In this document: piece by piece, positions 1 through 64,000 of the stretch
Layout: each line of letters begins with the position of its first letter
Position numbering within the stretch: position 1 is the stretch's first letter
NCBI RefSeq assembly: GCF_900100255.1
Contig: NZ_FMTS01000001.1
Coordinates: forward strand, 620,001-684,000
Reading direction: 5' to 3'
Length of the DNA: 64,000 nucleotides
From: Asticcacaulis taihuensis
GTDB lineage: Bacteria > Pseudomonadota > Alphaproteobacteria > Caulobacterales > Caulobacteraceae
Position numbers and translations under genes: made by a program
Notes under the pieces: model-generated
Database searches by the model: none
What the model saw: the letters and a program-made list of their open reading frames with translations, nothing else
What the model was told of the DNA's origin: nothing

Positions 1-121
1 GCGTCAAGGCATGGGCCGCGTTGACCTTGCCAATGCCAGTATAGAGCACATCGGCGCCTAGCGGCTCCAGCAATCCCATGGCCTCCTGTTTCAGGGCCAT
101 GACGAAAAGCGTGTCTTTCAT
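1..121 (-). CDS. Nucleoside phosphorylase-superfamily protein, N-terminal part (MTA/SAH nucleosidase-like)
   Basis: Only the first 40 codons lie in the window; the gene continues past position 1. The ATG is at 121. The visible N-terminus (MKDTLFVMALKQEA, then VLYTGIGKVNAA) has the first beta strand and the glycine-rich TGIGKVNAA segment typical of 5'-methylthioadenosine/S-adenosylhomocysteine nucleosidases and related phosphorylases, where this region binds the phosphate or ribose side of the substrate. Such enzymes cleave the glycosidic bond of MTA or SAH in methionine salvage. The exact substrate cannot be judged from this fragment. It follows fliX on the same strand after a gap of about 10 bases, so the two may be co-transcribed. 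Confidence 0.6.
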   Translation of the reverse strand, partial: MKDTLFVMALKQEAMGLLEPLGADVLYTGIGKVNAAHALT

Positions 122-131
122 ACTTCGGGCA

Positions 132-557
132 TTACATCAGCCGGCGCTTGGCCAGTTCGACACAGGCGCGGGTCTCGATCTCATTGAGTACGCCCTGCAA
201 ACGGTCGTCCTCGATCTCTTCCTTCTGGAGCGCGATCATCGATTGCAGGCGGATCAGGGCCTCATCGTCGATATCGCCGGAAAGCACGCTGATCTTGAGA
301 TCATCCAGAGCGTCGAGAATATCACGGGAGCGCTTAATCTGGCGGCGGCGGCGGCCGGTCAGCACATCTTCCTCGCCCTGAAGCGCCATCAGGGCATCTA
401 TCCCCATCATGCCAAAGGCAGCCGAAGTCTGTGCCGTGGCCGCCGATTTTCCCGCGCCATCCTTGCCCGAGAGCGAAAATCCACTGCCCGTCTTTTTCAC
501 GCCGCTGGACGAGCCGCTGATCGGCGCGCCGGTAACCGAATTGATCCTGAATGTCAT
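132..557 (-). CDS. fliX: FliX, flagellar assembly regulator
   Basis: A 141-residue protein with a low-complexity Ser/Gly-rich N-terminus and a helical C-terminal half (RDILDALDDLKISVLSG, then LNEIETRACVELAK) that matches the FliX family of Caulobacterales. In Caulobacter, FliX couples assembly of the early flagellar basal body to activity of the sigma-54 activator FlbD. I chose the ATG at 557 because it gives a normal-length FliX; an upstream GTG at 581 would add eight residues. The gene diverges from flgI, the usual arrangement in this order. The 293-base gap to flgI holds the putative FlbD-type site and the flgI sigma-54 promoter. Confidence 0.85.
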   Translation of the reverse strand: MTFRINSVTGAPISGSSSGVKKTGSGFSLSGKDGAGKSAATAQTSAAFGMMGIDALMALQGEEDVLTGRRRRQIKRSRDILDALDDLKISVLSGDIDDEALIRLQSMIALQKEEIEDDRLQGVLNEIETRACVELAKRRLM

Positions 558-641
558 GATCTGACCTGTCTGCGAACCCACACACTATATATTAAGACGC
601 CGTGTAGTTTCTTCTGTTTTGCCCGGATGACAAAGCATAGG

Positions 642-661
642 GGCAAAAACCGGCTTTTGCC
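642..661. promoter_or_regulatory. Inverted repeat between fliX and flgI, ftr-like candidate FlbD site
   Basis: GGCAAAAACC / GGCTTTTGCC form a 20-base palindrome with one mismatched pair. It lies about 140 bases upstream of the flgI sigma-54 promoter, an enhancer-like distance. The CGGCAAAA-type core recalls the ftr elements bound by FlbD in Caulobacter flagellar promoters, as I remember them. The palindrome is seen directly; FlbD binding is inference. Confidence 0.45.
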
Positions 662-800
662 AGTGTACGACACGGTCATTATTGCCGGCTCAGGGTAAGC
701 GAAGCCTTAACGCCCCGGCACAAATTTCCCGTTGACGCACACCTTCAAAAGTCGTCACGCCAAGCCATTGATTGTAATAACGAAAATTCCCATCGATTCG

Positions 801-816
801 TGGCACGGATTTCGCA
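801..816 (+). promoter_or_regulatory. Sigma-54 (-24/-12) promoter of flgI
   Basis: TGGCAC-N5-TCGCA, with GG at 802-803 and GC at 814-815 separated by exactly 10 bases, as sigma-54 holoenzyme requires. Only the first T of the consensus TTGC is changed. The predicted start of transcription falls near 826, about 25 bases before the flgI ATG at 851. Middle and late flagellar operons in Caulobacterales use sigma-54. Confidence 0.8.
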
Positions 817-850
817 ATCCGACTACTAATTATGGTTAACGGGTAAATTC

Positions 851-1960
851 ATGCTGTCGAAACTGAAAATCGCCTTCTGCGCCACCGCTCTTGCCGGGAT
901 GATGCTCTACAGCCCCGCCATGGCCGGCTCACGCATCAAGGACATTGTCGATGTCGAAGGCGTGCGCACCAACCAGTTGATCGGCTACGGCATCGTCGTG
1001 GGCCTGAGCGGCACTGGCGATACGGTCCGTAACTCGCCCATGCTCAAGCAGAGCCTCGAATCGATGATGGAGCGCATGGGCGTCAATGTCCGTGACGCCA
1101 ACCTGAACACCAAGAACGCCGCCGCCGTCATGGTCACCGGCGAACTGACGCCTTTCGGAGCTTCGGGCTCGCGCATCGATGTCACCGTCTCGGCCATGGG
1201 CGACGCCAAGAGCCTGCTCGGTGGCACCCTGCTGGTCACGCCCCTGCTCGGCGCCGATGGTGAAGCCTATGCGGTGGCGCAAGGCACGGTCCAGACCGGT
1301 TCGGTCTCAGCCGGCGGCGCCTCGGGTTCCTCGGTCACCAAGGGCGTGCCGACCGCCGGCCGCATCGCTTCCGGCGGCACGATCGAGCGCGAAACGGCGT
1401 TCAATTTCAATTCCATGCCCTTCCTGCGCCTGACCCTGCACAATCCGGATTTCGCCACCGCGCGACGCATTGCCGACGCCATCACCCGCCAGTATCCGGG
1501 CACTGCTATTGCCGAAAACCCCTCCATTGTCGCCATCAAGCCCCCCGCCGGCATGACCATGATGGATTTCATGACCCTGGTTGAGCCGATGAATGTCGAT
1601 GTCGACACCCCAGCCAAGGTGGTGATCGATGAGGTCAATGGCGTCATCGTGATGGGTGAAAACGTCCGTATCTCGCGCGTCGCCATCGCCCAGGGCAATC
1701 TGACGATCCGCGTCGATGAACAGCCGGGCGTCAGCCAGCCCCTGCCCTTCTCGCAGGGCCAGACGACGGTTGTGCCCTCCAGCAATGTTTCGGTGGATGA
1801 AGAAAAAGGCAAACAACTGATCCAGTTGGGCGGCGGATCGTCACTTTCGGACCTGGTGGCCGGCCTCAATGCCCTGGGCGTAACGCCGCGCGACATGATC
1901 GCCATCCTGCAATCGATCAAGGCCGCCGGCGCGCTGCAAGCCGACATTGAAGTGATGTAA
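851..1960 (+). CDS. flgI: FlgI, flagellar P-ring protein
   Basis: A 369-residue protein with a cleavable signal peptide (hydrophobic core about residues 7-21, cleavage after AMA) followed by the highly conserved FlgI start SRIKDIVDVEGVRTNQLIGYG. FlgI is exported by Sec and polymerises around the rod in the peptidoglycan layer as the P-ring bushing. Length and C-terminus (LNALGVTPRDMIAILQSIKAAGALQA) are normal for the family. It is the first gene of a flgI / flgJ-like / flbY operon, read from the sigma-54 promoter at 801-816. The ATG at 851 follows the purine stretch CGGGTAA. Confidence 0.97.
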   Translation: MLSKLKIAFCATALAGMMLYSPAMAGSRIKDIVDVEGVRTNQLIGYGIVVGLSGTGDTVRNSPMLKQSLESMMERMGVNVRDANLNTKNAAAVMVTGELTPFGASGSRIDVTVSAMGDAKSLLGGTLLVTPLLGADGEAYAVAQGTVQTGSVSAGGASGSSVTKGVPTAGRIASGGTIERETAFNFNSMPFLRLTLHNPDFATARRIADAITRQYPGTAIAENPSIVAIKPPAGMTMMDFMTLVEPMNVDVDTPAKVVIDEVNGVIVMGENVRISRVAIAQGNLTIRVDEQPGVSQPLPFSQGQTTVVPSSNVSVDEEKGKQLIQLGGGSSLSDLVAGLNALGVTPRDMIAILQSIKAAGALQADIEVM

Positions 1961-1975
1961 TTGGGAGGTCATGTA

Positions 1976-2311
1976 ATGGATAGCGCCGCCCTGCTCACCC
2001 TTCAATCCGCCCAGGCACAGGCCGCGACCGCCCAGCAGACTCAGGCGACGGCGGCCCTGACCGGCAAGACAGGCAAAAGTAACGCCAAGCTCGGCCTCGA
2101 TTTCGAGACCATGTGCCTGACCAATCTGCTGTCGCCCATGTTTGAAGGATTATCCACCGATGGGCCTTTCGGTGGCGGTCACGCCGAAGAAACGATGCGC
2201 TCCTTCTATGTCGGCGCCATGGCGAAGGAAATGGCCCAGCGCGGCGGCATCGGCATTTCCGACATGATGCAAAGCCAGTTGCTCAAACTCCAGGAAAAGG
2301 GAGCCGCCTGA
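1976..2311 (+). CDS. FlgJ-type rod-binding protein (no muramidase domain)
   Basis: A 111-residue protein of the rod-binding family. The core LDFETMCLTNLLSPMFEGL and the end EMAQRGGIGISDMMQSQLLKL match the N-terminal half of FlgJ; the C-terminal hydrolase domain of enterobacterial FlgJ is absent, as is usual in alphaproteobacteria. It probably caps or scaffolds rod assembly in the periplasm. I chose the ATG at 1976 because GGAGGT stands at 1964-1969; an in-frame TTG at 1961 would precede that ribosome site. Its stop overlaps the flbY start (ATGA-type overlap at 2309-2313), which suggests translational coupling. Confidence 0.85.
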   Translation: MDSAALLTLQSAQAQAATAQQTQATAALTGKTGKSNAKLGLDFETMCLTNLLSPMFEGLSTDGPFGGGHAEETMRSFYVGAMAKEMAQRGGIGISDMMQSQLLKLQEKGAA

Positions 2312-2751
2312 TGGCCCTCGCCGCCGCCAACGCCACCGAACGCGCCCGGCAACTGATCGCCCTGACCACCCGTCTGGGCGAGCGTCTGGTCTCGGAAACC
2401 GCCAGCCTCCAGGCCCGCCGCCCGCAGGATATTCTGGAAGGTATTGAAGAAACGCGCAACCTGTCGAACCTGTATCGCCACGAATCCATGCGCATCAAGA
2501 CCGATCCCAGCCTGCTGGAGGGGCTGAATCCGGCCGACAAAAAGGCCCTGCGCGAAGCCACGGAACTGTTCCAGGACCGTCTGCATCAGTACGAACTGGC
2601 GGTGAACGCGGCCAAGACCATCACCGAAGGCATCATCAGCGCGGTGGCCGATGATCTCAACAGCCGCCGCAAGCAGACCTCGCCCTATGGCGCCAGAGGC
2701 CGCACGATCGACACCGGCCCGCAATCGCTGAATTTCGGCAAGAAAGCCTGA
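2311..2751 (+). CDS. flbY: FlbY-like flagellar basal-body protein
   Basis: A 146-residue, largely helical protein without a signal peptide. It resembles the Caulobacter FlbY protein found directly after flgI (ARRPQDILEGIEETRNLSNLYRHE in the middle, KTITEGIISAVADDLNSRR near the end). It looks like a FlgN/FliT-type cytosolic helper, but its molecular role is not established to my knowledge. The start overlaps the stop of the rod-binding gene by one base. It is the last gene of the flgI operon and converges with the next minus-strand gene with no gap. Confidence 0.65.
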   Translation: MALAAANATERARQLIALTTRLGERLVSETASLQARRPQDILEGIEETRNLSNLYRHESMRIKTDPSLLEGLNPADKKALREATELFQDRLHQYELAVNAAKTITEGIISAVADDLNSRRKQTSPYGARGRTIDTGPQSLNFGKKA

Positions 2752-3810
2752 TTACTTTTTGGGGTCCGCCGTGCCGCCACCATTGCCCATATTGCGCTGA
2801 TCCTTTGCGCTGGAATAGGCGCCCGGTTGCGGCGCCTGATCGCGCTGGTCGGCGGCCGTCGGCACATGGGTGACGCGGTTCCAGTAGGCGTCATTACCGG
2901 CTGAGGTCTTGTAACGCAGGGTCTGGTCCTTTTTCGCCACGGCCGCCTGCAAACCGGCATCGGGTTTAGGCCCGAGGTTCTTCTGGCTGGCCAGGTCGGT
3001 CATCTGGCAATCCGCCGGTAATGGCTTGCCCGCCTTTTGGGTCGAAACGCACCAGTCGTGATTTTGCAGGGCCTGCGTTACCTGTCCGCGCCCACCTTTC
3101 AACGCCCCTACGCCGCTCGGCAGTCCGGCGGGCGGCTGCATGGCGCCCAACCGGCCACCACTACTATCCGCCGGCGCCAGCCCCGAAGGCGCGACCTTCT
3201 GCAGGGCCGGAATATTGATATCCGGCGTCTCATGCAGGTTCAGGTCGCTGACCTGGCCCACCGTTTCCTGGGCCTTGGCATCCAGTTCTTCCTGCGCCTT
3301 CTTTTTGGCGCGGGCACTCATGGAGGGACTTGGCGGTGCATCGGCCACCGTGGCCGGCGCGGTGATATCCAGCGGCTTTTCCTTGGGTATAGTGACGGTA
3401 ATCGGCTTGACCGGCTGCGGCTGGACCACAGGTTGCGGTACGACAGCCGGCGGCGCCTGCTCCATCTGGCGCGGCGCTTCATCGACCGGCTGGGGCGTAT
3501 CGGGCCGCTGAACCTCGCGCGGCACGATGACCGGCACAGGCTCCGGCTTTACCTCCGGTTCTGGTTTCGGCGGCGGCACGTCCCAGATTTCGGCAGGCAG
3601 AAAGGGCTCTTCGACGAACTGGCTGTCGAGATTCCAGATTTCCGGATGGGTCGCCACCAGCATCCAGAACAGAAGGCCATGCAGGATAAGGGCCAAAACA
3701 ATGGCTCCCGCCAGCCGCGAGCGGCGGCTGGTACGCGCCGTAACCCCCGCCAGCCACAGCTCCATGCTGTCACCGACGCGGTCCCTCATCCGTATGATGC
3801 CAGCCTGCAT
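2752..3810 (-). CDS. Proline-rich, single-pass inner-membrane protein (TonB-like architecture), function unknown
   Basis: 352 residues. After a basic N-terminus there is one membrane segment (LAGAIVLALILHGLLFWMLV), then a long Pro/Glu/Lys/Val-rich stretch like the periplasm-spanning linker of TonB or TolA, then a C-terminal region with two cysteines (DWCVST and ADCQMT). I do not recognise a TonB C-terminal fold, so energy transduction is only a possibility. I chose the ATG at 3810 because AGAGGA precedes it by 9 bases; other in-frame ATGs occur at 3789 and 3765. The stop abuts the flbY stop. Confidence 0.6.
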   Translation of the reverse strand: MQAGIIRMRDRVGDSMELWLAGVTARTSRRSRLAGAIVLALILHGLLFWMLVATHPEIWNLDSQFVEEPFLPAEIWDVPPPKPEPEVKPEPVPVIVPREVQRPDTPQPVDEAPRQMEQAPPAVVPQPVVQPQPVKPITVTIPKEKPLDITAPATVADAPPSPSMSARAKKKAQEELDAKAQETVGQVSDLNLHETPDINIPALQKVAPSGLAPADSSGGRLGAMQPPAGLPSGVGALKGGRGQVTQALQNHDWCVSTQKAGKPLPADCQMTDLASQKNLGPKPDAGLQAAVAKKDQTLRYKTSAGNDAYWNRVTHVPTAADQRDQAPQPGAYSSAKDQRNMGNGGGTADPKK

Positions 3811-3966
3811 AGGGTTTGATCCTCTTCGTCCCAACCCTGACGATAGATTCAGGCCGTACTTTGTCCTGTTTGTAGTCAGGTGTCAAAAAGACCCTGCTGA
3901 CAGATATCGTCAGCCTGATCCCATAGCGTCAAAATCCGATAGGTAATGCCACGCCGAAATATTAAT

Positions 3967-3981
3967 GTTGCCAAATTGTTC
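3967..3981 (+). promoter_or_regulatory. LexA-like SOS box upstream of uvrA
   Basis: GTTG-N7-GTTC, one base from the alphaproteobacterial LexA consensus GTTC-N7-GTTC. It lies 87 bases before uvrA, just upstream of a TATATA stretch near 4016 that could be the -10 region. uvrA is a usual SOS gene in this class. The motif is short, so confidence is moderate. Confidence 0.5.
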
Positions 3982-4053
3982 CAGCAACCCTCTGGCAAAT
4001 CGCGGCAAAGCCTCTATATACTCCCCTGTTCCATTTTTTGAGGATATGCGCGT

Positions 4054-6963
<2,910 letters not shown>

Positions 6964-7021
6964 TTCGCCTGAAAAGTGAGACGCTTAATCTCCGTTAACC
7001 CTTTTTCGGCACAGTGCGGGC

Positions 7022-7843
7022 ATGAAAAGTCCGAGTCGCGCCTCCGCCGTTTTTATGGTCAGCCTGCTGGCCCTGTCTTTGGTCGCCTGTTCCGGCAAGA
7101 AGGAAGCCCACGCACCGGAAGCTGAACACGCGACCGAAGGACATGTTGGCCCGCCGGTGTCCAAATGGACCTATGATGGCGACACCGGGCCGGAACACTG
7201 GGCCCAGCTTGGCGGCGCCTCGGCAATCTGCGGCGACGGCCAGCGCCAATCACCGGTTGACATCACTGGCCAGCCGAAGATGCAGTTTTCGCACATCGGC
7301 CTGAACTATAATTCGGTGAGTGCCACCATCCAGAATACCGGCAAGACAGTGCGCGTGGTGCCGGCCAATGGCGGCGATCTCGAAATCGACGGCGCCAAAT
7401 ACGCCCTGAAGTCGATCGAGTTCCACAGCCCCAGCGAGCACGCCATCAATGGCCACCACTCGACCCTGGAAAGCCAGTTCGTTCATGTCGATGACAAGGG
7501 GCACACGCTGATCGTGTCGGTGCTCTATGATATCGGCGTGGCCGATCCGATGCTGGGGTCGCTGTGGACCTACCTGCCCTCCGATCCGGGCCAGCCCGTG
7601 CCCCTCGCCGATTTGCTGATCAATGCCCAGGATCTGATGCCGGGCACCGAGGACTTCTATGTCTATTCCGGCTCCCTGACCACGCCGCCCTGCACGGAAG
7701 AAGTCACTTGGATGGTCTATACCATGCCGCTCACCATCAGCGCCGAGCAGGCCGATGCCTTCCAGCGTCTTATTGGCCCCAATGCCCGCCCTCTACAGGC
7801 GCGTCATGAGCGTGATTTCTTTCGCATGGCCGGAACGAATTAA
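7022..7843 (+). CDS. Alpha-carbonic anhydrase family lipoprotein with two zinc ligands substituted
   Basis: 273 residues. The lipoprotein signal ends in the lipobox LVAC (Cys23). The body has the alpha-carbonic anhydrase landmarks: WTYDGDTGPEHW, the QSPVDI segment, HSPSEHAINGHH, and YSGSLTTPPCTEEVTW near the C-terminus with the conserved Thr-Thr. The usual ligand pattern HxH...ExH is here E133-F-H135 ... E150-S-Q152, so two of the three zinc histidines are missing. It may therefore be a non-catalytic, carbonic-anhydrase-related protein rather than an active CO2 hydratase. Its last four bases overlap the stop of the next, convergent gene. Confidence 0.8.
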   Translation: MKSPSRASAVFMVSLLALSLVACSGKKEAHAPEAEHATEGHVGPPVSKWTYDGDTGPEHWAQLGGASAICGDGQRQSPVDITGQPKMQFSHIGLNYNSVSATIQNTGKTVRVVPANGGDLEIDGAKYALKSIEFHSPSEHAINGHHSTLESQFVHVDDKGHTLIVSVLYDIGVADPMLGSLWTYLPSDPGQPVPLADLLINAQDLMPGTEDFYVYSGSLTTPPCTEEVTWMVYTMPLTISAEQADAFQRLIGPNARPLQARHERDFFRMAGTN

Positions 7844-8757
7844 CCGGCAGCCTTTTCCTCGATTTCACGCGGCTTGATCTTGCCGCGCAGGGTGCGATAG
7901 GCTGCCGCCGGCGCCGCCAGTTCGATACTGATACCAAGCGGCATGACGAAGGCGAAGGTCAGGACCGTGGCAATCACCGAGGCCGGAGTCAGGAAACTGT
8001 CAACACTCGTCATATCCGGCATCCGGATTTCGCCGGTCACATTCAGGCCGAGCGTCAGCACCTGAATGGCTTCAATGATCTTATCACACAGGAAGGCCAC
8101 CACCTGGGCCAGGGCAAAGGCCGTGGCATAGCCGGTGAAAAGCGACCAGAATCGATCCCGTGTCATGGCAAAACTACCAAATAAATCAAATCGTTTCAGG
8201 TCAAAACTCTGAACGCCGTTTAACGACAGTCGAATACCCAGCCACAGGGCAATACCGATGGCGGCGATAAGGCCCAGGGTTTGAATGCCCGCCGCCACCT
8301 GTGTATTTCCGCCGCTGATCAGCAGGCCCAACAGGCCCGTCAGCGCGGAAATACCTGCCAGAACACCGAACAGGATGATAAGCGACACCGCACGCACCGC
8401 CATGATGCGAATCTCCTGCCAGCCAAAGGCCAGAAAACCCAGGCGATCATCCGTTTCGCCAAACACGACCCGGCAGACGGCACAGACCAGCACCGACGAC
8501 ATCAGGATATAGACAGGCGCACACAAAAGGACCGCTGGCGCGATTTGCTGATTGAGCGAATTAAGCGTTGCGGGATCAAGCTTGCCGGACTGGAACATCG
8601 CAAACGCCTGCGCCACGGCCGGCCCCGCCATATGGACCATGATCAGGCTCATGACGCCATAACCGAACAGGGTAATCGCGCCCCAGAAGGCGATCAGCTT
8701 CGGCCGTTCGCGGATGATACGAAAGCCCTCGAAGGCAAAATCGAACGTCAGGTTCAT
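7840..8757 (-). CDS. Polytopic membrane protein, function unknown
   Basis: 305 residues with about six hydrophobic membrane segments (for example LIAFWGAITLFGYGVMSLIM, VSLIILFGVLAGISALTGLL, VIATVLTFAFVMPLGISIEL) and no signal peptide. No catalytic motif is visible. The N-terminal layout (soluble amphipathic start, then FEGFRIIRERPKLIAFWGAI) resembles glycerophosphoryl-diester or DUF-type integral membrane regulators, but I cannot name the family. It lies 36 bases downstream of a second membrane protein of similar size and hydrophobic pattern, probably one operon and perhaps a diverged paralogue. Confidence 0.55.
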   Translation of the reverse strand: MNLTFDFAFEGFRIIRERPKLIAFWGAITLFGYGVMSLIMVHMAGPAVAQAFAMFQSGKLDPATLNSLNQQIAPAVLLCAPVYILMSSVLVCAVCRVVFGETDDRLGFLAFGWQEIRIMAVRAVSLIILFGVLAGISALTGLLGLLISGGNTQVAAGIQTLGLIAAIGIALWLGIRLSLNGVQSFDLKRFDLFGSFAMTRDRFWSLFTGYATAFALAQVVAFLCDKIIEAIQVLTLGLNVTGEIRMPDMTSVDSFLTPASVIATVLTFAFVMPLGISIELAAPAAAYRTLRGKIKPREIEEKAAG

Positions 8758-8793
8758 GCACAGGTCTCAGCCGTCCGCACGTTTGCGAACAGC

Positions 8794-9600
8794 CTATTTA
8801 GACCTGATCGCCATGATCTGCCTATAGGCGGAGGCCAAAAATCCGACAATGAGCGGGAAAAGTCCGAAAATAGTCAAGACAAGCAAGGCACTATGCAGCC
8901 ACATAAAAGCGTTGCCATGGCCAAACTGACGGACGGCCAGCCCGCAGACAAGGGCAAAAGGCAGGACGATCACCATCAATCCAATGAACAGCCGGCCGAC
9001 ATTGCCGCTGCTCAACCCCAGGGCATTGAGCGCCACCAGTTTGCGACCGCCGATATTGGCGGCGGGCATAAGGACGAATTTCAGCGCCACGAAAATCAGA
9101 AAGAGGATGGCCGCAAGGATATAGACAATGAACACATAGTCGACGCCTGAATGACGCCGCCAGATGGCGCAGACCGCCGCCAATGAACTTTCATAGCCCG
9201 AAGCCAGTCCCGACAGACTGAGTGAGATGGCGAATACCAGGAAAATCGCCCCGGCAATCAGCATCACAAAGGCGCCAGCGATCAGCGAAGCCAGCAGAAG
9301 ACGCAGTTCCGGACGCGCGATCTGCAAACCGCCAAAGCCCAACCCCTCTGCCACGGCGTCCTTGCCGAACAACGCGATACGATAGAGCGCCCCGTGCGAA
9401 ACAAGCTTCAGCAGCAATATGCAGAAAATCAGAAGGAGCGGCGCGAAATTCAGTGGCAATTGCTGTCCGACCAGAAGCCAGGGCCCGCCGGCCAGTGCCG
9501 CAAACATCAGGATCAGAACCAGCCACGCGCCCGCCCACGCCTGCGGCACGAACACCACAGCCGCCTTCAGGGCCTTCATCACTGAAAAATCCGCACGCAT
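8794..9600 (-). CDS. Polytopic membrane protein, function unknown
   Basis: 268 residues, about six membrane segments (AWLVLILMFAALAGGPWLLV, LLLASLIAGAFVMLIAGAIF, YVFIVYILAAILFLIFVALK and others). The start MRADFSVMKALKAAVVFVPQAWAG is like that of its downstream neighbour (an amphipathic segment before the first helix), which suggests related proteins. It is the first gene of a probable two-gene unit with the membrane protein at 7840-8757. I do not recognise a function. The 129 bases between its start and trmFO hold the divergent promoters. Confidence 0.55.
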   Translation of the reverse strand: MRADFSVMKALKAAVVFVPQAWAGAWLVLILMFAALAGGPWLLVGQQLPLNFAPLLLIFCILLLKLVSHGALYRIALFGKDAVAEGLGFGGLQIARPELRLLLASLIAGAFVMLIAGAIFLVFAISLSLSGLASGYESSLAAVCAIWRRHSGVDYVFIVYILAAILFLIFVALKFVLMPAANIGGRKLVALNALGLSSGNVGRLFIGLMVIVLPFALVCGLAVRQFGHGNAFMWLHSALLVLTIFGLFPLIVGFLASAYRQIMAIRSK

Positions 9601-9729
9601 CTTACCCCCGCCATGGCCTTCCGCCTCATTTCAGGCCATTCGTGATTTAGAAACAAATCCATTCGCTTTAAAAGCTTATTTCGTTAATACCGTCGCATTT
9701 CCCGTTCGCCCTTGCTATAGCGCCACACC

Positions 9730-11130
9730 ATGACAACTCTTCCCTCTCCTGTTCACGTTATCGGTGGCGGTCTCGCCGGTTCCGAAGCCTGCTGGCAACT
9801 CGTTTCTGCCGGTGTCCCGGTCATCCTGCATGAAATGCGCGGCGGTAAGCGCAACGGTGAGTCGATCACCACCAATGCCCACCAGACCGATGGCCTGGCC
9901 GAACTGGTCTGCTCCAACTCGTTTAGGTCTGACGACTGGCAGTTCAATGCCGTGGGCCTGCTGCACGAGGAAATGCGCCGCGCCGGTTCGCTGATTCTCG
10001 CCAGCGCCGATAAGCATCAGGTGCCGGCCGGCGGGGCGCTGGCCATGGACCGCGATAATTTCAGCGCGGCTGTCACCGAAGCGCTCAGCAATCACCCGCT
10101 GGTGACGATTGTGCGCGAGGAAGTCACCACGCTTGCCGATAAGGACTGGGAAAACATTGTGGTCGCCACCGGCCCCCTCACCTCAGAATCCCTGTCGCAA
10201 TATGTGCTGGATGTTTCCGGCGAAGGGCAATTGAGCTTTTTCGACGCCATCGCGCCGATCATCCATTACGAGTCCATCGACATGTCGAAGGCGTGGAAGC
10301 AGTCACGCTACGACAAGGAAGGCCCCGGCGGCGACGCGGCGGCCTATATCAACTGCCCGATGGACAAGGATCAGTACGAAGCCTTTATCGATGCCCTTCT
10401 GGCAGGCCCGAAGGCCGAATTCAAAGACTGGGAGCATGTGCCCTATTTCGATGGGTGCCTGCCGATCGAGGTGATGGCGGAGCGTGGCCGCGAGACCCTG
10501 CGCTATGGCCCGATGAAGCCCGTGGGGCTTACCAATCCGCATAACCCGACCGTCAAGGCTCATGCAATTATTCAACTGAGGCAGGATAACGCCTTGGGAA
10601 CATTGTACAATATGGTCGGCTTCCAGACCAAGCTGAAGCATGGCGCGCAAGCCGATGTCTTCCGTATGATCCCCGGCCTGGAAAATGCCCAGTTCGCGCG
10701 GCTGGGCGGTCTGCATCGCAATACCTTTATTCAGTCACCGAAGATTCTCGACCGCGAACTGCGCCTGAAGTCGCATCCGGCCGCCCGTTTTGCCGGCCAG
10801 ATCACGGGCGTGGAAGGCTATGTAGAAAGCGCCGCCATCGGCTTGCTGGCCGGCCGTTTCGCCGCTGCGCAGGCTCTGGGCAAAACCTTGCCTGCACCGC
10901 CGGAGACGACGGCGCTAGGCGCCCTGCTCAACCATATCACTATCGGTCACCTCGAGGGCGGCTCTTTCCAGCCTATGAACATCAACTATGGCCTGCTGCC
11001 CCAACTGGAAGCGCCAAAGGTTGATGAGAATGGCCAAAAAATCCCCTTGAAGGAACGTGGCCGCGCCAAAAAACGCCTGATGTCCCTGCGCGCCTTGCAG
11101 GATTTGCAGGACTGGCTAAATATCGCCTGA
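9730..11130 (+). CDS. trmFO: TrmFO, folate-dependent tRNA (uracil-54-C5)-methyltransferase
   Basis: 466 residues. The N-terminal FAD-binding Rossmann motif [15 protein letters not shown] (residues 9-23) is followed by HEMRGGKRN and the hallmark [16 protein letters not shown], typical of TrmFO (formerly Gid). The enzyme uses methylene-tetrahydrofolate and FADH2 to form ribothymidine at position 54 of the tRNA T-loop. The length and the C-terminal part ([11 protein letters not shown]-like [19 protein letters not shown]) are normal. The gene seems to be transcribed alone, with the DUF1353 gene close behind. Confidence 0.95.
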
Positions 11131-11181
11131 ATTTCCAGCTAATTGCCGGAAATCTTGGGGAAATCAATTCAGGTCATTATT

Positions 11182-11922
11182 GTGCGTTTGTTGAAGGTCT
11201 TGTCGAAGTTCGCGTGTGGCGCTGCCCTGCTGATCGCTGCCGGTTGCGCCACCGAAAAGACGACGGAAACCGTCTATGTGCCGGTCGTGGCGCCGGTCAT
11301 GCCCAGTTCGCTGACGCCGCTGCCGATCATGCTGTTCAACCAGACCAAGCAGGGCCGCAAACTCTTCACGCTCAATGCCGAGTTCCCCTATTGCGACCCC
11401 GGCACCGGCATGGTGATCGTGGTGCCCAAATGGTATGTCACCGACTTCGCCTCCGTGCCGTGGTATGGCCAGAGCGTGATCGATCCGCAGGGGCCCACTG
11501 CCCGCGCCGCCATCATCCATGACTGGCTCTATACCATCGGTGAGCCCGGCAAGCGCGATGTCGCCGATGGCATCTTCTACCGCGCCATGATCAAGTACGG
11601 CGTGCCGGAATACCAGGCGCGCATAGCCTATAACGCCGTCCATATCGGCGGCCAGGCGGGCTACGGGCTGGCCGGGGACTGGCAGTTCACCGATCCGTCG
11701 CACCAGGATGTGAAACAGCTTCCGCCCTTCCCCAAGCCGCGCACCGGTGCCGTGCGGGTCATGCCGAAATGCCAGGGCTTCAACGAACTGATCCAGTCCG
11801 GTTGGCGCGCCTATCCGGAAAAGCCGGTCAGTATTGCCGTGCCGCCACCGGTGGTCGTGACCGAAAAGCCGCTGGATGATGTGCTGAAAAACCTGCCCTG
11901 GGGCAAGAAGAAGACAGATTAG
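11182..11922 (+). CDS. DUF1353-family lipoprotein
   Basis: 246 residues. It begins with a lipoprotein-type signal ending in LIAAGC. The body carries the DUF1353 landmarks YVTDFASVPWYG and AAIIHDWLYTIG, found both in phage proteins and in stand-alone bacterial proteins; no enzymatic role is known to me. The C-terminal extension is proline/valine-rich. I chose the GTG at 11182 because AGGT lies 7 bases upstream and it places the hydrophobic core correctly; an in-frame TTG at 11143 is the main alternative. It starts about 50 bases after trmFO and may be read with it. Confidence 0.65.
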   Translation: MRLLKVLSKFACGAALLIAAGCATEKTTETVYVPVVAPVMPSSLTPLPIMLFNQTKQGRKLFTLNAEFPYCDPGTGMVIVVPKWYVTDFASVPWYGQSVIDPQGPTARAAIIHDWLYTIGEPGKRDVADGIFYRAMIKYGVPEYQARIAYNAVHIGGQAGYGLAGDWQFTDPSHQDVKQLPPFPKPRTGAVRVMPKCQGFNELIQSGWRAYPEKPVSIAVPPPVVVTEKPLDDVLKNLPWGKKKTD

Positions 11923-11935
11923 CGTTTTTGTTTGG

Positions 11936-12008
11936 AAACCACGAATGAACACGAAACGAAGTTCGGCGAAGCCAATGCTCACGAATTATTCGTGTCTATT
12001 CGTGGTTT
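11936..12008. repeat. Long imperfect palindrome (ACCACGAAT-type repeat)
   Basis: Arms 11936-11955 and 11989-12008 (AAACCACGAATGAACACGAA and its complement) match at 18 of 20 positions around a 33-base centre that itself contains ACGAAT and ATTCGTG. It fills the space between two convergent genes, so it may end transcription both ways. Similar CACGAAT-rich palindromes are scattered in many bacterial genomes, which suggests a REP-like dispersed element; copy number cannot be judged here. Confidence 0.7.
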
Positions 12009-12676
12009 TAAATTGTTCCCGTGACATACGACCATAACAAGCGCACCCGTTTGGAAAGCGGCCCCGGCATTTGCCCATGCCAATAGCCGGTCGCCAGAGA
12101 TGCCGGCAGAGCCAGAGGCATTAGCGCGGTTGGAAGACCTTTGGCGGCTTTGACCGCCTCTCGCTTCAGATGCGCCAGTTCCATATCGCCGGCATCGCTT
12201 AAGTCCCGCGTTGCCTTGATCTGCGCCAGGCCGTAGAGCCGCGCGATATCGGTGAGGTCGGCGGTTTCTCCCAGCACCTGCGCGGACAGGCGCAGAAGGT
12301 TACCCTCGCCGCGATCGACCACACCCAGCGCCTCCTTGATGGTCAGCGGTCCTTTGTCGAGAAGAGGCATCTGGCCTTCGATCAGGTCGTGAAAGGTTTC
12401 GGTCGGCAGGCCGTAATGCTCAACCATGGTCTTGAGGGCTTCGGTCAGTGGGTGATAGCGGACCGGCCGGCCCTCGGCGATTTCATCGATCGCCTCATAC
12501 CACCAGCGCAGACGGATTTCGCCCATTAACGGGTCAGTCGTTCGCTCCGGGATGTCGCGCAGGGTTTCGAGAAAGGCGAACAGACTCAAAACCTCAACGC
12601 GCTTTTCAGCATCCGGGATAAAGGCACAGGCGAGACGAACGTCCTCGGATTTCGGCAGCAATTCAGAGGACGTCAT
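12008..12676 (-). CDS. Squalene/phytoene synthase-family protein
   Basis: 222 residues, all-helical. FAFLETLRDIPERTTDPLMGEIRLRWWYEAIDEI matches the region around the first aspartate-rich helix and the conserved LRWWYEAI of the squalene/phytoene synthase fold; LYGLAQIKATRDL corresponds to the second active-site helix. The canonical DxxxD metal-binding motifs are weak (second site KATRDLSDAGD), as in the NDUFAF6-like branch, so it may be a non-carotenoid member, perhaps an assembly factor. I would not predict pigment synthesis from it. It is 4 bases downstream of the PuuD-like gene and probably co-transcribed with it. Confidence 0.7.
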   Translation of the reverse strand: MTSSELLPKSEDVRLACAFIPDAEKRVEVLSLFAFLETLRDIPERTTDPLMGEIRLRWWYEAIDEIAEGRPVRYHPLTEALKTMVEHYGLPTETFHDLIEGQMPLLDKGPLTIKEALGVVDRGEGNLLRLSAQVLGETADLTDIARLYGLAQIKATRDLSDAGDMELAHLKREAVKAAKGLPTALMPLALPASLATGYWHGQMPGPLSKRVRLLWSYVTGTI

Positions 12677-12680
12677 TTAC

Positions 12681-13322
12681 TCAGCCGAAAATGGTCTGGT
12701 ACATGGCCATGCTCGCCAGCATGGGCAGGGACAGCAGCGTATTGATGCGGCTGAAGATCATGGCCTTTTTCGCAGCAGCAGCCTTCTGCTCCGGCGTAAA
12801 GCCTTCGCGGATGCCCAGCGCGATCTTCTGCGCGGGCCAGATCATATGCCAGACATTGAAGAACATGATCAGGCCCAGCCACATGCCGACACCGATGAAA
12901 ATGAATTGCGCATTTGCCTTGTCGAAACCTAACGCATAACCCGCCGGCCCCAGGCTAGCGAAACCAAAGCTCATGGCCTGAACGATATAGCCGCGCAGCC
13001 AGGCGAGCGCCAGGCCGAACACCACGGTGAACAGGGCGGCATAACGGAACCAGAACAGGGCTTCCGGCGCGATATACTTGCTCACAGCCGGTTTCAGGTC
13101 AGCCGGTATATCCGGCATGACGCGGATCTGCACAAAGTTGAAATAGTAAAGCAGGCCGATCCACAAGACGCCGCTCAGCACATGCGCCCAGCGCAAGCTT
13201 GCCGTCAGGAAAATCACATCGAACCCGCCCGGCGAATGAATGCCGAAGCCGACCATGACCACAATGGCCAACAACAGGCTGACGATCATTACATTGCGAA
13301 GATTACTTAAGAAACCAGCCAT
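12681..13322 (-). CDS. PuuD-like (urate hydroxylase N-terminal type) integral membrane protein
   Basis: 213 residues, about five membrane helices. Histidines lie within or next to helices (RWAHVLSGVLWIGLLYYFNF; FNVWHMIWPAQK), as in the membrane part of the PuuD family, where they may ligate haem. The cytochrome c domain of true urate oxidase PuuD is absent, so activity on urate is not supported. Conserved stand-alone proteins of this type are frequent in alphaproteobacteria and have no settled function that I know of. It is the first gene of a pair with the phytoene-synthase-like gene. Confidence 0.6.
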   Translation of the reverse strand: MAGFLSNLRNVMIVSLLLAIVVMVGFGIHSPGGFDVIFLTASLRWAHVLSGVLWIGLLYYFNFVQIRVMPDIPADLKPAVSKYIAPEALFWFRYAALFTVVFGLALAWLRGYIVQAMSFGFASLGPAGYALGFDKANAQFIFIGVGMWLGLIMFFNVWHMIWPAQKIALGIREGFTPEQKAAAAKKAMIFSRINTLLSLPMLASMAMYQTIFG

Positions 13323-13380
13323 GACGCGCCCCTGCTCATGAGTGAATGGATTCGCAGCATAGGCGAACTTGGCTCGTAAA

Positions 13381-13408
13381 GCAAAACGGCCTCCGATCCG
13401 GAGGCCGT
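13381..13408 (-). terminator. Rho-independent terminator after secF
   Basis: On the minus strand, the arms ACGGCCTCC and GGAGGCCGT (13400-13408 and 13386-13394) form a 9-bp GC-rich stem with a 5-base loop, followed by a short T run (plus-strand GCAAAA at 13381-13386). It lies 8 bases after the secF stop. Confidence 0.75.
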
Positions 13409-13415
13409 CAGCCGT

Positions 13416-14393
13416 TTAAGGCATTTGCCGTGGTGGCTTTTTGCCGTCCTTAAAGCCGCCAAGATCGACGACTTCCGCGTCCGGATCATTGCGGTTCACG
13501 CCCCAGATCAGGATGATCGGCAGGGCGACATAGATCGATGAATAGGTGCCGATCAGGATGCCGAAGACCATGGCGAAAACCAGCGGGAACAGGGCCGGAC
13601 CGCCGAGGAACAACATACCAGCCAGGGCAAGCACGGCGGTAGAGCCAGTGATGATGGTCCGTGACAGACGCTCGTTTTCAGAGAGGTTGATAATATCGGC
13701 CAGCGGGGTCTTTTTGAACTTGCGCAGGTTTTCACGCAGCCGGTCGAAGGTAATGACCTTTTCGTTCATCGAATAGCCGATGACAGTCAGCAGAGCCGCG
13801 ATCGAAGTCATGGTGAATTCGATTTGCAGAAAGGCCATCATACCGACCGTCAGGGCCACGTCGTGCAGCACGGCGATGACAGCGCCAGAACCGAATTGCA
13901 GGCCGGAAGGGAAGCGGATCCAGATATAGACCAGCATCAGCAGGAGGGCGGCACCCAGGGCCAGGAAGCCGGAACGCAGCAGTTCGGACGACACCTTGGG
14001 GCCGACCACTTCGGTGCGCTTGAAGGTGATACCCGGCACGGCGGCGGCGAGCTTGGATTTCACCGCCTCGACGCCGTCATTATTCTGCTGCTGCTCGCTC
14101 AGCTTGAACTTGATGATGACGTCACGGGGGCTGCCGAACGCCTGGACGGAGGCATCTTCCGCGCCGAAAGTGGTCATGCGCGCCCGCAGGTCGCCCAGAT
14201 TGGCGGCGGCCGGCGTCTCGACTTCCAGCACGTTGCCGCCGGCGAAATCAGTGCCGAGGTTAAGCCCCTGGGTGAACAGGACGACGACCGTCGCAATGAT
14301 GGCGAGACCGGAGATGATGGCGGCGACCGGCGCATACTTCGTGAAGCGGAAGTGGAACTCGGTCGGCAGGTTTTTGATAAGTGGCCAATGCAT
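13416..14393 (-). CDS. secF: SecF, Sec translocon accessory subunit
   Basis: 325 residues, six membrane helices with a large periplasmic loop after the first. LNLGTDFAGGNVLEVE is the conserved D1 motif of SecD/SecF, and the C-terminal RND-like helices carry VIGYSMNEKVITFDRLREN, the SecF signature. With SecD it uses the proton gradient to pull preproteins through SecYEG into the periplasm. It starts 12 bases after secD, in the order yajC-secD-secF, and is followed by a terminator. The C-terminus is rich in Lys/Pro after DLGGFKDG, as is usual here. Confidence 0.96.
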   Translation of the reverse strand: MHWPLIKNLPTEFHFRFTKYAPVAAIISGLAIIATVVVLFTQGLNLGTDFAGGNVLEVETPAAANLGDLRARMTTFGAEDASVQAFGSPRDVIIKFKLSEQQQNNDGVEAVKSKLAAAVPGITFKRTEVVGPKVSSELLRSGFLALGAALLLMLVYIWIRFPSGLQFGSGAVIAVLHDVALTVGMMAFLQIEFTMTSIAALLTVIGYSMNEKVITFDRLRENLRKFKKTPLADIINLSENERLSRTIITGSTAVLALAGMLFLGGPALFPLVFAMVFGILIGTYSSIYVALPIILIWGVNRNDPDAEVVDLGGFKDGKKPPRQMP

Positions 14394-14405
14394 GACGCGG
14401 ATACC

Positions 14406-15998
14406 TTAAATCGGGAGCTTTTTCGGCTTGGTGGCGCGATACCACCAGCCGAGCAGGACCTGGCTGACCAGGATGGCCGAGAAGACGGAGGTGAAGACAC
14501 CGATCATCAGCGTCCAGGCGAAGCCACGCACCGGACCGGCGCCGAAGACGAACATGATCAGGGCCGAGATCAGCGAGGTGATGTTGGCGTCGAGGATCGA
14601 CACCAGGGCGCGCGAGAAGCCAACATCGAGCGCGGCGATCGGCTTGTGGCCGCTGCGCTCTTCGTCACGGATGCGCTCATAGATCAGCACGTTGGCGTCA
14701 ACCGCCACCGCGAGCGATAGGATCAGGCCGGCGACGCCTGGCAGGGTCAGGGTAGCCTGGAAGACCGTCATCGAGGCGATGATCAGCACCAGATTGACCA
14801 GCAGGGCGGCGATGGAGACGCCACCGAAGACGAAACCATAGGCCAGGAACATGAAGACGACGATGGTAATGAAGGCGATGATGGTCGAGACCATGCCGGC
14901 ATGAACGGCATCCGCGCCCAGTTCGGCGCCGACGGTGCGCTGGCTCTCGAAGTTCAGCTTGGCCGGCAGGGCGCCGCTTTTGAGGATATTGACGATTTCC
15001 GAGGCTTCCTCATGGCTGAAACCACCGGTAATCTGGCCGGTGCCGCCTGTGATGGCGCCCTGGATAGTCGGTGCGGAAACGATATGGCCGTCGAGAATGA
15101 TGGCGAAACGCTTGCCGATATTGCGTGAGGTGGCGTCGCCAAAAGCCTTGGCACCCTCGCCATTGAAGGCGAAATCGATGGCCGGGCGCTGATACTGATC
15201 AACGCCAACATTGGCGCGCGTCAGGCTGCCGCCGGTAACCAGAATAGCCTTGCGCACGACAAGCGGACGACCGGTCTGGTCCTCAGGCAGGGCCTCAGAC
15301 CCCGGCGGGATACGGCCGGCGGCCAGGTCGGCCGGGCTTACGGTTTCATCAACCATCTGGAAGGTCAGCTTGGCGGTGCGTCCGATAACGCGCTTCAACT
15401 GCTCAGGATCGCTTTCGCCCGGCGCTTCGATGACGATACGGTTGATGCCCTGGCGGCTGATCGAAGGTTCCTTGGTGCCGAGGCTGTCGATCCGCTTGCG
15501 GATGACTTCGATAGAGGTTTCCACCGCGCCGGCCGAGGTCGAGCGAATGCCTTCCTGGGTCAGGGTCAGGGCAATGGTCTGGTCATTGCCGCGCTGGACA
15601 TTGATATCCTTGACGGAGGCGTTGTTCGGCAGCGGTGTGGCCAGGCGAATGAGGGTCGAATAGGCGTCATTCAGCGCCGCCGGATCGGTGATGCGGACGC
15701 TGACCGTCGTGCCCGAGGCCACCAGGTTCGTAAAGGCGATCGACTTTTCATTCAGGCGCGCCCTCACCTCTTCGGTGACGCTGCTGATCTTGGTCTTCAC
15801 CAGATCGTCCGTATCGACTTCCATCAGCAGGTAGGAGCCGCCCTGCAGATCGAGCCCCAGATTAAGGATCTGGGTCGGCATGAAGCCCTTCACCTGATCC
15901 CGCACACTGGCCGGGAGAAAATTGGGCAAGGAAAACAGAATGCCCAGAAGGGTGGCGGCTATTACCAGCCCTACCTTCCAGCGTGATAGATTGATCAT
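14406..15998 (-). CDS. secD: SecD, Sec translocon accessory subunit
   Basis: 530 residues. Helix 1 is at residues 10-27, followed by the D1 motif LGLDLQGGSYLLMEVD, the P1 head with SIEVIRKRIDSLGTKEPSI, and five C-terminal helices with LTLPGVAGLILSLAVAVDAN and VLIYERIRDE, both diagnostic for SecD. It forms the SecDF-YajC complex in the inner membrane. The gene is 33 bases downstream of yajC and 12 upstream of secF. Length and motifs are normal. Confidence 0.97.
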   Translation of the reverse strand: MINLSRWKVGLVIAATLLGILFSLPNFLPASVRDQVKGFMPTQILNLGLDLQGGSYLLMEVDTDDLVKTKISSVTEEVRARLNEKSIAFTNLVASGTTVSVRITDPAALNDAYSTLIRLATPLPNNASVKDINVQRGNDQTIALTLTQEGIRSTSAGAVETSIEVIRKRIDSLGTKEPSISRQGINRIVIEAPGESDPEQLKRVIGRTAKLTFQMVDETVSPADLAAGRIPPGSEALPEDQTGRPLVVRKAILVTGGSLTRANVGVDQYQRPAIDFAFNGEGAKAFGDATSRNIGKRFAIILDGHIVSAPTIQGAITGGTGQITGGFSHEEASEIVNILKSGALPAKLNFESQRTVGAELGADAVHAGMVSTIIAFITIVVFMFLAYGFVFGGVSIAALLVNLVLIIASMTVFQATLTLPGVAGLILSLAVAVDANVLIYERIRDEERSGHKPIAALDVGFSRALVSILDANITSLISALIMFVFGAGPVRGFAWTLMIGVFTSVFSAILVSQVLLGWWYRATKPKKLPI

Positions 15999-16031
15999 GA
16001 TCGGGATGCTCGGTCTTTAAACTGTAACGGC

Positions 16032-16379
16032 TTAGTTCTTGGCGTCGTTGGCGGGGGCCGGTTCGCCCTTGACGCGGACCTCAGTGATCATCGCCTTGAC
16101 CACGCGCACATTCACGCCGGTGGCGATTTCAACCATGACCTCGGCATCCTCAATGCGCGTCACCTTGCCGATCATGCCGGAAGACATGACGACCGTGTCA
16201 TTGCGCTTCAGGGCGGCAAGCATGGCCTTGTGCTTCTTGGCCTGCTGGCTTTGCGGGCGGATCATGAAGAAGTACATCGCTCCGAAGAGGATGAGCATCA
16301 TCGGCAGCATGGTGATCAGGTCACCGCCAGGGGTGGCGGCGGCGCCGGCAGCCTGGGCAAAGGCGGGTGTTGCGAACAC
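16032..16379 (-). CDS. yajC: YajC, preprotein translocase subunit
   Basis: 115 residues. The N-terminal hydrophobic segment MLPMMLILFGAMYFFMI is followed by the YajC signature RPQSQQAKKHKAMLAALKRNDTVV and the small beta domain (GMIGKVTRIEDAEVMVEIA). YajC associates with SecDF. It is the first gene of the yajC-secD-secF operon; the promoter should lie in the 157 bases up to the LysM-M23 gene, but I see no clear -35/-10 pair there. Confidence 0.95.
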   Translation of the reverse strand: MFATPAFAQAAGAAATPGGDLITMLPMMLILFGAMYFFMIRPQSQQAKKHKAMLAALKRNDTVVMSSGMIGKVTRIEDAEVMVEIATGVNVRVVKAMITEVRVKGEPAPANDAKN

Positions 16380-16536
16380 GAACGTCTCCTAATATTGATT
16401 TTTTACACGCGCGCTACAAGCGGGGCAAAAATGGGTTCGCCATACATAGGCACAACCCGAAAAAGGTCAATGACATATTTGCCACGACGCCTCTGAGTGC
16501 GGAAAAGCTTTGAAACTCTGCCTTTGGAAGCGGCGC

Positions 16537-17709
16537 TTACGGCAATACCAGCGCCGGGTCGATCGGACGGGCGATATCGGTCGAAGGCGTATAGCGGATT
16601 TCGAAGTGCAGTTGCGGCTTGTCGATGGTGCCGGTCTGGCCGACCGTGCCAATCACCTGCCCCTTGCTGACCCGTTCGTTATTCTTCACCTTCATGGTCT
16701 GGAGGTGGGAATAGCCGGTGTACCAGCCATTATCGTGCTTGATATAGATGGTGTTGCCCAGTTCCTTGACCTGGTCGCCTTCATAGACCACCACGCCATC
16801 CGCCGCCGCCTTCACTTCGGTGCCTGAACTGGCGCCGATATTGATGCCGTCATTGCGGATATTCGGCGCCAGTTGACCGAAGGGCACCAGCACATGGCCC
16901 TTCACTGGCCAGATAAACTTGCCCTTGCCCATCTGGGCAATCTGCGCATTGGCCGGGAACCCGGCGACCGGCGGCACCGGTTTGGCCACCACGGGTTTGG
17001 TGGCCGCCATGGTCGGGGCCGCCACAGTGGGCTTGGTCACGACCGTTGTCGTGGTCGTGGTAGTCGTCGTTTTGGCGGGTTCTGAAACCACGGGTTTCGC
17101 CGGCGGCGGTGTCGTCACGACCGGCTTGGCCGGCGCAGCCGCCGCCAGAACGGTCTTGACCTTGGTTATGGTCGGGCCATTGGCATGGTCTTCCACGCCC
17201 TTATCGACTGCGGAGGCCGGCAACAGGATTTTCTGACCGACGCGCAGGGCGGAATCGACCGTCAGGCCGTTCAGCGCATACAGGCTCTTTATCGGCACGG
17301 CGAAACGGCGCGAAATGCCGAACAGGGTGTCCTTCGGCTGCATCACATAGATATAGGCGGCGCCCGAAGGCTGGCTTGCCGCCACGGTGGCGGGCGTCGC
17401 CGGCTTGGTCATTTCCACAGGCGGTGGGGGCGGCGGTGGCGGAGGCGGTGTCAGAGGCGCCAGTTCGCTCGCCTGCACGCTGCCGGAGGGTGACGGCGTT
17501 GTCACAGCTGGTGGCGTTTCTTCCACCGGCGCCGTCGGGATCGTCGCGGTCGGCTCGGCCGGCCGGTCCTGCATATAGATCGGATATTTCGGCTGCGGCA
17601 TCCCGGCGCTCGTACACCCCTGCAAGACCAGGCCAGCCAGAACGACCAGGGACAGGCTGACCACTGCGCGGCGCAGACGCCCTTCTGAATTCAGGTTTTT
17701 CAGGATCAT
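16537..17709 (-). CDS. NlpD/EnvC-type LysM-LytM lipoprotein with a degenerate peptidase site
   Basis: 390 residues. A lipoprotein signal ends in LQGC (about Cys32). A Pro/Thr/Val-rich linker is followed by one LysM module (YVMQPKDTLFGISRRFAVP ... VGQKILLP, about residues 123-170), a second Pro/Thr-rich linker, and a C-terminal LytM (M23) domain from about residue 268. The usual HxxxD zinc site reads RNDGINI (near residues 285-291): both metal ligands are Asn, although the later HFEIR is kept. As in NlpD and EnvC, it probably activates an amidase at the division site rather than cutting peptidoglycan itself. In Caulobacterales the gene often lies between pcm and yajC. Confidence 0.85.
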   Translation of the reverse strand: MILKNLNSEGRLRRAVVSLSLVVLAGLVLQGCTSAGMPQPKYPIYMQDRPAEPTATIPTAPVEETPPAVTTPSPSGSVQASELAPLTPPPPPPPPPPVEMTKPATPATVAASQPSGAAYIYVMQPKDTLFGISRRFAVPIKSLYALNGLTVDSALRVGQKILLPASAVDKGVEDHANGPTITKVKTVLAAAAPAKPVVTTPPPAKPVVSEPAKTTTTTTTTTVVTKPTVAAPTMAATKPVVAKPVPPVAGFPANAQIAQMGKGKFIWPVKGHVLVPFGQLAPNIRNDGINIGASSGTEVKAAADGVVVYEGDQVKELGNTIYIKHDNGWYTGYSHLQTMKVKNNERVSKGQVIGTVGQTGTIDKPQLHFEIRYTPSTDIARPIDPALVLP

Positions 17710-17772
17710 GACGGGCTCCAGGGTCGACGAAGAAATAGATTTTGGCCAAACCTACTCTATGCAAACTTATGG

Positions 17773-17789
17773 CTAACGATTGGTTAACC
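17773..17789 (+). promoter_or_regulatory. CtrA-like box upstream of the LysM-LytM gene
   Basis: CTAA-N7-TTAACC, one base from the CtrA consensus TTAA-N7-TTAACC. It lies 64 bases before the start of the minus-strand LysM-LytM gene and 120 bases before tRNA-Cys. One-mismatch boxes arise by chance several times in 64 kb, so this is a weak call that gains some weight from its intergenic position next to a cell-division gene. Confidence 0.35.
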
Positions 17790-17908
17790 CATTTTTGAAA
17801 AATCCCTTAACAAATCAATGTGAATGGCCTGCCGTACAACTTGGTTAAATTGCCCCGGTAGGGTGTATCGCTTTGCAATTCAAAGCCGCCGCGTTTAACC
17901 TCGATCCT

Positions 17909-17982
17909 GGCCTGTTGGCGGAGAGTTTACGCCACGGATTGCAACTCCGTGCAGCCCCGTTCAATTCGGGGACAGGCCTCCA
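17909..17982 (+). tRNA. tRNA-Cys(GCA)
   Basis: 74 bases with a full cloverleaf. The acceptor stem is GGCCTGT/ACAGGCC and the discriminator base is T. The D-arm is GGCG..CGCC; the anticodon stem CGGAT/ACTCCG-type carries GCA at 17941-17943; the T-arm is CCCCG-TTCAATT-CGGGG. CCA (17980-17982) is encoded. It lies just upstream of the ECF cluster, on the same strand. Confidence 0.93.
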
Positions 17983-18080
17983 CTCCCCTTCTTTTTCAAA
18001 AATATTTTCCGCGCCCGCATCCAGTCGGGCCTGTGGCGGACATCAAGTCTCAGATGACGTTCCTATCGGGAGGCACAAAG

Positions 18081-18263
18081 ATGTTCGTAACCCTTTTCAA
18101 TCACTACTGGTGGCTGCTGTTTCCGCTGTCCTTCGCCATATTCAGCGTGATGCGCGCGGTCCTGAGAGACGATGAAAGCCGCCGTATCCTGTCGCTGATC
18201 CGCAGCTATACCGATCAGGGCAAGGAACCACCCGCCGAACTGCTGGCGCTGCTGAAGCGCTGA
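18081..18263 (+). CDS. Small YWWL-motif membrane protein (60 aa), DUF6249-like
   Basis: 60 residues with one N-terminal membrane segment (MFVTLFNHYWWLLFPLSFAI) and a short cytoplasmic tail (IRSYTDQGKEPPAELLALL). GGGAGG at 18068-18073 fixes the ATG at 18081. The pattern FN-x-YWWL-x-FP followed by Y-x-DQGKEPPA-LL is shared with the next gene, so the two are paralogues. The GKEPPAELL tail resembles the DUF6249-type proteins encoded beside ECF sigma factors in alphaproteobacteria. Function is unknown; a role in membrane anchoring or signalling to the sigma factor is possible. Confidence 0.6.
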   Translation: MFVTLFNHYWWLLFPLSFAIFSVMRAVLRDDESRRILSLIRSYTDQGKEPPAELLALLKR

Positions 18264-18282
18264 TTACAAGGGAAACGAACCC

Positions 18283-18687
18283 ATGACCGCAACAGACCTT
18301 TTCAACAGCTACTGGTGGCTGATCTTTCCGCTTTTCGGCATGGGCATGGGCCTTGTCGCCATGCTGGGCCATTTCCGTCATCGCAGCGAAACCCTCAAGC
18401 TCATCAAGACCTACGCCGACCAGGGCAAGGAACCACCGGCCGCCCTGCTGGAAGCCCTGCGCTCCGATGAGGACCGCGTCTATAACTGCCGCGGCCGCCG
18501 CCGCAGCCACTGGACACAGATCGCGGTTTTCGGCTCGCTGGCCGTCGCCTTCGGATATTTCGGCTATTATGGCGAAGGCGGGTCGGTCTTCATTGCTTTG
18601 GCGCTTGGTTTCGGCATGGGTTCCGCCATCCTGCTGCTCATCTCCATTATACGGGCGCTCACCGGCTCATCCCTGCCGAAAGAATAA
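18283..18687 (+). CDS. YWWL-motif membrane protein (134 aa), DUF6249-like
   Basis: 134 residues. The N-terminal half repeats its upstream neighbour (LFNSYWWLIFPLFGMGMG ... YADQGKEPPAALLEAL); the C-terminal half adds two membrane helices (TQIAVFGSLAVAFGYFGYYG and FGMGSAILLLISIIRAL). It probably arose by duplication, with gain or loss of the second half. It is 19 bases after the 60-residue gene and 2 bases before the ECF sigma gene, so all are surely one operon. Confidence 0.6.
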   Translation: MTATDLFNSYWWLIFPLFGMGMGLVAMLGHFRHRSETLKLIKTYADQGKEPPAALLEALRSDEDRVYNCRGRRRSHWTQIAVFGSLAVAFGYFGYYGEGGSVFIALALGFGMGSAILLLISIIRALTGSSLPKE

Positions 18688-18689
18688 GT

Positions 18690-19211
18690 ATGGAAGACCC
18701 GCTGATCCGGCGGGCCAGGGAAGGCTCAAGCGATGCCTTCTCACGGCTGGTGGCAGACCATCAACAGGCGGTGCGCGCCTTCGTGCGTCGCCTGTGCGCC
18801 CAACCGGACGACGCCGACGATCTGGCGCAGGAAGCCTTTGTTACCGCCTGGGCCATCCTGCATAAACTGCGCGATGATGTGTCCTTCCGCACCTTTGTCT
18901 GCGGTATTGCCTATCGCAAGGCGCTGAATGATCGTCGACGTCTCAACCGCTCCGGCGCCCGCGATACCGAGTGGTTCGGCCTGCAGGAGCAGTCGCGCCC
19001 GTCAACCATTGATGCCAAGCTGAGCGTGCAGGCGGCGCTGGCCAGCCTGCCGCTCGACCAGCGCGCCGCCATATCGCTCTGCGTTGCCGCCGATTACAGC
19101 CATGCCGAGGCTGCCGAGATTTTGGGGCTTCCGCTCGGCACGATTAAGTCGCATATTCTCAAGGGAAGGGCCAAACTCAATGCCCTTCTGGGTGTACCGG
19201 ATGACAAATGA
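18690..19211 (+). CDS. ECF-type RNA polymerase sigma factor
   Basis: 173 residues. Region 2 is at about residues 8-75 (DADDLAQEAFVTAWAIL is the -10-binding 2.2-2.4 segment). Region 4 is at about 110-165 (LPLDQRAAISLCVAADYSHAEA, then LGLPLGTIKSHILKGRAKL as the helix-turn-helix that reads the -35). There is no C-terminal extension. It overlaps the next gene by 11 bases. The tight packing with small membrane proteins on both sides suggests that its activity is controlled from the membrane. I could not see an ECF-type promoter (GGAAC/CGTT) upstream of the operon. Confidence 0.9.
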   Translation: MEDPLIRRAREGSSDAFSRLVADHQQAVRAFVRRLCAQPDDADDLAQEAFVTAWAILHKLRDDVSFRTFVCGIAYRKALNDRRRLNRSGARDTEWFGLQEQSRPSTIDAKLSVQAALASLPLDQRAAISLCVAADYSHAEAAEILGLPLGTIKSHILKGRAKLNALLGVPDDK

Positions 19212-19509
19212 TCCTTTAAAAGCAATGTTGATGGCTGACGAAGCACCCGCCCCGCCGGCGCGCGATCTCAGCTTTGTCATCGCCGTCATGAAGCGCGTCG
19301 AACAGCGCCGCCTCTACCGCAACCTGGCCTGGCTGGTGCTCGGCACGGCCGCCATCACCGCGCTCCTGTTCCTGATCATGCCGTACCTGACGCCGGCCCT
19401 CACAGCCGTCAGCCAATCCATCTGGCCGCTCATCATTATTACGACGGTCGCCGGCTTTTCGCTGGTCGGTTTTGAATCCACGCGCCGGGCCTTGGGCCTG
19501 CGCTTCTAG
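19201..19509 (+). CDS. Small membrane protein, putative anti-sigma factor of the ECF operon
   Basis: 102 residues. A soluble N-terminal part of about 40 residues (ARDLSFVIAVMKRVEQRRLYR) is followed by two membrane helices (LAWLVLGTAAITALLFLIM and SIWPLIIITTVAGFSLVGF). The ATG at 19201 overlaps the end of the sigma gene by 11 bases, the usual sign of a sigma/anti-sigma pair. It lacks a visible zinc-binding HxxxCxxC anti-sigma motif, so the role is inferred from size, topology and coupling only. Confidence 0.6.
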   Translation: MTNDPLKAMLMADEAPAPPARDLSFVIAVMKRVEQRRLYRNLAWLVLGTAAITALLFLIMPYLTPALTAVSQSIWPLIIITTVAGFSLVGFESTRRALGLRF

Positions 19510-19548
19510 AGCCTGATGACGTAAGATTGAATCCTTTTCTCTCTTAAT

Positions 19549-19691
19549 CCTCCCCTCTTGGAGGGGAGGTGGCGAGCAAGCGCAGCCATCAGGCGAAGCG
19601 CGTCGAGGCGGAGGGGTAAAATCACGAACCCCAATGCCTATTATTGCCCGCCCACCGCTACGCGGTCCCCCCTCCCCATGAATGGGGAGGG
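19549..19691. repeat. Intergenic palindromic repeat unit (GGGGAGG-type)
   Basis: Two perfect hairpins bracket the unit: CCTCCCCTC/GAGGGGAGG at 19549-19569 (3-base loop) and CCCTCCCCAT/ATGGGGAGGG at 19670-19691 (2-base loop). Between them lie GGTGGCGAGC, GCGAAGCGCG and GGCGGAGGGG blocks. This layout is that of a dispersed intergenic element; related GGGAGG/CCCCCTCC elements occur at 21214-21251 and 22690-22770. No gene is seen between 19510 and 19705. Confidence 0.7.
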
Positions 19692-19705
19692 CGAAAGGCA
19701 AAGCG

Positions 19706-20347
19706 CTAGCTTTCTCTGGCCACGCCGGCGATCAGCGGTACAAAGCGCACCTCACCGAGATCCTCGGTCTCGTAGCCATCCACCGTCTTGGTGTAGCGCA
19801 GCAGGCGTTGGGTCGAGCCCCGCCCCTGCGGCCCAACCATAATGCCCTTCGGCTTCAGTTGCGACAGCAGCAGGGTCGGTTCTTCCGGCAGGGCGGCGGT
19901 GACGAGGATACGGTCGAACGGCGCCTGTTCCGGCCAGCCTTCCCAGCCGTCGCCGAAACGATAGATGATATTTTCCAGCATCAGGCGCTTGTGACGGATT
20001 TCCGCCTCGACCATCAGGGAGCGATAGCGTTCGATGGTATAGACGTAGCGTGCCAGGCGGCTGAGCACGGCGGTCTGGTAACCGCTGCCGGTGCCGATTT
20101 CGAGCACGCGATGGCGCCCCTCAATCTTCAGCGCCTGGGTCATCAGGGCCACGATATAGGGCTGGGAAATCGTCTGTCCACAGTTGATCGGAATGGCGCT
20201 GTCTTCCCACGAGCGATCGAGGAACAGTTCCGGCACGAACAGGTCGCGCGGCGTATATTCCATGGCGTGCAGGACTTTTTTATCCGTAATGCCCTGATCC
20301 TTCAGGGTATTGAGCAGGCGCTCCAGGCGGGTGGGTTCCTCGCTCAT
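19706..20347 (-). CDS. pcm: Protein-L-isoaspartate O-methyltransferase
   Basis: 213 residues. [27 protein letters not shown] is the SAM-binding motif I of Pcm, preceded by the family motif [20 protein letters not shown]. The enzyme methylates isoaspartyl residues in aged proteins to start their repair. Its ATG overlaps the surE stop (ATGA), the widespread surE-pcm coupling. The order serS-surE-pcm-LysM/LytM is the typical proteobacterial stationary-phase cluster. No clear terminator follows; the next 160 bases are the palindromic repeat. Confidence 0.95.
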
Positions 20348-21147
20348 TGTGCGCTCCCCATTATTGGCTCCACCTTTTTAGGCGCCACGCCGCCGAGCGT
20401 CTTTTTCAGGCGGTGCAGGGTCTCGTTGTGCGTCAGGTCAAGATGCAGGGGCGTGACCGAAATGCGCTTTTCGGCGATGGCCTTGAGATCGGTGCCGTCA
20501 ATCAATGATTGCTCGTAATTATGAAAATCGATCCAGTAATAGTCCCGACCACGCGGATCGGTGCGGCGGACGGCGTGCATCTCATGGAGGTTACGGATGC
20601 CCTGGCGGGTGACCTCGACGCCGGTGACATCATCCGCGGCGCAATCCGGGAAGTTGATGTTCATGATGACATCGGCCGGCCAGCCCTGCCCGATCAGGTT
20701 ACTGACCACTGGCGCGCCATAGACTTGCGCCGCCTGCCACTGGGCTTCGATATCGAGGTCGAAATCGAGGCACTGGGACAAAGCGATCGAGGGAATGCCG
20801 AGCGACATGCCCTGCAAGGCCCCAGCAACCGTGCCGGAAAGGGTGACGTCCTGCGCCAGATTGAAGCCGCGATTGACGCCGGAAAGCACCAGATCAGGGG
20901 GAGAGTCCATCAGGTCGCTGACGGCGATCTGCACGCAATCGGTCGGCGTGCCGCCGGCGGCGAAGCGGCGCTCGCCCAGGCGACGAACCCGCACCGGATC
21001 GTGCAGGGAAACGCCCCTGCCCTTGCCGGACTGCTCCAGCACCGGCGCGCACACCCAGACATCATCGCTGAGCGCCGAGGCGATATCGTAAAGCACCTTC
21101 AGCCCGAAGGCATCGATACCATCATCATTGGTGAGCAGGATACGCAT
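20344..21147 (-). CDS. surE: SurE, 5'/3'-nucleotidase
   Basis: 267 residues starting [15 protein letters not shown]; the NDD motif binds the catalytic divalent metal. [24 protein letters not shown] and [24 protein letters not shown] are the other SurE signatures. It dephosphorylates nucleoside monophosphates. The ATG at 21147 gives the standard N-terminus; an in-frame start 12 codons upstream would only add a basic leader. It overlaps pcm by 4 bases. Confidence 0.95.
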
Positions 21148-21213
21148 GGGGCGTTTGTACGGCGATTTCAGAGGCCGGGGCAAGCGGTACGACGGCTTTT
21201 TTTGAAGGGTTTT

Positions 21214-21251
21214 GCCCCCTCCGTCGCGGACTACGCCGCGACGGAGGGGGC
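21214..21251. repeat. Perfect 16-bp-stem hairpin after serS
   Basis: Arms GCCCCCTCCGTCGCGG (21214-21229) and CCGCGACGGAGGGGGC (21236-21251) pair perfectly around a 6-base loop. There is no U-tract on either strand, so this is less likely a classic terminator than a dispersed palindrome of the same CCCCCTCCGTC family seen at 22690. Confidence 0.7.
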
Positions 21252-21261
21252 TTCTGCCTAT

Positions 21262-22659
21262 CTACCCGATATGCGTCAAGCCGCCCATATAGGGCTGGAG
21301 GACAGCCGGAATGGCGATGCGGCCGCCCTCGTCCTGATAGTTTTCCATGATAGCCACCAAGGTGCGGCCGACCGCCAGACCAGAGCCATTCAGCGTATGG
21401 ACAAAGCGCGTGCCCTTTTCGCCGGCCTTGCGGGTGCGGGCATCCATACGGCGCGCCTGGAAATCCCCGCAGTTCGAACAGGAGGAGATTTCGCGGTAGG
21501 TGTTCTGCGACGGCAGCCACACTTCGAGGTCATAGGTCTTCTTCGCGCCAAAGCCCATATCACCGGTGCAGAGCAGCATGGTGCGGAACGACAAATCGAG
21601 CATTTTCAGGATGGTTTCGGCGCAGTTGGTCATGCGCTCGTGTTCGGCGGCGGATTGCTCCGGCGTGGTGATCGAGACCAACTCGACCTTCTGGAACTGG
21701 TGCTGGCGGATCATGCCCTTGGTGTCGCGGCCCGCCGAACCGGCCTCGGCGCGGAAGCAGTTGGTCAGGGCGGTCAGGCGCAGCGGCAATTCTTCCTCAG
21801 CGGTGATGACTTCACGGACGAGGTTGGTCAGGGTGACTTCAGCGGTCGGGATGAGGTAATAATCTTTCTTCGGCTTTGGCATGGCCGCAATAATTGCCTC
21901 GACGAACTCTTCAGAGGATTTAAAATCCCCGTAAGCCGAAAAGCCTTCCATGCCATAGTCGTTTGAAGCCGTTCCAAACAAATCTTCTTCAAATTTCGGT
22001 AATTGTCCCGTGCCAAACAAGGCATGTTCGCGCACCAGAACCGGCGGATTCACTTCGGTATAACCGTGCTCAGTCGTTTGAACATCGAGCATAAACTGGC
22101 CGATGGCGCGCTCCAGACGCGCCAGTTGCCCCTTTAGGACGACAAAGCGCGAACCGGACATCTTTGCCGCCGCTTCAAAGTCCATAAGTGGGCCAGTTGG
22201 CCCTTTCAGGGCTTCACCGAGATCGGCGTGATCCTTGGCCGGGAAGCTCAGGATATTCGGCGCACCAACCTTGCGCACCTCAACATTGCCATGTTCGTCA
22301 GCGCCTTCCGGCACATCCTCGAACGGGATATTTGGTAGCGATGCCAGCAGGTTGCGCAGTTCCTCACCCTTGAGGCGTTCGGTTTCCTGCGTCGTCTCGA
22401 TGTTGGTCTTCAGTTCGGCCACCTCGGCCATCAGGGCTTGTGCCTTTGCCTCATCCTTATGGGCCTTGGCCATGCCGATCTGCTTTGAAGCCTCATTGCG
22501 GCGGCTTTGGGCGGCCTGGAAAGCGGTCTGGGCGGCGCGCAAGTCGGCATCCAGCGCCAGCAGCTTTTCGACGACTTCTGATGGCTTATCATAGTTACGC
22601 TTCGACCACCCATCAACAAAGCTCTGAGGATTTTCGCGGATCGCCTTGATATCGTGCAT
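21262..22659 (-). CDS. serS: Seryl-tRNA synthetase
   Basis: 465 residues. The N-terminal coiled-coil arm (about residues 28-105, many Ala/Glu/Lys) is followed by the class II catalytic core with [34 protein letters not shown] (motif 2) and [20 protein letters not shown] (motif 3). It charges tRNA-Ser. I chose the ATG at 22659 because [11 protein letters not shown] is the standard SerRS start; an ORF extension upstream runs through the palindromic repeat. It lies between tatC and surE, the usual Caulobacterales order. Confidence 0.97.
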
Positions 22660-22689
22660 GTTATGAGCCTTGGCTGAGCATAAGTGAAC

Positions 22690-22770
22690 GCCCCCTCCGT
22701 CAGCGACACCGGCCCTTCGGGCCTCGCGCTGACACCTCCCCCGCTTCGCCAAGAGGCTCGCAAGGGAGGA
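22690..22770. repeat. Intergenic palindromic repeat between serS and tatC
   Basis: CCCCCTCCGTCAGCG, a central GGCCCTTCGGGCC hairpin (22711-22723), CGCTGACACCTCCCCC and then AGGGAGGAG form a compound hairpin element. Its blocks (CCCCCTCCGTC, ACCTCCCCC) recur in the elements at 19549 and 21214. The rest of the 193-base gap between serS and tatC shows nothing else. Confidence 0.65.
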
Positions 22771-22852
22771 GAAGTGAGCATGTGTGTCTATACAATGGTT
22801 TGTGCCTCAGGCAAGCCCAGAGACGCTGCCTCGCACTCTGCCGAGTTGCGGG

Positions 22853-23782
22853 TCAAGGGGCATTATGCCCCTTGCCTTTTCTTAACTCGATGACCTTCAC
22901 GCACAGGATCGAGATTTCGTAGAGCAGCACGATCGGGATGGCCAGCATACATTGGGAGATCGGATCGGGCGGGGTCACCACCGCGGCAACCACCACAATG
23001 GCCAGGATGGCATAGCGGCGCAAGCTTCCCAGCATTTTAGAGGTCACCAGCCCGGTCAGGCCCAGCAGGGTCAGCACCACCGGCAACTGGAAACAGAGAC
23101 CGAAGGCGATCATCAGGGTTTCGATCAGTTGCAGATATTCCGAGACCTTCGGCATGAACTGAACGACCACGCCGCCGGCGCCGGTAACCTGCTGGTTCAG
23201 CGAGAACCACAGCACCATCGGCAGCATGAGGAAATAGACCATGGCCATGCCGAGGATGAACAGCACGGGCGCAGCCACCAGGAACGGCAGGAAGGCCATG
23301 CGTTCGCGGCGATAAAGGCCGGGCGCGACGAAGCGATAGACCTGAAATGCCAGGACCGGAAAGCTGACAATGACGCCGCCAAACATGGCCAGGCGCAGAT
23401 TGGTGAAGAAGACCTCCATCGGCGCCGTGGCGATCAGCGGGATTTCCTTGACATTGCCGATGGCTTTCAGGCCCAGAAGCACGGAAATCAGGTCAAACGG
23501 CCCACCGTGACCATGCAGCTTCTGTTCTTCATAGAGCGCCGAGGCGACGGCCAGCGGATGGGTCAGCAGAGACAGGATGGTGTTGTGGAAGGCATAGCAG
23601 GCAATCACGCAGACCAGAAACGCCACGACCATGATGATGATGCGCTGGCGCAGTTCGATCAGGTGATCCATCAGCGGCGCGCGCGACGCCTCGATATCCA
23701 GTTCGTCCTGGTCGGCGGTAATGATATTGCGCTTGGATTTGTCTTCCACCTCAGCCGGCAGGTTTATATTTTCACTGCTCAT
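22853..23782 (-). CDS. tatC: TatC, twin-arginine translocase receptor subunit
   Basis: 309 residues, six membrane helices. MDHLIELRQRIIIM is the conserved N-terminal TatC motif; VFFTNLRLAMFGGVIVSFPVL and FQVYRFVAPGLYRRER follow, with FQLPVVLTLLGLTGLV later. TatC binds the RR signal of folded precursors. The N-terminus is somewhat extended (about 35 residues before the family core), as in other Caulobacterales. It overlaps tatB by 4 bases. At least three proteins in this window carry likely Tat signals. Confidence 0.96.
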   Translation of the reverse strand: MSSENINLPAEVEDKSKRNIITADQDELDIEASRAPLMDHLIELRQRIIIMVVAFLVCVIACYAFHNTILSLLTHPLAVASALYEEQKLHGHGGPFDLISVLLGLKAIGNVKEIPLIATAPMEVFFTNLRLAMFGGVIVSFPVLAFQVYRFVAPGLYRRERMAFLPFLVAAPVLFILGMAMVYFLMLPMVLWFSLNQQVTGAGGVVVQFMPKVSEYLQLIETLMIAFGLCFQLPVVLTLLGLTGLVTSKMLGSLRRYAILAIVVVAAVVTPPDPISQCMLAIPIVLLYEISILCVKVIELRKGKGHNAP

Positions 23783-24273
23783 ACGGCGCTCTTCTTCGTG
23801 CGGGTGCGCTTGACGGGCGTGACGGTGGGTTCGGGCTCCGCAGCGGCTTTGGGCTTGCGGACACGCTTGGGCTTGGCTGGCGTTTCCGGCTTTTCCGCGG
23901 GCGGCAATCCGTCTAGTTGCGGATTCACCGGCTCAACCGCCGCCTCCGGCGCATGGCTGGCGGGCTTATATTCCGGCGTCGGCGCCGTCAGGCTGGAACT
24001 GATGTCGCTTTCGAGCGCCTTCATCTGGTGGCCGACATCCTCAAGCCCCAGCTTGCCCGCTCTGAGCGCATCGACCTCCTTGCGCAGGTCGTCAAGTTCG
24101 CTTTGACGCGCCATGTCCTCGAATGAGGTACGGAACTCATCCGCCATCCGCCGCATCTTGCCGACAAAACGGCCAAGCTGGCGCAGCAGTTTCGGCAGGT
24201 CTTTCGGACCGACGACAACCAGCGCCACGACAGCAATAAGAATGAGCTCACCGCCCCCGATACCGGGCACCAT
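23779..24273 (-). CDS. tatB: TatB, twin-arginine translocase subunit
   Basis: 164 residues. The single N-terminal helix GIGGGELILIAVVALVVVGPKDLPKLLRQLG with the conserved GPKDLP hinge is followed by an amphipathic helix (VGKMRRMADEFRTSFEDMARQ) and a Pro/Ala/Lys-rich cytoplasmic tail. It works with TatC in signal recognition. It is the middle gene of tatA-tatB-tatC. Confidence 0.95.
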   Translation of the reverse strand: MVPGIGGGELILIAVVALVVVGPKDLPKLLRQLGRFVGKMRRMADEFRTSFEDMARQSELDDLRKEVDALRAGKLGLEDVGHQMKALESDISSSLTAPTPEYKPASHAPEAAVEPVNPQLDGLPPAEKPETPAKPKRVRKPKAAAEPEPTVTPVKRTRTKKSAV

Positions 24274-24310
24274 GTGAAAGACTTTCTGTTAGGATTTCAG
24301 ATAGATGCGA

Positions 24311-24493
24311 TCAGGCTTTCGGCTCGTCGTCCTTCTTGGCCTTCACATCGTCTTCATCGTCCTTCAGGCCGTTCTTGAACGCCTTGATGCCCTTGGCGGC
24401 ATCGCCCATCAGGCCCGACAGCTTGCCGCCGCCGAACAGGACCAGGACCACCAGACCAATGATCAACCAGTGCCAGATGCTGAAACTACCCAT
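24311..24493 (-). CDS. tatA: TatA, twin-arginine translocase pore subunit
   Basis: 60 residues: [25 protein letters not shown] (membrane helix with FGGGKL hinge), then the amphipathic helix [18 protein letters not shown] and an acidic tail. It forms the size-adjustable translocation pore. It is the first gene of the tat operon, 131 bases downstream of scpB on the same strand and 37 bases before tatB. Confidence 0.96.
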
Positions 24494-24624
24494 ACTCTAA
24501 TCTCCTTTGCGAGCCCGCCCACCTCTCAGATGGGAGGCCGCCCCTTTAAATGTCAGTCCGTCCGGACCAATTTACGCTCTTATAGGCGCGTTTTAACCTG
24601 TCTTGGAAGTGTTTTTGCGCAAAA

Positions 24625-25266
24625 TCACTCTTTCTCGAAGAAGTCTTGCGCAAACTCGGTTTCTTCCATCTCCTCCAGAAGCAACGGATCTTCGGCGGTC
24701 TGTCCGCTGGAAGGATCGGGCACCATAAAGTCCGCCGGTACATTGATGTCAAGCAGGCCGGCCGCCCGCATTTCGGCCGCACCCGGCAGGTCGGCCAGAG
24801 ACGGCAGGGAAAACTGCTCCAGGAAGTAGTCGGTCGTGCCGTAGGTGACCGGGCGACCGGGGGTCCGCCTGCGCCCACGCAGTTTGATCAGATTCATTTC
24901 GTGCAGTACATCGAGCGTGCCGCGCGACAGGCCAACCCCGCGCACCGCTTCGATCTCGGCCCGCGTCACCGGCTGGTGGTAGGCAATGATGGCCAGCGTT
25001 TCAAGCGCGGCCTTGGAGAGCCGGCGCGGCTCCTCGCGCTCCTCGACCATCAGGTAACCGAGGTCGGCGGCGGTGCGGAACTGCCAGCGGTCATTGATGA
25101 TCTCCAGCGACACCCCGCGTCCGGCGTAGCGCGCGCGCAAGGAAGCCAGCGCCTTGCCGACATCGGCGCCTTCCGGCAGGCGATAGGCGATTTCCGAGGC
25201 CGACAACGGGCCATCGGCGGCGAACAAAAGCGCTTCGATGGCGCGCTCGACGGTTTCCGGGGTCAT
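24625..25266 (-). CDS. scpB: ScpB, segregation and condensation protein B
   Basis: 213 residues with two winged-helix domains. The start (VERAIEALLFAADGPLSASEIAYRLPEG) and the motif LETLAIIAYHQPVTRAEIEAVRGV are diagnostic for ScpB. Two copies bind ScpA in the SMC-ScpAB condensin complex. It overlaps scpA by 4 bases. The C-terminal acidic tail after residue 170 is unconserved. Confidence 0.95.
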   Translation of the reverse strand: MTPETVERAIEALLFAADGPLSASEIAYRLPEGADVGKALASLRARYAGRGVSLEIINDRWQFRTAADLGYLMVEEREEPRRLSKAALETLAIIAYHQPVTRAEIEAVRGVGLSRGTLDVLHEMNLIKLRGRRRTPGRPVTYGTTDYFLEQFSLPSLADLPGAAEMRAAGLLDINVPADFMVPDPSSGQTAEDPLLLEEMEETEFAQDFFEKE

Positions 25267-26123
25267 GATTTGTCTCCCATCAGCGCCTGCCTTTTACGCA
25301 TGTAAAGCGTCTCGAACGTTGCCAGTTGCTGGAGCTGCAAATGACCTTCCTTGGCCAGTTCCAATGAGGCTGAAAGGGTTGACGCCACATAGGAGACCCG
25401 GCGTGGCCCATCGCTGCGCACCGGCTGCGGTGCCACCTCGTCCAGCGCCGTCCAGTTGCTCAGCCTGGGCAACTGCGCCCGCAGATTATCGCGGGCGTCT
25501 TCCAGCGAATAGGCTTCTATGCGGCGGGTCGGATCGTAATGGCGGTCCAGTTCGCGGCGGCGCTGGGTGACATAGGCGCTCATCAGGTCGAAGACATTGG
25601 CCTCGATGCGTGAGGACGGAATGATTAGCCGCGCCTCCGGATCGCCTCGGGCAAAGACATCGCGTTTTAATTGCGGCCGCGAGGTCAGGGCCTCCACGGC
25701 CTTGCGGATCGCTTCCAGTTTTTGCAGACGATAGGCGAGCGAAAGAGCCAGTTCTTCCGGCGCCGGTTCATTGGTCTGCTTGCGTTCGGCCTGTGGCAGC
25801 AGCAGACGCGATTTCAGATAGGCCAGCCACGACGCCATAACGAGGTAATCCGCCGCCAAGGCAAAGCGCAGGCGCCGGGCTTCCTGGATAAAGGCGAGAT
25901 ACTGTTCAGCCAGGCGAGTGATCGAAATCTTGAGCAGATCGACCTTTTGCTGGCGGGCCAGGGCCAGCAGAACATGCAGCGGCCCTTCATAGCCGTCCAG
26001 TTCAAGAATCAGCGCCTCGTCATTGGCGATTTCTTCCGCGACATCCGGCGCCGGACCTTCAAAGTCGAGACGCCTTTGCAGGACATCGTGCTCCAGACCT
26101 TTCGGCGTGGTGTCGCGGCTCAT
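25263..26123 (-). CDS. scpA: ScpA, kleisin subunit of the SMC complex
   Basis: 286 residues. The N-terminal SMC-binding domain contains LELDGYEGPLHVLLALARQQKVDLLKISITRLAEQYL, a clear ScpA signature, followed by LAADYLVMASWLAYLKSRLLLP. The C-terminal winged helix has a degenerate EDARDNLRAQL-type segment. It overlaps both nagZ and scpB by 4 bases, so nagZ, scpA and scpB are translated as a unit. Confidence 0.95.
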   Translation of the reverse strand: MSRDTTPKGLEHDVLQRRLDFEGPAPDVAEEIANDEALILELDGYEGPLHVLLALARQQKVDLLKISITRLAEQYLAFIQEARRLRFALAADYLVMASWLAYLKSRLLLPQAERKQTNEPAPEELALSLAYRLQKLEAIRKAVEALTSRPQLKRDVFARGDPEARLIIPSSRIEANVFDLMSAYVTQRRRELDRHYDPTRRIEAYSLEDARDNLRAQLPRLSNWTALDEVAPQPVRSDGPRRVSYVASTLSASLELAKEGHLQLQQLATFETLYMRKRQALMGDKS

Positions 26124-27193
26124 GACGGCGTGACCTCGGTCGGATCAGATTTGGCGCCGGCATCCTGGCCCCGCGCCATCACCACATCGAAACGGGCACG
26201 CGCGTCGATCACATCGAGTGGTTCAGGCGTTTTCAGCAGGCGTGTTATGGCGGCTTTCGCTCGGCGCAGACCCTCGCCCTTCAGCTTCGGCGTGACATGC
26301 GCGACCTGCCTCATCTCGGCCATCTGACCACTGCAATGCAGGATCACGTCAACGCCAGCACGCAAGGCGGCCTTTGCGCGCTTTTCCAGAGTGCCGGAAA
26401 GGGCATTCATGGACAGGTCATCAGTGATCAAAAGACCATCGAAACCAATAACATCGCGGACAATCTTCAGACATTTCCTTGAAGTCGTCGCCGGATTGCG
26501 CTTGTCGATGGCGCGATAAAGCACATGGGCCGTCATGGCGATCGGCATGTCGGCATTGACCTGGAAGGGATAGAAATCGACCTTGAGCAATTCATCGAGT
26601 TTCGCATCGACGCGCGGCAGGTCGGTATGCGAATCAGCCCCTGCCCGTCCGTGGCCGGGAACGTGCTTGATCACCGGCAAAACCCCACCGGCCAGGAAAC
26701 CTTCGCAAGCCGCGCGGCCCATCACCGCGACGGCCTGCGGCGCCATCCCGTAAGCGCGATCACCGACAATTTCATGAGCGCCCGGCTGCGGCACATCGAG
26801 CACCGGCGCGCAATCGACATTGATGCCCAGTTCCGCCAGGTCATGCGCCATAAGCCGCGCGCCCAGGCGAACCATTTCGCGTTCTTCGGAAGGATCATTG
26901 GTCACTTCGGCAAAACGCGAAGCCGGCGGATAGTCCGGCCAGTGCGGCGGCCGCAGACGGCGCACCCGTCCGCCCTCCTGGTCGATCAAGATCAGGGCGT
27001 CATGCGCCACCAGCCCTTTGAGCGAAGCCACCAGCGCCTTTACCTGCGCTGGCGTTTCGATATTGCGGCGAAACAGGATGAAGCCGAGCGGCTGAAGATC
27101 GCTGAAAAAGCGATGCTCCTCAGGCGTCAGTTCGGTGCCGGCCAGGCCCAGAATACATGCCCTCGTATCTTTGGCGGCGATCCCCTTGCCCAC
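26120..27193 (-). CDS. nagZ: NagZ, beta-N-acetylhexosaminidase (GH3)
   Basis: 357 residues, GH3 fold. GFILFRRNIETPAQVKAL and LILIDQEGGRVRRLRPPHWP mark the start; KHVPGHGRAGADSHTDLP holds the NagZ Asp-His acid/base loop and LLITDDLSMNAL the nucleophile Asp. It removes GlcNAc from muropeptides in the cytoplasm during peptidoglycan recycling. It lies between the SPOR-domain gene and scpA, the common alphaproteobacterial arrangement. Confidence 0.94.
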   Translation of the reverse strand: MGKGIAAKDTRACILGLAGTELTPEEHRFFSDLQPLGFILFRRNIETPAQVKALVASLKGLVAHDALILIDQEGGRVRRLRPPHWPDYPPASRFAEVTNDPSEEREMVRLGARLMAHDLAELGINVDCAPVLDVPQPGAHEIVGDRAYGMAPQAVAVMGRAACEGFLAGGVLPVIKHVPGHGRAGADSHTDLPRVDAKLDELLKVDFYPFQVNADMPIAMTAHVLYRAIDKRNPATTSRKCLKIVRDVIGFDGLLITDDLSMNALSGTLEKRAKAALRAGVDVILHCSGQMAEMRQVAHVTPKLKGEGLRRAKAAITRLLKTPEPLDVIDARARFDVVMARGQDAGAKSDPTEVTPS

Positions 27194-27197
27194 GGTC

Positions 27198-28022
27198 CTA
27201 CTTTACGATGCAGTCGTGGCCCGACGCCTTGAGCGCCGAACAGAAGGATTTCGCCTTGTCCGCGCTCAGGCCGGTAAAGGCCGTGCGATAGAAGGTGCCG
27301 TTGGGCGTGGTGACCTTTTCAATCCGCTTGCTGGCGCCGCCGACAAACAGACCGTAGGACGACGCCACCTTGGCATATTCGGCATTGGCTATGTCGGTCG
27401 AGGTATAGGCGCCGATCTGCACCGAAGCCGAACCACTTACCGCTGGTTTGGCGGCGGCAACGGGCGCCGTCACAGGCTTGGCCGCGACTGATGCGACCGG
27501 CTTGGCGGCAGCCGGCTGAGACGCGGACGCACTGGCGCCAGGCACCGGCGTGGCGTCAATACGGGCGGGGGCCGCGCTGCTGCTTATGGCGCTGGCGGTT
27601 GCTTGCGACGGCAGCGGCCCTTCGATCGGCGCTGCCGGCAAGGGGGCGATATCGACCGTCGAAGCGCTTGCCGCCGGGCGGGCGCCGGGCACTTCAGCAC
27701 CGGGCGCGAAGGTGGCAATACCGGATTCGCTCAGGTCCTGGTCGCTCAGCGGCTTGGCATCCTGAACCTGGCCTTCCTTGATATCCCCAAGAGAATCACC
27801 GACTTCCGGGGCGATATTTCCATGCTTGTTGAGCGTGCCGGAATTATAGAGGATGACCACCACAAGCAGCAGAACGACCAGGCAGATGCCACTGATAATC
27901 AGCGTGATCGGCGCCTTGTCACGCGAAGCCGGCGTCCGGCGCGATTCGTAGCTCAGATTGTCCTCGGTGGGGGGCGAATAGGTGCCGCGATCCCCGAAAT
28001 CTCCGCGATCCTTATCTGACAT
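27198..28022 (-). CDS. SPOR-domain membrane protein
   Basis: 274 residues. A charged cytoplasmic N-terminus (about 45 residues), one membrane segment (ITLIISGICLVVLLLVVVIL), a long Ala/Pro/Ser-rich periplasmic linker, and a C-terminal SPOR domain (SVQIGAYTSTDIANAEYAKV ... FCSALKASGHDCIVK) that binds denuded glycan strands at the septum. It is likely a division-site protein. The ATG at 28022 gives MSDKDRGDFGD; upstream ATGs would add an unlikely leader. It lies 4 bases before nagZ. The missing upstream neighbours would usually be argS and dgt. Confidence 0.85.
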   Translation of the reverse strand: MSDKDRGDFGDRGTYSPPTEDNLSYESRRTPASRDKAPITLIISGICLVVLLLVVVILYNSGTLNKHGNIAPEVGDSLGDIKEGQVQDAKPLSDQDLSESGIATFAPGAEVPGARPAASASTVDIAPLPAAPIEGPLPSQATASAISSSAAPARIDATPVPGASASASQPAAAKPVASVAAKPVTAPVAAAKPAVSGSASVQIGAYTSTDIANAEYAKVASSYGLFVGGASKRIEKVTTPNGTFYRTAFTGLSADKAKSFCSALKASGHDCIVK

Positions 28023-28257
28023 GGTGAAAATCCCCATAGGCCCGGCGGTTTCACACCGGAAAACACAATAATAGGTCCGATTCCGCACGGGAGTCGTGTG
28101 GAATCGGGCGCGAAGATACAGACTAGACATCAATTTTGACAGCCCTGTGGCCAAAAATGTCCGGTCCGCCTTCGGAGGATCCCTCGCAGGCAAAACGATC
28201 GCCATATTGCGTCCTTACCGGCACGCGCCTATCTCTTTACAAACAAGGAGACTGATC

Positions 28258-28518
28258 ATGGACCAGGCCGTCACCGACAATACCGGCGAAAGCCGCTTCG
28301 AACTGAATATCGACGGCCAGATTGCCCGTGCCGATTACCGGATATCGGGCGACACGCTCTATATCGATTATGTCGAGGCCCCGCCGGCCCTGCGCGGGAC
28401 CGGCGCCGCCGGCCGGCTGATGGAGGGCATCATGACAGCCGCGGCCGAAAAAGGCTATGCGGTCGAGCCTGTTTGCGGCTACGCCGCCGCCTGGATGCGC
28501 CGGAATCGCAAGCTTTAG
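28258..28518 (+). CDS. Small GNAT-fold acetyltransferase (YidJ/Gtn-type)
   Basis: 86 residues. The compact N-acetyltransferase fold is recognisable from RADYRISGDTLYIDYVEAPPALRGTGAAGRLMEGIM, where the RGTGAAGRL stretch binds the acetyl-CoA pyrophosphate, and the ending EPVCGYAAAWMRRN. Proteins of this small family acetylate unknown targets. The ATG at 28258 follows AAGGAG. Its stop overlaps that of the convergent histidine kinase gene by 4 bases. Confidence 0.8.
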   Translation: MDQAVTDNTGESRFELNIDGQIARADYRISGDTLYIDYVEAPPALRGTGAAGRLMEGIMTAAAEKGYAVEPVCGYAAAWMRRNRKL

Positions 28519-29708
28519 GCGGGTATTTGCAGAACGAAGCGTGTTTCTTCCGGTGTAGAGGTCGCTGTCAGTTCGCCGCCGTGGGCACGGGCAATTTCAG
28601 ACGCAATGTAGAGGCCGAGCCCCAGGCCCTGCTGTGTCAATTGACCGTGCCCGCGCACGAAAGGCTGGAACAGGCGCGTCATGATATCTGCCGGTATCTG
28701 CTGCCCGCCATTGGCGACCTGGAGTTCGAGCTTCCTCTCTCTGCTTCTGGCACTGACGCGCACCGGTTCATCCGGCGCGCCATAGGTCAGGGCATTTCCT
28801 AACAGATTGGAAAAGAGCTGCGCGATACGGCTGCCATCGCAATCGACCGGCGAACGCAAATCGTAAGCCACGGAGATCACCCGTTCGGGCCAGCTTGTGC
28901 GCAACTCGCTGATGACCTGCTCAAGAACGGGCTCAAGCCGTATATCCTGACGAATATCGAGTACAATTCCAGCCCCCATGCGGCCGCGGGCAAAATCGAG
29001 CACATTCTCGATCAATTCGGTCATACGCGCGGTACAGGTCTGCATCATGGCTACAAGACGGGTGCCACGTTCATCGAGGGGTATTTTCTCAAGCAAGGTC
29101 ACCCCGGACATGATGGCGCCAAGAGGATTGCGCAGGTCATGCCCAAGCACGGCGATGAACTGCTCGCGTAACTCGGCGGTCTTCTGCGCTTCTGCCAGCT
29201 CGGATTGCGCGGCCATCATATGGTAATGCGTGTCAAGGTGATGGGCGATCAGTTCGGCATACAGCTCAAACATACCGATAATTTCCGGCGTATTGACCCT
29301 GGTCGGCCGGCTGTCGATAGCACAGAGCGTGCCGAAGAAACGGCCACCCGGCAATATGATCGGCACGGAGATATAGCTTTTCAGCCCATATATTGCCGGC
29401 GTATGATGCGTGGCATAATGCGGATCTTTGGCAACGTCATCAAAAACAATCGCTTTTAGGCTCTGGCGAATTTCGTGGCAGAGCGTGGTTTCGACCTTCA
29501 GTTCCCCACCTGGTTTCAGGCCGAAACCGATATTGTCCTTCACCCCGCAGGCCACCCAGCGTTCCGGCGTGATACGGGCAATGGCGGCAAACCCCATGCC
29601 GGTTGTGCGACAGATCAGATCGAGTATTCGGGGCACGGCCGCAATGCCGGCAACGGCGTCGATGTCCGTCTGAAAATCGCCGTTTCTTGTGATATCCAGT
29701 GTGTCCAT
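28515..29708 (-). CDS. GAF-domain sensor histidine kinase (soluble)
   Basis: 397 residues, no membrane segment. A GAF domain occupies about residues 20-160 (FDDVAKDPHYATHH, LKSYISVPIILPGGRFFGTLCAID). The HisKA helix has the phospho-acceptor His190 in VLGHDLRNPLGAIM. The HATPase domain has the N box SNLLGNALTYG and the G boxes GLGLGLYIASEIARAHGG. The GAF subtype is that of bacteriophytochrome-like or redox sensors; the ligand cannot be told. No response regulator gene lies next to it, so it is an orphan kinase. Confidence 0.88.
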   Translation of the reverse strand: MDTLDITRNGDFQTDIDAVAGIAAVPRILDLICRTTGMGFAAIARITPERWVACGVKDNIGFGLKPGGELKVETTLCHEIRQSLKAIVFDDVAKDPHYATHHTPAIYGLKSYISVPIILPGGRFFGTLCAIDSRPTRVNTPEIIGMFELYAELIAHHLDTHYHMMAAQSELAEAQKTAELREQFIAVLGHDLRNPLGAIMSGVTLLEKIPLDERGTRLVAMMQTCTARMTELIENVLDFARGRMGAGIVLDIRQDIRLEPVLEQVISELRTSWPERVISVAYDLRSPVDCDGSRIAQLFSNLLGNALTYGAPDEPVRVSARSRERKLELQVANGGQQIPADIMTRLFQPFVRGHGQLTQQGLGLGLYIASEIARAHGGELTATSTPEETRFVLQIPA

Positions 29709-29799
29709 TAGCGAAATTGGTCACACCTGACACGACAAGGCAAACATAGATTTCGCCTGATACGGGTGACTATCCAATAAACGCGGTCTGGAAAAAATT

Positions 29800-30363
29800 T
29801 TAGCCGGAATGCGCAGAAATTGTCGTTCTGACAGTGGTCAGTATTTCATCCGAAAGCGTCTCATCATTGACCGCCCGCGCGAGGACCATGGCGCCGACCA
29901 GCGTCGATAACAGGGTGATCGCCTTTTGCCGCCCCTCGCCGGTGTCGGTCAAAACCGCCAGGGCGTCGAGATAATCCGCCACCCCTTCGCTGAAGACCTG
30001 CCGCACGGGTTCAGCCTGCCGGGCCACATCGGCGGCCAGAGACGGAAACAGACAGGCCTGGCCCGGCTCATCGCGGTTTTTCGTCGACAGATAGCGCGTC
30101 ACATAGGCATCCAGTTCCGTCTGCCGATCCCCTTTCGCCGCCTTCAGACGCCCCGCCTGGCGCTCAAGGGAGGTCGCGCAGGTCTGTGCCACCAGATCTT
30201 CCTTGGAGTCGAAATAGGTGTAGAAGCCGCCATGCGACAAGCCGGCCGCCTGCATGACATCGGCCACCTTGACGCCGTCGAAGCCATGCCGCCGAAACCC
30301 TTCGGAAGCCGCCGCCAGCAGTTTCTCCCGATTGGCCTCGACATTTGCTTTGGATGTTTTCAT
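29800..30363 (-). CDS. TetR-family repressor
   Basis: 187 residues. The DNA-binding domain at about 5-55 has EKLLAAASEGFRRHGFDGVKVADVMQAAGLSHGGFYTYFDSKEDLV, a textbook TetR helix-turn-helix. The C-terminal ligand domain (AcrR/NemR-like, QACLFPSLAADVARQ) belongs to the group with a conserved Cys. I chose the ATG at 30363 because the HTH starts soon after it; upstream extension runs through the operator region. It diverges from an MFS transporter gene, 67 bases apart, and most likely represses it and itself. Confidence 0.88.
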   Translation of the reverse strand: MKTSKANVEANREKLLAAASEGFRRHGFDGVKVADVMQAAGLSHGGFYTYFDSKEDLVAQTCATSLERQAGRLKAAKGDRQTELDAYVTRYLSTKNRDEPGQACLFPSLAADVARQAEPVRQVFSEGVADYLDALAVLTDTGEGRQKAITLLSTLVGAMVLARAVNDETLSDEILTTVRTTISAHSG

Positions 30364-30375
30364 GTCTTGACTATA

Positions 30376-30414
30376 CATGACCATTATCATAAATGCAATC
30401 ATGACAATTATCAT
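30376..30414. promoter_or_regulatory. Direct repeat operator candidate between tetR-type and MFS genes
   Basis: CATGACCATTATCAT (30376-30390) and CATGACAATTATCAT (30400-30414) are 15-base direct repeats, 14 of 15 identical, 24 bases apart (start to start). Each half contains ATGA...TCAT symmetry. They fill most of the 67-base divergent promoter region, the right place for a TetR operator. Confidence 0.65.
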
Positions 30415-30430
30415 GTAAAATGAGTCCGCC

Positions 30431-31699
30431 ATGATTTCGACCGTCCTCGCCGACCGCCTGAAGCGCCACAATATTCACTACGGATGGGTGATGGCCGGCG
30501 TTGCCTTCCTGGTCATGCTCACCACCGCCTGCGCACTGGGTGCGCCGGGTGTGCTGATGCCGCCACTGGAGAAGGAATTCGGCTGGAACACGGCACAAAT
30601 CTCGGGAGCGCTTGCTTTACGGCTGATACTGTTCGGCGCCATCGCCCCCTTCGCGGCCGCCTTGATGCTGAGGTTCGGCCTGAAAAAGGTGGTGTCGCTG
30701 GCGCTTGCCCTGATCGTCAGCGGGCTTGGCCTCTCCATGCTGATGACTGAGATGTGGCAACTGGCCCTCTTTTGGGGCATTTTTGTTGGCGTCGGTTCCG
30801 GCATGACGGCCATTGTTTTGGGCGCCACCGTCGCCACGCGCTGGTTCACGCACCGGCGCGGTCTGGTGATTGGCCTCCTGACTGCCAGTTCAGCTACCGG
30901 CCAACTGGCCTTCCTGCCGCTGGTCGCCAAAATGTCGGAAAGTCATGGCTGGCGCGCAGCGCTGCTACTGGTGGTCGGCCTTCTTGCCGTGGCGTTGGTC
31001 GCTGTGCTCTGCCTGCTGCGTGACCGGCCGACCGATCTGGGCCTACTGCCCTGTGGCGAGACCGAGGCCGTACCGCCCGCGCCCGCGACACAGCTTTCCC
31101 CAATCGCCATGCTGACAGAAGCCGCTCGGACCCGCACCTTCTGGATTCTGTTCGCCAGCTTCTTTGTCTGCGGCGCCTCGACCAATGGCCTGATCCAGAC
31201 GCACTTCGTTTCCCTGTGCGGCGACTACGGCATGGCGGCGGTGACGGCGGCCAGTGTGCTGGCCATGATGGGCATATTCGACTTCATCGGCACCATCGGT
31301 TCCGGCTGGCTGTCCGATCGCTTCGATTCGCGCTGGCTGCTCTTCTGGTATTACGGCCTGCGCGGGCTTTCGCTGCTCTACCTGCCCCATACCGATTTTA
31401 CCTTCGGCGGCCTGTCGCTGTTTGCCGTCTTCTACGGGCTCGACTGGATCGCCACCGTGCCGCCGACCCTGAAACTGACGGCTGAAAAGTTCGGCCGCGA
31501 AAAGGCCGGCGTGGTGTTTGGCTGGATATTTGCCGGCCACCAACTGGGCGCGGCGGCCATCGCCTTCACCGCCGGCTATATCCGCACCACCTATGCCACC
31601 TATATCCCGGCCTTCCTGATCGCCGGCAGCCTGTGCCTGTTCGCCGCCTTTTTCGTGCTGCTGATCACGCGACCTAAGACGGTGCCAGTCGCCGCCTAG
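30431..31699 (+). CDS. MFS transporter (oxalate/formate-antiporter-like subgroup)
   Basis: 422 residues, twelve predicted membrane helices. NIHYGWVMAGVAFLVMLTTACALGAPGVLMPPLEKEFGW is typical of the MFS subgroup with OxlT-like and monocarboxylate transporters; FGLKKVVSLALALIVSG and SGWLSDRFDSRWLLFWYYGLRG are the loop 2-3 and 8-9 MFS motifs. The substrate is unknown. Divergence from a TetR repressor suggests an efflux or uptake pump induced by its ligand. The ATG at 30431 directly follows the operator region. The end overlaps the TadG-like gene by 4 bases, convergent. Confidence 0.85.
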   Translation: MISTVLADRLKRHNIHYGWVMAGVAFLVMLTTACALGAPGVLMPPLEKEFGWNTAQISGALALRLILFGAIAPFAAALMLRFGLKKVVSLALALIVSGLGLSMLMTEMWQLALFWGIFVGVGSGMTAIVLGATVATRWFTHRRGLVIGLLTASSATGQLAFLPLVAKMSESHGWRAALLLVVGLLAVALVAVLCLLRDRPTDLGLLPCGETEAVPPAPATQLSPIAMLTEAARTRTFWILFASFFVCGASTNGLIQTHFVSLCGDYGMAAVTAASVLAMMGIFDFIGTIGSGWLSDRFDSRWLLFWYYGLRGLSLLYLPHTDFTFGGLSLFAVFYGLDWIATVPPTLKLTAEKFGREKAGVVFGWIFAGHQLGAAAIAFTAGYIRTTYATYIPAFLIAGSLCLFAAFFVLLITRPKTVPVAA

Positions 31700-33357
31700 A
31701 TCACCAGGGCCGCCCCGGAACAGCGCAGGCCATTGACCTGGGCATCGACCTCGCCCAGCCCGACGCCCAGTTGATCGAGCAAGGCATTGATCACCGGATC
31801 AAGCACGGGGCCCAGTCCGGCAATCAGGTTACCAAGGCTCTTTGTCACAAGATCCAGGCCGATGCCCAGCCCCAACACATTAGCCGTCAACTGGGCCTGA
31901 CCAGCCAGGGACGAGCCGATGCTGGTCACGGCGTCGTTGGTCCGTACGGTCTTCACGGTCTGGTTGCTGATATCGGCGGCGCTGAAGGTGGCGGTCTGCC
32001 AGGTCGTTCCGCCCACCTTAATCTGCGATTGAGCCGTAACGCCCCCGACCAGCGGGATTGTCACCAGTTGCGCCGGTGATACGGCCAGCGTTTTCTTGAA
32101 GTCGTTCAGATCTGTCGCATTGACCGTGCCGATAGCGGCCTGACCGATGCCGGGGCTTAAGGCCAGCGTGACACTGTTCAGCGTCTTGTTGGCATTGCAG
32201 GAGATACTCGACAATTTGCCCTGGGCCGAAGCGAGTTCAATAAAGAGCGGTACATGAACCAGACTGACGCCTGACAATCCGGGCACCACCTGGGCATCGA
32301 TATAAAGCCTAGCCTGCGCCGTGCGGATGATCGGCTCGCCGGTGCGGGTGACGGTCAGCCATGCGGAATGATTGGGCCGCTCGCCGATCGCCATCCAGAC
32401 CTTCAGGCCCGCCAGCCCCGGCGCTTGCGCCCCCAGATCGAGCTGTACCTGCCGGTCCTGGTTGGCAAGGGACAGAATGGCCCTGGCCATTGTCAGGCTG
32501 TCGACCGTGATCGCCGCGTCGGCGCCGCCGACAATCCGATCCTGTTCGCCATAGGCGCCGATATCGACCAGATCGCTCATTTTGATCTTCGTCGATTTGA
32601 CCGGACTATTGGCGAGCACCTTCAGCGTTGTCCTGGCATTCGCGTCCGTCTCATCAGCCAGCAGGGTCAGGGCATCGCCGACCGTGATGTCATTGGCGAG
32701 GGATTGATCGAAAGTGGCGGCGGTCAGATTGGCGCGGGTATGCAGGGCCTGGACATAGTTCAGCAGATCGACCTTCGCGCCGGCCAGATTGTTGTAATCC
32801 ATGACGGTGAGATTGACAGTGCTGCCGGTCAGGCCGCTCAGGAGCGCATTGGCCACGCCGCCATTGACCGAGGCCAGCCGCGTACCGATGCTGAAAGCCG
32901 CCAGCCTGACCGACGAGGCCGTGGCCGTGCGCGTGATGTGCGCTGTATTCTGGCCCAGCATCCGGCCGAAAAACAGATCGGCATCCGCGCTCAGGGTCAC
33001 CTGCGCCGCATTGGCATCGGTCACCGGCGTGGCCTTAAAACGCGCTGACGGTGTCTTGCTGACACTGGCATCGTAAAAGCCGATCTGCGTCATCGCCGTG
33101 ATAATGTCTCCCTTTGCATTCGCCAGCACCACCGCCTGGGCCGCACTCTGGGCCGTGGTCAGATTCGCCGCCGCCGACATCGCCGCCAGATCGGCCGTGC
33201 CCTGCAATTCCCGGCTTTTGACGTAGACATAGCCCATATCGACGGCAAAAGCCGCCAGCGCCACTGTAATAATCATCAGTCCCGCTCCCATGATCAGGAC
33301 GGACCCGCGCTTGTCGCGGTGGAAGCGGGCCAGGAAATGAACATGAAAAGATCTCAT
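31696..33357 (-). CDS. TadG-like protein with pseudopilin N-terminus
   Basis: 553 residues. A short basic leader (RFHRDKRGSVLIMGAGLMIITVALAAFAVDMGYVYVKSRELQ) forms the TadG/TadE-type membrane anchor (helix about residues 22-45), and AADLAAMSAAANL after it is the TadG signature. The rest is a long extracytoplasmic beta-rich part with few cysteines. TadG proteins belong to Flp/Tad pilus assembly. I chose the ATG at 33357 because GGAGGG precedes it by 5 bases; an in-frame TTG upstream is unlikely. It follows a TadE-like gene; the tad ATPase and secretin genes are not in the window. Confidence 0.8.
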   Translation of the reverse strand: MRSFHVHFLARFHRDKRGSVLIMGAGLMIITVALAAFAVDMGYVYVKSRELQGTADLAAMSAAANLTTAQSAAQAVVLANAKGDIITAMTQIGFYDASVSKTPSARFKATPVTDANAAQVTLSADADLFFGRMLGQNTAHITRTATASSVRLAAFSIGTRLASVNGGVANALLSGLTGSTVNLTVMDYNNLAGAKVDLLNYVQALHTRANLTAATFDQSLANDITVGDALTLLADETDANARTTLKVLANSPVKSTKIKMSDLVDIGAYGEQDRIVGGADAAITVDSLTMARAILSLANQDRQVQLDLGAQAPGLAGLKVWMAIGERPNHSAWLTVTRTGEPIIRTAQARLYIDAQVVPGLSGVSLVHVPLFIELASAQGKLSSISCNANKTLNSVTLALSPGIGQAAIGTVNATDLNDFKKTLAVSPAQLVTIPLVGGVTAQSQIKVGGTTWQTATFSAADISNQTVKTVRTNDAVTSIGSSLAGQAQLTANVLGLGIGLDLVTKSLGNLIAGLGPVLDPVINALLDQLGVGLGEVDAQVNGLRCSGAALVI

Positions 33358-33372
33358 GGCACCCTCCAAAGT

Positions 33373-33798
33373 TTAATAGCCGCCGCGCACGATGGACGCT
33401 GAGCGGATAATGGTGTCCGGCATTCCTGGCGGCAGGGGAAAAAGCTCGAATGTGCCGCCATCTGGCTTGTAGGTCAGGGTCACGGTCAGAACCTGCGTGC
33501 CCTCCGTAATGGAGAGGGACGCCGTGCCTTTCGACAGGAAGGCGTATTTGTCAGTCTCGCTGTCCATAACGCCCTGCGCCAGTTCCAGCCGTTCGGCGGC
33601 TGTGCTGCCGGCTATGGCCGTGCGCGCGGCGTCGTTGACCATCTGCTGTACACCGTGCGCGGTCGAGAAATAGCTGCCATAATCCACGATCCCGGCCAGC
33701 ATCAGAATGAACAGCGGGCTGATCAGGGCAAACTCAACCGCTGATGCGCCCGATTTATCCGAGCACCCGGCATGAAACGAAAAGGCCCTGTGAAACAT
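33373..33798 (-). CDS. TadE-like pseudopilin
   Basis: 141 residues. KSGASAVEFALISPLFILMLAGIVDYGSYF is the TadE N-terminal signature: prepilin-peptidase-like processing zone, conserved Glu (VEFA), then the hydrophobic helix. The mature domain is beta-rich. It is probably an inner-membrane pseudopilin of a Tad-type system. The start is either ATG 33798 or GTG 33810 (uncertain). It is 15 bases upstream of the TadG-like gene. Confidence 0.78.
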   Translation of the reverse strand: MFHRAFSFHAGCSDKSGASAVEFALISPLFILMLAGIVDYGSYFSTAHGVQQMVNDAARTAIAGSTAAERLELAQGVMDSETDKYAFLSKGTASLSITEGTQVLTVTLTYKPDGGTFELFPLPPGMPDTIIRSASIVRGGY

Positions 33799-33835
33799 GT
33801 GCTGCGCCACCCAAGGATGAGATAACTACGATAGC

Positions 33836-33859
33836 AACTTAAAATTGCATATTTAAGTT
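33836..33859. promoter_or_regulatory. AT-rich palindrome upstream of the TadE/TadG-like genes
   Basis: AACTTAAA (33836-33843) and TTTAAGTT (33852-33859) are perfect 8-base arms around ATTGCATA. It lies about 40 bases before the TadE start, so it may be an operator. The spacing between TTAA tetramers is 10, so it is not a CtrA box. Confidence 0.4.
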
Positions 33860-34002
33860 TCTCAATTCCTAATTGCCAAGAAGAATGTACCTGGGGCGGC
33901 AATATCACCCTGACGACGCCTTTATGAACCAGAGGAGACATCCCTACAGTCTCCTTGCAACCGGATGGACTAGCCTCTCTGTAACAAGCAATGGAGATAC
34001 CT

Positions 34003-34263
34003 ATGGCCACCCCTTCCCAGTCTTCAGGCAATAACGGCCTGGTCGTCATTATCGCCGTCGCAGTCATTGCCATTCTGGCGGTCGGCGCCATATTTCTGAT
34101 GCAGGATCATCGTTCCGGCAGCGAACGGGTCGGTGACGCCATCGAGGCCGCGCCGCACGGGCTTGACAAGGCGGCCGACAAACTGGGCGATCAGGCGCCG
34201 GCGGATAATGTCGAGCGCAACCTCGATAAGGCTGGTGACAAGGTGGAAAAGGCCGTCAACTGA
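34003..34263 (+). CDS. Small single-pass membrane protein, function unknown
   Basis: 86 residues: a short polar start, one membrane helix (GLVVIIAVAVIAILAVGAIFLM), then a charged Lys/Asp/Glu-rich tail (GDAIEAAPHGLDKAADKLGDQ ... LDKAGDKVEKAVN) with a heptad-like repeat of DKA/DK units that suggests an amphipathic helix. I chose the ATG at 34003 because GGAG at 33994-33997 sits 5 bases upstream. Function unknown; the tail resembles LEA-like or envelope-stress proteins only in composition. A strong terminator follows. Confidence 0.6.
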   Translation: MATPSQSSGNNGLVVIIAVAVIAILAVGAIFLMQDHRSGSERVGDAIEAAPHGLDKAADKLGDQAPADNVERNLDKAGDKVEKAVN

Positions 34264-34276
34264 TCGATGCGAAAGT

Positions 34277-34306
34277 GGCCGTGCGATTATTCGCCGGCCA
34301 TTTTTT
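34277..34306 (+). terminator. Rho-independent terminator
   Basis: GGCCG(T)GCGA / TCGC-CGGCC stem with one bulged T and a TTAT loop, followed by ATTTTTT. It ends the small membrane protein gene and stands just before the tRNA on the opposite strand. Confidence 0.75.
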
Positions 34307-34319
34307 CATGTTTGGGTAT

Positions 34320-34395
34320 TGGTAGGCCCGGAGGGACTCGAACCCCCAACCAGACCGTTATGAGCGGTCGGCTCTAACCATTGAGCTACAGGCCC
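34320..34395 (-). tRNA. tRNA with CAT anticodon, probably tRNA-Ile (lysidine type)
   Basis: 76 bases including encoded CCA (34320-34322). D-arm AGCTC..GAGCC; anticodon stem GACCG-CTCATAA-CGGTC with CAT at 34360-34362; T-arm GGGGG-TTCGAGT-CCCTC; discriminator A. The acceptor stem has a G1-U72 and a U6-G67 wobble. CAT can be elongator Met, initiator or Ile2; the GACCG/CGGTC anticodon stem and TTGGTTG-like variable region fit alphaproteobacterial tRNA-Ile(CAT), whose C34 is changed to lysidine. Confidence 0.85.
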
Positions 34396-34560
34396 CCAAA
34401 TATGAAGGGAGGCCGTGCTAACATGCACGCCGTCAGATTTAAAGGCTATTTTTGAACTGTCCGGCCTGTTCAGCCCACATTCATGCGCGATCGATCATCA
34501 TGGACTTACCGCAAAGCCGATATCAAGGCTTGCGGCACTCAAACAAGAAAGACCATCCAC

Positions 34561-35316
34561 ATGCCCGCCATCAAATCCGCCCTGCTGAAATCCTTCGCTT
34601 TAGGTGCCCTGAGCGCCGGCCTGGTCGCCGCCCCCCTGATGGCCCCTGGCGCAGCCCTGGCCCAGACCACGCAACCCGTTCTGGTCATGCCGGCACAAAG
34701 CACCTTGTCCCTCAGCGCCAATGGCGAGGTCAGCGCCACGCCCGATATGGCCACCATCAATTTCGCCGTGGTGACGCAAGGCAATACCGCCTCCGACGCC
34801 ATGAAGGCCAACAATGTCCGTATGAACGCGGTCTTGGCGTCTCTGAAGAGCGCCGGCATCGCCGCCAAGGATATCCAGACGTCGAGCCTTAACCTCAATC
34901 CGCAATATGACTATACCGATGGCCAGGCGCCGAAGCTGACCGGTTATCAGGCGCAGAACCAGATCACCGTTCGTGTCAACGACCTGAACCAGACCGGTCC
35001 GGTGATCGATGCCGTGATCAAGGCCGGCATCAATCAGGTCAATGCCATCAATTTTGGCCTGAAAAACGACGAAGCCCTGACCGACCAGGCGCGTCAGGCA
35101 GCGGTCGCCACCCTGCTCAAGCGCGCCAATCTCTATGCCGCCGCCACCGGCATGAAGGTCAAGCGCATCATCTCGATCGAGGAAGGCGGCCCGGTCTATA
35201 ACCAGCCGCAGCCGATGATGTTCCGCGCCAACAAGATGGCCGATGCCTCGACGCCGGTGTCTTCCGGCGAACTGCAACTGAGCGTCAACGTCTCGGCGAC
35301 TTTTGAGCTCGAATAA
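34561..35316 (+). CDS. SIMPL-domain (DUF541) exported protein
   Basis: 251 residues. A Sec signal (LLKSFALGALSAGLVAAPLMAPGAALA) is followed by the SIMPL domain: STLSLSANGEVSATPDMATINFAVVTQG, later NQITVRVNDLNQTGPVIDAVIKAG and KRANLYAAATGMKVKRIISIEE. The fold has a beta-alpha duplicated core, and related proteins are periplasmic oligomers of uncertain role (for example BP26/Omp28 of Brucella). The ATG at 34561 places the signal peptide properly. It seems to be monocistronic and ends at a clear terminator. Confidence 0.85.
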   Translation: MPAIKSALLKSFALGALSAGLVAAPLMAPGAALAQTTQPVLVMPAQSTLSLSANGEVSATPDMATINFAVVTQGNTASDAMKANNVRMNAVLASLKSAGIAAKDIQTSSLNLNPQYDYTDGQAPKLTGYQAQNQITVRVNDLNQTGPVIDAVIKAGINQVNAINFGLKNDEALTDQARQAAVATLLKRANLYAAATGMKVKRIISIEEGGPVYNQPQPMMFRANKMADASTPVSSGELQLSVNVSATFELE

Positions 35317-35334
35317 CCCTTCCTCCCCCGCCAT

Positions 35335-35371
35335 AAAGCCTGTCACGCCAAAAGCGCGACAGGCTTTTTTT
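35335..35371 (+). terminator. Rho-independent terminator of the SIMPL gene
   Basis: AAAGCCTGTC..GCC / GCGCGACAGGCTTTTTTT: an 8-bp AGCCTGTC/GACAGGCT stem extended by GC pairs and followed by seven T residues, 19 bases after the stop codon. Confidence 0.85.
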
Positions 35372-35414
35372 GTGCATGAAATTCAATCATTGCGATAAAG
35401 GAGATGACGCGAAA

Positions 35415-35429
35415 TTAAGACTTTATTAA
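35415..35429. promoter_or_regulatory. Perfect CtrA-type box TTAA-N7-TTAA
   Basis: TTAAGACTTTATTAA, with the second half extended to TTAACC as in the full CtrA consensus. It is the only perfect TTAA-N7-TTAA I found in an intergenic region here. It lies just after the SIMPL terminator, 10 bases before a 46-codon ORF and about 200 bases before the TIGR02466-type gene, so it probably controls one of those two. By composition I would expect well under one such site by chance in 64 kb. Confidence 0.6.
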
Positions 35430-35438
35430 CCTGATAGC

Positions 35439-35579
35439 ATGTTTGGAAAACGTGCCGCATCATACGCAATAGCAAAAACCGCCCCGGCCCTTCCGGCCTG
35501 GCTCGCCATTGACAGTGCGTTCAACCCGGTGAATGTCGGTATATTCCTGGCGGCCCTGCTTTTCGGAATGAACGCCTGA
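35439..35579 (+). CDS. Possible 46-residue small protein
   Basis: ATG at 35439, stop at 35577-35579. The product has a basic, Ala-rich N-terminus (MFGKRAASYAIAKTAPALP) and a hydrophobic C-terminal stretch (VNVGIFLAALLFGMN) that could insert in a membrane. It lies directly behind the perfect CtrA box, but I see no Shine-Dalgarno sequence, and the box may overlap its core promoter. It could be a real cell-cycle-controlled microprotein or only leader sequence of the next gene. Confidence 0.3.
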   Translation: MFGKRAASYAIAKTAPALPAWLAIDSAFNPVNVGIFLAALLFGMNA

Positions 35580-35622
35580 ATAACTGGCTTGCCCTGTCCG
35601 CCTTGCGGGATTAGGACAGGCC

Positions 35623-36255
35623 ATGACCAAAACAGCACCCGCAACCGTTTCGCCCCTGTTCGTGACCGAGCTTTACCGCGCCGATCTGGCGACGCAGCCG
35701 GGCTTTGAGGACTTCCTCGCCGAACTGGACGATACCTGCCGCGCCATCGCCGACGAGGATGAAGCCGGCCAGACCTGGTCGCAGACAAAGGGCTATCTCG
35801 GCTACACCTCCTATGCATCGCTCAATGACCTGCCGGCGCGGGCAAGTGTCTTCGCCGACCTGAAGGCCATGCTCGATACCCATGTCGCCGCCTTTGCGGA
35901 AAAGCTCGATTTCGACCTTCACGGCCAGAAGCTCAAGCTGAACTCCCTGTGGATCAACATACTGGAGCCGATGGGGCACCATTCCAGCCATATCCACCCG
36001 CACAGCGTCGTTTCCGGCACTTTTTATGTCTCTATCCCGGAAGGCGCCAGCGCCCTGCGCCTGGAAGACCCGCGTCTCGGCTTCATGATGAACGCCCCCC
36101 TGCGCAAGGCCAATGGCAGGTCGGAACACCAGACCTTCGTCAATGTCACCCCGCAGGCCGGCACTGTGCTGCTGTGGGAAAGCTGGCTGCGTCACGAAGT
36201 CCCCATCAATCTCAGCGACGATGTGCGCATTTCGGTGAGTTTCAACTATGGCTAA
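35623..36255 (+). CDS. TIGR02466-type putative 2OG-Fe(II) oxygenase
   Basis: 210 residues. NSLWINILEPMGHHSSHIHPHSVVSGTFYVSIPEG and LLWESWLRHEVPINLS fit the double-stranded beta-helix of Fe(II)/2-oxoglutarate-dependent oxygenases of the TIGR02466 group: an HxH/HxD-like ligand set HIHPH and the distal His in RHEV, with Arg in the strand DDVRISVSFN. The substrate is unknown. The gene overlaps the following oxidoreductase by 8 bases, so the two are a translational pair. The perfect CtrA box lies upstream. Confidence 0.8.
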   Translation: MTKTAPATVSPLFVTELYRADLATQPGFEDFLAELDDTCRAIADEDEAGQTWSQTKGYLGYTSYASLNDLPARASVFADLKAMLDTHVAAFAEKLDFDLHGQKLKLNSLWINILEPMGHHSSHIHPHSVVSGTFYVSIPEGASALRLEDPRLGFMMNAPLRKANGRSEHQTFVNVTPQAGTVLLWESWLRHEVPINLSDDVRISVSFNYG

Positions 36256-37279
36256 TGTGAAAACCGCCCTGGCTGGTTACGGTTATGCCGGTAAAACCAT
36301 CCATGCCCCGCTGATCCGCGCCGCCAAGGGGCTGGAACTGACTACTGTCGTGTCCTCGCGGCCCGCTGATGTTCTGGCCGACCTGCCCGGCATGACTGTG
36401 GCGCCGGACCTCACCACCGCCCTCGCCGATCCGGCGATTGAACTGGTCGTCATCGCCACGCCGAATGAAATTCATGCCTCCATGGCGCATGAAGCGCTGG
36501 ATGCAGGCAAGCATGTGGTCATCGACAAGCCGTTTGCCTTGAGCGTCGCCGAGGGCGAATCCGTGCTGGCCCACGCCGAACGCGTCGGCAAAAAAGTCTC
36601 CGTTTTTCATTGCCGCCGCTGGGACAGCAATTACCTGACCCTGCAAACCCTGCGGCCGCACCTGGGTGATCTCTATCAGGTCGTCCTGCGTTACGACCGC
36701 CTGCGCCCCGTGGTGCGCAATCGCTGGCGTGAACGCGCCGGTCCCGGTTCCGGCATCTGGTTCGATCTCGGCTCGCATCTGGTCGATCAGGCGATAAGCC
36801 TGTTCGGCTGGCCGGAATGGATATCGGCCGATATCGCCGGGCAACGCCCCGGCGCCCAGACCGATGACTATTTTCATGCCTTGCTCGGTTACGGCCCCCT
36901 ACGCGTCATTCTGCATTCGTCGATGATGACCACGATCCCCGGTCCGGCGCTAGAGGTCCAGGGCGCGAATGGTGCCTTCGTCAAGTTCGGCATGGATACG
37001 CAGGAAGAGATGCTGAAAACCGGCCGCACCCCCGGTGACGCAGGCTGGGGTATTGATCCGGTCATGGGTATTTTCACGCCGGTAGCCGGTGAAATCGCCG
37101 GACAATCACAGGAAGTCACCGCCGCTCCTGGCAATTACCTTGCCTATTACGAGGCCATTGCAAAGACCATACGCGAAAACGCGCCCAATCCGGTGACCGG
37201 AGAGGACGCGCTCAAGGTGATGAAAGTGCTCGAACTGGGCTTTGTCAGTTCGCGCGAAGGCCGCAAGGTCTTCATTTAA
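36248..37279 (+). CDS. Gfo/Idh/MocA-family NAD(P)-dependent oxidoreductase
   Basis: 343 residues. The Rossmann domain starts with ALAGYGYAGKTIHAPLIRAA and has VVIATPNEIHASMAHEALDAGKHVVIDKPFAL, where DKP replaces the usual EKP. The C-terminal domain contains GSGIWFDLGSHLVDQAISLFGWP, with Asp and His of the usual catalytic D..H pair. Such enzymes act on sugars or inositol derivatives. It overlaps the oxygenase gene, suggesting they act together; the substrate is unknown. It converges with eipA, sharing 4 bases. Confidence 0.88.
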   Translation: MANVKTALAGYGYAGKTIHAPLIRAAKGLELTTVVSSRPADVLADLPGMTVAPDLTTALADPAIELVVIATPNEIHASMAHEALDAGKHVVIDKPFALSVAEGESVLAHAERVGKKVSVFHCRRWDSNYLTLQTLRPHLGDLYQVVLRYDRLRPVVRNRWRERAGPGSGIWFDLGSHLVDQAISLFGWPEWISADIAGQRPGAQTDDYFHALLGYGPLRVILHSSMMTTIPGPALEVQGANGAFVKFGMDTQEEMLKTGRTPGDAGWGIDPVMGIFTPVAGEIAGQSQEVTAAPGNYLAYYEAIAKTIRENAPNPVTGEDALKVMKVLELGFVSSREGRKVFI

Positions 37280-37899
37280 AGCGGCAGCACACGGCGCTTC
37301 TTGGAGAAGCTCATATAGCCGACATTGGCCCCAAGACGGAAGCCGACACCGGCGCGGATCGGCGCCAGCACAATGCCTTCGGCGCGCTGGTAGGTGATGC
37401 CGAGACCGCCGATGAAATAGGCCGAGCCTTCGACGCCGGGGAAGCGGCGATACATGAAGATCGGCTCACGCAGGTTATAGACCAGGGTAAAGACGCGTGA
37501 AGCATTGGCTCCGGTATCGAACCCGATTGACGGGCCCTGCCAGTACATGTGAGTCGGCTCAGCCACATCCTTCATGAACAGGTTGCCCTTGCCGTATCGC
37601 ACACCGATACCGACCGCGCCCGAAGCTTCGGTGCCGGCGATATAGGCCGTCGGATGATCGCCGTAATCGGCAAAAATCTTTTCGAGCGCGCCACCCAGGG
37701 CCTCGACTGTCACCCCCAGGAAATCCGAACCCGCGGTCAGGATCTCATCGCGGGTATAGTAGCGATATTCCTTTTCCTCAGCGGGCTGGTTCTTTTCGGT
37801 CGGATAGGTTTGCGCCAGGCTCAGGCGCGGGGCCAGACCGGCGATCACGGGCGTGGCGGCGGCGGCCACGCCGGCCAGAAGAAACGAACGACGCTCCAT
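37276..37899 (-). CDS. eipA: EipA-like (DUF1134) envelope integrity protein
   Basis: 207 residues with a twin-arginine-like signal (ERRSFLLAGVAAAATPVIA, cleavage near SLAQ). The mature part matches DUF1134: YYTRDEILTAGSDFLGVTVEALGGALEKIF and GVRYGKGNLFMKD...TGANASRVFTLVYNL. In Brucella, EipA is a periplasmic beta-barrel-like protein needed for envelope stress resistance, and its gene is a CtrA target. A CtrA-like box lies 48 bases upstream here, in keeping with that. Confidence 0.85.
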   Translation of the reverse strand: MERRSFLLAGVAAAATPVIAGLAPRLSLAQTYPTEKNQPAEEKEYRYYTRDEILTAGSDFLGVTVEALGGALEKIFADYGDHPTAYIAGTEASGAVGIGVRYGKGNLFMKDVAEPTHMYWQGPSIGFDTGANASRVFTLVYNLREPIFMYRRFPGVEGSAYFIGGLGITYQRAEGIVLAPIRAGVGFRLGANVGYMSFSKKRRVLPL

Positions 37900-37946
37900 G
37901 GGCGAAAACTCCTCAAACTTTGATCGATGGGCTCTATAGCCGACAA

Positions 37947-37963
37947 GGTTAACAGATGATTTA
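37947..37963 (-). promoter_or_regulatory. CtrA-like box upstream of eipA
   Basis: On the minus strand TAAA-N7-TTAACC, one base from the CtrA consensus TTAA-N7-TTAACC, ending 48 bases before the eipA start. Because eipA is a known CtrA target in Brucella, this site is more credible than other single-mismatch boxes in the window. Confidence 0.55.
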
Positions 37964-38126
37964 CTAACATCCCCTTACGCGTGCATTCCCCGGTTACGTG
38001 CAGGGTGCCTGTGCCATGTGTCCTGAATAGGGCTTAAGTTGCCGCCACTTCGCCGCATTTCTTAATGCAAATCCTCATCATATGGTATAATCTCAGCTCA
38101 TCAGAAGTTTGCCATATGGGGTTCCG

Positions 38127-38477
38127 GTGACATCAGTCGGCGCTTTTTTCACGTACCGTCAGGGCGTCAATATTGCGATACTGGCCAACTATATTCTGCT
38201 CGCCATTCTGATCGCTATAAATGCCGTCGCCGTGCCTTGTGAACCCACGGCGGCACGTCTGATCGTCATCCTGCTTTGGATTTTGGTACTTCTGGTGATT
38301 GCCTATGTGTGGGCAACATGCCGCAACCGGCTATGGTGGATGCTGCCACAAATACTGGCCCTGATCGTTGCCATCATATCCACGGCAACGATGACCATTT
38401 ACCAGTCCCAGGGCAGCGGTGATATCTGCCTCTACGATCCCAATCCCATAAAATTCGACCTGATTGAAGAAAAATGA
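38127..38477 (+). CDS. Small polytopic membrane protein, function unknown
   Basis: 116 residues with three membrane helices (VNIAILANYILLAILIAINA, LIVILLWILVLLVIAYVW, MLPQILALIVAIISTATM) and a short periplasmic or cytoplasmic C-terminus with one Cys (GDICLYDP). I chose the GTG at 38127 with GGGG 6 bases upstream; a TTG at 38109 is possible. A TATAAT at 38086-38091 may be its -10 element. I recognise no family. Confidence 0.5.
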   Translation: MTSVGAFFTYRQGVNIAILANYILLAILIAINAVAVPCEPTAARLIVILLWILVLLVIAYVWATCRNRLWWMLPQILALIVAIISTATMTIYQSQGSGDICLYDPNPIKFDLIEEK

Positions 38478-38490
38478 AGTGGGATGACTC

Positions 38491-40122
<1,632 letters not shown>

Positions 40123-40243
40123 GACGCATCTCCCGGATTGGTTTCTATTGATGCTAGTTTGCCGTGAACAGGAGTCAAGGCTGTGAAGACCTTGCCATGC
40201 GTTTATGCGCTTGCCCCCTACGGCAAAGCCGGTCATAAAAGTC

Positions 40244-40261
40244 ATTGATAGCGCTAACAAT
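40244..40261. promoter_or_regulatory. LacI-type operator upstream of the SGNH hydrolase
   Basis: ATTGATAGC|GCTAACAAT is an 18-base palindrome with one mismatched pair around the central CG, the form of LacI/PurR-family operators (compare TGTTAGCGCTAACA). It abuts a perfect -10 hexamer TATAAT (40262-40267), so a repressor bound here would block the promoter of the gene at 40285. Confidence 0.7.
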
Positions 40262-40284
40262 TATAATATCATTGGGAGATTGAA

Positions 40285-41538
40285 ATGGCCCCGTTCGGAT
40301 TGACGCGTCGCTGCCTGTTTGCCGCGGCTATGGCCCTGACGCTGCCCTTAGCCCTCGTCGGTCCGGTCCATGCCAAGACATCTCAGTCACAGTGGGTGAC
40401 GGTCTGGTCCACCGCACAAATGACACCCGGCGCCGACAGCGCCCTCTCCCCGGCCGATGCGACTGACGCCACCCTGCGCCAGACGATCCGGGTCGCCAAG
40501 GGCGGCGATATGATCCGCCTGCGCCTCTCCAATGCCACGGGCACCGAACCGCTATCCCTGCGCAATGTTCATATCGCGCGAGCGACGATAACCGGTGGCT
40601 CGGCTATCGATCCGGCGAGCGACCGCCCCGTCACCTTCGGCGGCCTGAACGATATCGTCATTCCCGCCGGCGCCGATTATATTTCCGATCCGATTTCAAT
40701 AACCGTGGCCGATCAGTCTGTCCTCGCTATCAGTTTTCATATGCCGACAGGACTGCCGCAACCACAGACCGGCCATCCCGGTTCACGCACCACCTCCTGG
40801 CTGGTGCCCGGCGACCACGTCAGCGATGCCGACCTCCCTGAAGCGAAAAAGTTCGATCACTGGTTCACTATAGCCGGCCTGGATATTGAAAGCGGATCGG
40901 CGAAAGCCGCCGTTGTGGCCTTCGGCGATTCGATTACCGACGGCTACGGCATAAAGCCCAACAGCGACACGCGCTGGCCGGATTTCCTCGGCCGCCGCCT
41001 GAAGGACAGGCCGGTTTCCGTGCTCAATGCCGGCATCGGCGGCAATCGCCTCCTGTTAGATGGCCTGGGGCCGAATGCCCAGGCGCGCTTCGACCGCGAT
41101 GTGCTGAGTCAGAGCGGCGTGAAATATGTCATTGTGCTGGAAAGCGTAAACGATCTCGGCGTGTTAACGCGCGATGCCCCCGTGACGCAAGCCGCGCATG
41201 ATGACCTTGTGGCCCGCCTCAAGGTGGCCTATTTGCAAATGGTCACCAAGGCTCACAGCCACGGCCTGAAAATCTACGGCGGCACGATCACACCCTTCAT
41301 TGGGATGGACTATTATCACCCCGACGCTCTGAACGAGGCCGACCGTCAGGCGATCAATAGCTGGATAAGAACCTCGGGCGCCTTCGATGCCGTGATCGAT
41401 TTCGATGCCGCCCTGCGCGACCCTGTGCAACCCGACCGCCTGTCATCAGCCTATGACAGCGGCGACCACCTGCATCCGTCCTCCGCCGGCTATCAGGCCA
41501 TGGCGGAAGCCGTGGATTTGAAATTGTTTGAAAATTAA
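40285..41538 (+). CDS. Exported SGNH/GDSL hydrolase
   Basis: 417 residues. Signal peptide with TRRCLFAAAMALTLPLALVGPVHA. An N-terminal beta-sandwich (about residues 35-200) precedes the SGNH domain. Block I VVAFGDSITDGYG holds the nucleophile Ser; block II INAGIGGNR-like LNAGIGGNRLL the oxyanion Gly; block III VLESVNDLG the Asn; block V SGDHLHPSSAGY the Asp-His pair. This layout matches secreted esterases that deacylate polysaccharides or glycosides. A LacI-type operator controls it, so sugar-inducible expression is likely. The stop overlaps the next, convergent gene by 4 bases. Confidence 0.88.
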   Translation: MAPFGLTRRCLFAAAMALTLPLALVGPVHAKTSQSQWVTVWSTAQMTPGADSALSPADATDATLRQTIRVAKGGDMIRLRLSNATGTEPLSLRNVHIARATITGGSAIDPASDRPVTFGGLNDIVIPAGADYISDPISITVADQSVLAISFHMPTGLPQPQTGHPGSRTTSWLVPGDHVSDADLPEAKKFDHWFTIAGLDIESGSAKAAVVAFGDSITDGYGIKPNSDTRWPDFLGRRLKDRPVSVLNAGIGGNRLLLDGLGPNAQARFDRDVLSQSGVKYVIVLESVNDLGVLTRDAPVTQAAHDDLVARLKVAYLQMVTKAHSHGLKIYGGTITPFIGMDYYHPDALNEADRQAINSWIRTSGAFDAVIDFDAALRDPVQPDRLSSAYDSGDHLHPSSAGYQAMAEAVDLKLFEN

Positions 41539-41981
41539 CGGCTGCCGGCCAGTTGCTGGGCGGCCTGCCCGCCCGGCAGTTTCCAGTTGGTGGTAAAGCG
41601 TAGCCAGTCACCGGCATGATGTCCCGGCTGGCTGGTGTCGGTCTGTGCCCATTTCAGGACTGTGACCGCCAGCCCTTCGCCCAAACCGTAGCCGGGACGA
41701 CTTTCGGCGGCGACCACGCATTGTGTCAGACCGCCATCGTCGCCGATCTGGCAATCGACCTGGGCCTGACCTTCAATGGCGCTGATTTTAGCCACCTGCG
41801 GATATTCGCCGGCCTGGCTGAGATCGCCATCACGCGTATAAAGACGGGTTCCATCGGGAATAACCGGCGCGGCTGTCGGCGCGCAGTGAACACCACCACC
41901 GGTCGCCGTGGCATCCTGCGCCAGACTTTGCGTGGCGACCAGGCCGCACAGGACGGATAAGCAAAAAACACTCGTTTTCAT
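41535..41981 (-). CDS. Exported TonB-C-terminal-like protein
   Basis: 148 residues. Signal peptide MKTSVFCLSVLCGLVATQSLA. The mature domain has YPQVAKISAIEGQAQVDCQIGDDGGLTQCVVAAESRPGYGLGEGLAVTVLKWAQ, which follows the beta-alpha-beta pattern of the TonB C-terminal domain (G-x-A-x-V-x-C-x-I ... G-x-L-x-x-C). There is no membrane anchor or proline linker, so it is a soluble periplasmic TonB-like domain rather than a full TonB; such stand-alone domains are common in Caulobacterales and unassigned. An upstream extension to 42038 is less likely because it lacks a signal peptide start. Confidence 0.65.
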   Translation of the reverse strand: MKTSVFCLSVLCGLVATQSLAQDATATGGGVHCAPTAAPVIPDGTRLYTRDGDLSQAGEYPQVAKISAIEGQAQVDCQIGDDGGLTQCVVAAESRPGYGLGEGLAVTVLKWAQTDTSQPGHHAGDWLRFTTNWKLPGGQAAQQLAGSR

Positions 41982-42077
41982 AAGCCCACACTCACAAGGA
42001 TTTCCGTCAGTAAGCCACTGGACGACATAAGGGGACAATTAGGGGATTCCCGCAATCCCTAAATTTGAAATAGGTGG

Positions 42078-42850
42078 TTAAGCGGTAATAACTTCCGTTC
42101 CCCAGCCATCATAGGTTCCGCCGAAAGTCTCAGCTAGGTCTTCAAGTTCGTTTGTCAATTCATCAATGTTTTGCAGAAGGTCAGTTCTGAAAAAATCGAC
42201 AGTCACACCATCTCCATTGTCTTCATGGCCTTCGAGTTGAAACCCCAAAGTCAGGATTTGATCGATAAAAGGACGCGCTTGCCCCTCTGCCATCAAATAC
42301 ACACGATGATCCAATTTGTGCGGGACGACTGCGTTGTCTCCATGTGCATTCAGGGATTCCAAAACGCGGCGATCGAGAATCGTTCGATAGGCCTTGGCGT
42401 CCGGATACAAAAATTCTCTATAGATTGACCAATCGGCATCCAACCTGTCGCCTGTTTCATAGTCATATCCTGTAAAGCCCCCCATAAAACCCTTTACTGT
42501 CCTGGTGAAAACGTTTGGTTCTTTCACATAGAAATAGAAATCTCGGACACCATCATGTGTAATACGACCGACGTACAACATTCCGGCTTTGGCGGTTAGG
42601 CTCACTTCCAGTCGATCTTCAAAATCACAAAGCGCTTGATATTCTTCACTGCTCGACAAGCCGTCTTTCCTCGGTTGCTTCATATAGAGCCTGAGATAGG
42701 CCATATACTCATACCCCTTGGAAGGAATGGTATTCCTACGCCCCAGGTCTACGAAAACAGACGCAGGCTTGTTATCAACCTACAAAAATAGAAATCCCAT
42801 TCTTTAGACGGCTCAATAATCTTGTCCGCTTTTTTCAAGAACCAGGACAT
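42078..42850 (-). pseudogene. DUF695/RraB-type protein, frameshifted near its N-terminus
   Basis: The open frame from 42704 (208 residues) encodes a DUF695-like and RraB-like protein (YVGRITHDGVRDFYFYVKE; DQILTLGFQLEGHEDNGDGVTVDFFRTDLL). Its natural N-terminus lies further upstream. From the ATG at 42850 one frame gives MSWFLKKADKIIEPSKEWDFYFC, and after TGT (42784-42782) the frame must move to read VDNKPASVFVDLGRRNT..., which leads into the 42704 frame. One base is missing in between (AG for a codon at 42781-42780). WDFYFC...VD-KPAS-FVDLG is the DUF695 start, so the gene is probably broken, or starts inside to give a short product. Base composition is AT-richer than that of its neighbours, suggesting recent gain. 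Confidence 0.7.
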
Positions 42851-42966
42851 TCGCTCCTCCCCATCAGTTTAAAACAAATATGACGTTCTAAACCTAAACA
42901 CAATTGGCTCAGGAGTGCCTGCAGCTTGGCTTTCTTTTCGCGGCGCATCATGCTATCGGCACCCGC

Positions 42967-44772
42967 ATGAGCACAGACCTTTCCAAGATCCGCAATTTTT
43001 CCATCGTCGCCCATATCGACCACGGCAAATCCACTCTCTCCGACCGCCTGATTCAATATACCGGCGGCCTCACCGCGCGCGAGATGAAGGAACAGGTGCT
43101 CGACAATATGGAGATCGAGCGCGAACGCGGCATCACCATCAAGGCCCAGACCGTCCGCCTCAATTACAAGGCCCATGACGGCGAAACCTATGTGCTGAAC
43201 CTGATGGACACGCCGGGGCACGTCGACTTTGCCTATGAAGTCTCGCGCTCACTGGCCGCCTGTGAAGGCTCGATCCTGGTGGTGGATGCCTCGCAGGGCG
43301 TCGAAGCCCAGACCCTGGCCAATGTCTACCAGGCCATAGACAACAATCACGAGATCGTCCCGGTCCTCAACAAGATCGACCTGCCGGCTGCCGAGCCGGA
43401 GCGTATCCGCGCCCAGATCGAGGATGTGATCGGCATCGACGCCTCGGATGCCGTCCTGTGCTCGGCCAAGTCCGGTCTCGGCATCGAGGATGTGCTGGAA
43501 GCCGTGGTCACCCGCCTGCCCGCGCCCAAGGGTGACGAAAACGAGCCGCTGAAGGCCCTGCTGGTCGATGCCTGGTACGATCCCTATCTCGGCGTTGTAG
43601 TTCTCGTGCGTGTCTTCAATGGCCGCATGAAGCCGGGCCAGATGGTCAAGCTGATGAACGCCGGCGCCACTTACAAGATCGATAAGCTCGGCGTCTTCAT
43701 GCCGAAGGCCACCGATGTCGAGAGCCTCGGTCCGGGCGAGATCGGCTTCTTCACCGGCCAGATCAAGGAAGTCTCCGATGCTGCCGTCGGCGACACCATC
43801 ACTGACGAGCGCAAGCCGACCGCCGCCGCTATGACGGGCTTCAAGGAAGTCCAGCCGGTCGTATTCTGCGGTATCTTCCCGGTTGACGCCGCCGATTTCG
43901 AAGACCTGCGCTCGGCCATGGGCAAACTGCGCCTCAATGACGCCAGCTTCTCCTACGAGATGGAAACCTCGGCCGCCCTGGGCTTCGGCTTCCGCTGCGG
44001 CTTCCTGGGGCTGCTCCATCTGGAAATCATCCAGGAACGCCTGAGCCGCGAGTTCAATCTCGACCTGATCGCCACCGCGCCTTCGGTCGTCTACAAGATC
44101 TACATGAACGACGGCGAGGTCATCGACCTGCACAATCCCGCCGACATGCCCGATCCGGTCAAGACCGACCATATCGAGGAACCGTGGATCAAGGCCACCA
44201 TCTTCTGCCCGGACGATTATCTCGGCGCCATCATCAAGCTCTGCCAGGATCGCCGCGGCGAGCAGGTCGATCTCTCCTACGTCGGCACCCGCGCCATGGT
44301 GGTCTATAACCTGCCGCTCAACGAAGTCGTCTTCGACTTCTACGACCGCCTGAAATCAGTCTCCAAGGGCTACGCCTCGTTCGACTACAATATCGAGGGC
44401 TATCGCGAGGGCGATCTCGTCAAGATGTCGATCCTCGTCAATTCCGAACCGGTTGATGCGCTTTCCATGCTGGTTCACCGCGATCGCGCCGAAATGCGCG
44501 GCCGCGGCATGTGCGAGAAGATGCGCGAACTGATCCCGCAACACCTGTTCGTCATCCCCATACAGGCGGCCATCGGCGGCCGCATCATCGCCCGTGAAAC
44601 CGTCCGCGCCCTGCGCAAGGACGTGACGGCCAAGTGCTACGGCGGCGACGCCACGCGTAAAAAGAAGCTTCTGGAAAAGCAGAAGGAAGGCAAGAAGAAG
44701 ATGCGGCAGTTCGGCAAGGTCGAAATCCCGCAGGAAGCTTTCATAGCCGCCCTCAAGATGGACAACGACTGA
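42967..44772 (+). CDS. lepA: LepA, elongation factor 4
   Basis: 601 residues. G1 motif [10 protein letters not shown]3 DTPGHVDF and G4 NKID are intact; the LepA-specific C-terminal domain ends [34 protein letters not shown]. It is a ribosomal GTPase that acts in translation under stress. I chose the ATG at 42967 because [23 protein letters not shown] is the standard LepA start; a frame extension to 42904 is spurious. A terminator follows at 44819. Confidence 0.97.
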
Positions 44773-44818
44773 CCAGGGGCACGGCCCCTGGCCCCGGAAC
44801 ATTATCTTTTCTGTTACC

Positions 44819-44852
44819 AAAAGCCGGAAACGATCTGCTTCCGGCTTTTTTT
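44819..44852 (+). terminator. Rho-independent terminator after lepA
   Basis: AAAAGCCGGAA / TTCCGGCTTTTTTT: an 11-bp stem with a 9-base loop, followed by a T run. The A run on the left side could also let it stop minus-strand transcripts from the DUF6491-like genes, whose last stop lies at 44851. Confidence 0.85.
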
Positions 44853-45258
44853 AATGTGCCTTCTGATAGGCCAGTGTCTCTTCCTTGGTCAGCGGCTCGA
44901 TCGTATCGACCATGCAGTGCATGGGTATGGCGGTTGTTATGTCGCCGGTGATATCGACATCGAGCGGTCCGCAGACGCGAGTACTGCCGCGATATTCCAG
45001 CTTGATCGCTTCGTTCTTCGTCATGCATGGACCGGTCATGTGCATGACCAGCGAATTGCCGCTGCGATCGACCAGAAGCAGGGTCTGGCGATCGATCACC
45101 GTGGAGGTTTCCAGCGGTGATGAGACGCACTGGTTCGCCGCTACCGAACGGACACCGGGGTTGGGCGTCCGTTCAACCTGAGACGTGGCCGCGCAGCCGA
45201 CGATGACGACGGCCAGAACCGCCGCCCCGCCCGCCAATATCAGTCTTGGATTGCGCAC
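44851..45258 (-). CDS. DUF6491-like lipoprotein (copy 1 of 3)
   Basis: 135 residues. Lipoprotein signal VRNPRLILAGGAAVLAVVIVGC, then a domain with four spaced cysteines (NQCVSS; GPCMTK; TRVCGP; MHCMVD) and the ending IEPLTKEETLAYQ. The GTG at 45258 lies one base after the stop of the upstream copy; a longer frame to 45309 overlaps that copy and is unlikely. The cysteine spacing is shared with the next two genes and fits DUF6491, small Gammaproteobacteria/Alphaproteobacteria envelope proteins of unknown role. Confidence 0.65.
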   Translation of the reverse strand: MRNPRLILAGGAAVLAVVIVGCAATSQVERTPNPGVRSVAANQCVSSPLETSTVIDRQTLLLVDRSGNSLVMHMTGPCMTKNEAIKLEYRGSTRVCGPLDVDITGDITTAIPMHCMVDTIEPLTKEETLAYQKAH

Positions 45259-45259
45259 C

Positions 45260-45685
45260 TTAGTTGTCCTTGTCCAGAAGCTTGGCGTCTTCACGGGTGA
45301 TCGGTTCAACGCTGTTGATCAGGCATTTCACCGGACGCTCGCCATTTTCCGACCGCAGGATCATGGCGTCATGCGGCTGGCAAATCTGATTGGTGCCGTT
45401 GAATTCAAAACCGATCTGCGAGAAATCGGTCATCGATTTGCAGGGACCGCCGATGTCCATTTTGTATGGATTGCCCCAGGTATCGTAAACCAGCAGCGTA
45501 TGATCATCGACCACATGCTTGCGACCGATATTACGGGCGTCCAGGCACTTCGGCGTAACCTTCGCCTGGGCCGATACCTGATCACCACCCGCTGGAGGCG
45601 TGCCGGCACAGGCCGTCACGATCAGACCGCCGGCCATCAGGCCCGCGACTGCAAACGCCGCCATATAGATTTTCTTCGCCATCAT
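45260..45685 (-). CDS. DUF6491-like lipoprotein (copy 2 of 3)
   Basis: 141 residues. Lipoprotein signal with lipobox VTAC (about Cys26). The domain repeats the pattern PKCLDA ... VVDDHTLLVYDTWGNPYKM ... GGPCKS ... NQICQP ... VKCLINSVEPITRED. GAGGG lies 6 bases before the ATG at 45685. It is one base upstream of copy 1 and 21 bases downstream of copy 3, clearly one operon. Confidence 0.65.
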   Translation of the reverse strand: MMAKKIYMAAFAVAGLMAGGLIVTACAGTPPAGGDQVSAQAKVTPKCLDARNIGRKHVVDDHTLLVYDTWGNPYKMDIGGPCKSMTDFSQIGFEFNGTNQICQPHDAMILRSENGERPVKCLINSVEPITREDAKLLDKDN

Positions 45686-45706
45686 CCAATTCCCTCTGTT
45701 CTGTGA

Positions 45707-46150
45707 TTATTTGGGCTTTTCGGCCTTGGGCTTGATGCCATAGGCCGCCGCCTCTTCCGGCGTCAGGTGACGCACGGCCTGTATCGGACAGGTTTTGAGC
45801 GGCCGGTCGCCCATGTCGCTGTAAACAATCTCACCATCGAACGGGCCGCAGATATCGTTCAGGCCGCTGCCACGCGACTTGATACCGATGCGGAAACTGG
45901 AATCGAGGCCAATGCAGGCCGGCGTCATGGTCAATTCATAAGCTTCGTTCCAGTTGGAAATAATGATGATCTTGTCATCCTTTTCCGTCTGGAAACTGCG
46001 TACCTGTGAGGAATCGAAGCAAGCCCTCGGGTCACGGGCGGGCCTGTTATCCGGCGCCGGCCGGCCAGCCGAGGCCAGCGCCACACCGCCCACGGCTATG
46101 ACACCGAGCCCGGCGGCGAAAAGGGCGGCGAAACAGGTCGACTTCTTCAT
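45707..46150 (-). CDS. DUF6491-like exported protein (copy 3 of 3)
   Basis: 147 residues. It has a Sec-type signal (MKKSTCFAALFAAGLGVIAVGGVALASA) rather than a lipobox, and the same four-cysteine pattern (RACFDS; TPACIG; NDICGP; KTCPIQ) ending VRHLTPEEAAAYGIKPK. It is the first gene of the three-gene unit, downstream of mnmC's convergent end? No: mnmC is also on the minus strand and ends 61 bases further down the track at 46212, so read-through from mnmC is possible. Confidence 0.6.
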   Translation of the reverse strand: MKKSTCFAALFAAGLGVIAVGGVALASAGRPAPDNRPARDPRACFDSSQVRSFQTEKDDKIIIISNWNEAYELTMTPACIGLDSSFRIGIKSRGSGLNDICGPFDGEIVYSDMGDRPLKTCPIQAVRHLTPEEAAAYGIKPKAEKPK

Positions 46151-46211
46151 GACAACACCTCTTATGACAAGGGATAGGCTCTCGAAGCTGAACGCAGAAT
46201 GAACATAATAT

Positions 46212-48017
46212 TTATACGTCGCCCCGCGGCAAAAGGCGTCGCGGATCGAGCAAATTTTTTACCGCGCGCGGCAGGGCGGACGGTACGCCGATAATCTGAT
46301 TTAGCAAGGCCCTGGCCAGCAAAGGCGCCAGGCAGAACCCACGCGCACCCAGACCGGTCAACAGATAAACGCCTTCATCGACCGCGCCAACAACCGGCAG
46401 ATAGTCGCGCGTCATGACCCGAATGGAGGCGCGGGAGTGGAACGGACCGGCGGCGACACGGGCAGCGCGCTCAGGCATGGCCCTGGCGAGGCTGTCAAGA
46501 TTACGCGCACGATCGGCTTCCCGCACATCGACTCCTCGGTCTTCGCGTTCGTGGGTGGCACCGAAGAGGAAGCCATCCGCCAGCGGAATGGCATAGCCGC
46601 CCCAACTCGTGGCGCTTTGCAGGGGCACTGTGTCAGATACAATTTCGACCTGCCCGCGTACCGGCCGCAGATCATAGCGGGCCCGGTAATCCGCCAGATC
46701 AAAAATGCCATCTCCGCAAGCGAAAATGATCGCATCATACCCGGCATGAACCGAACCCGATGAGGTTTCAACTTGCCATCCCGCCTCTGTCAGTTTGTGG
46801 CCGGTGATACATGCCTGTATGCTGTTTTTCGATCCCCGAAGCACCGACAGGATATCAACAGGCCTGACCCACAAGGCCGTGTTGAGACCTATGCCCGAAG
46901 CCTGCGGTATATCCGCCACCTCTCCCGCAGCAAACAGGCTCAGGTCGCCTTCGGCGAAACCGGATTGCCGGACAATCCGTTCAAAGCGCGAGACGTCCTT
47001 CGGCGTGGCTTCGCATTGCCATACGCCCTCCCCCAAAATGGCCTGCGGGCACAATTGCCGGTAAAGCGCCGTGGCGTAGGCGAAAGCATCGGCGAAAAGC
47101 GCCGATATGTCATTGTCACCGGCATCGAGGCGCGGCGTGACAAGCGCGGCAGCATTACCGGAAGCGCCAGCGCCAACGCTCTCGACCTCGAAAAGATCGA
47201 CCTCCAGCCCCAGATGCCGCGCTTCATGAACCAGGGCGCATCCGGCAATACCGGCGCCGACAACCGCCAGCTTTTTCGGACGCGAGGCCGCAGGTGATGT
47301 TTTGCCGGCGCGCACCACCTCCAGGCGTTCCCGCTTGCGTCCGAAACCAGGACGCTTCTCAACGGTGAAACCGGCTGCCTGAAGCCCGCGCCGCACTAAG
47401 CCCGCCACGGTAAAGGTGGCCAGGCGCGCACCGCCCTTTGTGCGGTCGGCGACCAACGCGAAGACATCGTCCGCCCACATGTCGGGATTGAGCGCCGGCG
47501 AAAAGCCATCGAGAAAGACCGCATCGGCCCTGCCCTCCCAGGCCGTCAGGGCGGCGCGGACATCCATCAGCCCAAGCGTCAGGCTGACGCCCCACTCGGG
47601 AAAATCCATATAGTGAAAGCCGCGCCGGGCCCTTTTTTCACTTTTTTGGGGCCATTGCGCCAGCAGGGCATCCGCAAAAGGCGTCAGTTCGGGCCACGCC
47701 GCCAGGGCCTTGCCGGCATTGGTGGCGCTCACCAAGAAGCCCTCGATGGAAAAGATGTGCAGATGGCTGCCGGTTGGCCGCGTTTCGGCCCATAGCGCCA
47801 TGACGGCGGCGATATTCAACCCTGTACCGAAGCCCAGTTCGAGCAGGGTAAAGTCACTTCGACCGGCCCAGACATCCGGCATATGACAGCCCGCCAGAAA
47901 AACGGCGCGGGATTCACTCAGGCCATCCTGGAGCGAATAATAGATGTCACCGAAACGGCCAGACCGCGGCGCGCCGTCCTCGGCGAAATAGAGTTCGGGA
48001 TCGTTAGAGGCAGTCAT
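46212..48017 (-). CDS. mnmC: MnmC, bifunctional tRNA mnm5s2U biosynthesis enzyme
   Basis: 601 residues, a natural fusion. The N-terminal SAM methyltransferase half has TLLELGFGTGLNIAAVMALW (about residues 55-75) and FLDGFSPALNPDMW, as in MnmC(m). The C-terminal FAD-dependent oxidoreductase half begins with LAVVGAGIAGCALVHEARHLG (about 250) and ends YLLTGLGARGFCLAPLLARAL. It converts cmnm5s2U to mnm5s2U at the tRNA wobble base. The ATG at 48017 gives MTASNDPELYF; an in-frame start upstream is unlikely. Confidence 0.93.
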   Translation of the reverse strand: MTASNDPELYFAEDGAPRSGRFGDIYYSLQDGLSESRAVFLAGCHMPDVWAGRSDFTLLELGFGTGLNIAAVMALWAETRPTGSHLHIFSIEGFLVSATNAGKALAAWPELTPFADALLAQWPQKSEKRARRGFHYMDFPEWGVSLTLGLMDVRAALTAWEGRADAVFLDGFSPALNPDMWADDVFALVADRTKGGARLATFTVAGLVRRGLQAAGFTVEKRPGFGRKRERLEVVRAGKTSPAASRPKKLAVVGAGIAGCALVHEARHLGLEVDLFEVESVGAGASGNAAALVTPRLDAGDNDISALFADAFAYATALYRQLCPQAILGEGVWQCEATPKDVSRFERIVRQSGFAEGDLSLFAAGEVADIPQASGIGLNTALWVRPVDILSVLRGSKNSIQACITGHKLTEAGWQVETSSGSVHAGYDAIIFACGDGIFDLADYRARYDLRPVRGQVEIVSDTVPLQSATSWGGYAIPLADGFLFGATHEREDRGVDVREADRARNLDSLARAMPERAARVAAGPFHSRASIRVMTRDYLPVVGAVDEGVYLLTGLGARGFCLAPLLARALLNQIIGVPSALPRAVKNLLDPRRLLPRGDV

Positions 48018-48038
48018 GCCCACTTCTAGCGCAGGCAA

Positions 48039-48069
48039 TAAAAAAGGGCCACCCAAAGGCGACCCTTTT
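48039..48069 (-). terminator. Rho-independent terminator after the tandem small lipoproteins
   Basis: On the minus strand, AAAAGGGTCGCC / GGCCCTTTTTT with an intervening TTTGGGT loop, ending in a T run. It lies 27 bases after the 61-residue lipoprotein stop and before mnmC. Confidence 0.6.
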
Positions 48070-48095
48070 CACATCAAATGCCCGAAGGCGAATGA

Positions 48096-48281
48096 TTAGG
48101 AAGAAACGGCTTCCGAAGCGGCTTCCGAAGCCGGAGCCATTTCCGAAACGGCAGCGTCCGAAACGGCGGCTTCCGAAGAAGCGGCTTCTTCGGTCGGGGC
48201 CTTCGGGGTGCAGGCGGCGACGGACAGAGCAGCGCCGGCAACGGCAGCGATCAGAGCGATACGAACGATCTTGGAGGTCAT
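48096..48281 (-). CDS. Small Ala/Ser/Glu-rich lipoprotein (61 aa)
   Basis: 61 residues. Signal MTSKIVRIALIAAVAGAALSVAAC (lipobox VAAC, Cys24) followed by a short mature part made of Glu, Ala and Ser (EEAASSEAAVSDAAVSE ...). The signal is almost identical to that of the next gene upstream, so the two are tandem duplicates. The mature part has no fold to recognise; it may coat the envelope or be a matrix or stress peptide. Entericidin-like in size only. Confidence 0.6.
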   Translation of the reverse strand: MTSKIVRIALIAAVAGAALSVAACTPKAPTEEAASSEAAVSDAAVSEMAPASEAASEAVSS

Positions 48282-48369
48282 GGATCAATTCCCTTTGATA
48301 GTTTGAAGGTGCAGGACCATTCCTGAACCTATTGCCGGGAGTGTTGCGCACTCCTGGCAAATCTTGTGA

Positions 48370-48585
48370 TTAGTGCGAAGCCGAAGCTTCGGCAGCGGCG
48401 GGCGAAGCGGCGACGGCGGCATCAACGGCAGCCGACGAATCGGTGGCGTCGGCCGGAGCGGCTTCAGGCGCCATTTCCGAGGCGGGGATTTCTTCAGTAG
48501 CGGCGGGCTTCTGGCAGGCGGCAACCGACAGGGCGGCGACGGCAGCAGCGGCAACCAGGGCGGTACGAACGATCTTGGAGGTCAT
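48370..48585 (-). CDS. Small Ala/Ser/Glu-rich lipoprotein (71 aa)
   Basis: 71 residues. Signal MTSKIVRTALVAAAAVAALSVAAC, then a low-complexity Ala/Pro/Ser/Glu mature part (ATEEIPASEMAPEAAPADAT...). It shares MTSKIVR.AL.AA...ALSVAAC and the MAP-EA motif with the 61-residue paralogue 88 bases downstream. The order and similarity show a recent tandem duplication with faster drift in the mature part. Role unknown. Confidence 0.6.
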   Translation of the reverse strand: MTSKIVRTALVAAAAVAALSVAACQKPAATEEIPASEMAPEAAPADATDSSAAVDAAVAASPAAAEASASH

Positions 48586-48761
48586 GCGATCAGATCCTAT
48601 TTCCTAAAATAGAGCGCCAGGAGCTGACACCCAGGCCCGAGCCTTTTCATACCTATTTTGACCGAGTCCCGCAAGAGTTTATTTCACAAAACTGTGATCA
48701 CCTCTGCAACTAAATGCATCTTTTTCATCGAAAATGAGGTATTTTTGGCGAAAAACGACCA

Positions 48762-48779
48762 CGTTAATCAGTATTAACG
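48762..48779. promoter_or_regulatory. CGTTAAT palindrome between motA and the small lipoproteins
   Basis: CGTTAAT-CAGT-ATTAACG: perfect 7-base arms. It lies 84 bases after the end of motA and 177 bases before the start of the 71-residue lipoprotein. The TTAA tetramers are 6 apart, not 7, so it is not a standard CtrA box. The rest of the 277-base gap (48586-48862) shows nothing else I can support. Confidence 0.4.
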
Positions 48780-48862
48780 GAGAAACTGGCCAAAAAACGT
48801 GATCATAATGCGGCGAATCATACGGATCGAACAATATCCGCATTGCCTGTTGATGAAGTTGG

Positions 48863-49741
48863 TCAGGCAGCCGCCCCTTCTGCCGGGATATTGTTGAGTG
48901 CCTCTTCCATTTCCAGGAAGCTTGGCTGCAGCGGAGACGGAATACTGCCGCGGCCGATTTCCACCGATATCTGCGCCGCATTGCCATGCAGGTGCGCCAC
49001 CAGGACGGACTGGATAATCTTGTAGAAAGCTGAATCTTCCTCAATCACGCCGCTCATGCGGGCGGCGAACGGTCCGACCAGGCCATAAGACAAAAGGATG
49101 CCGAGGAAGGTTCCGACCAGCGCGCCGCCGATCATGGAGCCGAGAATTTCCGGCGGCTCGGTGATCGAGCCCATGGTCTTGACCACCCCCAGAACGGCCG
49201 CGACGATACCCAGCGCCGGCAAGGCGTCAGACAGGGACTGCATGGCGTGGGCCGGATGCAGGGCCTCGTGATGGTGCTTTTCAAGCTGCTTTTCCATGGC
49301 GTCCTCGACCTGATGCGGGTCTTCAAGGTTCATGGTCATCATACGCAACGTATCGCAGATGAAATCCGTAGCGAAGTGATCCTTAACGATCTTGGGAAAG
49401 CGGTTGAAAATCGTCGAGTCATGCGGCTTTTCGATATGGCTTTCCAGCGCGATGACGCCTTTCGACTTCATGGTCTTGGTCAGCAGGAACAGCAGGGACA
49501 ACAGATCGCGGTAGTCGCTGGCCTTCCATTTCGTGCCGCCGAACACCTTTCCCATGCCGCCGCCCATGCCCTTCAGGGTGGTGACACTGTTGGAAATCAG
49601 CGTGGCGCCGATGGCGGCGCCGCCAATGGCCATCAGTTCGTGCGGCAGGGCGTGGAGAATCGGCGCCATATTGCCGCCGGAAATGATGTAGCTGCCGAAC
49701 ACCATGGCGAACAGGCAGACAATACCGATAATCTGAAACAT
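48863..49741 (-). CDS. motA: MotA, flagellar motor stator subunit
   Basis: 292 residues. The four-helix MotA layout: helix 1 IGIVCLFAMVFGSYIISG, helix 2 ELMAIGGAAIGATLISN, the cytoplasmic domain with charged residues that meet FliG, and helices 3-4 at SDALPALGIVAAVLGVVKTMG and IGGALVGTFLGILLSYGLVG. The conserved Pro of PALGIVAAV is present. With MotB it forms the proton channel that drives rotation. MotB is not next to it, as is common in Caulobacterales. A CtrA-like box precedes it. Confidence 0.94.
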   Translation of the reverse strand: MFQIIGIVCLFAMVFGSYIISGGNMAPILHALPHELMAIGGAAIGATLISNSVTTLKGMGGGMGKVFGGTKWKASDYRDLLSLLFLLTKTMKSKGVIALESHIEKPHDSTIFNRFPKIVKDHFATDFICDTLRMMTMNLEDPHQVEDAMEKQLEKHHHEALHPAHAMQSLSDALPALGIVAAVLGVVKTMGSITEPPEILGSMIGGALVGTFLGILLSYGLVGPFAARMSGVIEEDSAFYKIIQSVLVAHLHGNAAQISVEIGRGSIPSPLQPSFLEMEEALNNIPAEGAAA

Positions 49742-49793
49742 TTAGAGGAACACCCAGCGACTCGTTTATAAGCCTGACTATGGTGACCAATTC

Positions 49794-49810
49794 TTAAAGG
49801 GGCGTTAGCC
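49794..49810 (+). promoter_or_regulatory. CtrA-like box upstream of motA
   Basis: TTAA-N7-TTAGCC, one base from TTAA-N7-TTAACC, 53 bases before the motA start. Flagellar genes are frequent CtrA targets, but a box with one mismatch is weak on its own. Confidence 0.35.
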
Positions 49811-49844
49811 ATTAACCGCGTTTTTTAACTTTTCGCGTGCCAGG

Positions 49845-51173
49845 TTACCGGGTTTCAGCCACGCCACCGGTCATGACGACGAACTGGTTGGCCAGGTCGA
49901 AGCTGAGATAGCCGTCCGCCGTCAGGTGGTTGGCCCTTTGCCACTCCCGAATGGCGCTGCGGGTGCCGACACCGATCACGCCGTCGATCACGCCCGGATC
50001 GAAGCCGGCGGCCTTGAGCGCTTCCTGCGATTTGAGGCGCTGGTTGAGGCTGAGTGGCTGTTCGACCGGCCACGGCGTCACCGGTCCAGGCTTGCCGGCA
50101 ATGCCATCGGCCAGGAAACCGACCGCCAGGGCATAGGCGGTTGAATTATTGTATTTGCGGATAACATAATGGTTGGGCAGCGCCAGGTAGGCCGGCCCCT
50201 TCGCCCCCGAAGGCAGGAGAATGGTCGAGCTTTCGTTCATTTCGGCCGGTTTCCAGTAGCCCCCATCAGCACGCTTGACACCAAGCGCCGCCCATTCGGT
50301 CGGTGTCTTTTTCGCCGTTTCGGCCAGATAGTAGTCAAACCCGACCGGCAGCATGACCTCGACGGCCCATTCTTCGTCAGGTTTCCAGCCGGCCTTGGCC
50401 AGCAGGTTTGCCGATGAGGCCAAGGCGTCGGAATCCGACCCCCAGATATCGACCTTGCCGTCATGATCACCGTCAACGCCCAGGGTCAGATAATTGTCCG
50501 GCAGGAACTGGGTTTGTCCCATCGCGCCGGCCCAAGAACCTTTCAGCGTGTCACGGCTGATGCCGGAATCGCGCAGGATTTTCAGGCAGGCGATCAGTTC
50601 GCTTTCCGCCCAGTCGCGGCGGCGGCCGTTATAGGCCAGCGTCGCCAGCGCCGAGACCACATCTATATTGCCTTGTACGCGGCCGAGATCGCTTTCCATG
50701 GTCCAGATGCCGCCCAGCACTTCAGCCGGCACGCCGGACGTGCGCACGATTTCCGGCACGTTGGGGTTGGCATCCAGCCGCGCACGGGCGGCGGCGAAGC
50801 GGGAATCTGTCACGGCCTGGCGGATATAGGAACTGGCCGGCTTGGAAAACTCAGGCTGCTGCGAATCGGACGAGGTCACGCTGGCCTGGGGCGTGACATT
50901 GCTCAGAACCTGCGCCGTGAACAGAGGATCGAACCCCTGTCCGGCCGCCTTGGTTATGAAACTCTGCTTCCAGTCATCAAAAGTCGCATTGGCCGGCAGG
51001 GGCGCTGTCGGGGCGGGCACAGGTGCGGGCGTGGCTGCCTCACTGGCGGAGGGAGACGATGAGGCACTGGAGGCTGCCAGCGGTGGCGGCGTAACGGGCG
51101 TCGGCTCGGGTTGCGGCGTGGCTGTGCTGCACGCGGTCAGAATGGCGAACAGGCTGATGTAACGTAACCGCAT
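49845..51173 (-). CDS. MltB-type lytic murein transglycosylase lipoprotein
   Basis: 442 residues. Lipoprotein signal with ILTAC (Cys15), a Pro/Ala/Ser-rich linker to about residue 60, then the SLT2/MltB domain: SGVPAEVLGGIWTMESDLG with the catalytic Glu, GAMGQTQFLPDNYL and SDALASSANLLAKAGW. A C-terminal peptidoglycan-binding module is at about residues 375-435 (AAGFDPGVIDGVIGVGTRSAIREWQ). It cleaves glycan strands with formation of 1,6-anhydro-MurNAc. It lies upstream of motA on the same strand, 103 bases apart. Confidence 0.92.
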   Translation of the reverse strand: MRLRYISLFAILTACSTATPQPEPTPVTPPPLAASSASSSPSASEAATPAPVPAPTAPLPANATFDDWKQSFITKAAGQGFDPLFTAQVLSNVTPQASVTSSDSQQPEFSKPASSYIRQAVTDSRFAAARARLDANPNVPEIVRTSGVPAEVLGGIWTMESDLGRVQGNIDVVSALATLAYNGRRRDWAESELIACLKILRDSGISRDTLKGSWAGAMGQTQFLPDNYLTLGVDGDHDGKVDIWGSDSDALASSANLLAKAGWKPDEEWAVEVMLPVGFDYYLAETAKKTPTEWAALGVKRADGGYWKPAEMNESSTILLPSGAKGPAYLALPNHYVIRKYNNSTAYALAVGFLADGIAGKPGPVTPWPVEQPLSLNQRLKSQEALKAAGFDPGVIDGVIGVGTRSAIREWQRANHLTADGYLSFDLANQFVVMTGGVAETR

Positions 51174-51302
51174 AGCATTTCCTCAACTTCCTGGATGGCC
51201 AGCTAACCTCATTGCGTCCGGCTTTCCAAGCCCTTAAAAACCTCACTTTGTTGTCAGAATGATGTGAGGGACCGGAAATTACCCGATTTCGGCAAATCAC
51301 CG

Positions 51303-51331
51303 TTGACAATTCCGGGCCTCTCCCCTAGATA
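51303..51331 (+). promoter_or_regulatory. Sigma-70-type promoter of rpmJ
   Basis: TTGACA (51303-51308), 17-base spacer, TAGATA (51326-51331). A perfect -35 with good spacing. Transcription should begin near 51338, which gives an 87-base 5' leader before the rpmJ ATG. The remaining part of the 251-base gap to the transglycosylase gene holds nothing else I can support. Confidence 0.75.
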
Positions 51332-51424
51332 CCCGCCCTCTAACGAAGTTGGCCAAGCGCGCGACCCGGTTGTGCTGCCCTGTTCCCGCTTCTTCGCAGC
51401 TATTTTAAGATCAGGTGAAAACCA

Positions 51425-51550
51425 ATGAAAGTCCGCAGCTCGCTCAAGTCGCTCAAGGGTCGTCACCGCGATTGCAAGATCGTGCGCCGCAAGGGCATTG
51501 TCTATGTCATCAACAAGACCGATCCGCGCTTCAAGGCCAAGCAAGGCTAA
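51425..51550 (+). CDS. rpmJ: Ribosomal protein bL36
   Basis: 41 residues: [22 protein letters not shown] then [16 protein letters not shown]. This is the zinc-free (C-minus) form of bL36, with the usual KVR-SLKSL and [13 protein letters not shown] motifs; only one cysteine remains (HRDCKIV). It is too short to be picked by length filters. A sigma-70-type promoter lies upstream and a terminator downstream, so it is a single-gene unit. Confidence 0.95.
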
Positions 51551-51578
51551 CCACGCCTCTGCCCAGACGCATATGAAT

Positions 51579-51610
51579 AACGCTTAAGGCGCAGGCTTTA
51601 AGCGTTTTTT
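51579..51610 (+). terminator. Rho-independent terminator of rpmJ
   Basis: AACGCTTAA / TTTAAGCGTT stem with an inner GGC..GCC, followed by TTTTTT. It begins 29 bases after the rpmJ stop. Confidence 0.85.
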
Positions 51611-51668
51611 CGTGTCTGGCACTTGCCTTTAATCCACAGGTCATCGGGACTTATCCTCAAGGCGACCG

Positions 51669-51697
51669 TTGAGAAGCTGATTCGCAACCGCTATGGT
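51669..51697 (+). promoter_or_regulatory. gapR promoter with a GANTC site in the spacer
   Basis: TTGAGA (51669-51674), 17-base spacer, TATGGT (51692-51697). GATTC at 51679-51683 lies inside the spacer; GANTC is the CcrM methylation site, and GcrA-controlled promoters of Caulobacter carry it near the -35/-10. The predicted start is about 51704, 24 bases before the gapR ATG. Confidence 0.6.
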
Positions 51698-51727
51698 TAA
51701 ACGAACCGCTTTTACAGGATATCCGCC

Positions 51728-52006
51728 ATGGCCGACGACGCCCCCCTCTCCTTCTCCTCCGACGACGTCATTTCCGGCGCCGCCCAAACCCGTCTGCGCA
51801 CCATCATTGAGCGCATCGAACGCCTTGAAGAAGACAAGGCTGGCATCATGGGCGACATCAAGGAAGTCTATGACGAAGCCAAGGGCGAAGGCTTCGATGT
51901 CAAGATCCTGCGCAAGGTCGTTTCCCTGCGCAAGAAGGACAAGGTGAAGCGCGATGAGGAGGAAACCATCCTCGACCTGTACCTGACCGCTATCGGCGAC
52001 CGCTAA
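51728..52006 (+). CDS. gapR: GapR, AT-rich/overtwisted-DNA-binding nucleoid protein (DUF2312)
   Basis: 92 residues. After a short disordered start (about 15 residues), [49 protein letters not shown] is the highly conserved DUF2312/GapR sequence: a coiled-coil helix pair and Lys/Arg residues that ring the DNA. In Caulobacter the tetrameric GapR clamps overtwisted DNA ahead of the replication fork and aids topoisomerases; it is cell-cycle important. Own promoter and strong terminator; a small conserved gene follows. Confidence 0.95.
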
Positions 52007-52026
52007 AACAGTTGACCTGATCTTAG

Positions 52027-52062
52027 GCCGTCCTCATGTTCAGCGCATGAGGACGGCTTTTT
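52027..52062 (+). terminator. Rho-independent terminator of gapR
   Basis: GCCGTCCTCATG (52027-52038) and CATGAGGACGGC (52046-52057): a perfect 12-bp stem with a 7-base loop, followed by five T residues. Confidence 0.93.
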
Positions 52063-52080
52063 CATGCGCGGAGGGGAATG

Positions 52081-52449
52081 ATGGCGTTTAAAACGCCCGC
52101 CAAAGGCATGAGCCGCTCCAAGGGGCTGCAAACGAAAAAGCCCCTTCAGGCCAAACCGCAATCCCCTGCCGACCAGATCAAGGCACAGAAGAAAGCCGTG
52201 CAGGCCGCCACACTCCGCGCGCTCGAAAAAGCCCGCCGTGTGGCCGCCGAACAGGGTGTCGAACTCTCCGAGTGGGAAAACGACTTCATCGACGGCGTCA
52301 CCGAACGCGTCAAAACCTATGGTCGGGCCTTCGCCGACCCCGATAAAGGCGCCATGAACGGTACGCTCTCTCTGCGCCAGGGCGTGAAACTCAGGGAAAT
52401 CCGCAAAAAAGCCCAAAAGGGCAAACAGGCTGCCCCGGAAGAGGATTAA
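52081..52449 (+). CDS. Conserved hypothetical protein next to gapR
   Basis: 122 residues, cytosolic, very basic N-terminus (KTPAKGMSRSKGLQTKKPLQ) then a helical core LRALEKARRVAAEQGVELSEWENDFIDGVTERVKTYGRAFADPDKGAMNGTLSLRQGVKLREIRKKA. No known fold that I can name. The basic tails suggest nucleic-acid contact. GAGGGG at 52071-52076 lies 4 bases before the ATG at 52081; an in-frame ATG at 52078 is the alternative. It is 75 bases behind gapR, beyond the terminator, and 5 bases ahead of the GH99-like gene. Confidence 0.55.
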   Translation: MAFKTPAKGMSRSKGLQTKKPLQAKPQSPADQIKAQKKAVQAATLRALEKARRVAAEQGVELSEWENDFIDGVTERVKTYGRAFADPDKGAMNGTLSLRQGVKLREIRKKAQKGKQAAPEED

Positions 52450-52454
52450 AACGA

Positions 52455-53468
52455 ATGATGCCCAACCGCCGCCATCTGCTTTCCGGTTTGACCGCCGCCG
52501 CCCTGTTGCCATTCCGCGCACTTGCGCAGGCCCGCCCGCGTAAGGAGCTGCTGGTCTTCTATTATGGCTGGTACGGTACCAAAGCGCATTCCGGCCAGGA
52601 TCTTCACTGGCTCAATCCCGATACAGCGCATGAACGCATTGCCGATGCGCCCAACTATCCGGTCGGCGGTCCCTATGACAGCCTCGATCCGGATGTGATT
52701 GCCCACCAGATGGCACAAATCAAGGCCGCCGGCATCACCGGCCTGATCGTCTCGTGGTGGGGCCAGACCGACCGCACCAATGACCAGTTACGACGGGTGC
52801 TCGATGCCGCCGGCGCGCAGGGGCTGAAGGTCACCGCCTATGTCGAACAGGTCGCCAGCGCCGAAGGCGTGGCCGAGGATACGCTTTATCTCTATCGCAC
52901 CTATGGGCGTCACCCCGCCTGGCTGCGCCTGGATAACAAACCGGTCATCATGTATTTCGACCGCCTGATGCAAGATATCGGCCTTGAGGGCTGGCAAAAG
53001 GCCCGCGCCCTGATCGAGAAACAGGTGCCCAATGCCATCAGTTACATCGCCACCGCCAATACACTGAAGGAAATCAAGGCGCGCAAGGGTGCTTTCGACG
53101 GGCTGCATATCTATTCTCAACAGTTCGAAGGCGCGGAGTCTCGCCTGATCCCGGCGCTATGGCGCGCCAAATACTACAGTGACTGGGTCCGGGCGCAGAA
53201 AGGCGCGAAGGTCACCACCGCCACCATCCTGCCCGGCTTCGACGACCGCCTGCAACTGGATCGCAAGGGCAAACGTCCGGTCATCAAGCGTGAGGACGGC
53301 AAGCCCTTCCGCGACCTGTGGAACGCCGCCATCGCCGCGAAACCCGACTGGATACTGATCGTGTCGTTCAACGAATGGCACGAGGCCAGCCAGATCGAGC
53401 CCTCCACTGCCTTCGGTACGCGCGAACTGGAGACCTGTCGGCAGATGAGCGCCAAATTCCTGAGGTGA
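52455..53468 (+). CDS. GH99-like (endo-alpha-mannosidase fold) exported protein
   Basis: 337 residues. A Tat-type leader (NRRHLLSGLTAAALLPFRALA) is followed by a TIM-barrel domain that begins LLVFYYGWYGTKAHSG, with ITGLIVSWWGQTDRTND, KPVIMYFDRLMQ and the end WILIVSFNEWHEASQIEPS. The last motif is the GH99/GH71-like SFNEWHEG-x-xIEPS signature, where the acidic residues are catalytic in endo-alpha-1,2-mannosidase/mannanase. The substrate is not certain, but an alpha-mannan or glucosyl-mannose is likely for the family. It lies 53 bases upstream of a sugar transporter gene. Confidence 0.75.
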   Translation: MMPNRRHLLSGLTAAALLPFRALAQARPRKELLVFYYGWYGTKAHSGQDLHWLNPDTAHERIADAPNYPVGGPYDSLDPDVIAHQMAQIKAAGITGLIVSWWGQTDRTNDQLRRVLDAAGAQGLKVTAYVEQVASAEGVAEDTLYLYRTYGRHPAWLRLDNKPVIMYFDRLMQDIGLEGWQKARALIEKQVPNAISYIATANTLKEIKARKGAFDGLHIYSQQFEGAESRLIPALWRAKYYSDWVRAQKGAKVTTATILPGFDDRLQLDRKGKRPVIKREDGKPFRDLWNAAIAAKPDWILIVSFNEWHEASQIEPSTAFGTRELETCRQMSAKFLR

Positions 53469-53521
53469 CAGGGTCGTCACCTGTGCTAAACAAACCCAAC
53501 AAATAATAAAAGTTGGGAACG

Positions 53522-54883
53522 ATGACACAGGACGCGAAAGCCGCCGCCCCGCCGGGCTGGTTGGAAAAGATCAGTTACGGCTCAGGTGATTTCGGCTTCA
53601 ATCTCTACTGGACCACCATCAGCGCCTTTCTGCTGATCTTCTATACCGACAGTTTCGGCCTCAACGCCGCCGCCGCCGGCACCATGCTGCTGACCACAAA
53701 ACTGGTCGATGCCTTCGCCGATCCGATCATGGGCGCTGTGGCCGATCGCACCCGCACGAAATGGGGGCGTTTTCGCCCGTGGCTTTTGTGGGCCGCGGTG
53801 CCGCTGGCGGCCTCCGGCGTGCTGACCTTCACCACACCCGATCTCGACTCCACCGCCAAGCTGATCTACGCCTATGCCACCTTCGCCCTCATGATGGTCA
53901 TCTATTCGGTGATCAATATTCCTTATGGCGCCTTGTCCGGCGTGCTGACGAGCGAGCCGCAGGCACGTACCCAGCTCAACAGTTTCCGCTTCGTCGGCGG
54001 CTTCCTGGGTGGCACCTTCGTCACCTATATGACACCCAAGCTGGTCAAGGCGCTTGGCGGCGCCAATGAGGTGCTGGGCTGGCAACTGACCATGACCATC
54101 TACGGCGTCATCGCCTGCGTCCTGTTCGTTACCCTCTTCCTGACCGCGCGCGAACGCGTCGAACCGGTTGCTGAGCAAAAGGTCAGTCCATGGAAGGATA
54201 TCGGCGACCTGCTGCAAAACCGGCCCTGGCTGATCATGTTCGTCCTAGCCCTGGTGGTCATGGTCACGATCAGCACGCGCATGGGCGCCAGCGCCTACTA
54301 CATCAAATACTATGTTGGCCGCCCCGATCAAACGGGCTTATTCCTGACCGTATATGGCGGGGCCCTGGCCGCCGGTTCGCTAATCACGCCCCTGCTCACC
54401 CGCTTTATCGACAAGCGCCGGCTGCTGATCATACTGATGGTGCTGGTCGGCGTTCTCTCCTCGGTGTTCGTCTTCATCCCGAAGGACCAGATCGGCCTGA
54501 TGTACGCATTGCAGATCGCCATCGGCCTGTGCCTGGGGCCCAAATCCCCCCTCACCTTTTCGATGTATGCCGATTGCGCCGACTATAATGAATGGAAGAC
54601 CGGCCGCCGCGCCACGGCCATGACCTTCGCCGCCGCCACCTTTTCGCAGAAACTGGGCGGCGCCCTGGCCTCATTTGTCATCGCCAGCGTCCTGGCCAGC
54701 CTCGGTTATGTCGCCAACCAGGCTCAGAGCGGCGCTTCACAGACCGGCATTGTCTGGCTGGTGAGTGTCGTGCCCGGCGCCATGGCCCTGCTGGCCGCCG
54801 TCATCATGTGTTTCTATAACCTGACCGATAAACGCTTGGCCGATATCCAGGCCGCCCTTGCCGAACGGAAAGCCCAAACGTGA
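53522..54883 (+). CDS. GPH-family (MelB-like) sugar symporter 1
   Basis: 453 residues, twelve membrane helices. EKISYGSGDFGFNLYWTTISAFLLIFYTDSFGL is the GPH/MelB start, and KLVDAFADPIMGAVADRTRTKWGRFRPW holds the family motif with the Asp residues that bind the coupling cation. It imports glycosides with Na+ or H+. The ATG at 53522 has GGGA 4 bases upstream. Its TGA overlaps the GTG start of the GH94 gene (GTGA), a sign of translational coupling: transported sugar and phosphorylase belong together. Confidence 0.9.
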   Translation: MTQDAKAAAPPGWLEKISYGSGDFGFNLYWTTISAFLLIFYTDSFGLNAAAAGTMLLTTKLVDAFADPIMGAVADRTRTKWGRFRPWLLWAAVPLAASGVLTFTTPDLDSTAKLIYAYATFALMMVIYSVINIPYGALSGVLTSEPQARTQLNSFRFVGGFLGGTFVTYMTPKLVKALGGANEVLGWQLTMTIYGVIACVLFVTLFLTARERVEPVAEQKVSPWKDIGDLLQNRPWLIMFVLALVVMVTISTRMGASAYYIKYYVGRPDQTGLFLTVYGGALAAGSLITPLLTRFIDKRRLLIILMVLVGVLSSVFVFIPKDQIGLMYALQIAIGLCLGPKSPLTFSMYADCADYNEWKTGRRATAMTFAAATFSQKLGGALASFVIASVLASLGYVANQAQSGASQTGIVWLVSVVPGAMALLAAVIMCFYNLTDKRLADIQAALAERKAQT

Positions 54884-57216
54884 GCCTTGTAGACTTCTCC
54901 GCCGACCGCTGTACGCTTACCAGTCCGACCGCCCTGCCGCTGGCCGCCGGCTTCCTATGGAACCCGCATATGATGATCCACATGACGGCGCGCGGTTACA
55001 CCACGGCGCAGTTCATGCAGCCGGAGCCCAGCAAGTACGCCCGCGCTCAGATCATGGAGGCCAAACACTTCATGCTGCCGGAACAAGGCACCTATGCTCA
55101 CCATCCCGGCCGTTTCTTCTACGTCAAGGACCGCGAAACCGGCAGCCTGTTTTCCGCGCCCTATGAACCCGTGCGCGCACCGGTCGATTGCTTTGCATTC
55201 GAGGTGACACCAGCCGACATTCGCTGGACGATCGATCGTCCCGGCCTGCGCATCGAACTGACCCTGACCCTGCCGGTCGACGACGCCTGCGAACTGTGGG
55301 AAGTGCGCCTGACCAATACCGGCAAACGCGATCGTCAGGTCAGCTTTTATCCCGCCTTCCCGCTTGGCCTGATGAGCTGGATGAACCAGTCGGCCACCCA
55401 TGATCCGGCGCTCGGTGGCATCGTCGCCGATTGCGTGACACCCTATCAGAAAATCGAAGATTACTTTAAAAACAAGACTCTGAAGGACAAGGTTATCCTG
55501 CTGAGTGAACAGGCACCGCTGGCCTTCGAGACCCGGCAGGCCCGTTTTGAAGGCGAAGGCGGGCTGCACAAGCCCGACGCCATCATGGCCGTGCAGATGT
55601 CGGACGGCGTGGCGCTTTATGAAAATCCGATCGCCGCTATGCAGTTCGATCACAATCTGGCGAAAGACGAAAGCGTCACCCACCGCTTTCTGTTCGGACC
55701 GGCTTTCGATGAGGCCGAGATCAGCCGCCTGAAATCGCTTTATCTCTCCGAAGTCGGATTTGCCAAAGCCCGCGAAGCATATGCCGCCTATATCGCGGCC
55801 GGCACGAAAGCGATCGATATGGATACGCCCGATCCGCATCTCGATGCCTTCGTCAATAGCTGGCTGCCGCGCCAGGTCTATTATCACGGCGACACCAACC
55901 GCCTGAGCACCGATCCGCAGACGCGCAACTTCCTGCAGGATGCCATCGGCAGCGTGTACGTCAAGCCGGAAACGGCCCGCAAGACCCTGCTGAAGGCCCT
56001 CTCCCAGCAGCACGCCAATGGCTCCATGCCAGACGGCATCCGCATGTATGAAGGGGCCGAGCTGAAATACATCAATACGGTGCCGCATACGGACCACAGC
56101 GTCTGGCTGGCTCTGCTCATGGAAGCCTATCTCGACGAGACCGATGATTATGCGGTGCTTGATGAGCTGGTCTCCGACACCGAGACCGGCGAGGCTCGCA
56201 CGGTGCGCGACCGTATTTCCGCCGCCAATCAATGGTTGATGCAAGCGGTCGATCAGCGCGGTCTGAACTTTATCGATCAGGGCGACTGGAACGACCCAAT
56301 GAATATGGTTGGCTGGAAGGGCAAGGGCGTATCCGGCTGGCTGTCTTTGGCCACCGCCCATAGCTTACGTTTATGGTCGCAGATCCTGGAGCGCGACGGC
56401 CGGGACGGCAGCGCCTTCGCCTCGGCCGCAAAAGCCTTTAACGAAGCCATGAACACCCATCTGTGGGATGGCGACTGGTACGGACGCGGCATCACCGATG
56501 ACGATGTGAAATTCGGCGTCAAGGCCGATATCGAAGGCCGCATCTATCTTAATCCGCAGAGCTTCGCCCTGATGAGCGGCGCGGCCGATGCCGGCAAGCA
56601 GCAGCGCATGGTCGACGCCATCGCAGACCAGATGGAAACGCCCTATGGCGTCGAAATGATCGCGCCGGCCTATACGCACATGCGCGAGGACGTGGGGCGG
56701 CTGACACAGAAATTCCCCGGCGTGGCGGAAAATGGCTCGGTTTATAATCACGCGGCCATCTTCTATATCTACTCGCTATACCAGGTGAACGAGCCGGAAA
56801 AAGCGTTTGAATTATTGCGCAAAATGCTGACCGGACCGAACGATGAGGATTACCTGCGGCGCGGGCAACTGCCGGTCTTCGTACCCAACTATTACCGCGG
56901 CGCGCATCGCCAGCATCCGGAAGCCTCCGGCCGCTCATCGCACCTGTTCAACACCGGTACAGCATCCTGGCTTTATCGCAGCGTTATCGAAGGGCTGTTC
57001 GGCCTGAAAGGCTGCCGCGAGGGGCTGCGCATTCGCCCGCAACTGCCAGCCACTTGGCCATCGGCACAGGTCACGCGGCACTTCCGAGGCGCGACATTCG
57101 AGGTCGAGATCACGCGCGGCAGGCCCGGTCTTACAGTCGATGGACAGACGATGGCTGGAGACACGATTACCGATATCGTCGCCGGGAAAACCTATCATGT
57201 ACAGGTCGGCGTCTAG
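54880..57216 (+). CDS. GH94-family phosphorylase, cellobionate-phosphorylase-like
   Basis: 778 residues, no signal peptide, cytosolic. An N-terminal beta-sandwich (about 1-270) precedes an (alpha/alpha)6 barrel. QPEPSKYARAQIMEAKHFMLPEQGTYAHHPGRFFYVKD is characteristic of one GH94 branch; LSTDPQTRNFLQDAIGSVYVKPE, MPDGIRMYEGAELKYINTVPHTDHSVW and the catalytic-Asp motif QGDWNDPMNMVGWKGKG are seen. From memory these resemble cellobionic acid phosphorylase (products alpha-glucose-1-phosphate and gluconate) more than cellobiose or chitobiose phosphorylases. GTG start at 54880, coupled to the upstream symporter. Tail-to-tail with an exported lactonase. Confidence 0.72.
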   Translation: MSLVDFSADRCTLTSPTALPLAAGFLWNPHMMIHMTARGYTTAQFMQPEPSKYARAQIMEAKHFMLPEQGTYAHHPGRFFYVKDRETGSLFSAPYEPVRAPVDCFAFEVTPADIRWTIDRPGLRIELTLTLPVDDACELWEVRLTNTGKRDRQVSFYPAFPLGLMSWMNQSATHDPALGGIVADCVTPYQKIEDYFKNKTLKDKVILLSEQAPLAFETRQARFEGEGGLHKPDAIMAVQMSDGVALYENPIAAMQFDHNLAKDESVTHRFLFGPAFDEAEISRLKSLYLSEVGFAKAREAYAAYIAAGTKAIDMDTPDPHLDAFVNSWLPRQVYYHGDTNRLSTDPQTRNFLQDAIGSVYVKPETARKTLLKALSQQHANGSMPDGIRMYEGAELKYINTVPHTDHSVWLALLMEAYLDETDDYAVLDELVSDTETGEARTVRDRISAANQWLMQAVDQRGLNFIDQGDWNDPMNMVGWKGKGVSGWLSLATAHSLRLWSQILERDGRDGSAFASAAKAFNEAMNTHLWDGDWYGRGITDDDVKFGVKADIEGRIYLNPQSFALMSGAADAGKQQRMVDAIADQMETPYGVEMIAPAYTHMREDVGRLTQKFPGVAENGSVYNHAAIFYIYSLYQVNEPEKAFELLRKMLTGPNDEDYLRRGQLPVFVPNYYRGAHRQHPEASGRSSHLFNTGTASWLYRSVIEGLFGLKGCREGLRIRPQLPATWPSAQVTRHFRGATFEVEITRGRPGLTVDGQTMAGDTITDIVAGKTYHVQVGV

Positions 57217-58325
57217 GCCACCGCGCCGATAAATACCGGGATTGACACGTCGATTTTCTGGTCCTTTGGCGTCAGAGTGCCATCGTCATTGACCGCGAAG
57301 ACCACGAGATCATTGCTCTTCTGGTGCGCCACCACCAGGCGCTTTTGCGCTTCGTAAAGCGCGAAGAACCGCGGCCAGTTGCCGAGCGTCGGCGATATCT
57401 GGCGCAGGCTCAGGTGCGCGTCTGCGGCCACATCGAAAACGGCAATACTGTTATGGCCGCGATTGGAGACATAAAGCCGGTCAGCCGCTGCATTAAGCGT
57501 GATATGCGCGCAGAAGCTCTCGCCTGTGAAACCCGCCGGCAAAGGGCTGATCGTCTGGATGGCCTCGAACCGACCATTTGCAGTCTTTTTCAGGACAATG
57601 ACGACGCTGCTCAGCTCCGTCACCAGAAACGCATGAACGCCATCCGGATGGAAGGTCAGATGCCGTGGTCCGGCGCCGCCTGGCGCATGGTATGCCTCGA
57701 ATGCCTCCCCGACCTGGCCGCTGGCCGCATCGAAGCTGTAACCCAGCACCCGGTCGGTGCCGAGATCGACGCTGTAGATATGATCGCCGTGAAACTGCAC
57801 CCAGTGCGCGTGCGGTCCCTCCTGACGGTCCTTGTTCGGCCCCATCCCTTTGTTCTGGCGGTTGACGGGCGGCTGTTCCAAACCGCCCTCCGCACCGATT
57901 TTAAAGACAACAATATTTCCCGATGAATAGTTGGCGACCGCCAGATACCCGCCCGTGGGATCGACCGATGCATAGCAGGGCGCGGCCCCCTGGCTGGAGA
58001 CCTCATAGCTTTGTGTCCATGATTGATCATAGACACCAATGCGGCCGTCATCCTTTTCATTCAGCAGATAATAATGTTTCGAGACGGGGCTGTAGGCACC
58101 AAACGATACGTTTTCGATGGCCGGCACGGCGCTTCCCAGCGACCAGCTATCTGTCGCTGCGGTATAGGTCAGCGGATAGATGCCCTTCGCGCTATCCGAA
58201 CTGTAGGTGCCGACAAACAGGTTCAAATCCACCGCCTCTGCAAGAGCGAAGGCCGGCACGAACAGGGTGGCCGCCGTTCCGGCCAGGAACATCCGCCGGT
58301 CGGGCGTAAAGGATATGCGGCTCAT
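57213..58325 (-). CDS. Exported lactonase, 6-phosphogluconolactonase-type beta-propeller
   Basis: 370 residues. A twin-arginine-type leader (DRRMFLAGTAATLFVPAFALA) shows that it leaves the cytoplasm, so its substrate is unlikely to be cytosolic 6-phosphogluconolactone. The seven-bladed propeller of the lactonase family (PF10282 type) is plain: LFVGTYSSDSAKGIYPL, YLAVANYSSGNIVVFKI, GPHAHWVQFHGDHIYSVDLGTDRV, GAGPRHLTFHPDG, LYVSNRGHNSIAVFDV. It probably opens an aldonolactone in the periplasm. It converges with the GH94 gene, both stops sharing CTAG. Confidence 0.82.
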   Translation of the reverse strand: MSRISFTPDRRMFLAGTAATLFVPAFALAEAVDLNLFVGTYSSDSAKGIYPLTYTAATDSWSLGSAVPAIENVSFGAYSPVSKHYYLLNEKDDGRIGVYDQSWTQSYEVSSQGAAPCYASVDPTGGYLAVANYSSGNIVVFKIGAEGGLEQPPVNRQNKGMGPNKDRQEGPHAHWVQFHGDHIYSVDLGTDRVLGYSFDAASGQVGEAFEAYHAPGGAGPRHLTFHPDGVHAFLVTELSSVVIVLKKTANGRFEAIQTISPLPAGFTGESFCAHITLNAAADRLYVSNRGHNSIAVFDVAADAHLSLRQISPTLGNWPRFFALYEAQKRLVVAHQKSNDLVVFAVNDDGTLTPKDQKIDVSIPVFIGAVA

Positions 58326-58502
58326 GTCGTCCTCCTGAATTATGTATATGCACCCTAGTCGAGACTCTCCGCTTTACGCCAGCCCTTTTCGCGCCCGCAC
58401 AACTCGCCTGATGCGCGAAAACACCTTACCGTCTTTCCACTTCATTAAGGGATAGGCGTAACAATGACCGGCATTAAGTATGCCCCTGTGCCCTGAGTAT
58501 CC

Positions 58503-59894
58503 ATGCCACCCATTTCCAGCGACAAGGCGGCCCTGCACGCCTACGAACCGATACGTATCAGAGAGATCGCCAGCTACAGCCTGGGCGACACGGGTTTCAA
58601 CCTGTATTGGGCGCCGCTGTCCGCCTTCCTGATGGTCTATCTGAGCGATGTGGTGGGCCTTAGCCTTGTCAGCATCTCAACCCTGCTGATCACCATGCGC
58701 CTGATCAGTGCATTCGCCGATCCGGTATTTGGCGCCATCGCCGACCGCACCCGAACGGCTCACGGCCGCTATCGCCCCTGGTTCCTGTGGCTCTGCCTGC
58801 CGCTGGCGGCTTCCGCCATCATGTTCTTTTCCATCACCAATGCCCCCCCGGATGCGCGCCTGATTGGCGCCTATGTCGGCCTGATCCTGATGAACCTGAT
58901 CTATACGGCAGCCAATACCGCCTATAACGCTCTCTCCGGTGTCATTACCCCCGATTCCGTCCAGCGCGAACTGATCATGAGTTCGCGCTTCGGCGCCGCC
59001 TTCCTCAGCGCCGTCTTCATTACCTGGATCACGCCAAGGTTCATCGACTGGGCCGGCCGTGGCAATGCAGCACTGGGCTGGCAATTCGTCATGACTATTT
59101 ACGGCGTCATCGCTGTCGTCATCCTGGTCAACCTGTTCCTGCAAACGCACGAACGCTTTGCCTCCAACGCGCCTCCCAATGCCAACCCGCTGCTTGATGT
59201 CGCCGAACTGTTCAGGAACCGTCCCTGGGTGATCCTGTTCGGCCTTGCCGGCGTGGTGATGGCCGCTTCCATGCTGCGCACATCGATATCGCCCTATTTC
59301 ATGAAAGCCTATGCCGGCCGGCCCGACCTGGTCGTCAGTTTCCTGATGACCTTTACTCTGGGCCTCGCGGCGGGTTCGGTCAGCGTAGCCTTCGTGACTC
59401 GCGTAATGTCACGCCCCGCATCGATTGCCCTTATGCTGGGTATTGTTGCCCTGTCGGGGCTTGGCCTCTATCTCAGCGGACCGCACCAGATTCTCCTGAT
59501 GTTTGCCCTACAGGCAGTCAGTGGCGCCGCCTTCGGTTTCATCGGCACCCTGACCTTCGCCATGTATGCCGATACGGCCGATTTCAATGCCTGGAAAACC
59601 GGTCATCGCGCCACAGCCATGACCTATTCGATGATCATGTTCTCGAAAAAAGTCGGCGCCGCAGGTGCAGCCGCCTTTATCGGCTGGGCACTGGCGGGCT
59701 ATGCCGCCAACCTCCCGGTGTCGCCGCTGATCCTGGACAATATCCGCCTGCTCATGGGCTTGGCTCCCGCCATACTGGCCCTGGTCGGTATCGGTATCAT
59801 TGCCCTGTATGACCTGACGCCGGAAAAGGTCGTCAAGCTTCAGGCGCAATTGCTGGGCGGCCTTGGCCGGTCAGAATCTAGCCAGCTTCCTTGA
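58503..59894 (+). CDS. GPH-family (MelB-like) sugar symporter 2
   Basis: 463 residues, twelve membrane helices, paralogous to the symporter at 53522. IREIASYSLGDTGFNLYWAPLSAFLMVYLSDVVGL and RLISAFADPVFGAIADRTRTAHGRYRPW carry the same GPH motifs (Asp positions kept). Two GPH transporters in one locus suggest two related glycosides or an anomer pair. It ends 17 bases inside the 3' end of tacA (convergent overlap). ATG at 58503 is close to a weak ribosome site; an intergenic 177 bases separates it from the lactonase, divergent. Confidence 0.88.
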   Translation: MPPISSDKAALHAYEPIRIREIASYSLGDTGFNLYWAPLSAFLMVYLSDVVGLSLVSISTLLITMRLISAFADPVFGAIADRTRTAHGRYRPWFLWLCLPLAASAIMFFSITNAPPDARLIGAYVGLILMNLIYTAANTAYNALSGVITPDSVQRELIMSSRFGAAFLSAVFITWITPRFIDWAGRGNAALGWQFVMTIYGVIAVVILVNLFLQTHERFASNAPPNANPLLDVAELFRNRPWVILFGLAGVVMAASMLRTSISPYFMKAYAGRPDLVVSFLMTFTLGLAAGSVSVAFVTRVMSRPASIALMLGIVALSGLGLYLSGPHQILLMFALQAVSGAAFGFIGTLTFAMYADTADFNAWKTGHRATAMTYSMIMFSKKVGAAGAAAFIGWALAGYAANLPVSPLILDNIRLLMGLAPAILALVGIGIIALYDLTPEKVVKLQAQLLGGLGRSESSQLP

Positions 59895-61329
59895 CCAGAC
59901 CTTCGAGGCCGCAGTCGCGCACCTTGCGATAAAGCGTCGAACGGCCAATGCCCAGACGACGGGCCACTTCCGACATATGGCCGGCATAGACGCCGATGGC
60001 GTGCTCGATCAGGTCGCGTTCAATATCTTCCAGCTTGCGCAGGTGGCCGGCCTCATCAAGGATACGCACCGGCGCATCATGCAGGGCATCCTGATCGTCA
60101 GGCATATGCGCGACCGTGGACAGCGTCATTGGCTCCATGACCGGCATGGGCGCCACCTGACCGCTGATGGCCGGGAAATCGAACGCCTGCAAATGCGGGC
60201 TGTCGGCCAGGACGATGGCGCGATAGACGGTATTTTCAAGCTGGCGGACATTGCCCGGCCAGTCATAGGCGCACAGAAGCTGCATGGCCTCGGCCGATAC
60301 GCCGCTGATGCGCTTGCCTTCTTCCACGTTAAAGCGGCGGATGAAGTGGTCGATCAACGCCGGAATATCGTCACGGCGTTCACGTAATGATGGCGCTTCG
60401 ATCGGGAAAACATTGAGACGATAGAACAAATCCTCGCGGAAGGCGCCGGCCTTCACCTGATCCGCCAGGTTGCGGTTAGTCGCCGAAATAATACGGACAT
60501 CGACCTTGACCGGGCGCTTGGAACCGACCGGATCGATCTCACCTTCCTGCAAGGCGCGCAGCAGCTTGACCTGCATGTCGAGCGGCAGTTCGCCCACCTC
60601 ATCGAGGAACAGGGTGCCGCCATTGGCTTCCTGGAACTTGCCCAGGTGCTTGTCGGAGGCGCCGGTGAAAGACCCTTTTTCGTGGCCGAACAGAATGGAT
60701 TCGACCAGATTTTCCGGCAGGGCGCCGCAGTTGACCGCTACGAAAGGCTTGCCGGCGCGCTCAGAGGAGCCCTGGATGGCGCGGGCAATCAGTTCCTTTC
60801 CGACGCCGCTTTCGCCGAGGATCAGCACTGGAATGGACGATTTGGCGGCGCGTTCGCCCAGACGGCGCACGAGCGCCATCGGGCCGGACGTGCCGATCAG
60901 GTCATCGAAGGAAATACGGTTGCCGGTGTGTTTCTTCAGGCGCGCCACCTCGGCGACCATATCACCCATCTGCAGGGCATTCCGCACGCTGACCAGAATG
61001 CGTTCCGGTGAGGCTGGCTTGATGAAGAAGTCCTGGGCGCCTGCCTGCATGGCCTTGACCACGGTATCGATGCCGCCGGAAGCGGTCAGCACCACCACGG
61101 GGGTGCGGATACCGGCGGCGCGGATTTCCTTCAGCGTGTCGATGCCAGACTGGCCCGGCATGACGAGATCGAGGATGACCGCGTCGATGCCCGAATTCTG
61201 CGACAGGCGCTCATAGGCTTGCGCGCCATTTTCCGCGTGAAGCACCGAGAAGCCTTCGCGTTCCAGCACCGCCTGAATCAGGCGGCGCTGCGTCGGATCA
61301 TCGTCACAGATCAGGATCGTTTTCGCCAT
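59878..61329 (-). CDS. tacA: TacA-like NtrC-family response regulator
   Basis: 483 residues. Receiver domain (1-120) with phospho-Asp54 (AVILDLVMPG). AAA+ domain (about 145-385) with LGESGVGKE (Walker A), HEKGSFTGASDKH (the sigma-54-contact loop, GSFTGA form), GTLFLDEVGELPLDMQ (Walker B) and the C-terminal Fis-type helix-turn-helix MSEVARRLGIGRSTLYRKVRD. It closely resembles Caulobacter TacA, which acts with sigma-54 on stalk and pole genes such as staR and spmX. GGTGGA lies 7 bases before the ATG at 61329. gapR and pepF lie near tacA in Caulobacter too, as I recall. Confidence 0.85.
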   Translation of the reverse strand: MAKTILICDDDPTQRRLIQAVLEREGFSVLHAENGAQAYERLSQNSGIDAVILDLVMPGQSGIDTLKEIRAAGIRTPVVVLTASGGIDTVVKAMQAGAQDFFIKPASPERILVSVRNALQMGDMVAEVARLKKHTGNRISFDDLIGTSGPMALVRRLGERAAKSSIPVLILGESGVGKELIARAIQGSSERAGKPFVAVNCGALPENLVESILFGHEKGSFTGASDKHLGKFQEANGGTLFLDEVGELPLDMQVKLLRALQEGEIDPVGSKRPVKVDVRIISATNRNLADQVKAGAFREDLFYRLNVFPIEAPSLRERRDDIPALIDHFIRRFNVEEGKRISGVSAEAMQLLCAYDWPGNVRQLENTVYRAIVLADSPHLQAFDFPAISGQVAPMPVMEPMTLSTVAHMPDDQDALHDAPVRILDEAGHLRKLEDIERDLIEHAIGVYAGHMSEVARRLGIGRSTLYRKVRDCGLEGLVKEAG

Positions 61330-61499
61330 ATCAATATCCACCATCGTTCTGATTGGGCCATGCCGATATTTCCGGACACGGCTTATTTTGGGACAAACCT
61401 ACCCCTGTGAGGTGAAAATCAGGTGTAGACCTATAGTTAATGTCCCGTTTTCGCACCGACCAATTCCCGCCTTTGCGTAACGGCCGTAGAAAATGCGCG

Positions 61500-61509
61500 C
61501 CCCCCCCCC
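61500..61509. repeat. Homopolymeric C10 tract
   Basis: Ten C residues in a row between the divergent tacA and pepF genes, 25 bases before the pepF start. Runs of this length are rare outside contingency loci and prone to slippage; sequencing error is also possible. Confidence 0.6.
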
Positions 61510-61533
61510 TCGATTTTTCATGGCTTTATCGCT

Positions 61534-63342
61534 ATGTCCCATCCCATGAACACACATGCCCCCCTCGCCGCTGATGACCTCCCGATCTGGGACCTGTCCG
61601 ACCTTTATTCCGGGCCGGAAGACCCTAAAATCGCTGAAGATTTCGTGCGAGGGGAGAAAAGTGTCAAGGAACTGGCGAAGCTTCAGGGACAGTTCGTTTC
61701 GGCGCGTGCCAATCCGGAACGCCTCGGACTGCTGATCGATCAGGCCGCCGGGCTTTATGAGAAGGCGATGGACGATATGGGCGGCGCGCTGGCCTATGCA
61801 ACGCTTGCGTCCACCATTGACCGCGAGAACGCTCGCATTTCCAAGATGCAGTCCGATCTCGGCACCCAGGCGGCGATGATTTCGGCCGACAGTCTGTTTC
61901 TGTCGCTCGAACTGAACCAGCTCGAAGACTGGGAAATCGAGAACGCGCTGAAAGTGACTCCCAAAGCCCAGAAGTGGCGCCCCTGGCTGCGCCGCATCCG
62001 TGCCAGCCGTCCGCACGAACTGACGCCCGATCTCGAACGCCTGATGCTGGAACGCATGCCGGCCGTCGGCCAATGGACGCGCCTGTTCGACGAGACCCTG
62101 ACCCGCCTGCGCGCCAAGGTTGGGAAAGAGTCGCTAACACTCAACGAAGCTCTTACACGCCTTTCTGCTCCGCAAGCCAGTGTCCGAAAGGCAGCCGCTC
62201 AAGGGTTGAGCGTAGCGCTGAAAGAAAACGCGCCCGTGCTGGCCCTGGCGCTCAATACCCTGGCCTTTGAAAAGCAGGTCGAAGACCGCTGGCGCAAGTA
62301 CGAAGACCCGGCCGCTTCGCGGCACCTGGCCAATGAGGTCGACAAGGATGCGGTTGACGCCATGGCAGAGGCCGTGAGCGAATCTTACGCCAACCTGTCG
62401 CACCGCTATTACAAGGTCAAGGCGAAGGTGCTCGGCAAGAAGCAGCTCGACTACTGGGACCGCAACGCCCCCCTGACTCAGGACGTGCAGAAACTCTACA
62501 CCTGGGCTGAAGCGAAAAAGATCGTGCTCGACAGCTTCGCCCAGATGGGACCGGAATTCGCCGAACGCGCCGAACGTTTCTTTGACCAACCATGGATCGA
62601 TGCCGCCCCGCGGCCCGGCAAGTCCTCCGGTGCCTACGCCCATCCGGTGACCGCCAACCGCCATCCCTATGTCATGCTCAACTTCACCGGCGACCGCCGC
62701 GAAGTCCTGACGCTAGCACACGAACTGGGGCACGCCGTCCACCAGACCCTGTGCCAGCCGCTCGGTTCCATACTGGCCGACACGCCGCTCACCCTGGCTG
62801 AAACGGCCTCGATCTTCGCCGAGGGGCTGGTATTCGAGCATCTCGTCGCCACCGCCTCGCTGGAAGAAAAGAAGGCTCTGCTGGCCGGCAAGATCGAGGA
62901 CGGTCTCAACTCAGTCATCCGCCAGATCGCCTTCCATCGCTTCGAGGAAAAGTTCCACGCCGCCCGTCTCGAAGGCGAGGTCGCGCTCGACCAGATCAAT
63001 GCCCTGTGGCTGGAGGTTATGGGCGAAAGCTTAGGTCCGGCGATCAAGCTGAATGATGGCTATGATGTTTACTGGGCCTATGTCAGCCACTTCGTTCACT
63101 CGCCGTTTTATGTCTATGCCTATGCCTTCGGTGACCTGCTCGTCTCGGCCCTGATGGAGAAGCGCCGCGAAAATCCGGAAGCTTTCACGCCGCTTTACCG
63201 CGAACTTCTGGCCGGGGGCGGCACGAAGACCTATGTCGAGGCGCTGGCGCCTTTCGGCATGAACCCGCGCGACAAGGCGTTCTGGAAGATGGGCTGCGCC
63301 CGTCTGGAAGGGCTGATCGAAGCGTTTGAAGCACTGGTTTGA
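61534..63342 (+). CDS. pepF: PepF, M3-family oligoendopeptidase
   Basis: 602 residues, cytosolic. The M3 metallopeptidase zinc motif is LAHELGHAVHQTL (HELGH, about residues 390-400), with the third ligand Glu in AETASIFAEGLVFEHL. YDVYWAYVSHFVHSPFYVYAYAFGDLLV is the second M3B/PepF conserved region. It degrades oligopeptides of about 7-20 residues. In-frame ATGs stand at 61534 and 61546; either start is possible. The C-terminus ends RLEGLIEAFEALV, and this stretch is duplicated just behind the stop. Confidence 0.93.
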   Translation: MSHPMNTHAPLAADDLPIWDLSDLYSGPEDPKIAEDFVRGEKSVKELAKLQGQFVSARANPERLGLLIDQAAGLYEKAMDDMGGALAYATLASTIDRENARISKMQSDLGTQAAMISADSLFLSLELNQLEDWEIENALKVTPKAQKWRPWLRRIRASRPHELTPDLERLMLERMPAVGQWTRLFDETLTRLRAKVGKESLTLNEALTRLSAPQASVRKAAAQGLSVALKENAPVLALALNTLAFEKQVEDRWRKYEDPAASRHLANEVDKDAVDAMAEAVSESYANLSHRYYKVKAKVLGKKQLDYWDRNAPLTQDVQKLYTWAEAKKIVLDSFAQMGPEFAERAERFFDQPWIDAAPRPGKSSGAYAHPVTANRHPYVMLNFTGDRREVLTLAHELGHAVHQTLCQPLGSILADTPLTLAETASIFAEGLVFEHLVATASLEEKKALLAGKIEDGLNSVIRQIAFHRFEEKFHAARLEGEVALDQINALWLEVMGESLGPAIKLNDGYDVYWAYVSHFVHSPFYVYAYAFGDLLVSALMEKRRENPEAFTPLYRELLAGGGTKTYVEALAPFGMNPRDKAFWKMGCARLEGLIEAFEALV

Positions 63343-63417
63343 AGACGGTAAGCCTTACAGACAAATGAAAAAATGTCTGGGAGGGCTGATCGAGGCGTTT
63401 GAGGCGCTGGTTTGAAG
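63302..63417. repeat. Partial tandem duplication of the pepF 3' end
   Basis: The 43 bases 63302-63344 (last codons and stop of pepF) recur at 63375-63417, offset by 73 bases, with 39 of 43 identical. All four differences are A-to-G transitions; three are silent in the pepF frame and one changes Glu to Gly. The second copy even keeps the stop codon. It looks like a leftover from recombination with another pepF allele or a duplication. Confidence 0.85.
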
Positions 63418-63518
63418 CGTCATTTCGCCCCATTGACCAAACGGGCGGGCTTTTGTAAGACCGGTACAGGAAACACTGTTTGCAGGGACACATCACCTGC
63501 CCGTTAAAGGATATGAGC

Positions 63519-63764
63519 ATGGCCGACCATCACGACGATTCCGACTACGTACACGGCCACATGGATGTCCATCAGCAGCAGCATTCCTACGAACTGTTCG
63601 CCAGCCTGACCAAATGGGTCAGCCTGCACCTCGCCGTCGTGCTGGTTTTCCTCGTCATTCTCACCTGCACCCAGATGGGCTGGCTGACCGCTCTGATCGC
63701 CGCTATCGTTGTGGCTGCTCTTGGCTGGTTCATGCTGAAAAAGAAACCTGACGCGGCCCATTAG
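63519..63764 (+). CDS. aa3-type cytochrome c oxidase subunit IV
   Basis: 81 residues. The soluble start HGHMDVHQQQHSYELFASLTKW followed by one long helix pair (VSLHLAVVLVFLVILTCTQMG and TALIAAIVVAALGWFML) matches the small alphaproteobacterial subunit IV of aa3 oxidase (GxMDI-xxQ-xTY-F motif). I chose the ATG at 63519 with AAAGGA 7 bases upstream; the ATG at 63513 is next to it. The other cox genes are not in the window. Confidence 0.85.
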   Translation: MADHHDDSDYVHGHMDVHQQQHSYELFASLTKWVSLHLAVVLVFLVILTCTQMGWLTALIAAIVVAALGWFMLKKKPDAAH

Positions 63765-63778
63765 GGTGCGAGGGTGTC

Positions 63779-64000
63779 ATGATCAACCTGACACCCAAGC
63801 AGGAAGCTTACTTTAAGGCCCTTACCGTCAGCCTTGAACACGACACGGGGAAATCCCTTGCGTCTTGGATAGATCTCGTCCGCGACGAATGCCCCGAAAC
63901 CACCCGTCAAGGCCGCGCCGCCTGGCTTAAAGCGCATCACGGCCTGAGTCAGACGCGCATCCGTCAGATCCTCAATGAATTTCTGCCTCCCGACGCCGGC
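63779..64000 (+). CDS. DUF4287-like protein, N-terminal part
   Basis: 74 codons are visible and the gene runs off the end. MINLTPKQEAYFKALTVSLEHDTGKSLASWIDLVRDECPETTRQGRAAWLKAHHGLSQTRIRQIL, read in parts, matches the DUF4287 pattern (KQE-YFK-L...TGKSL-eWi-l...R--WLK-hHGL). GAGGG lies 5 bases before the ATG. Such proteins are short, cytosolic and unassigned; some carry a DUF5655 domain after this one. It is 14 bases behind the oxidase subunit gene. Confidence 0.7.
   Translation, partial: MINLTPKQEAYFKALTVSLEHDTGKSLASWIDLVRDECPETTRQGRAAWLKAHHGLSQTRIRQILNEFLPPDAG

Follow-up and report, generated by a model that had tools for sequence, protein, structure and literature searches.

Putative cellobionic acid phosphorylase pair and a GH99–lactonase–symporter group at one chromosomal site in Asticcacaulis taihuensis

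The five genes of the locus

The window, by which we mean the whole 64,000-nucleotide stretch of Asticcacaulis taihuensis DNA that was analysed, carries five neighbouring genes that the original prediction had described as a locus for the use of oxidised disaccharides. The five open reading frames lie where they had been placed, and their families are borne out by profile scores above the cut-offs (Table 1).

Table 1. Genes of the locus and two candidate sugar oxidoreductases (profile scores in bits, with cut-offs)
Feature	Position	Strand	Evidence and remarks
GH99-like protein	52455-53468	+	PF16317 123.3 bits (cut-off 33); twin-arginine leader; EWHE catalytic motif
GPH symporter MFSa	53513-54883	+	TIGR00792 401.5 bits (cut-off 231.35); candidate cellobionate importer
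GH94 protein, cellobionic acid phosphorylase (CBAP) type, 778 aa	54880-57216	+	PF17167 196.5 bits (cut-off 27); no leader
Lactonase, PpgL-like, 7-bladed propeller	57213-58325	-	PF10282 299.5 bits (cut-off 21.7)
Second GPH symporter MFSb	58503-59894	+	TIGR00792 267.9 bits (cut-off 231.35)
Membrane quinoprotein dehydrogenase, glucose/quinate/shikimate family (L191)	G000:C13:79634-81964		TIGR03074 887 bits (cut-off 832.65)
Twin-arginine GFOR/aldose-aldose oxidoreductase-like protein (L177, P0001)	G000:C13:39310-40467		

The GTGA stop–start said to be shared by MFSa and the GH94 gene is present at 54880–54883, an overlap through which MFSa is, as read from the DNA, translationally coupled to GH94. 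The listed start of MFSa is a TTG and may not be the true one, as an in-frame ATG lies three codons downstream. The GH94 and lactonase genes overlap tail to tail (57213–57216), the lactonase and MFSb genes diverge from an interval of about 177 bases, and the two symporters are 43.9% identical. Upstream, at 51728–52449, lie gapR (PF10073) and a small gene with no Pfam match, which ends at most 10 bases before GH99 and is kept at this site in many Asticcacaulis. The search for sigma-70-like promoters gave 2 sites against 3.4 expected, that for terminator-like sites 14 against 7.7 expected, and the repeat search in the two intergenic stretches returned only inverted repeats of 9 and 14 bases.

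The lactonase has the profile and the seven-bladed propeller of the PF10282/PpgL type. It had been credited with a Tat-type leader placing it outside the cytoplasm, and the Tat-like motif is indeed there: it reads DRRMFLAG, and both arginines are invariant across 11 aligned orthologues. From this motif and its conservation we infer that the protein is exported. The GH99-like protein also carries a twin-arginine leader, which had been overlooked; its arginines are invariant in the 10 proteins aligned out of 11, the eleventh, L144, which is near-identical to L145 and left out of alignment A1, being read by eye. The family profile, the fold and the EWHE catalytic motif all place this protein in GH99; the assignment of EWHE rests on sequence because the catalytic loop of the model (307–319) is of low confidence. 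Eukaryotic GH99 clades have, according to the consulted part of PMC11025385, a motif H[I/L]EPY; here the sequence at 129–133 is YVEQV instead, in which the glutamate is retained.

Distribution of the five genes

The Asticcacaulis flanks all map to a single site, between a gapR gene and a sigma-54 regulator, the content of which varies. CBAP was found in 20 of the 25 genomes and GH99 in 11; a lactonase orthologue (at least 48% identity), at the site or split from it, was found in 11/25, a count in which lactonases of 39–46% identity elsewhere in 8 genomes are scored absent and which would be 19/25 if any of them counted. MFSb lies in the fetched regions of 9/25 genomes, the regions within which both symporters were scored, and all 9 have the local lactonase. 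The lactonase keeps company with GH99 (10 genomes with both, one with each alone, 13 with neither; agreement 23/25) and with MFSb (9 with both, 2 with lactonase only, 14 with neither; agreement 23/25). Its agreement with CBAP is 10/25 (8 with both, 12 with CBAP only, 3 with lactonase only, 2 with neither). Fisher values for these co-occurrences are too optimistic, because related genomes are not independent.

The five genes do not keep together, either across these 25 genomes or at the 72 CBAP loci found outside Asticcacaulis. All five are present in 7/25 genomes, in 5 as one block and in 2 (G133, G145) split over two places. In G114 and G149 the GH99, lactonase and MFSb genes are adjacent at the same site and the MFSa–GH94 pair is missing; in G119 GH99 and the lactonase are the only ones present, G141 combines CBAP with the lactonase but lacks GH99, and in five genomes the site holds the symporter–CBAP pair alone. 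When 17 genomes are arranged in a tree built on two proteins, G114 falls in a clade of five genomes (support 1.0) of which the other four have the pair, and G149 is sister to G141 (support 0.985); these placements point to repeated loss of the MFSa–GH94 pair as a unit. Six Asticcacaulis genomes have a CBAP gene elsewhere (L156–L161), near GH127 and pectate lyase genes and with no GPH symporter.

Beyond Asticcacaulis, a related GPH symporter accompanies the GH94 gene at 54/72 CBAP loci; one of these symporters is a fragment, and all 53 of the full-length ones are nearer MFSa than MFSb. At least 53/72 loci have a gluconokinase in the fetched flanks, where the query was confirmed as TIGR01313 and the remaining gluconokinases were called by similarity; this linkage fits gluconate as a product of CBAP. 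A lactonase was found in the flanks of at least one (L056, 65 bits, more than 7 kb away), and GH99 in those of 0/72. The counts of 53 and 1 are lower bounds because several loci are short (L051, L079 and others). With 1/72, the lactonase was rejected as a general component of CBAP loci. The Pleomorphomonas and rhodobacterial loci (L057–L067) have no GPH symporter and instead often hold LacI regulators along with genes similar to ABC-type sugar transporters.

GH99 relatives were found in 0/384 other sampled Alphaproteobacteria, a sample holding no other Asticcacaulis, and the overlapping sample of 397 other Pseudomonadota gave just four matches, all of them weak and partial, the strongest with 31.5 bits. 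Four plasmid records hold relatives of 25–31% identity. As far as searched, the GH99–lactonase–symporter module is restricted to Asticcacaulis among the sampled Pseudomonadota.

We consider it likely that the locus consists of two units, symporter–GH94 and GH99–lactonase–MFSb, that occupy one chromosomal site. In the first, cellobionic acid would be taken up by MFSa and split with phosphate by the cytoplasmic GH94 enzyme to glucose 1-phosphate and gluconate, and the gluconate would be phosphorylated by a gluconokinase encoded elsewhere; the genome has its own gluconokinase on C14, unlinked to the locus (172 bits, cut-off 113.75). In the second, which would operate without the first, an exported endo-alpha-mannanase-like GH99 and a periplasmic lactonase of gluconolactonase type would be accompanied by MFSb, a putative importer of another sugar. 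The lactonase probably opens sugar lactones arising from periplasmic oxidation, of which cellobionolactone may be one among several. Counting against the two-unit reading are the seven genomes with all five genes, the relatedness of the genomes compared, the scoring of the more distant lactonases as absent, and the gene order in the window, which suggests one operon GH99–MFSa–GH94.

The competing reading is that of a single pathway: cellobionolactone would be opened by the lactonase after its export, cellobionate would be taken up through the symporters and split by GH94, and GH99 would free a related oligosaccharide. It draws on the tail-to-tail adjacency, the predicted export of the lactonase, the CBAP identity of GH94, the presence of CBAP in 8 of the 11 genomes with a local lactonase, and a fungal route which, in the consulted part of PMC3948607, includes an extracellular aldonolactonase. 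We nevertheless regard a unified five-gene pathway as unlikely: the local lactonase is missing from 12/20 CBAP genomes and CBAP from 3/11 lactonase genomes, the lactonase flanks a single one of the 72 other CBAP loci at that distance of more than 7 kb, and GH99 resembles alpha-mannan enzymes. The earlier idea of a single oxidised-disaccharide locus made up of all five genes is not borne out, in view of the same resemblance and of the finding that lactonase, GH99 and MFSb occur without CBAP, and CBAP mostly without them. That the lactonase opens cellobionolactone, as was proposed, is possible, yet adjacency is the one genetic observation in its favour, and the enzyme more likely serves sugar lactones generally.

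Identity of the GH94 protein and source of cellobionate

Compared with all solved structures, the GH94 protein scores 1057.9 bits against 4zle, and the next, a chitobiose phosphorylase, 192.4 bits. In the structure paper on SdCBAP, by Nam in 2015, the carboxylate is reportedly bound by Arg609, Lys613 and Gln190. The GH94 residues Q190, R607 and K611 align with Q190, R609 and K613 of SdCBAP; this trio is present in 90/90 CBAP-like rows, including the window's copy (L082), and in 0/10 NdvB-like rows, which have N, Y and Y in 10/10. The count leaves out L001, L051 and L079 and the duplicates L002–L006, L063, L071 and L076; the 10 NdvB-like rows are those with loci kept, from 16 such genomes, and the NdvB label is our own, given from long frames and structure-search scores. 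In the tree, 20 Asticcacaulis loci, the window's own gene among them, form one clade with the window copy (support 1.0), and SdCBAP is nested inside a wider CBAP-like clade with 92 members (support 0.958). The GH94 protein of A. benevestitus is 85% identical to that of the window. The structure scores, the residues and the tree agree with the earlier view that the protein resembles CBAP, and its phylogenetic placement is with the characterised SdCBAP. By every sequence test it is predicted to be a CBAP, and there is a strong case for both this assignment and its symporter partner.

CBAP is usually linked to LPMO-driven oxidative cellulose breakdown. The profile of the bacterial-type LPMO (LPMO_10) matched 0/25 Asticcacaulis genomes and, among the control genomes, Lactococcus lactis only. 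This result would suit a role of GH94 on glucosyl-glucuronic acid from an exopolysaccharide, the locus recycling that polymer and not cellulose products, as would the acceptor range of SdCBAP, whose structure paper reportedly names glucuronic acid in its abstract as a further acceptor. We hold this to be improbable, as the linked gluconokinase in 53/72 relatives points to gluconate as the product. A third reading, for which common membership of GH94 speaks, makes the protein an ordinary phosphorylase of cellobiose or beta-1,2-glucan; it can scarcely be entertained in view of the bit scores, the invariant carboxylate residues and the clade with SdCBAP. On the scores and residues, enzymes of the cellobiose, chitobiose, cellodextrin and NdvB types were likewise rejected.

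With CBAP in 20/25 genomes and LPMO_10 in 0/25, these bacteria would either draw on sugars oxidised by other organisms or produce such sugars themselves through periplasmic oxidation. Periplasmic sugar oxidases of the same genome are one candidate source of cellobionate. The membrane quinoprotein dehydrogenase (L191) has strong matches in 9 genomes, all with the local lactonase, and in 0/14 genomes without it, the 8 genomes whose matches have E values above 1e-90 being scored as lacking the quinoprotein; only two genomes exceed the curated cut-off, and the quinoprotein–lactonase pattern follows one clade. CBAP does not track the quinoprotein among the 25 genomes (8 with both, 12 with CBAP only, 1 with quinoprotein only, 4 with neither). 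Near L191, genes resembling an SMP-30 lactonase, a sugar-acid kinase and an aldolase were seen by eye, the SMP-30 guess having no NCBIfam match. The GFOR-like protein, which scores 327 bits with GFOR of Zymomonas and 284 bits with the aldose-aldose oxidoreductase of Caulobacter, has strong matches in 19/25 Asticcacaulis genomes and is a possible periplasmic source of aldonolactones. It was rejected as a partner of the lactonase, the two showing no association (8 with both, 3 with lactonase only, 11 with the GFOR-like protein only, 3 with neither). The Caulobacter enzyme converts monosaccharides to aldonolactones, and a maltotriose complex is listed (PMC9795676, in part); the portions consulted of PMC4628093 and PMC9795676 make no mention of activity on cellobiose. 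A full LPMO-free route, in which quinoprotein- or GFOR-like oxidation of cellobiose in the periplasm would yield cellobionolactone, the Tat-exported lactonase would open it, and the symporter–CBAP pair would deliver glucose 1-phosphate and gluconate, seems to us a doubtful proposition; if true, Asticcacaulis would produce its own cellobionate without LPMOs.

Comparison with known systems

The closest fold to the lactonase is that of PpgL (6igb), the periplasmic gluconolactonase of Pseudomonas aeruginosa. The window protein differs from it by its twin-arginine leader, and by sequence an uncharacterised Lactobacillus protein (3hfq) outscores 6igb. The GH99 protein is 24–27% identical to the endo-alpha-mannosidases and mannanases BtGH99, BxGH99 and MANEA, from which it differs by the YVEQV in place of H[I/L]EPY. 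SdCBAP, which is Sde_0906 and the protein of 4ZLE according to a table in PMC8950772, matches the window GH94 over its full length with identical acceptor-site residues. XCC4077 is another CBAP of family GH94, and Xanthomonas orthologues share the symporter–GH94 order. Unlike these two systems, the window has no gluconokinase beside GH94 and the genome no LPMO_10 match.

The combination of genes had been thought new. The open-licence papers searched describe neither such a gene arrangement in bacteria, nor Asticcacaulis in connection with cellobionic acid, nor GH99 with a lactonase; the claim is nevertheless too strong in view of Neurospora, which, in the consulted parts of the sources, has the MFS cellobionate transporter CBT-1 and a CBAP named CAP (PMC4537572), and lac-2, a homologue of an extracellular aldonolactonase that has been characterised (PMC3948607). 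This pathway shares with the window a transporter, a CBAP and an exported lactonase (predicted in the window), although it is fungal, those parts of the papers do not mention gene clustering, and CBT-1, there described just as an MFS transporter, is set beside the GPH symporters by description only. As an exported aldonolactonase, a transporter and a CBAP occur together in Neurospora, the core combination was already known outside bacteria.
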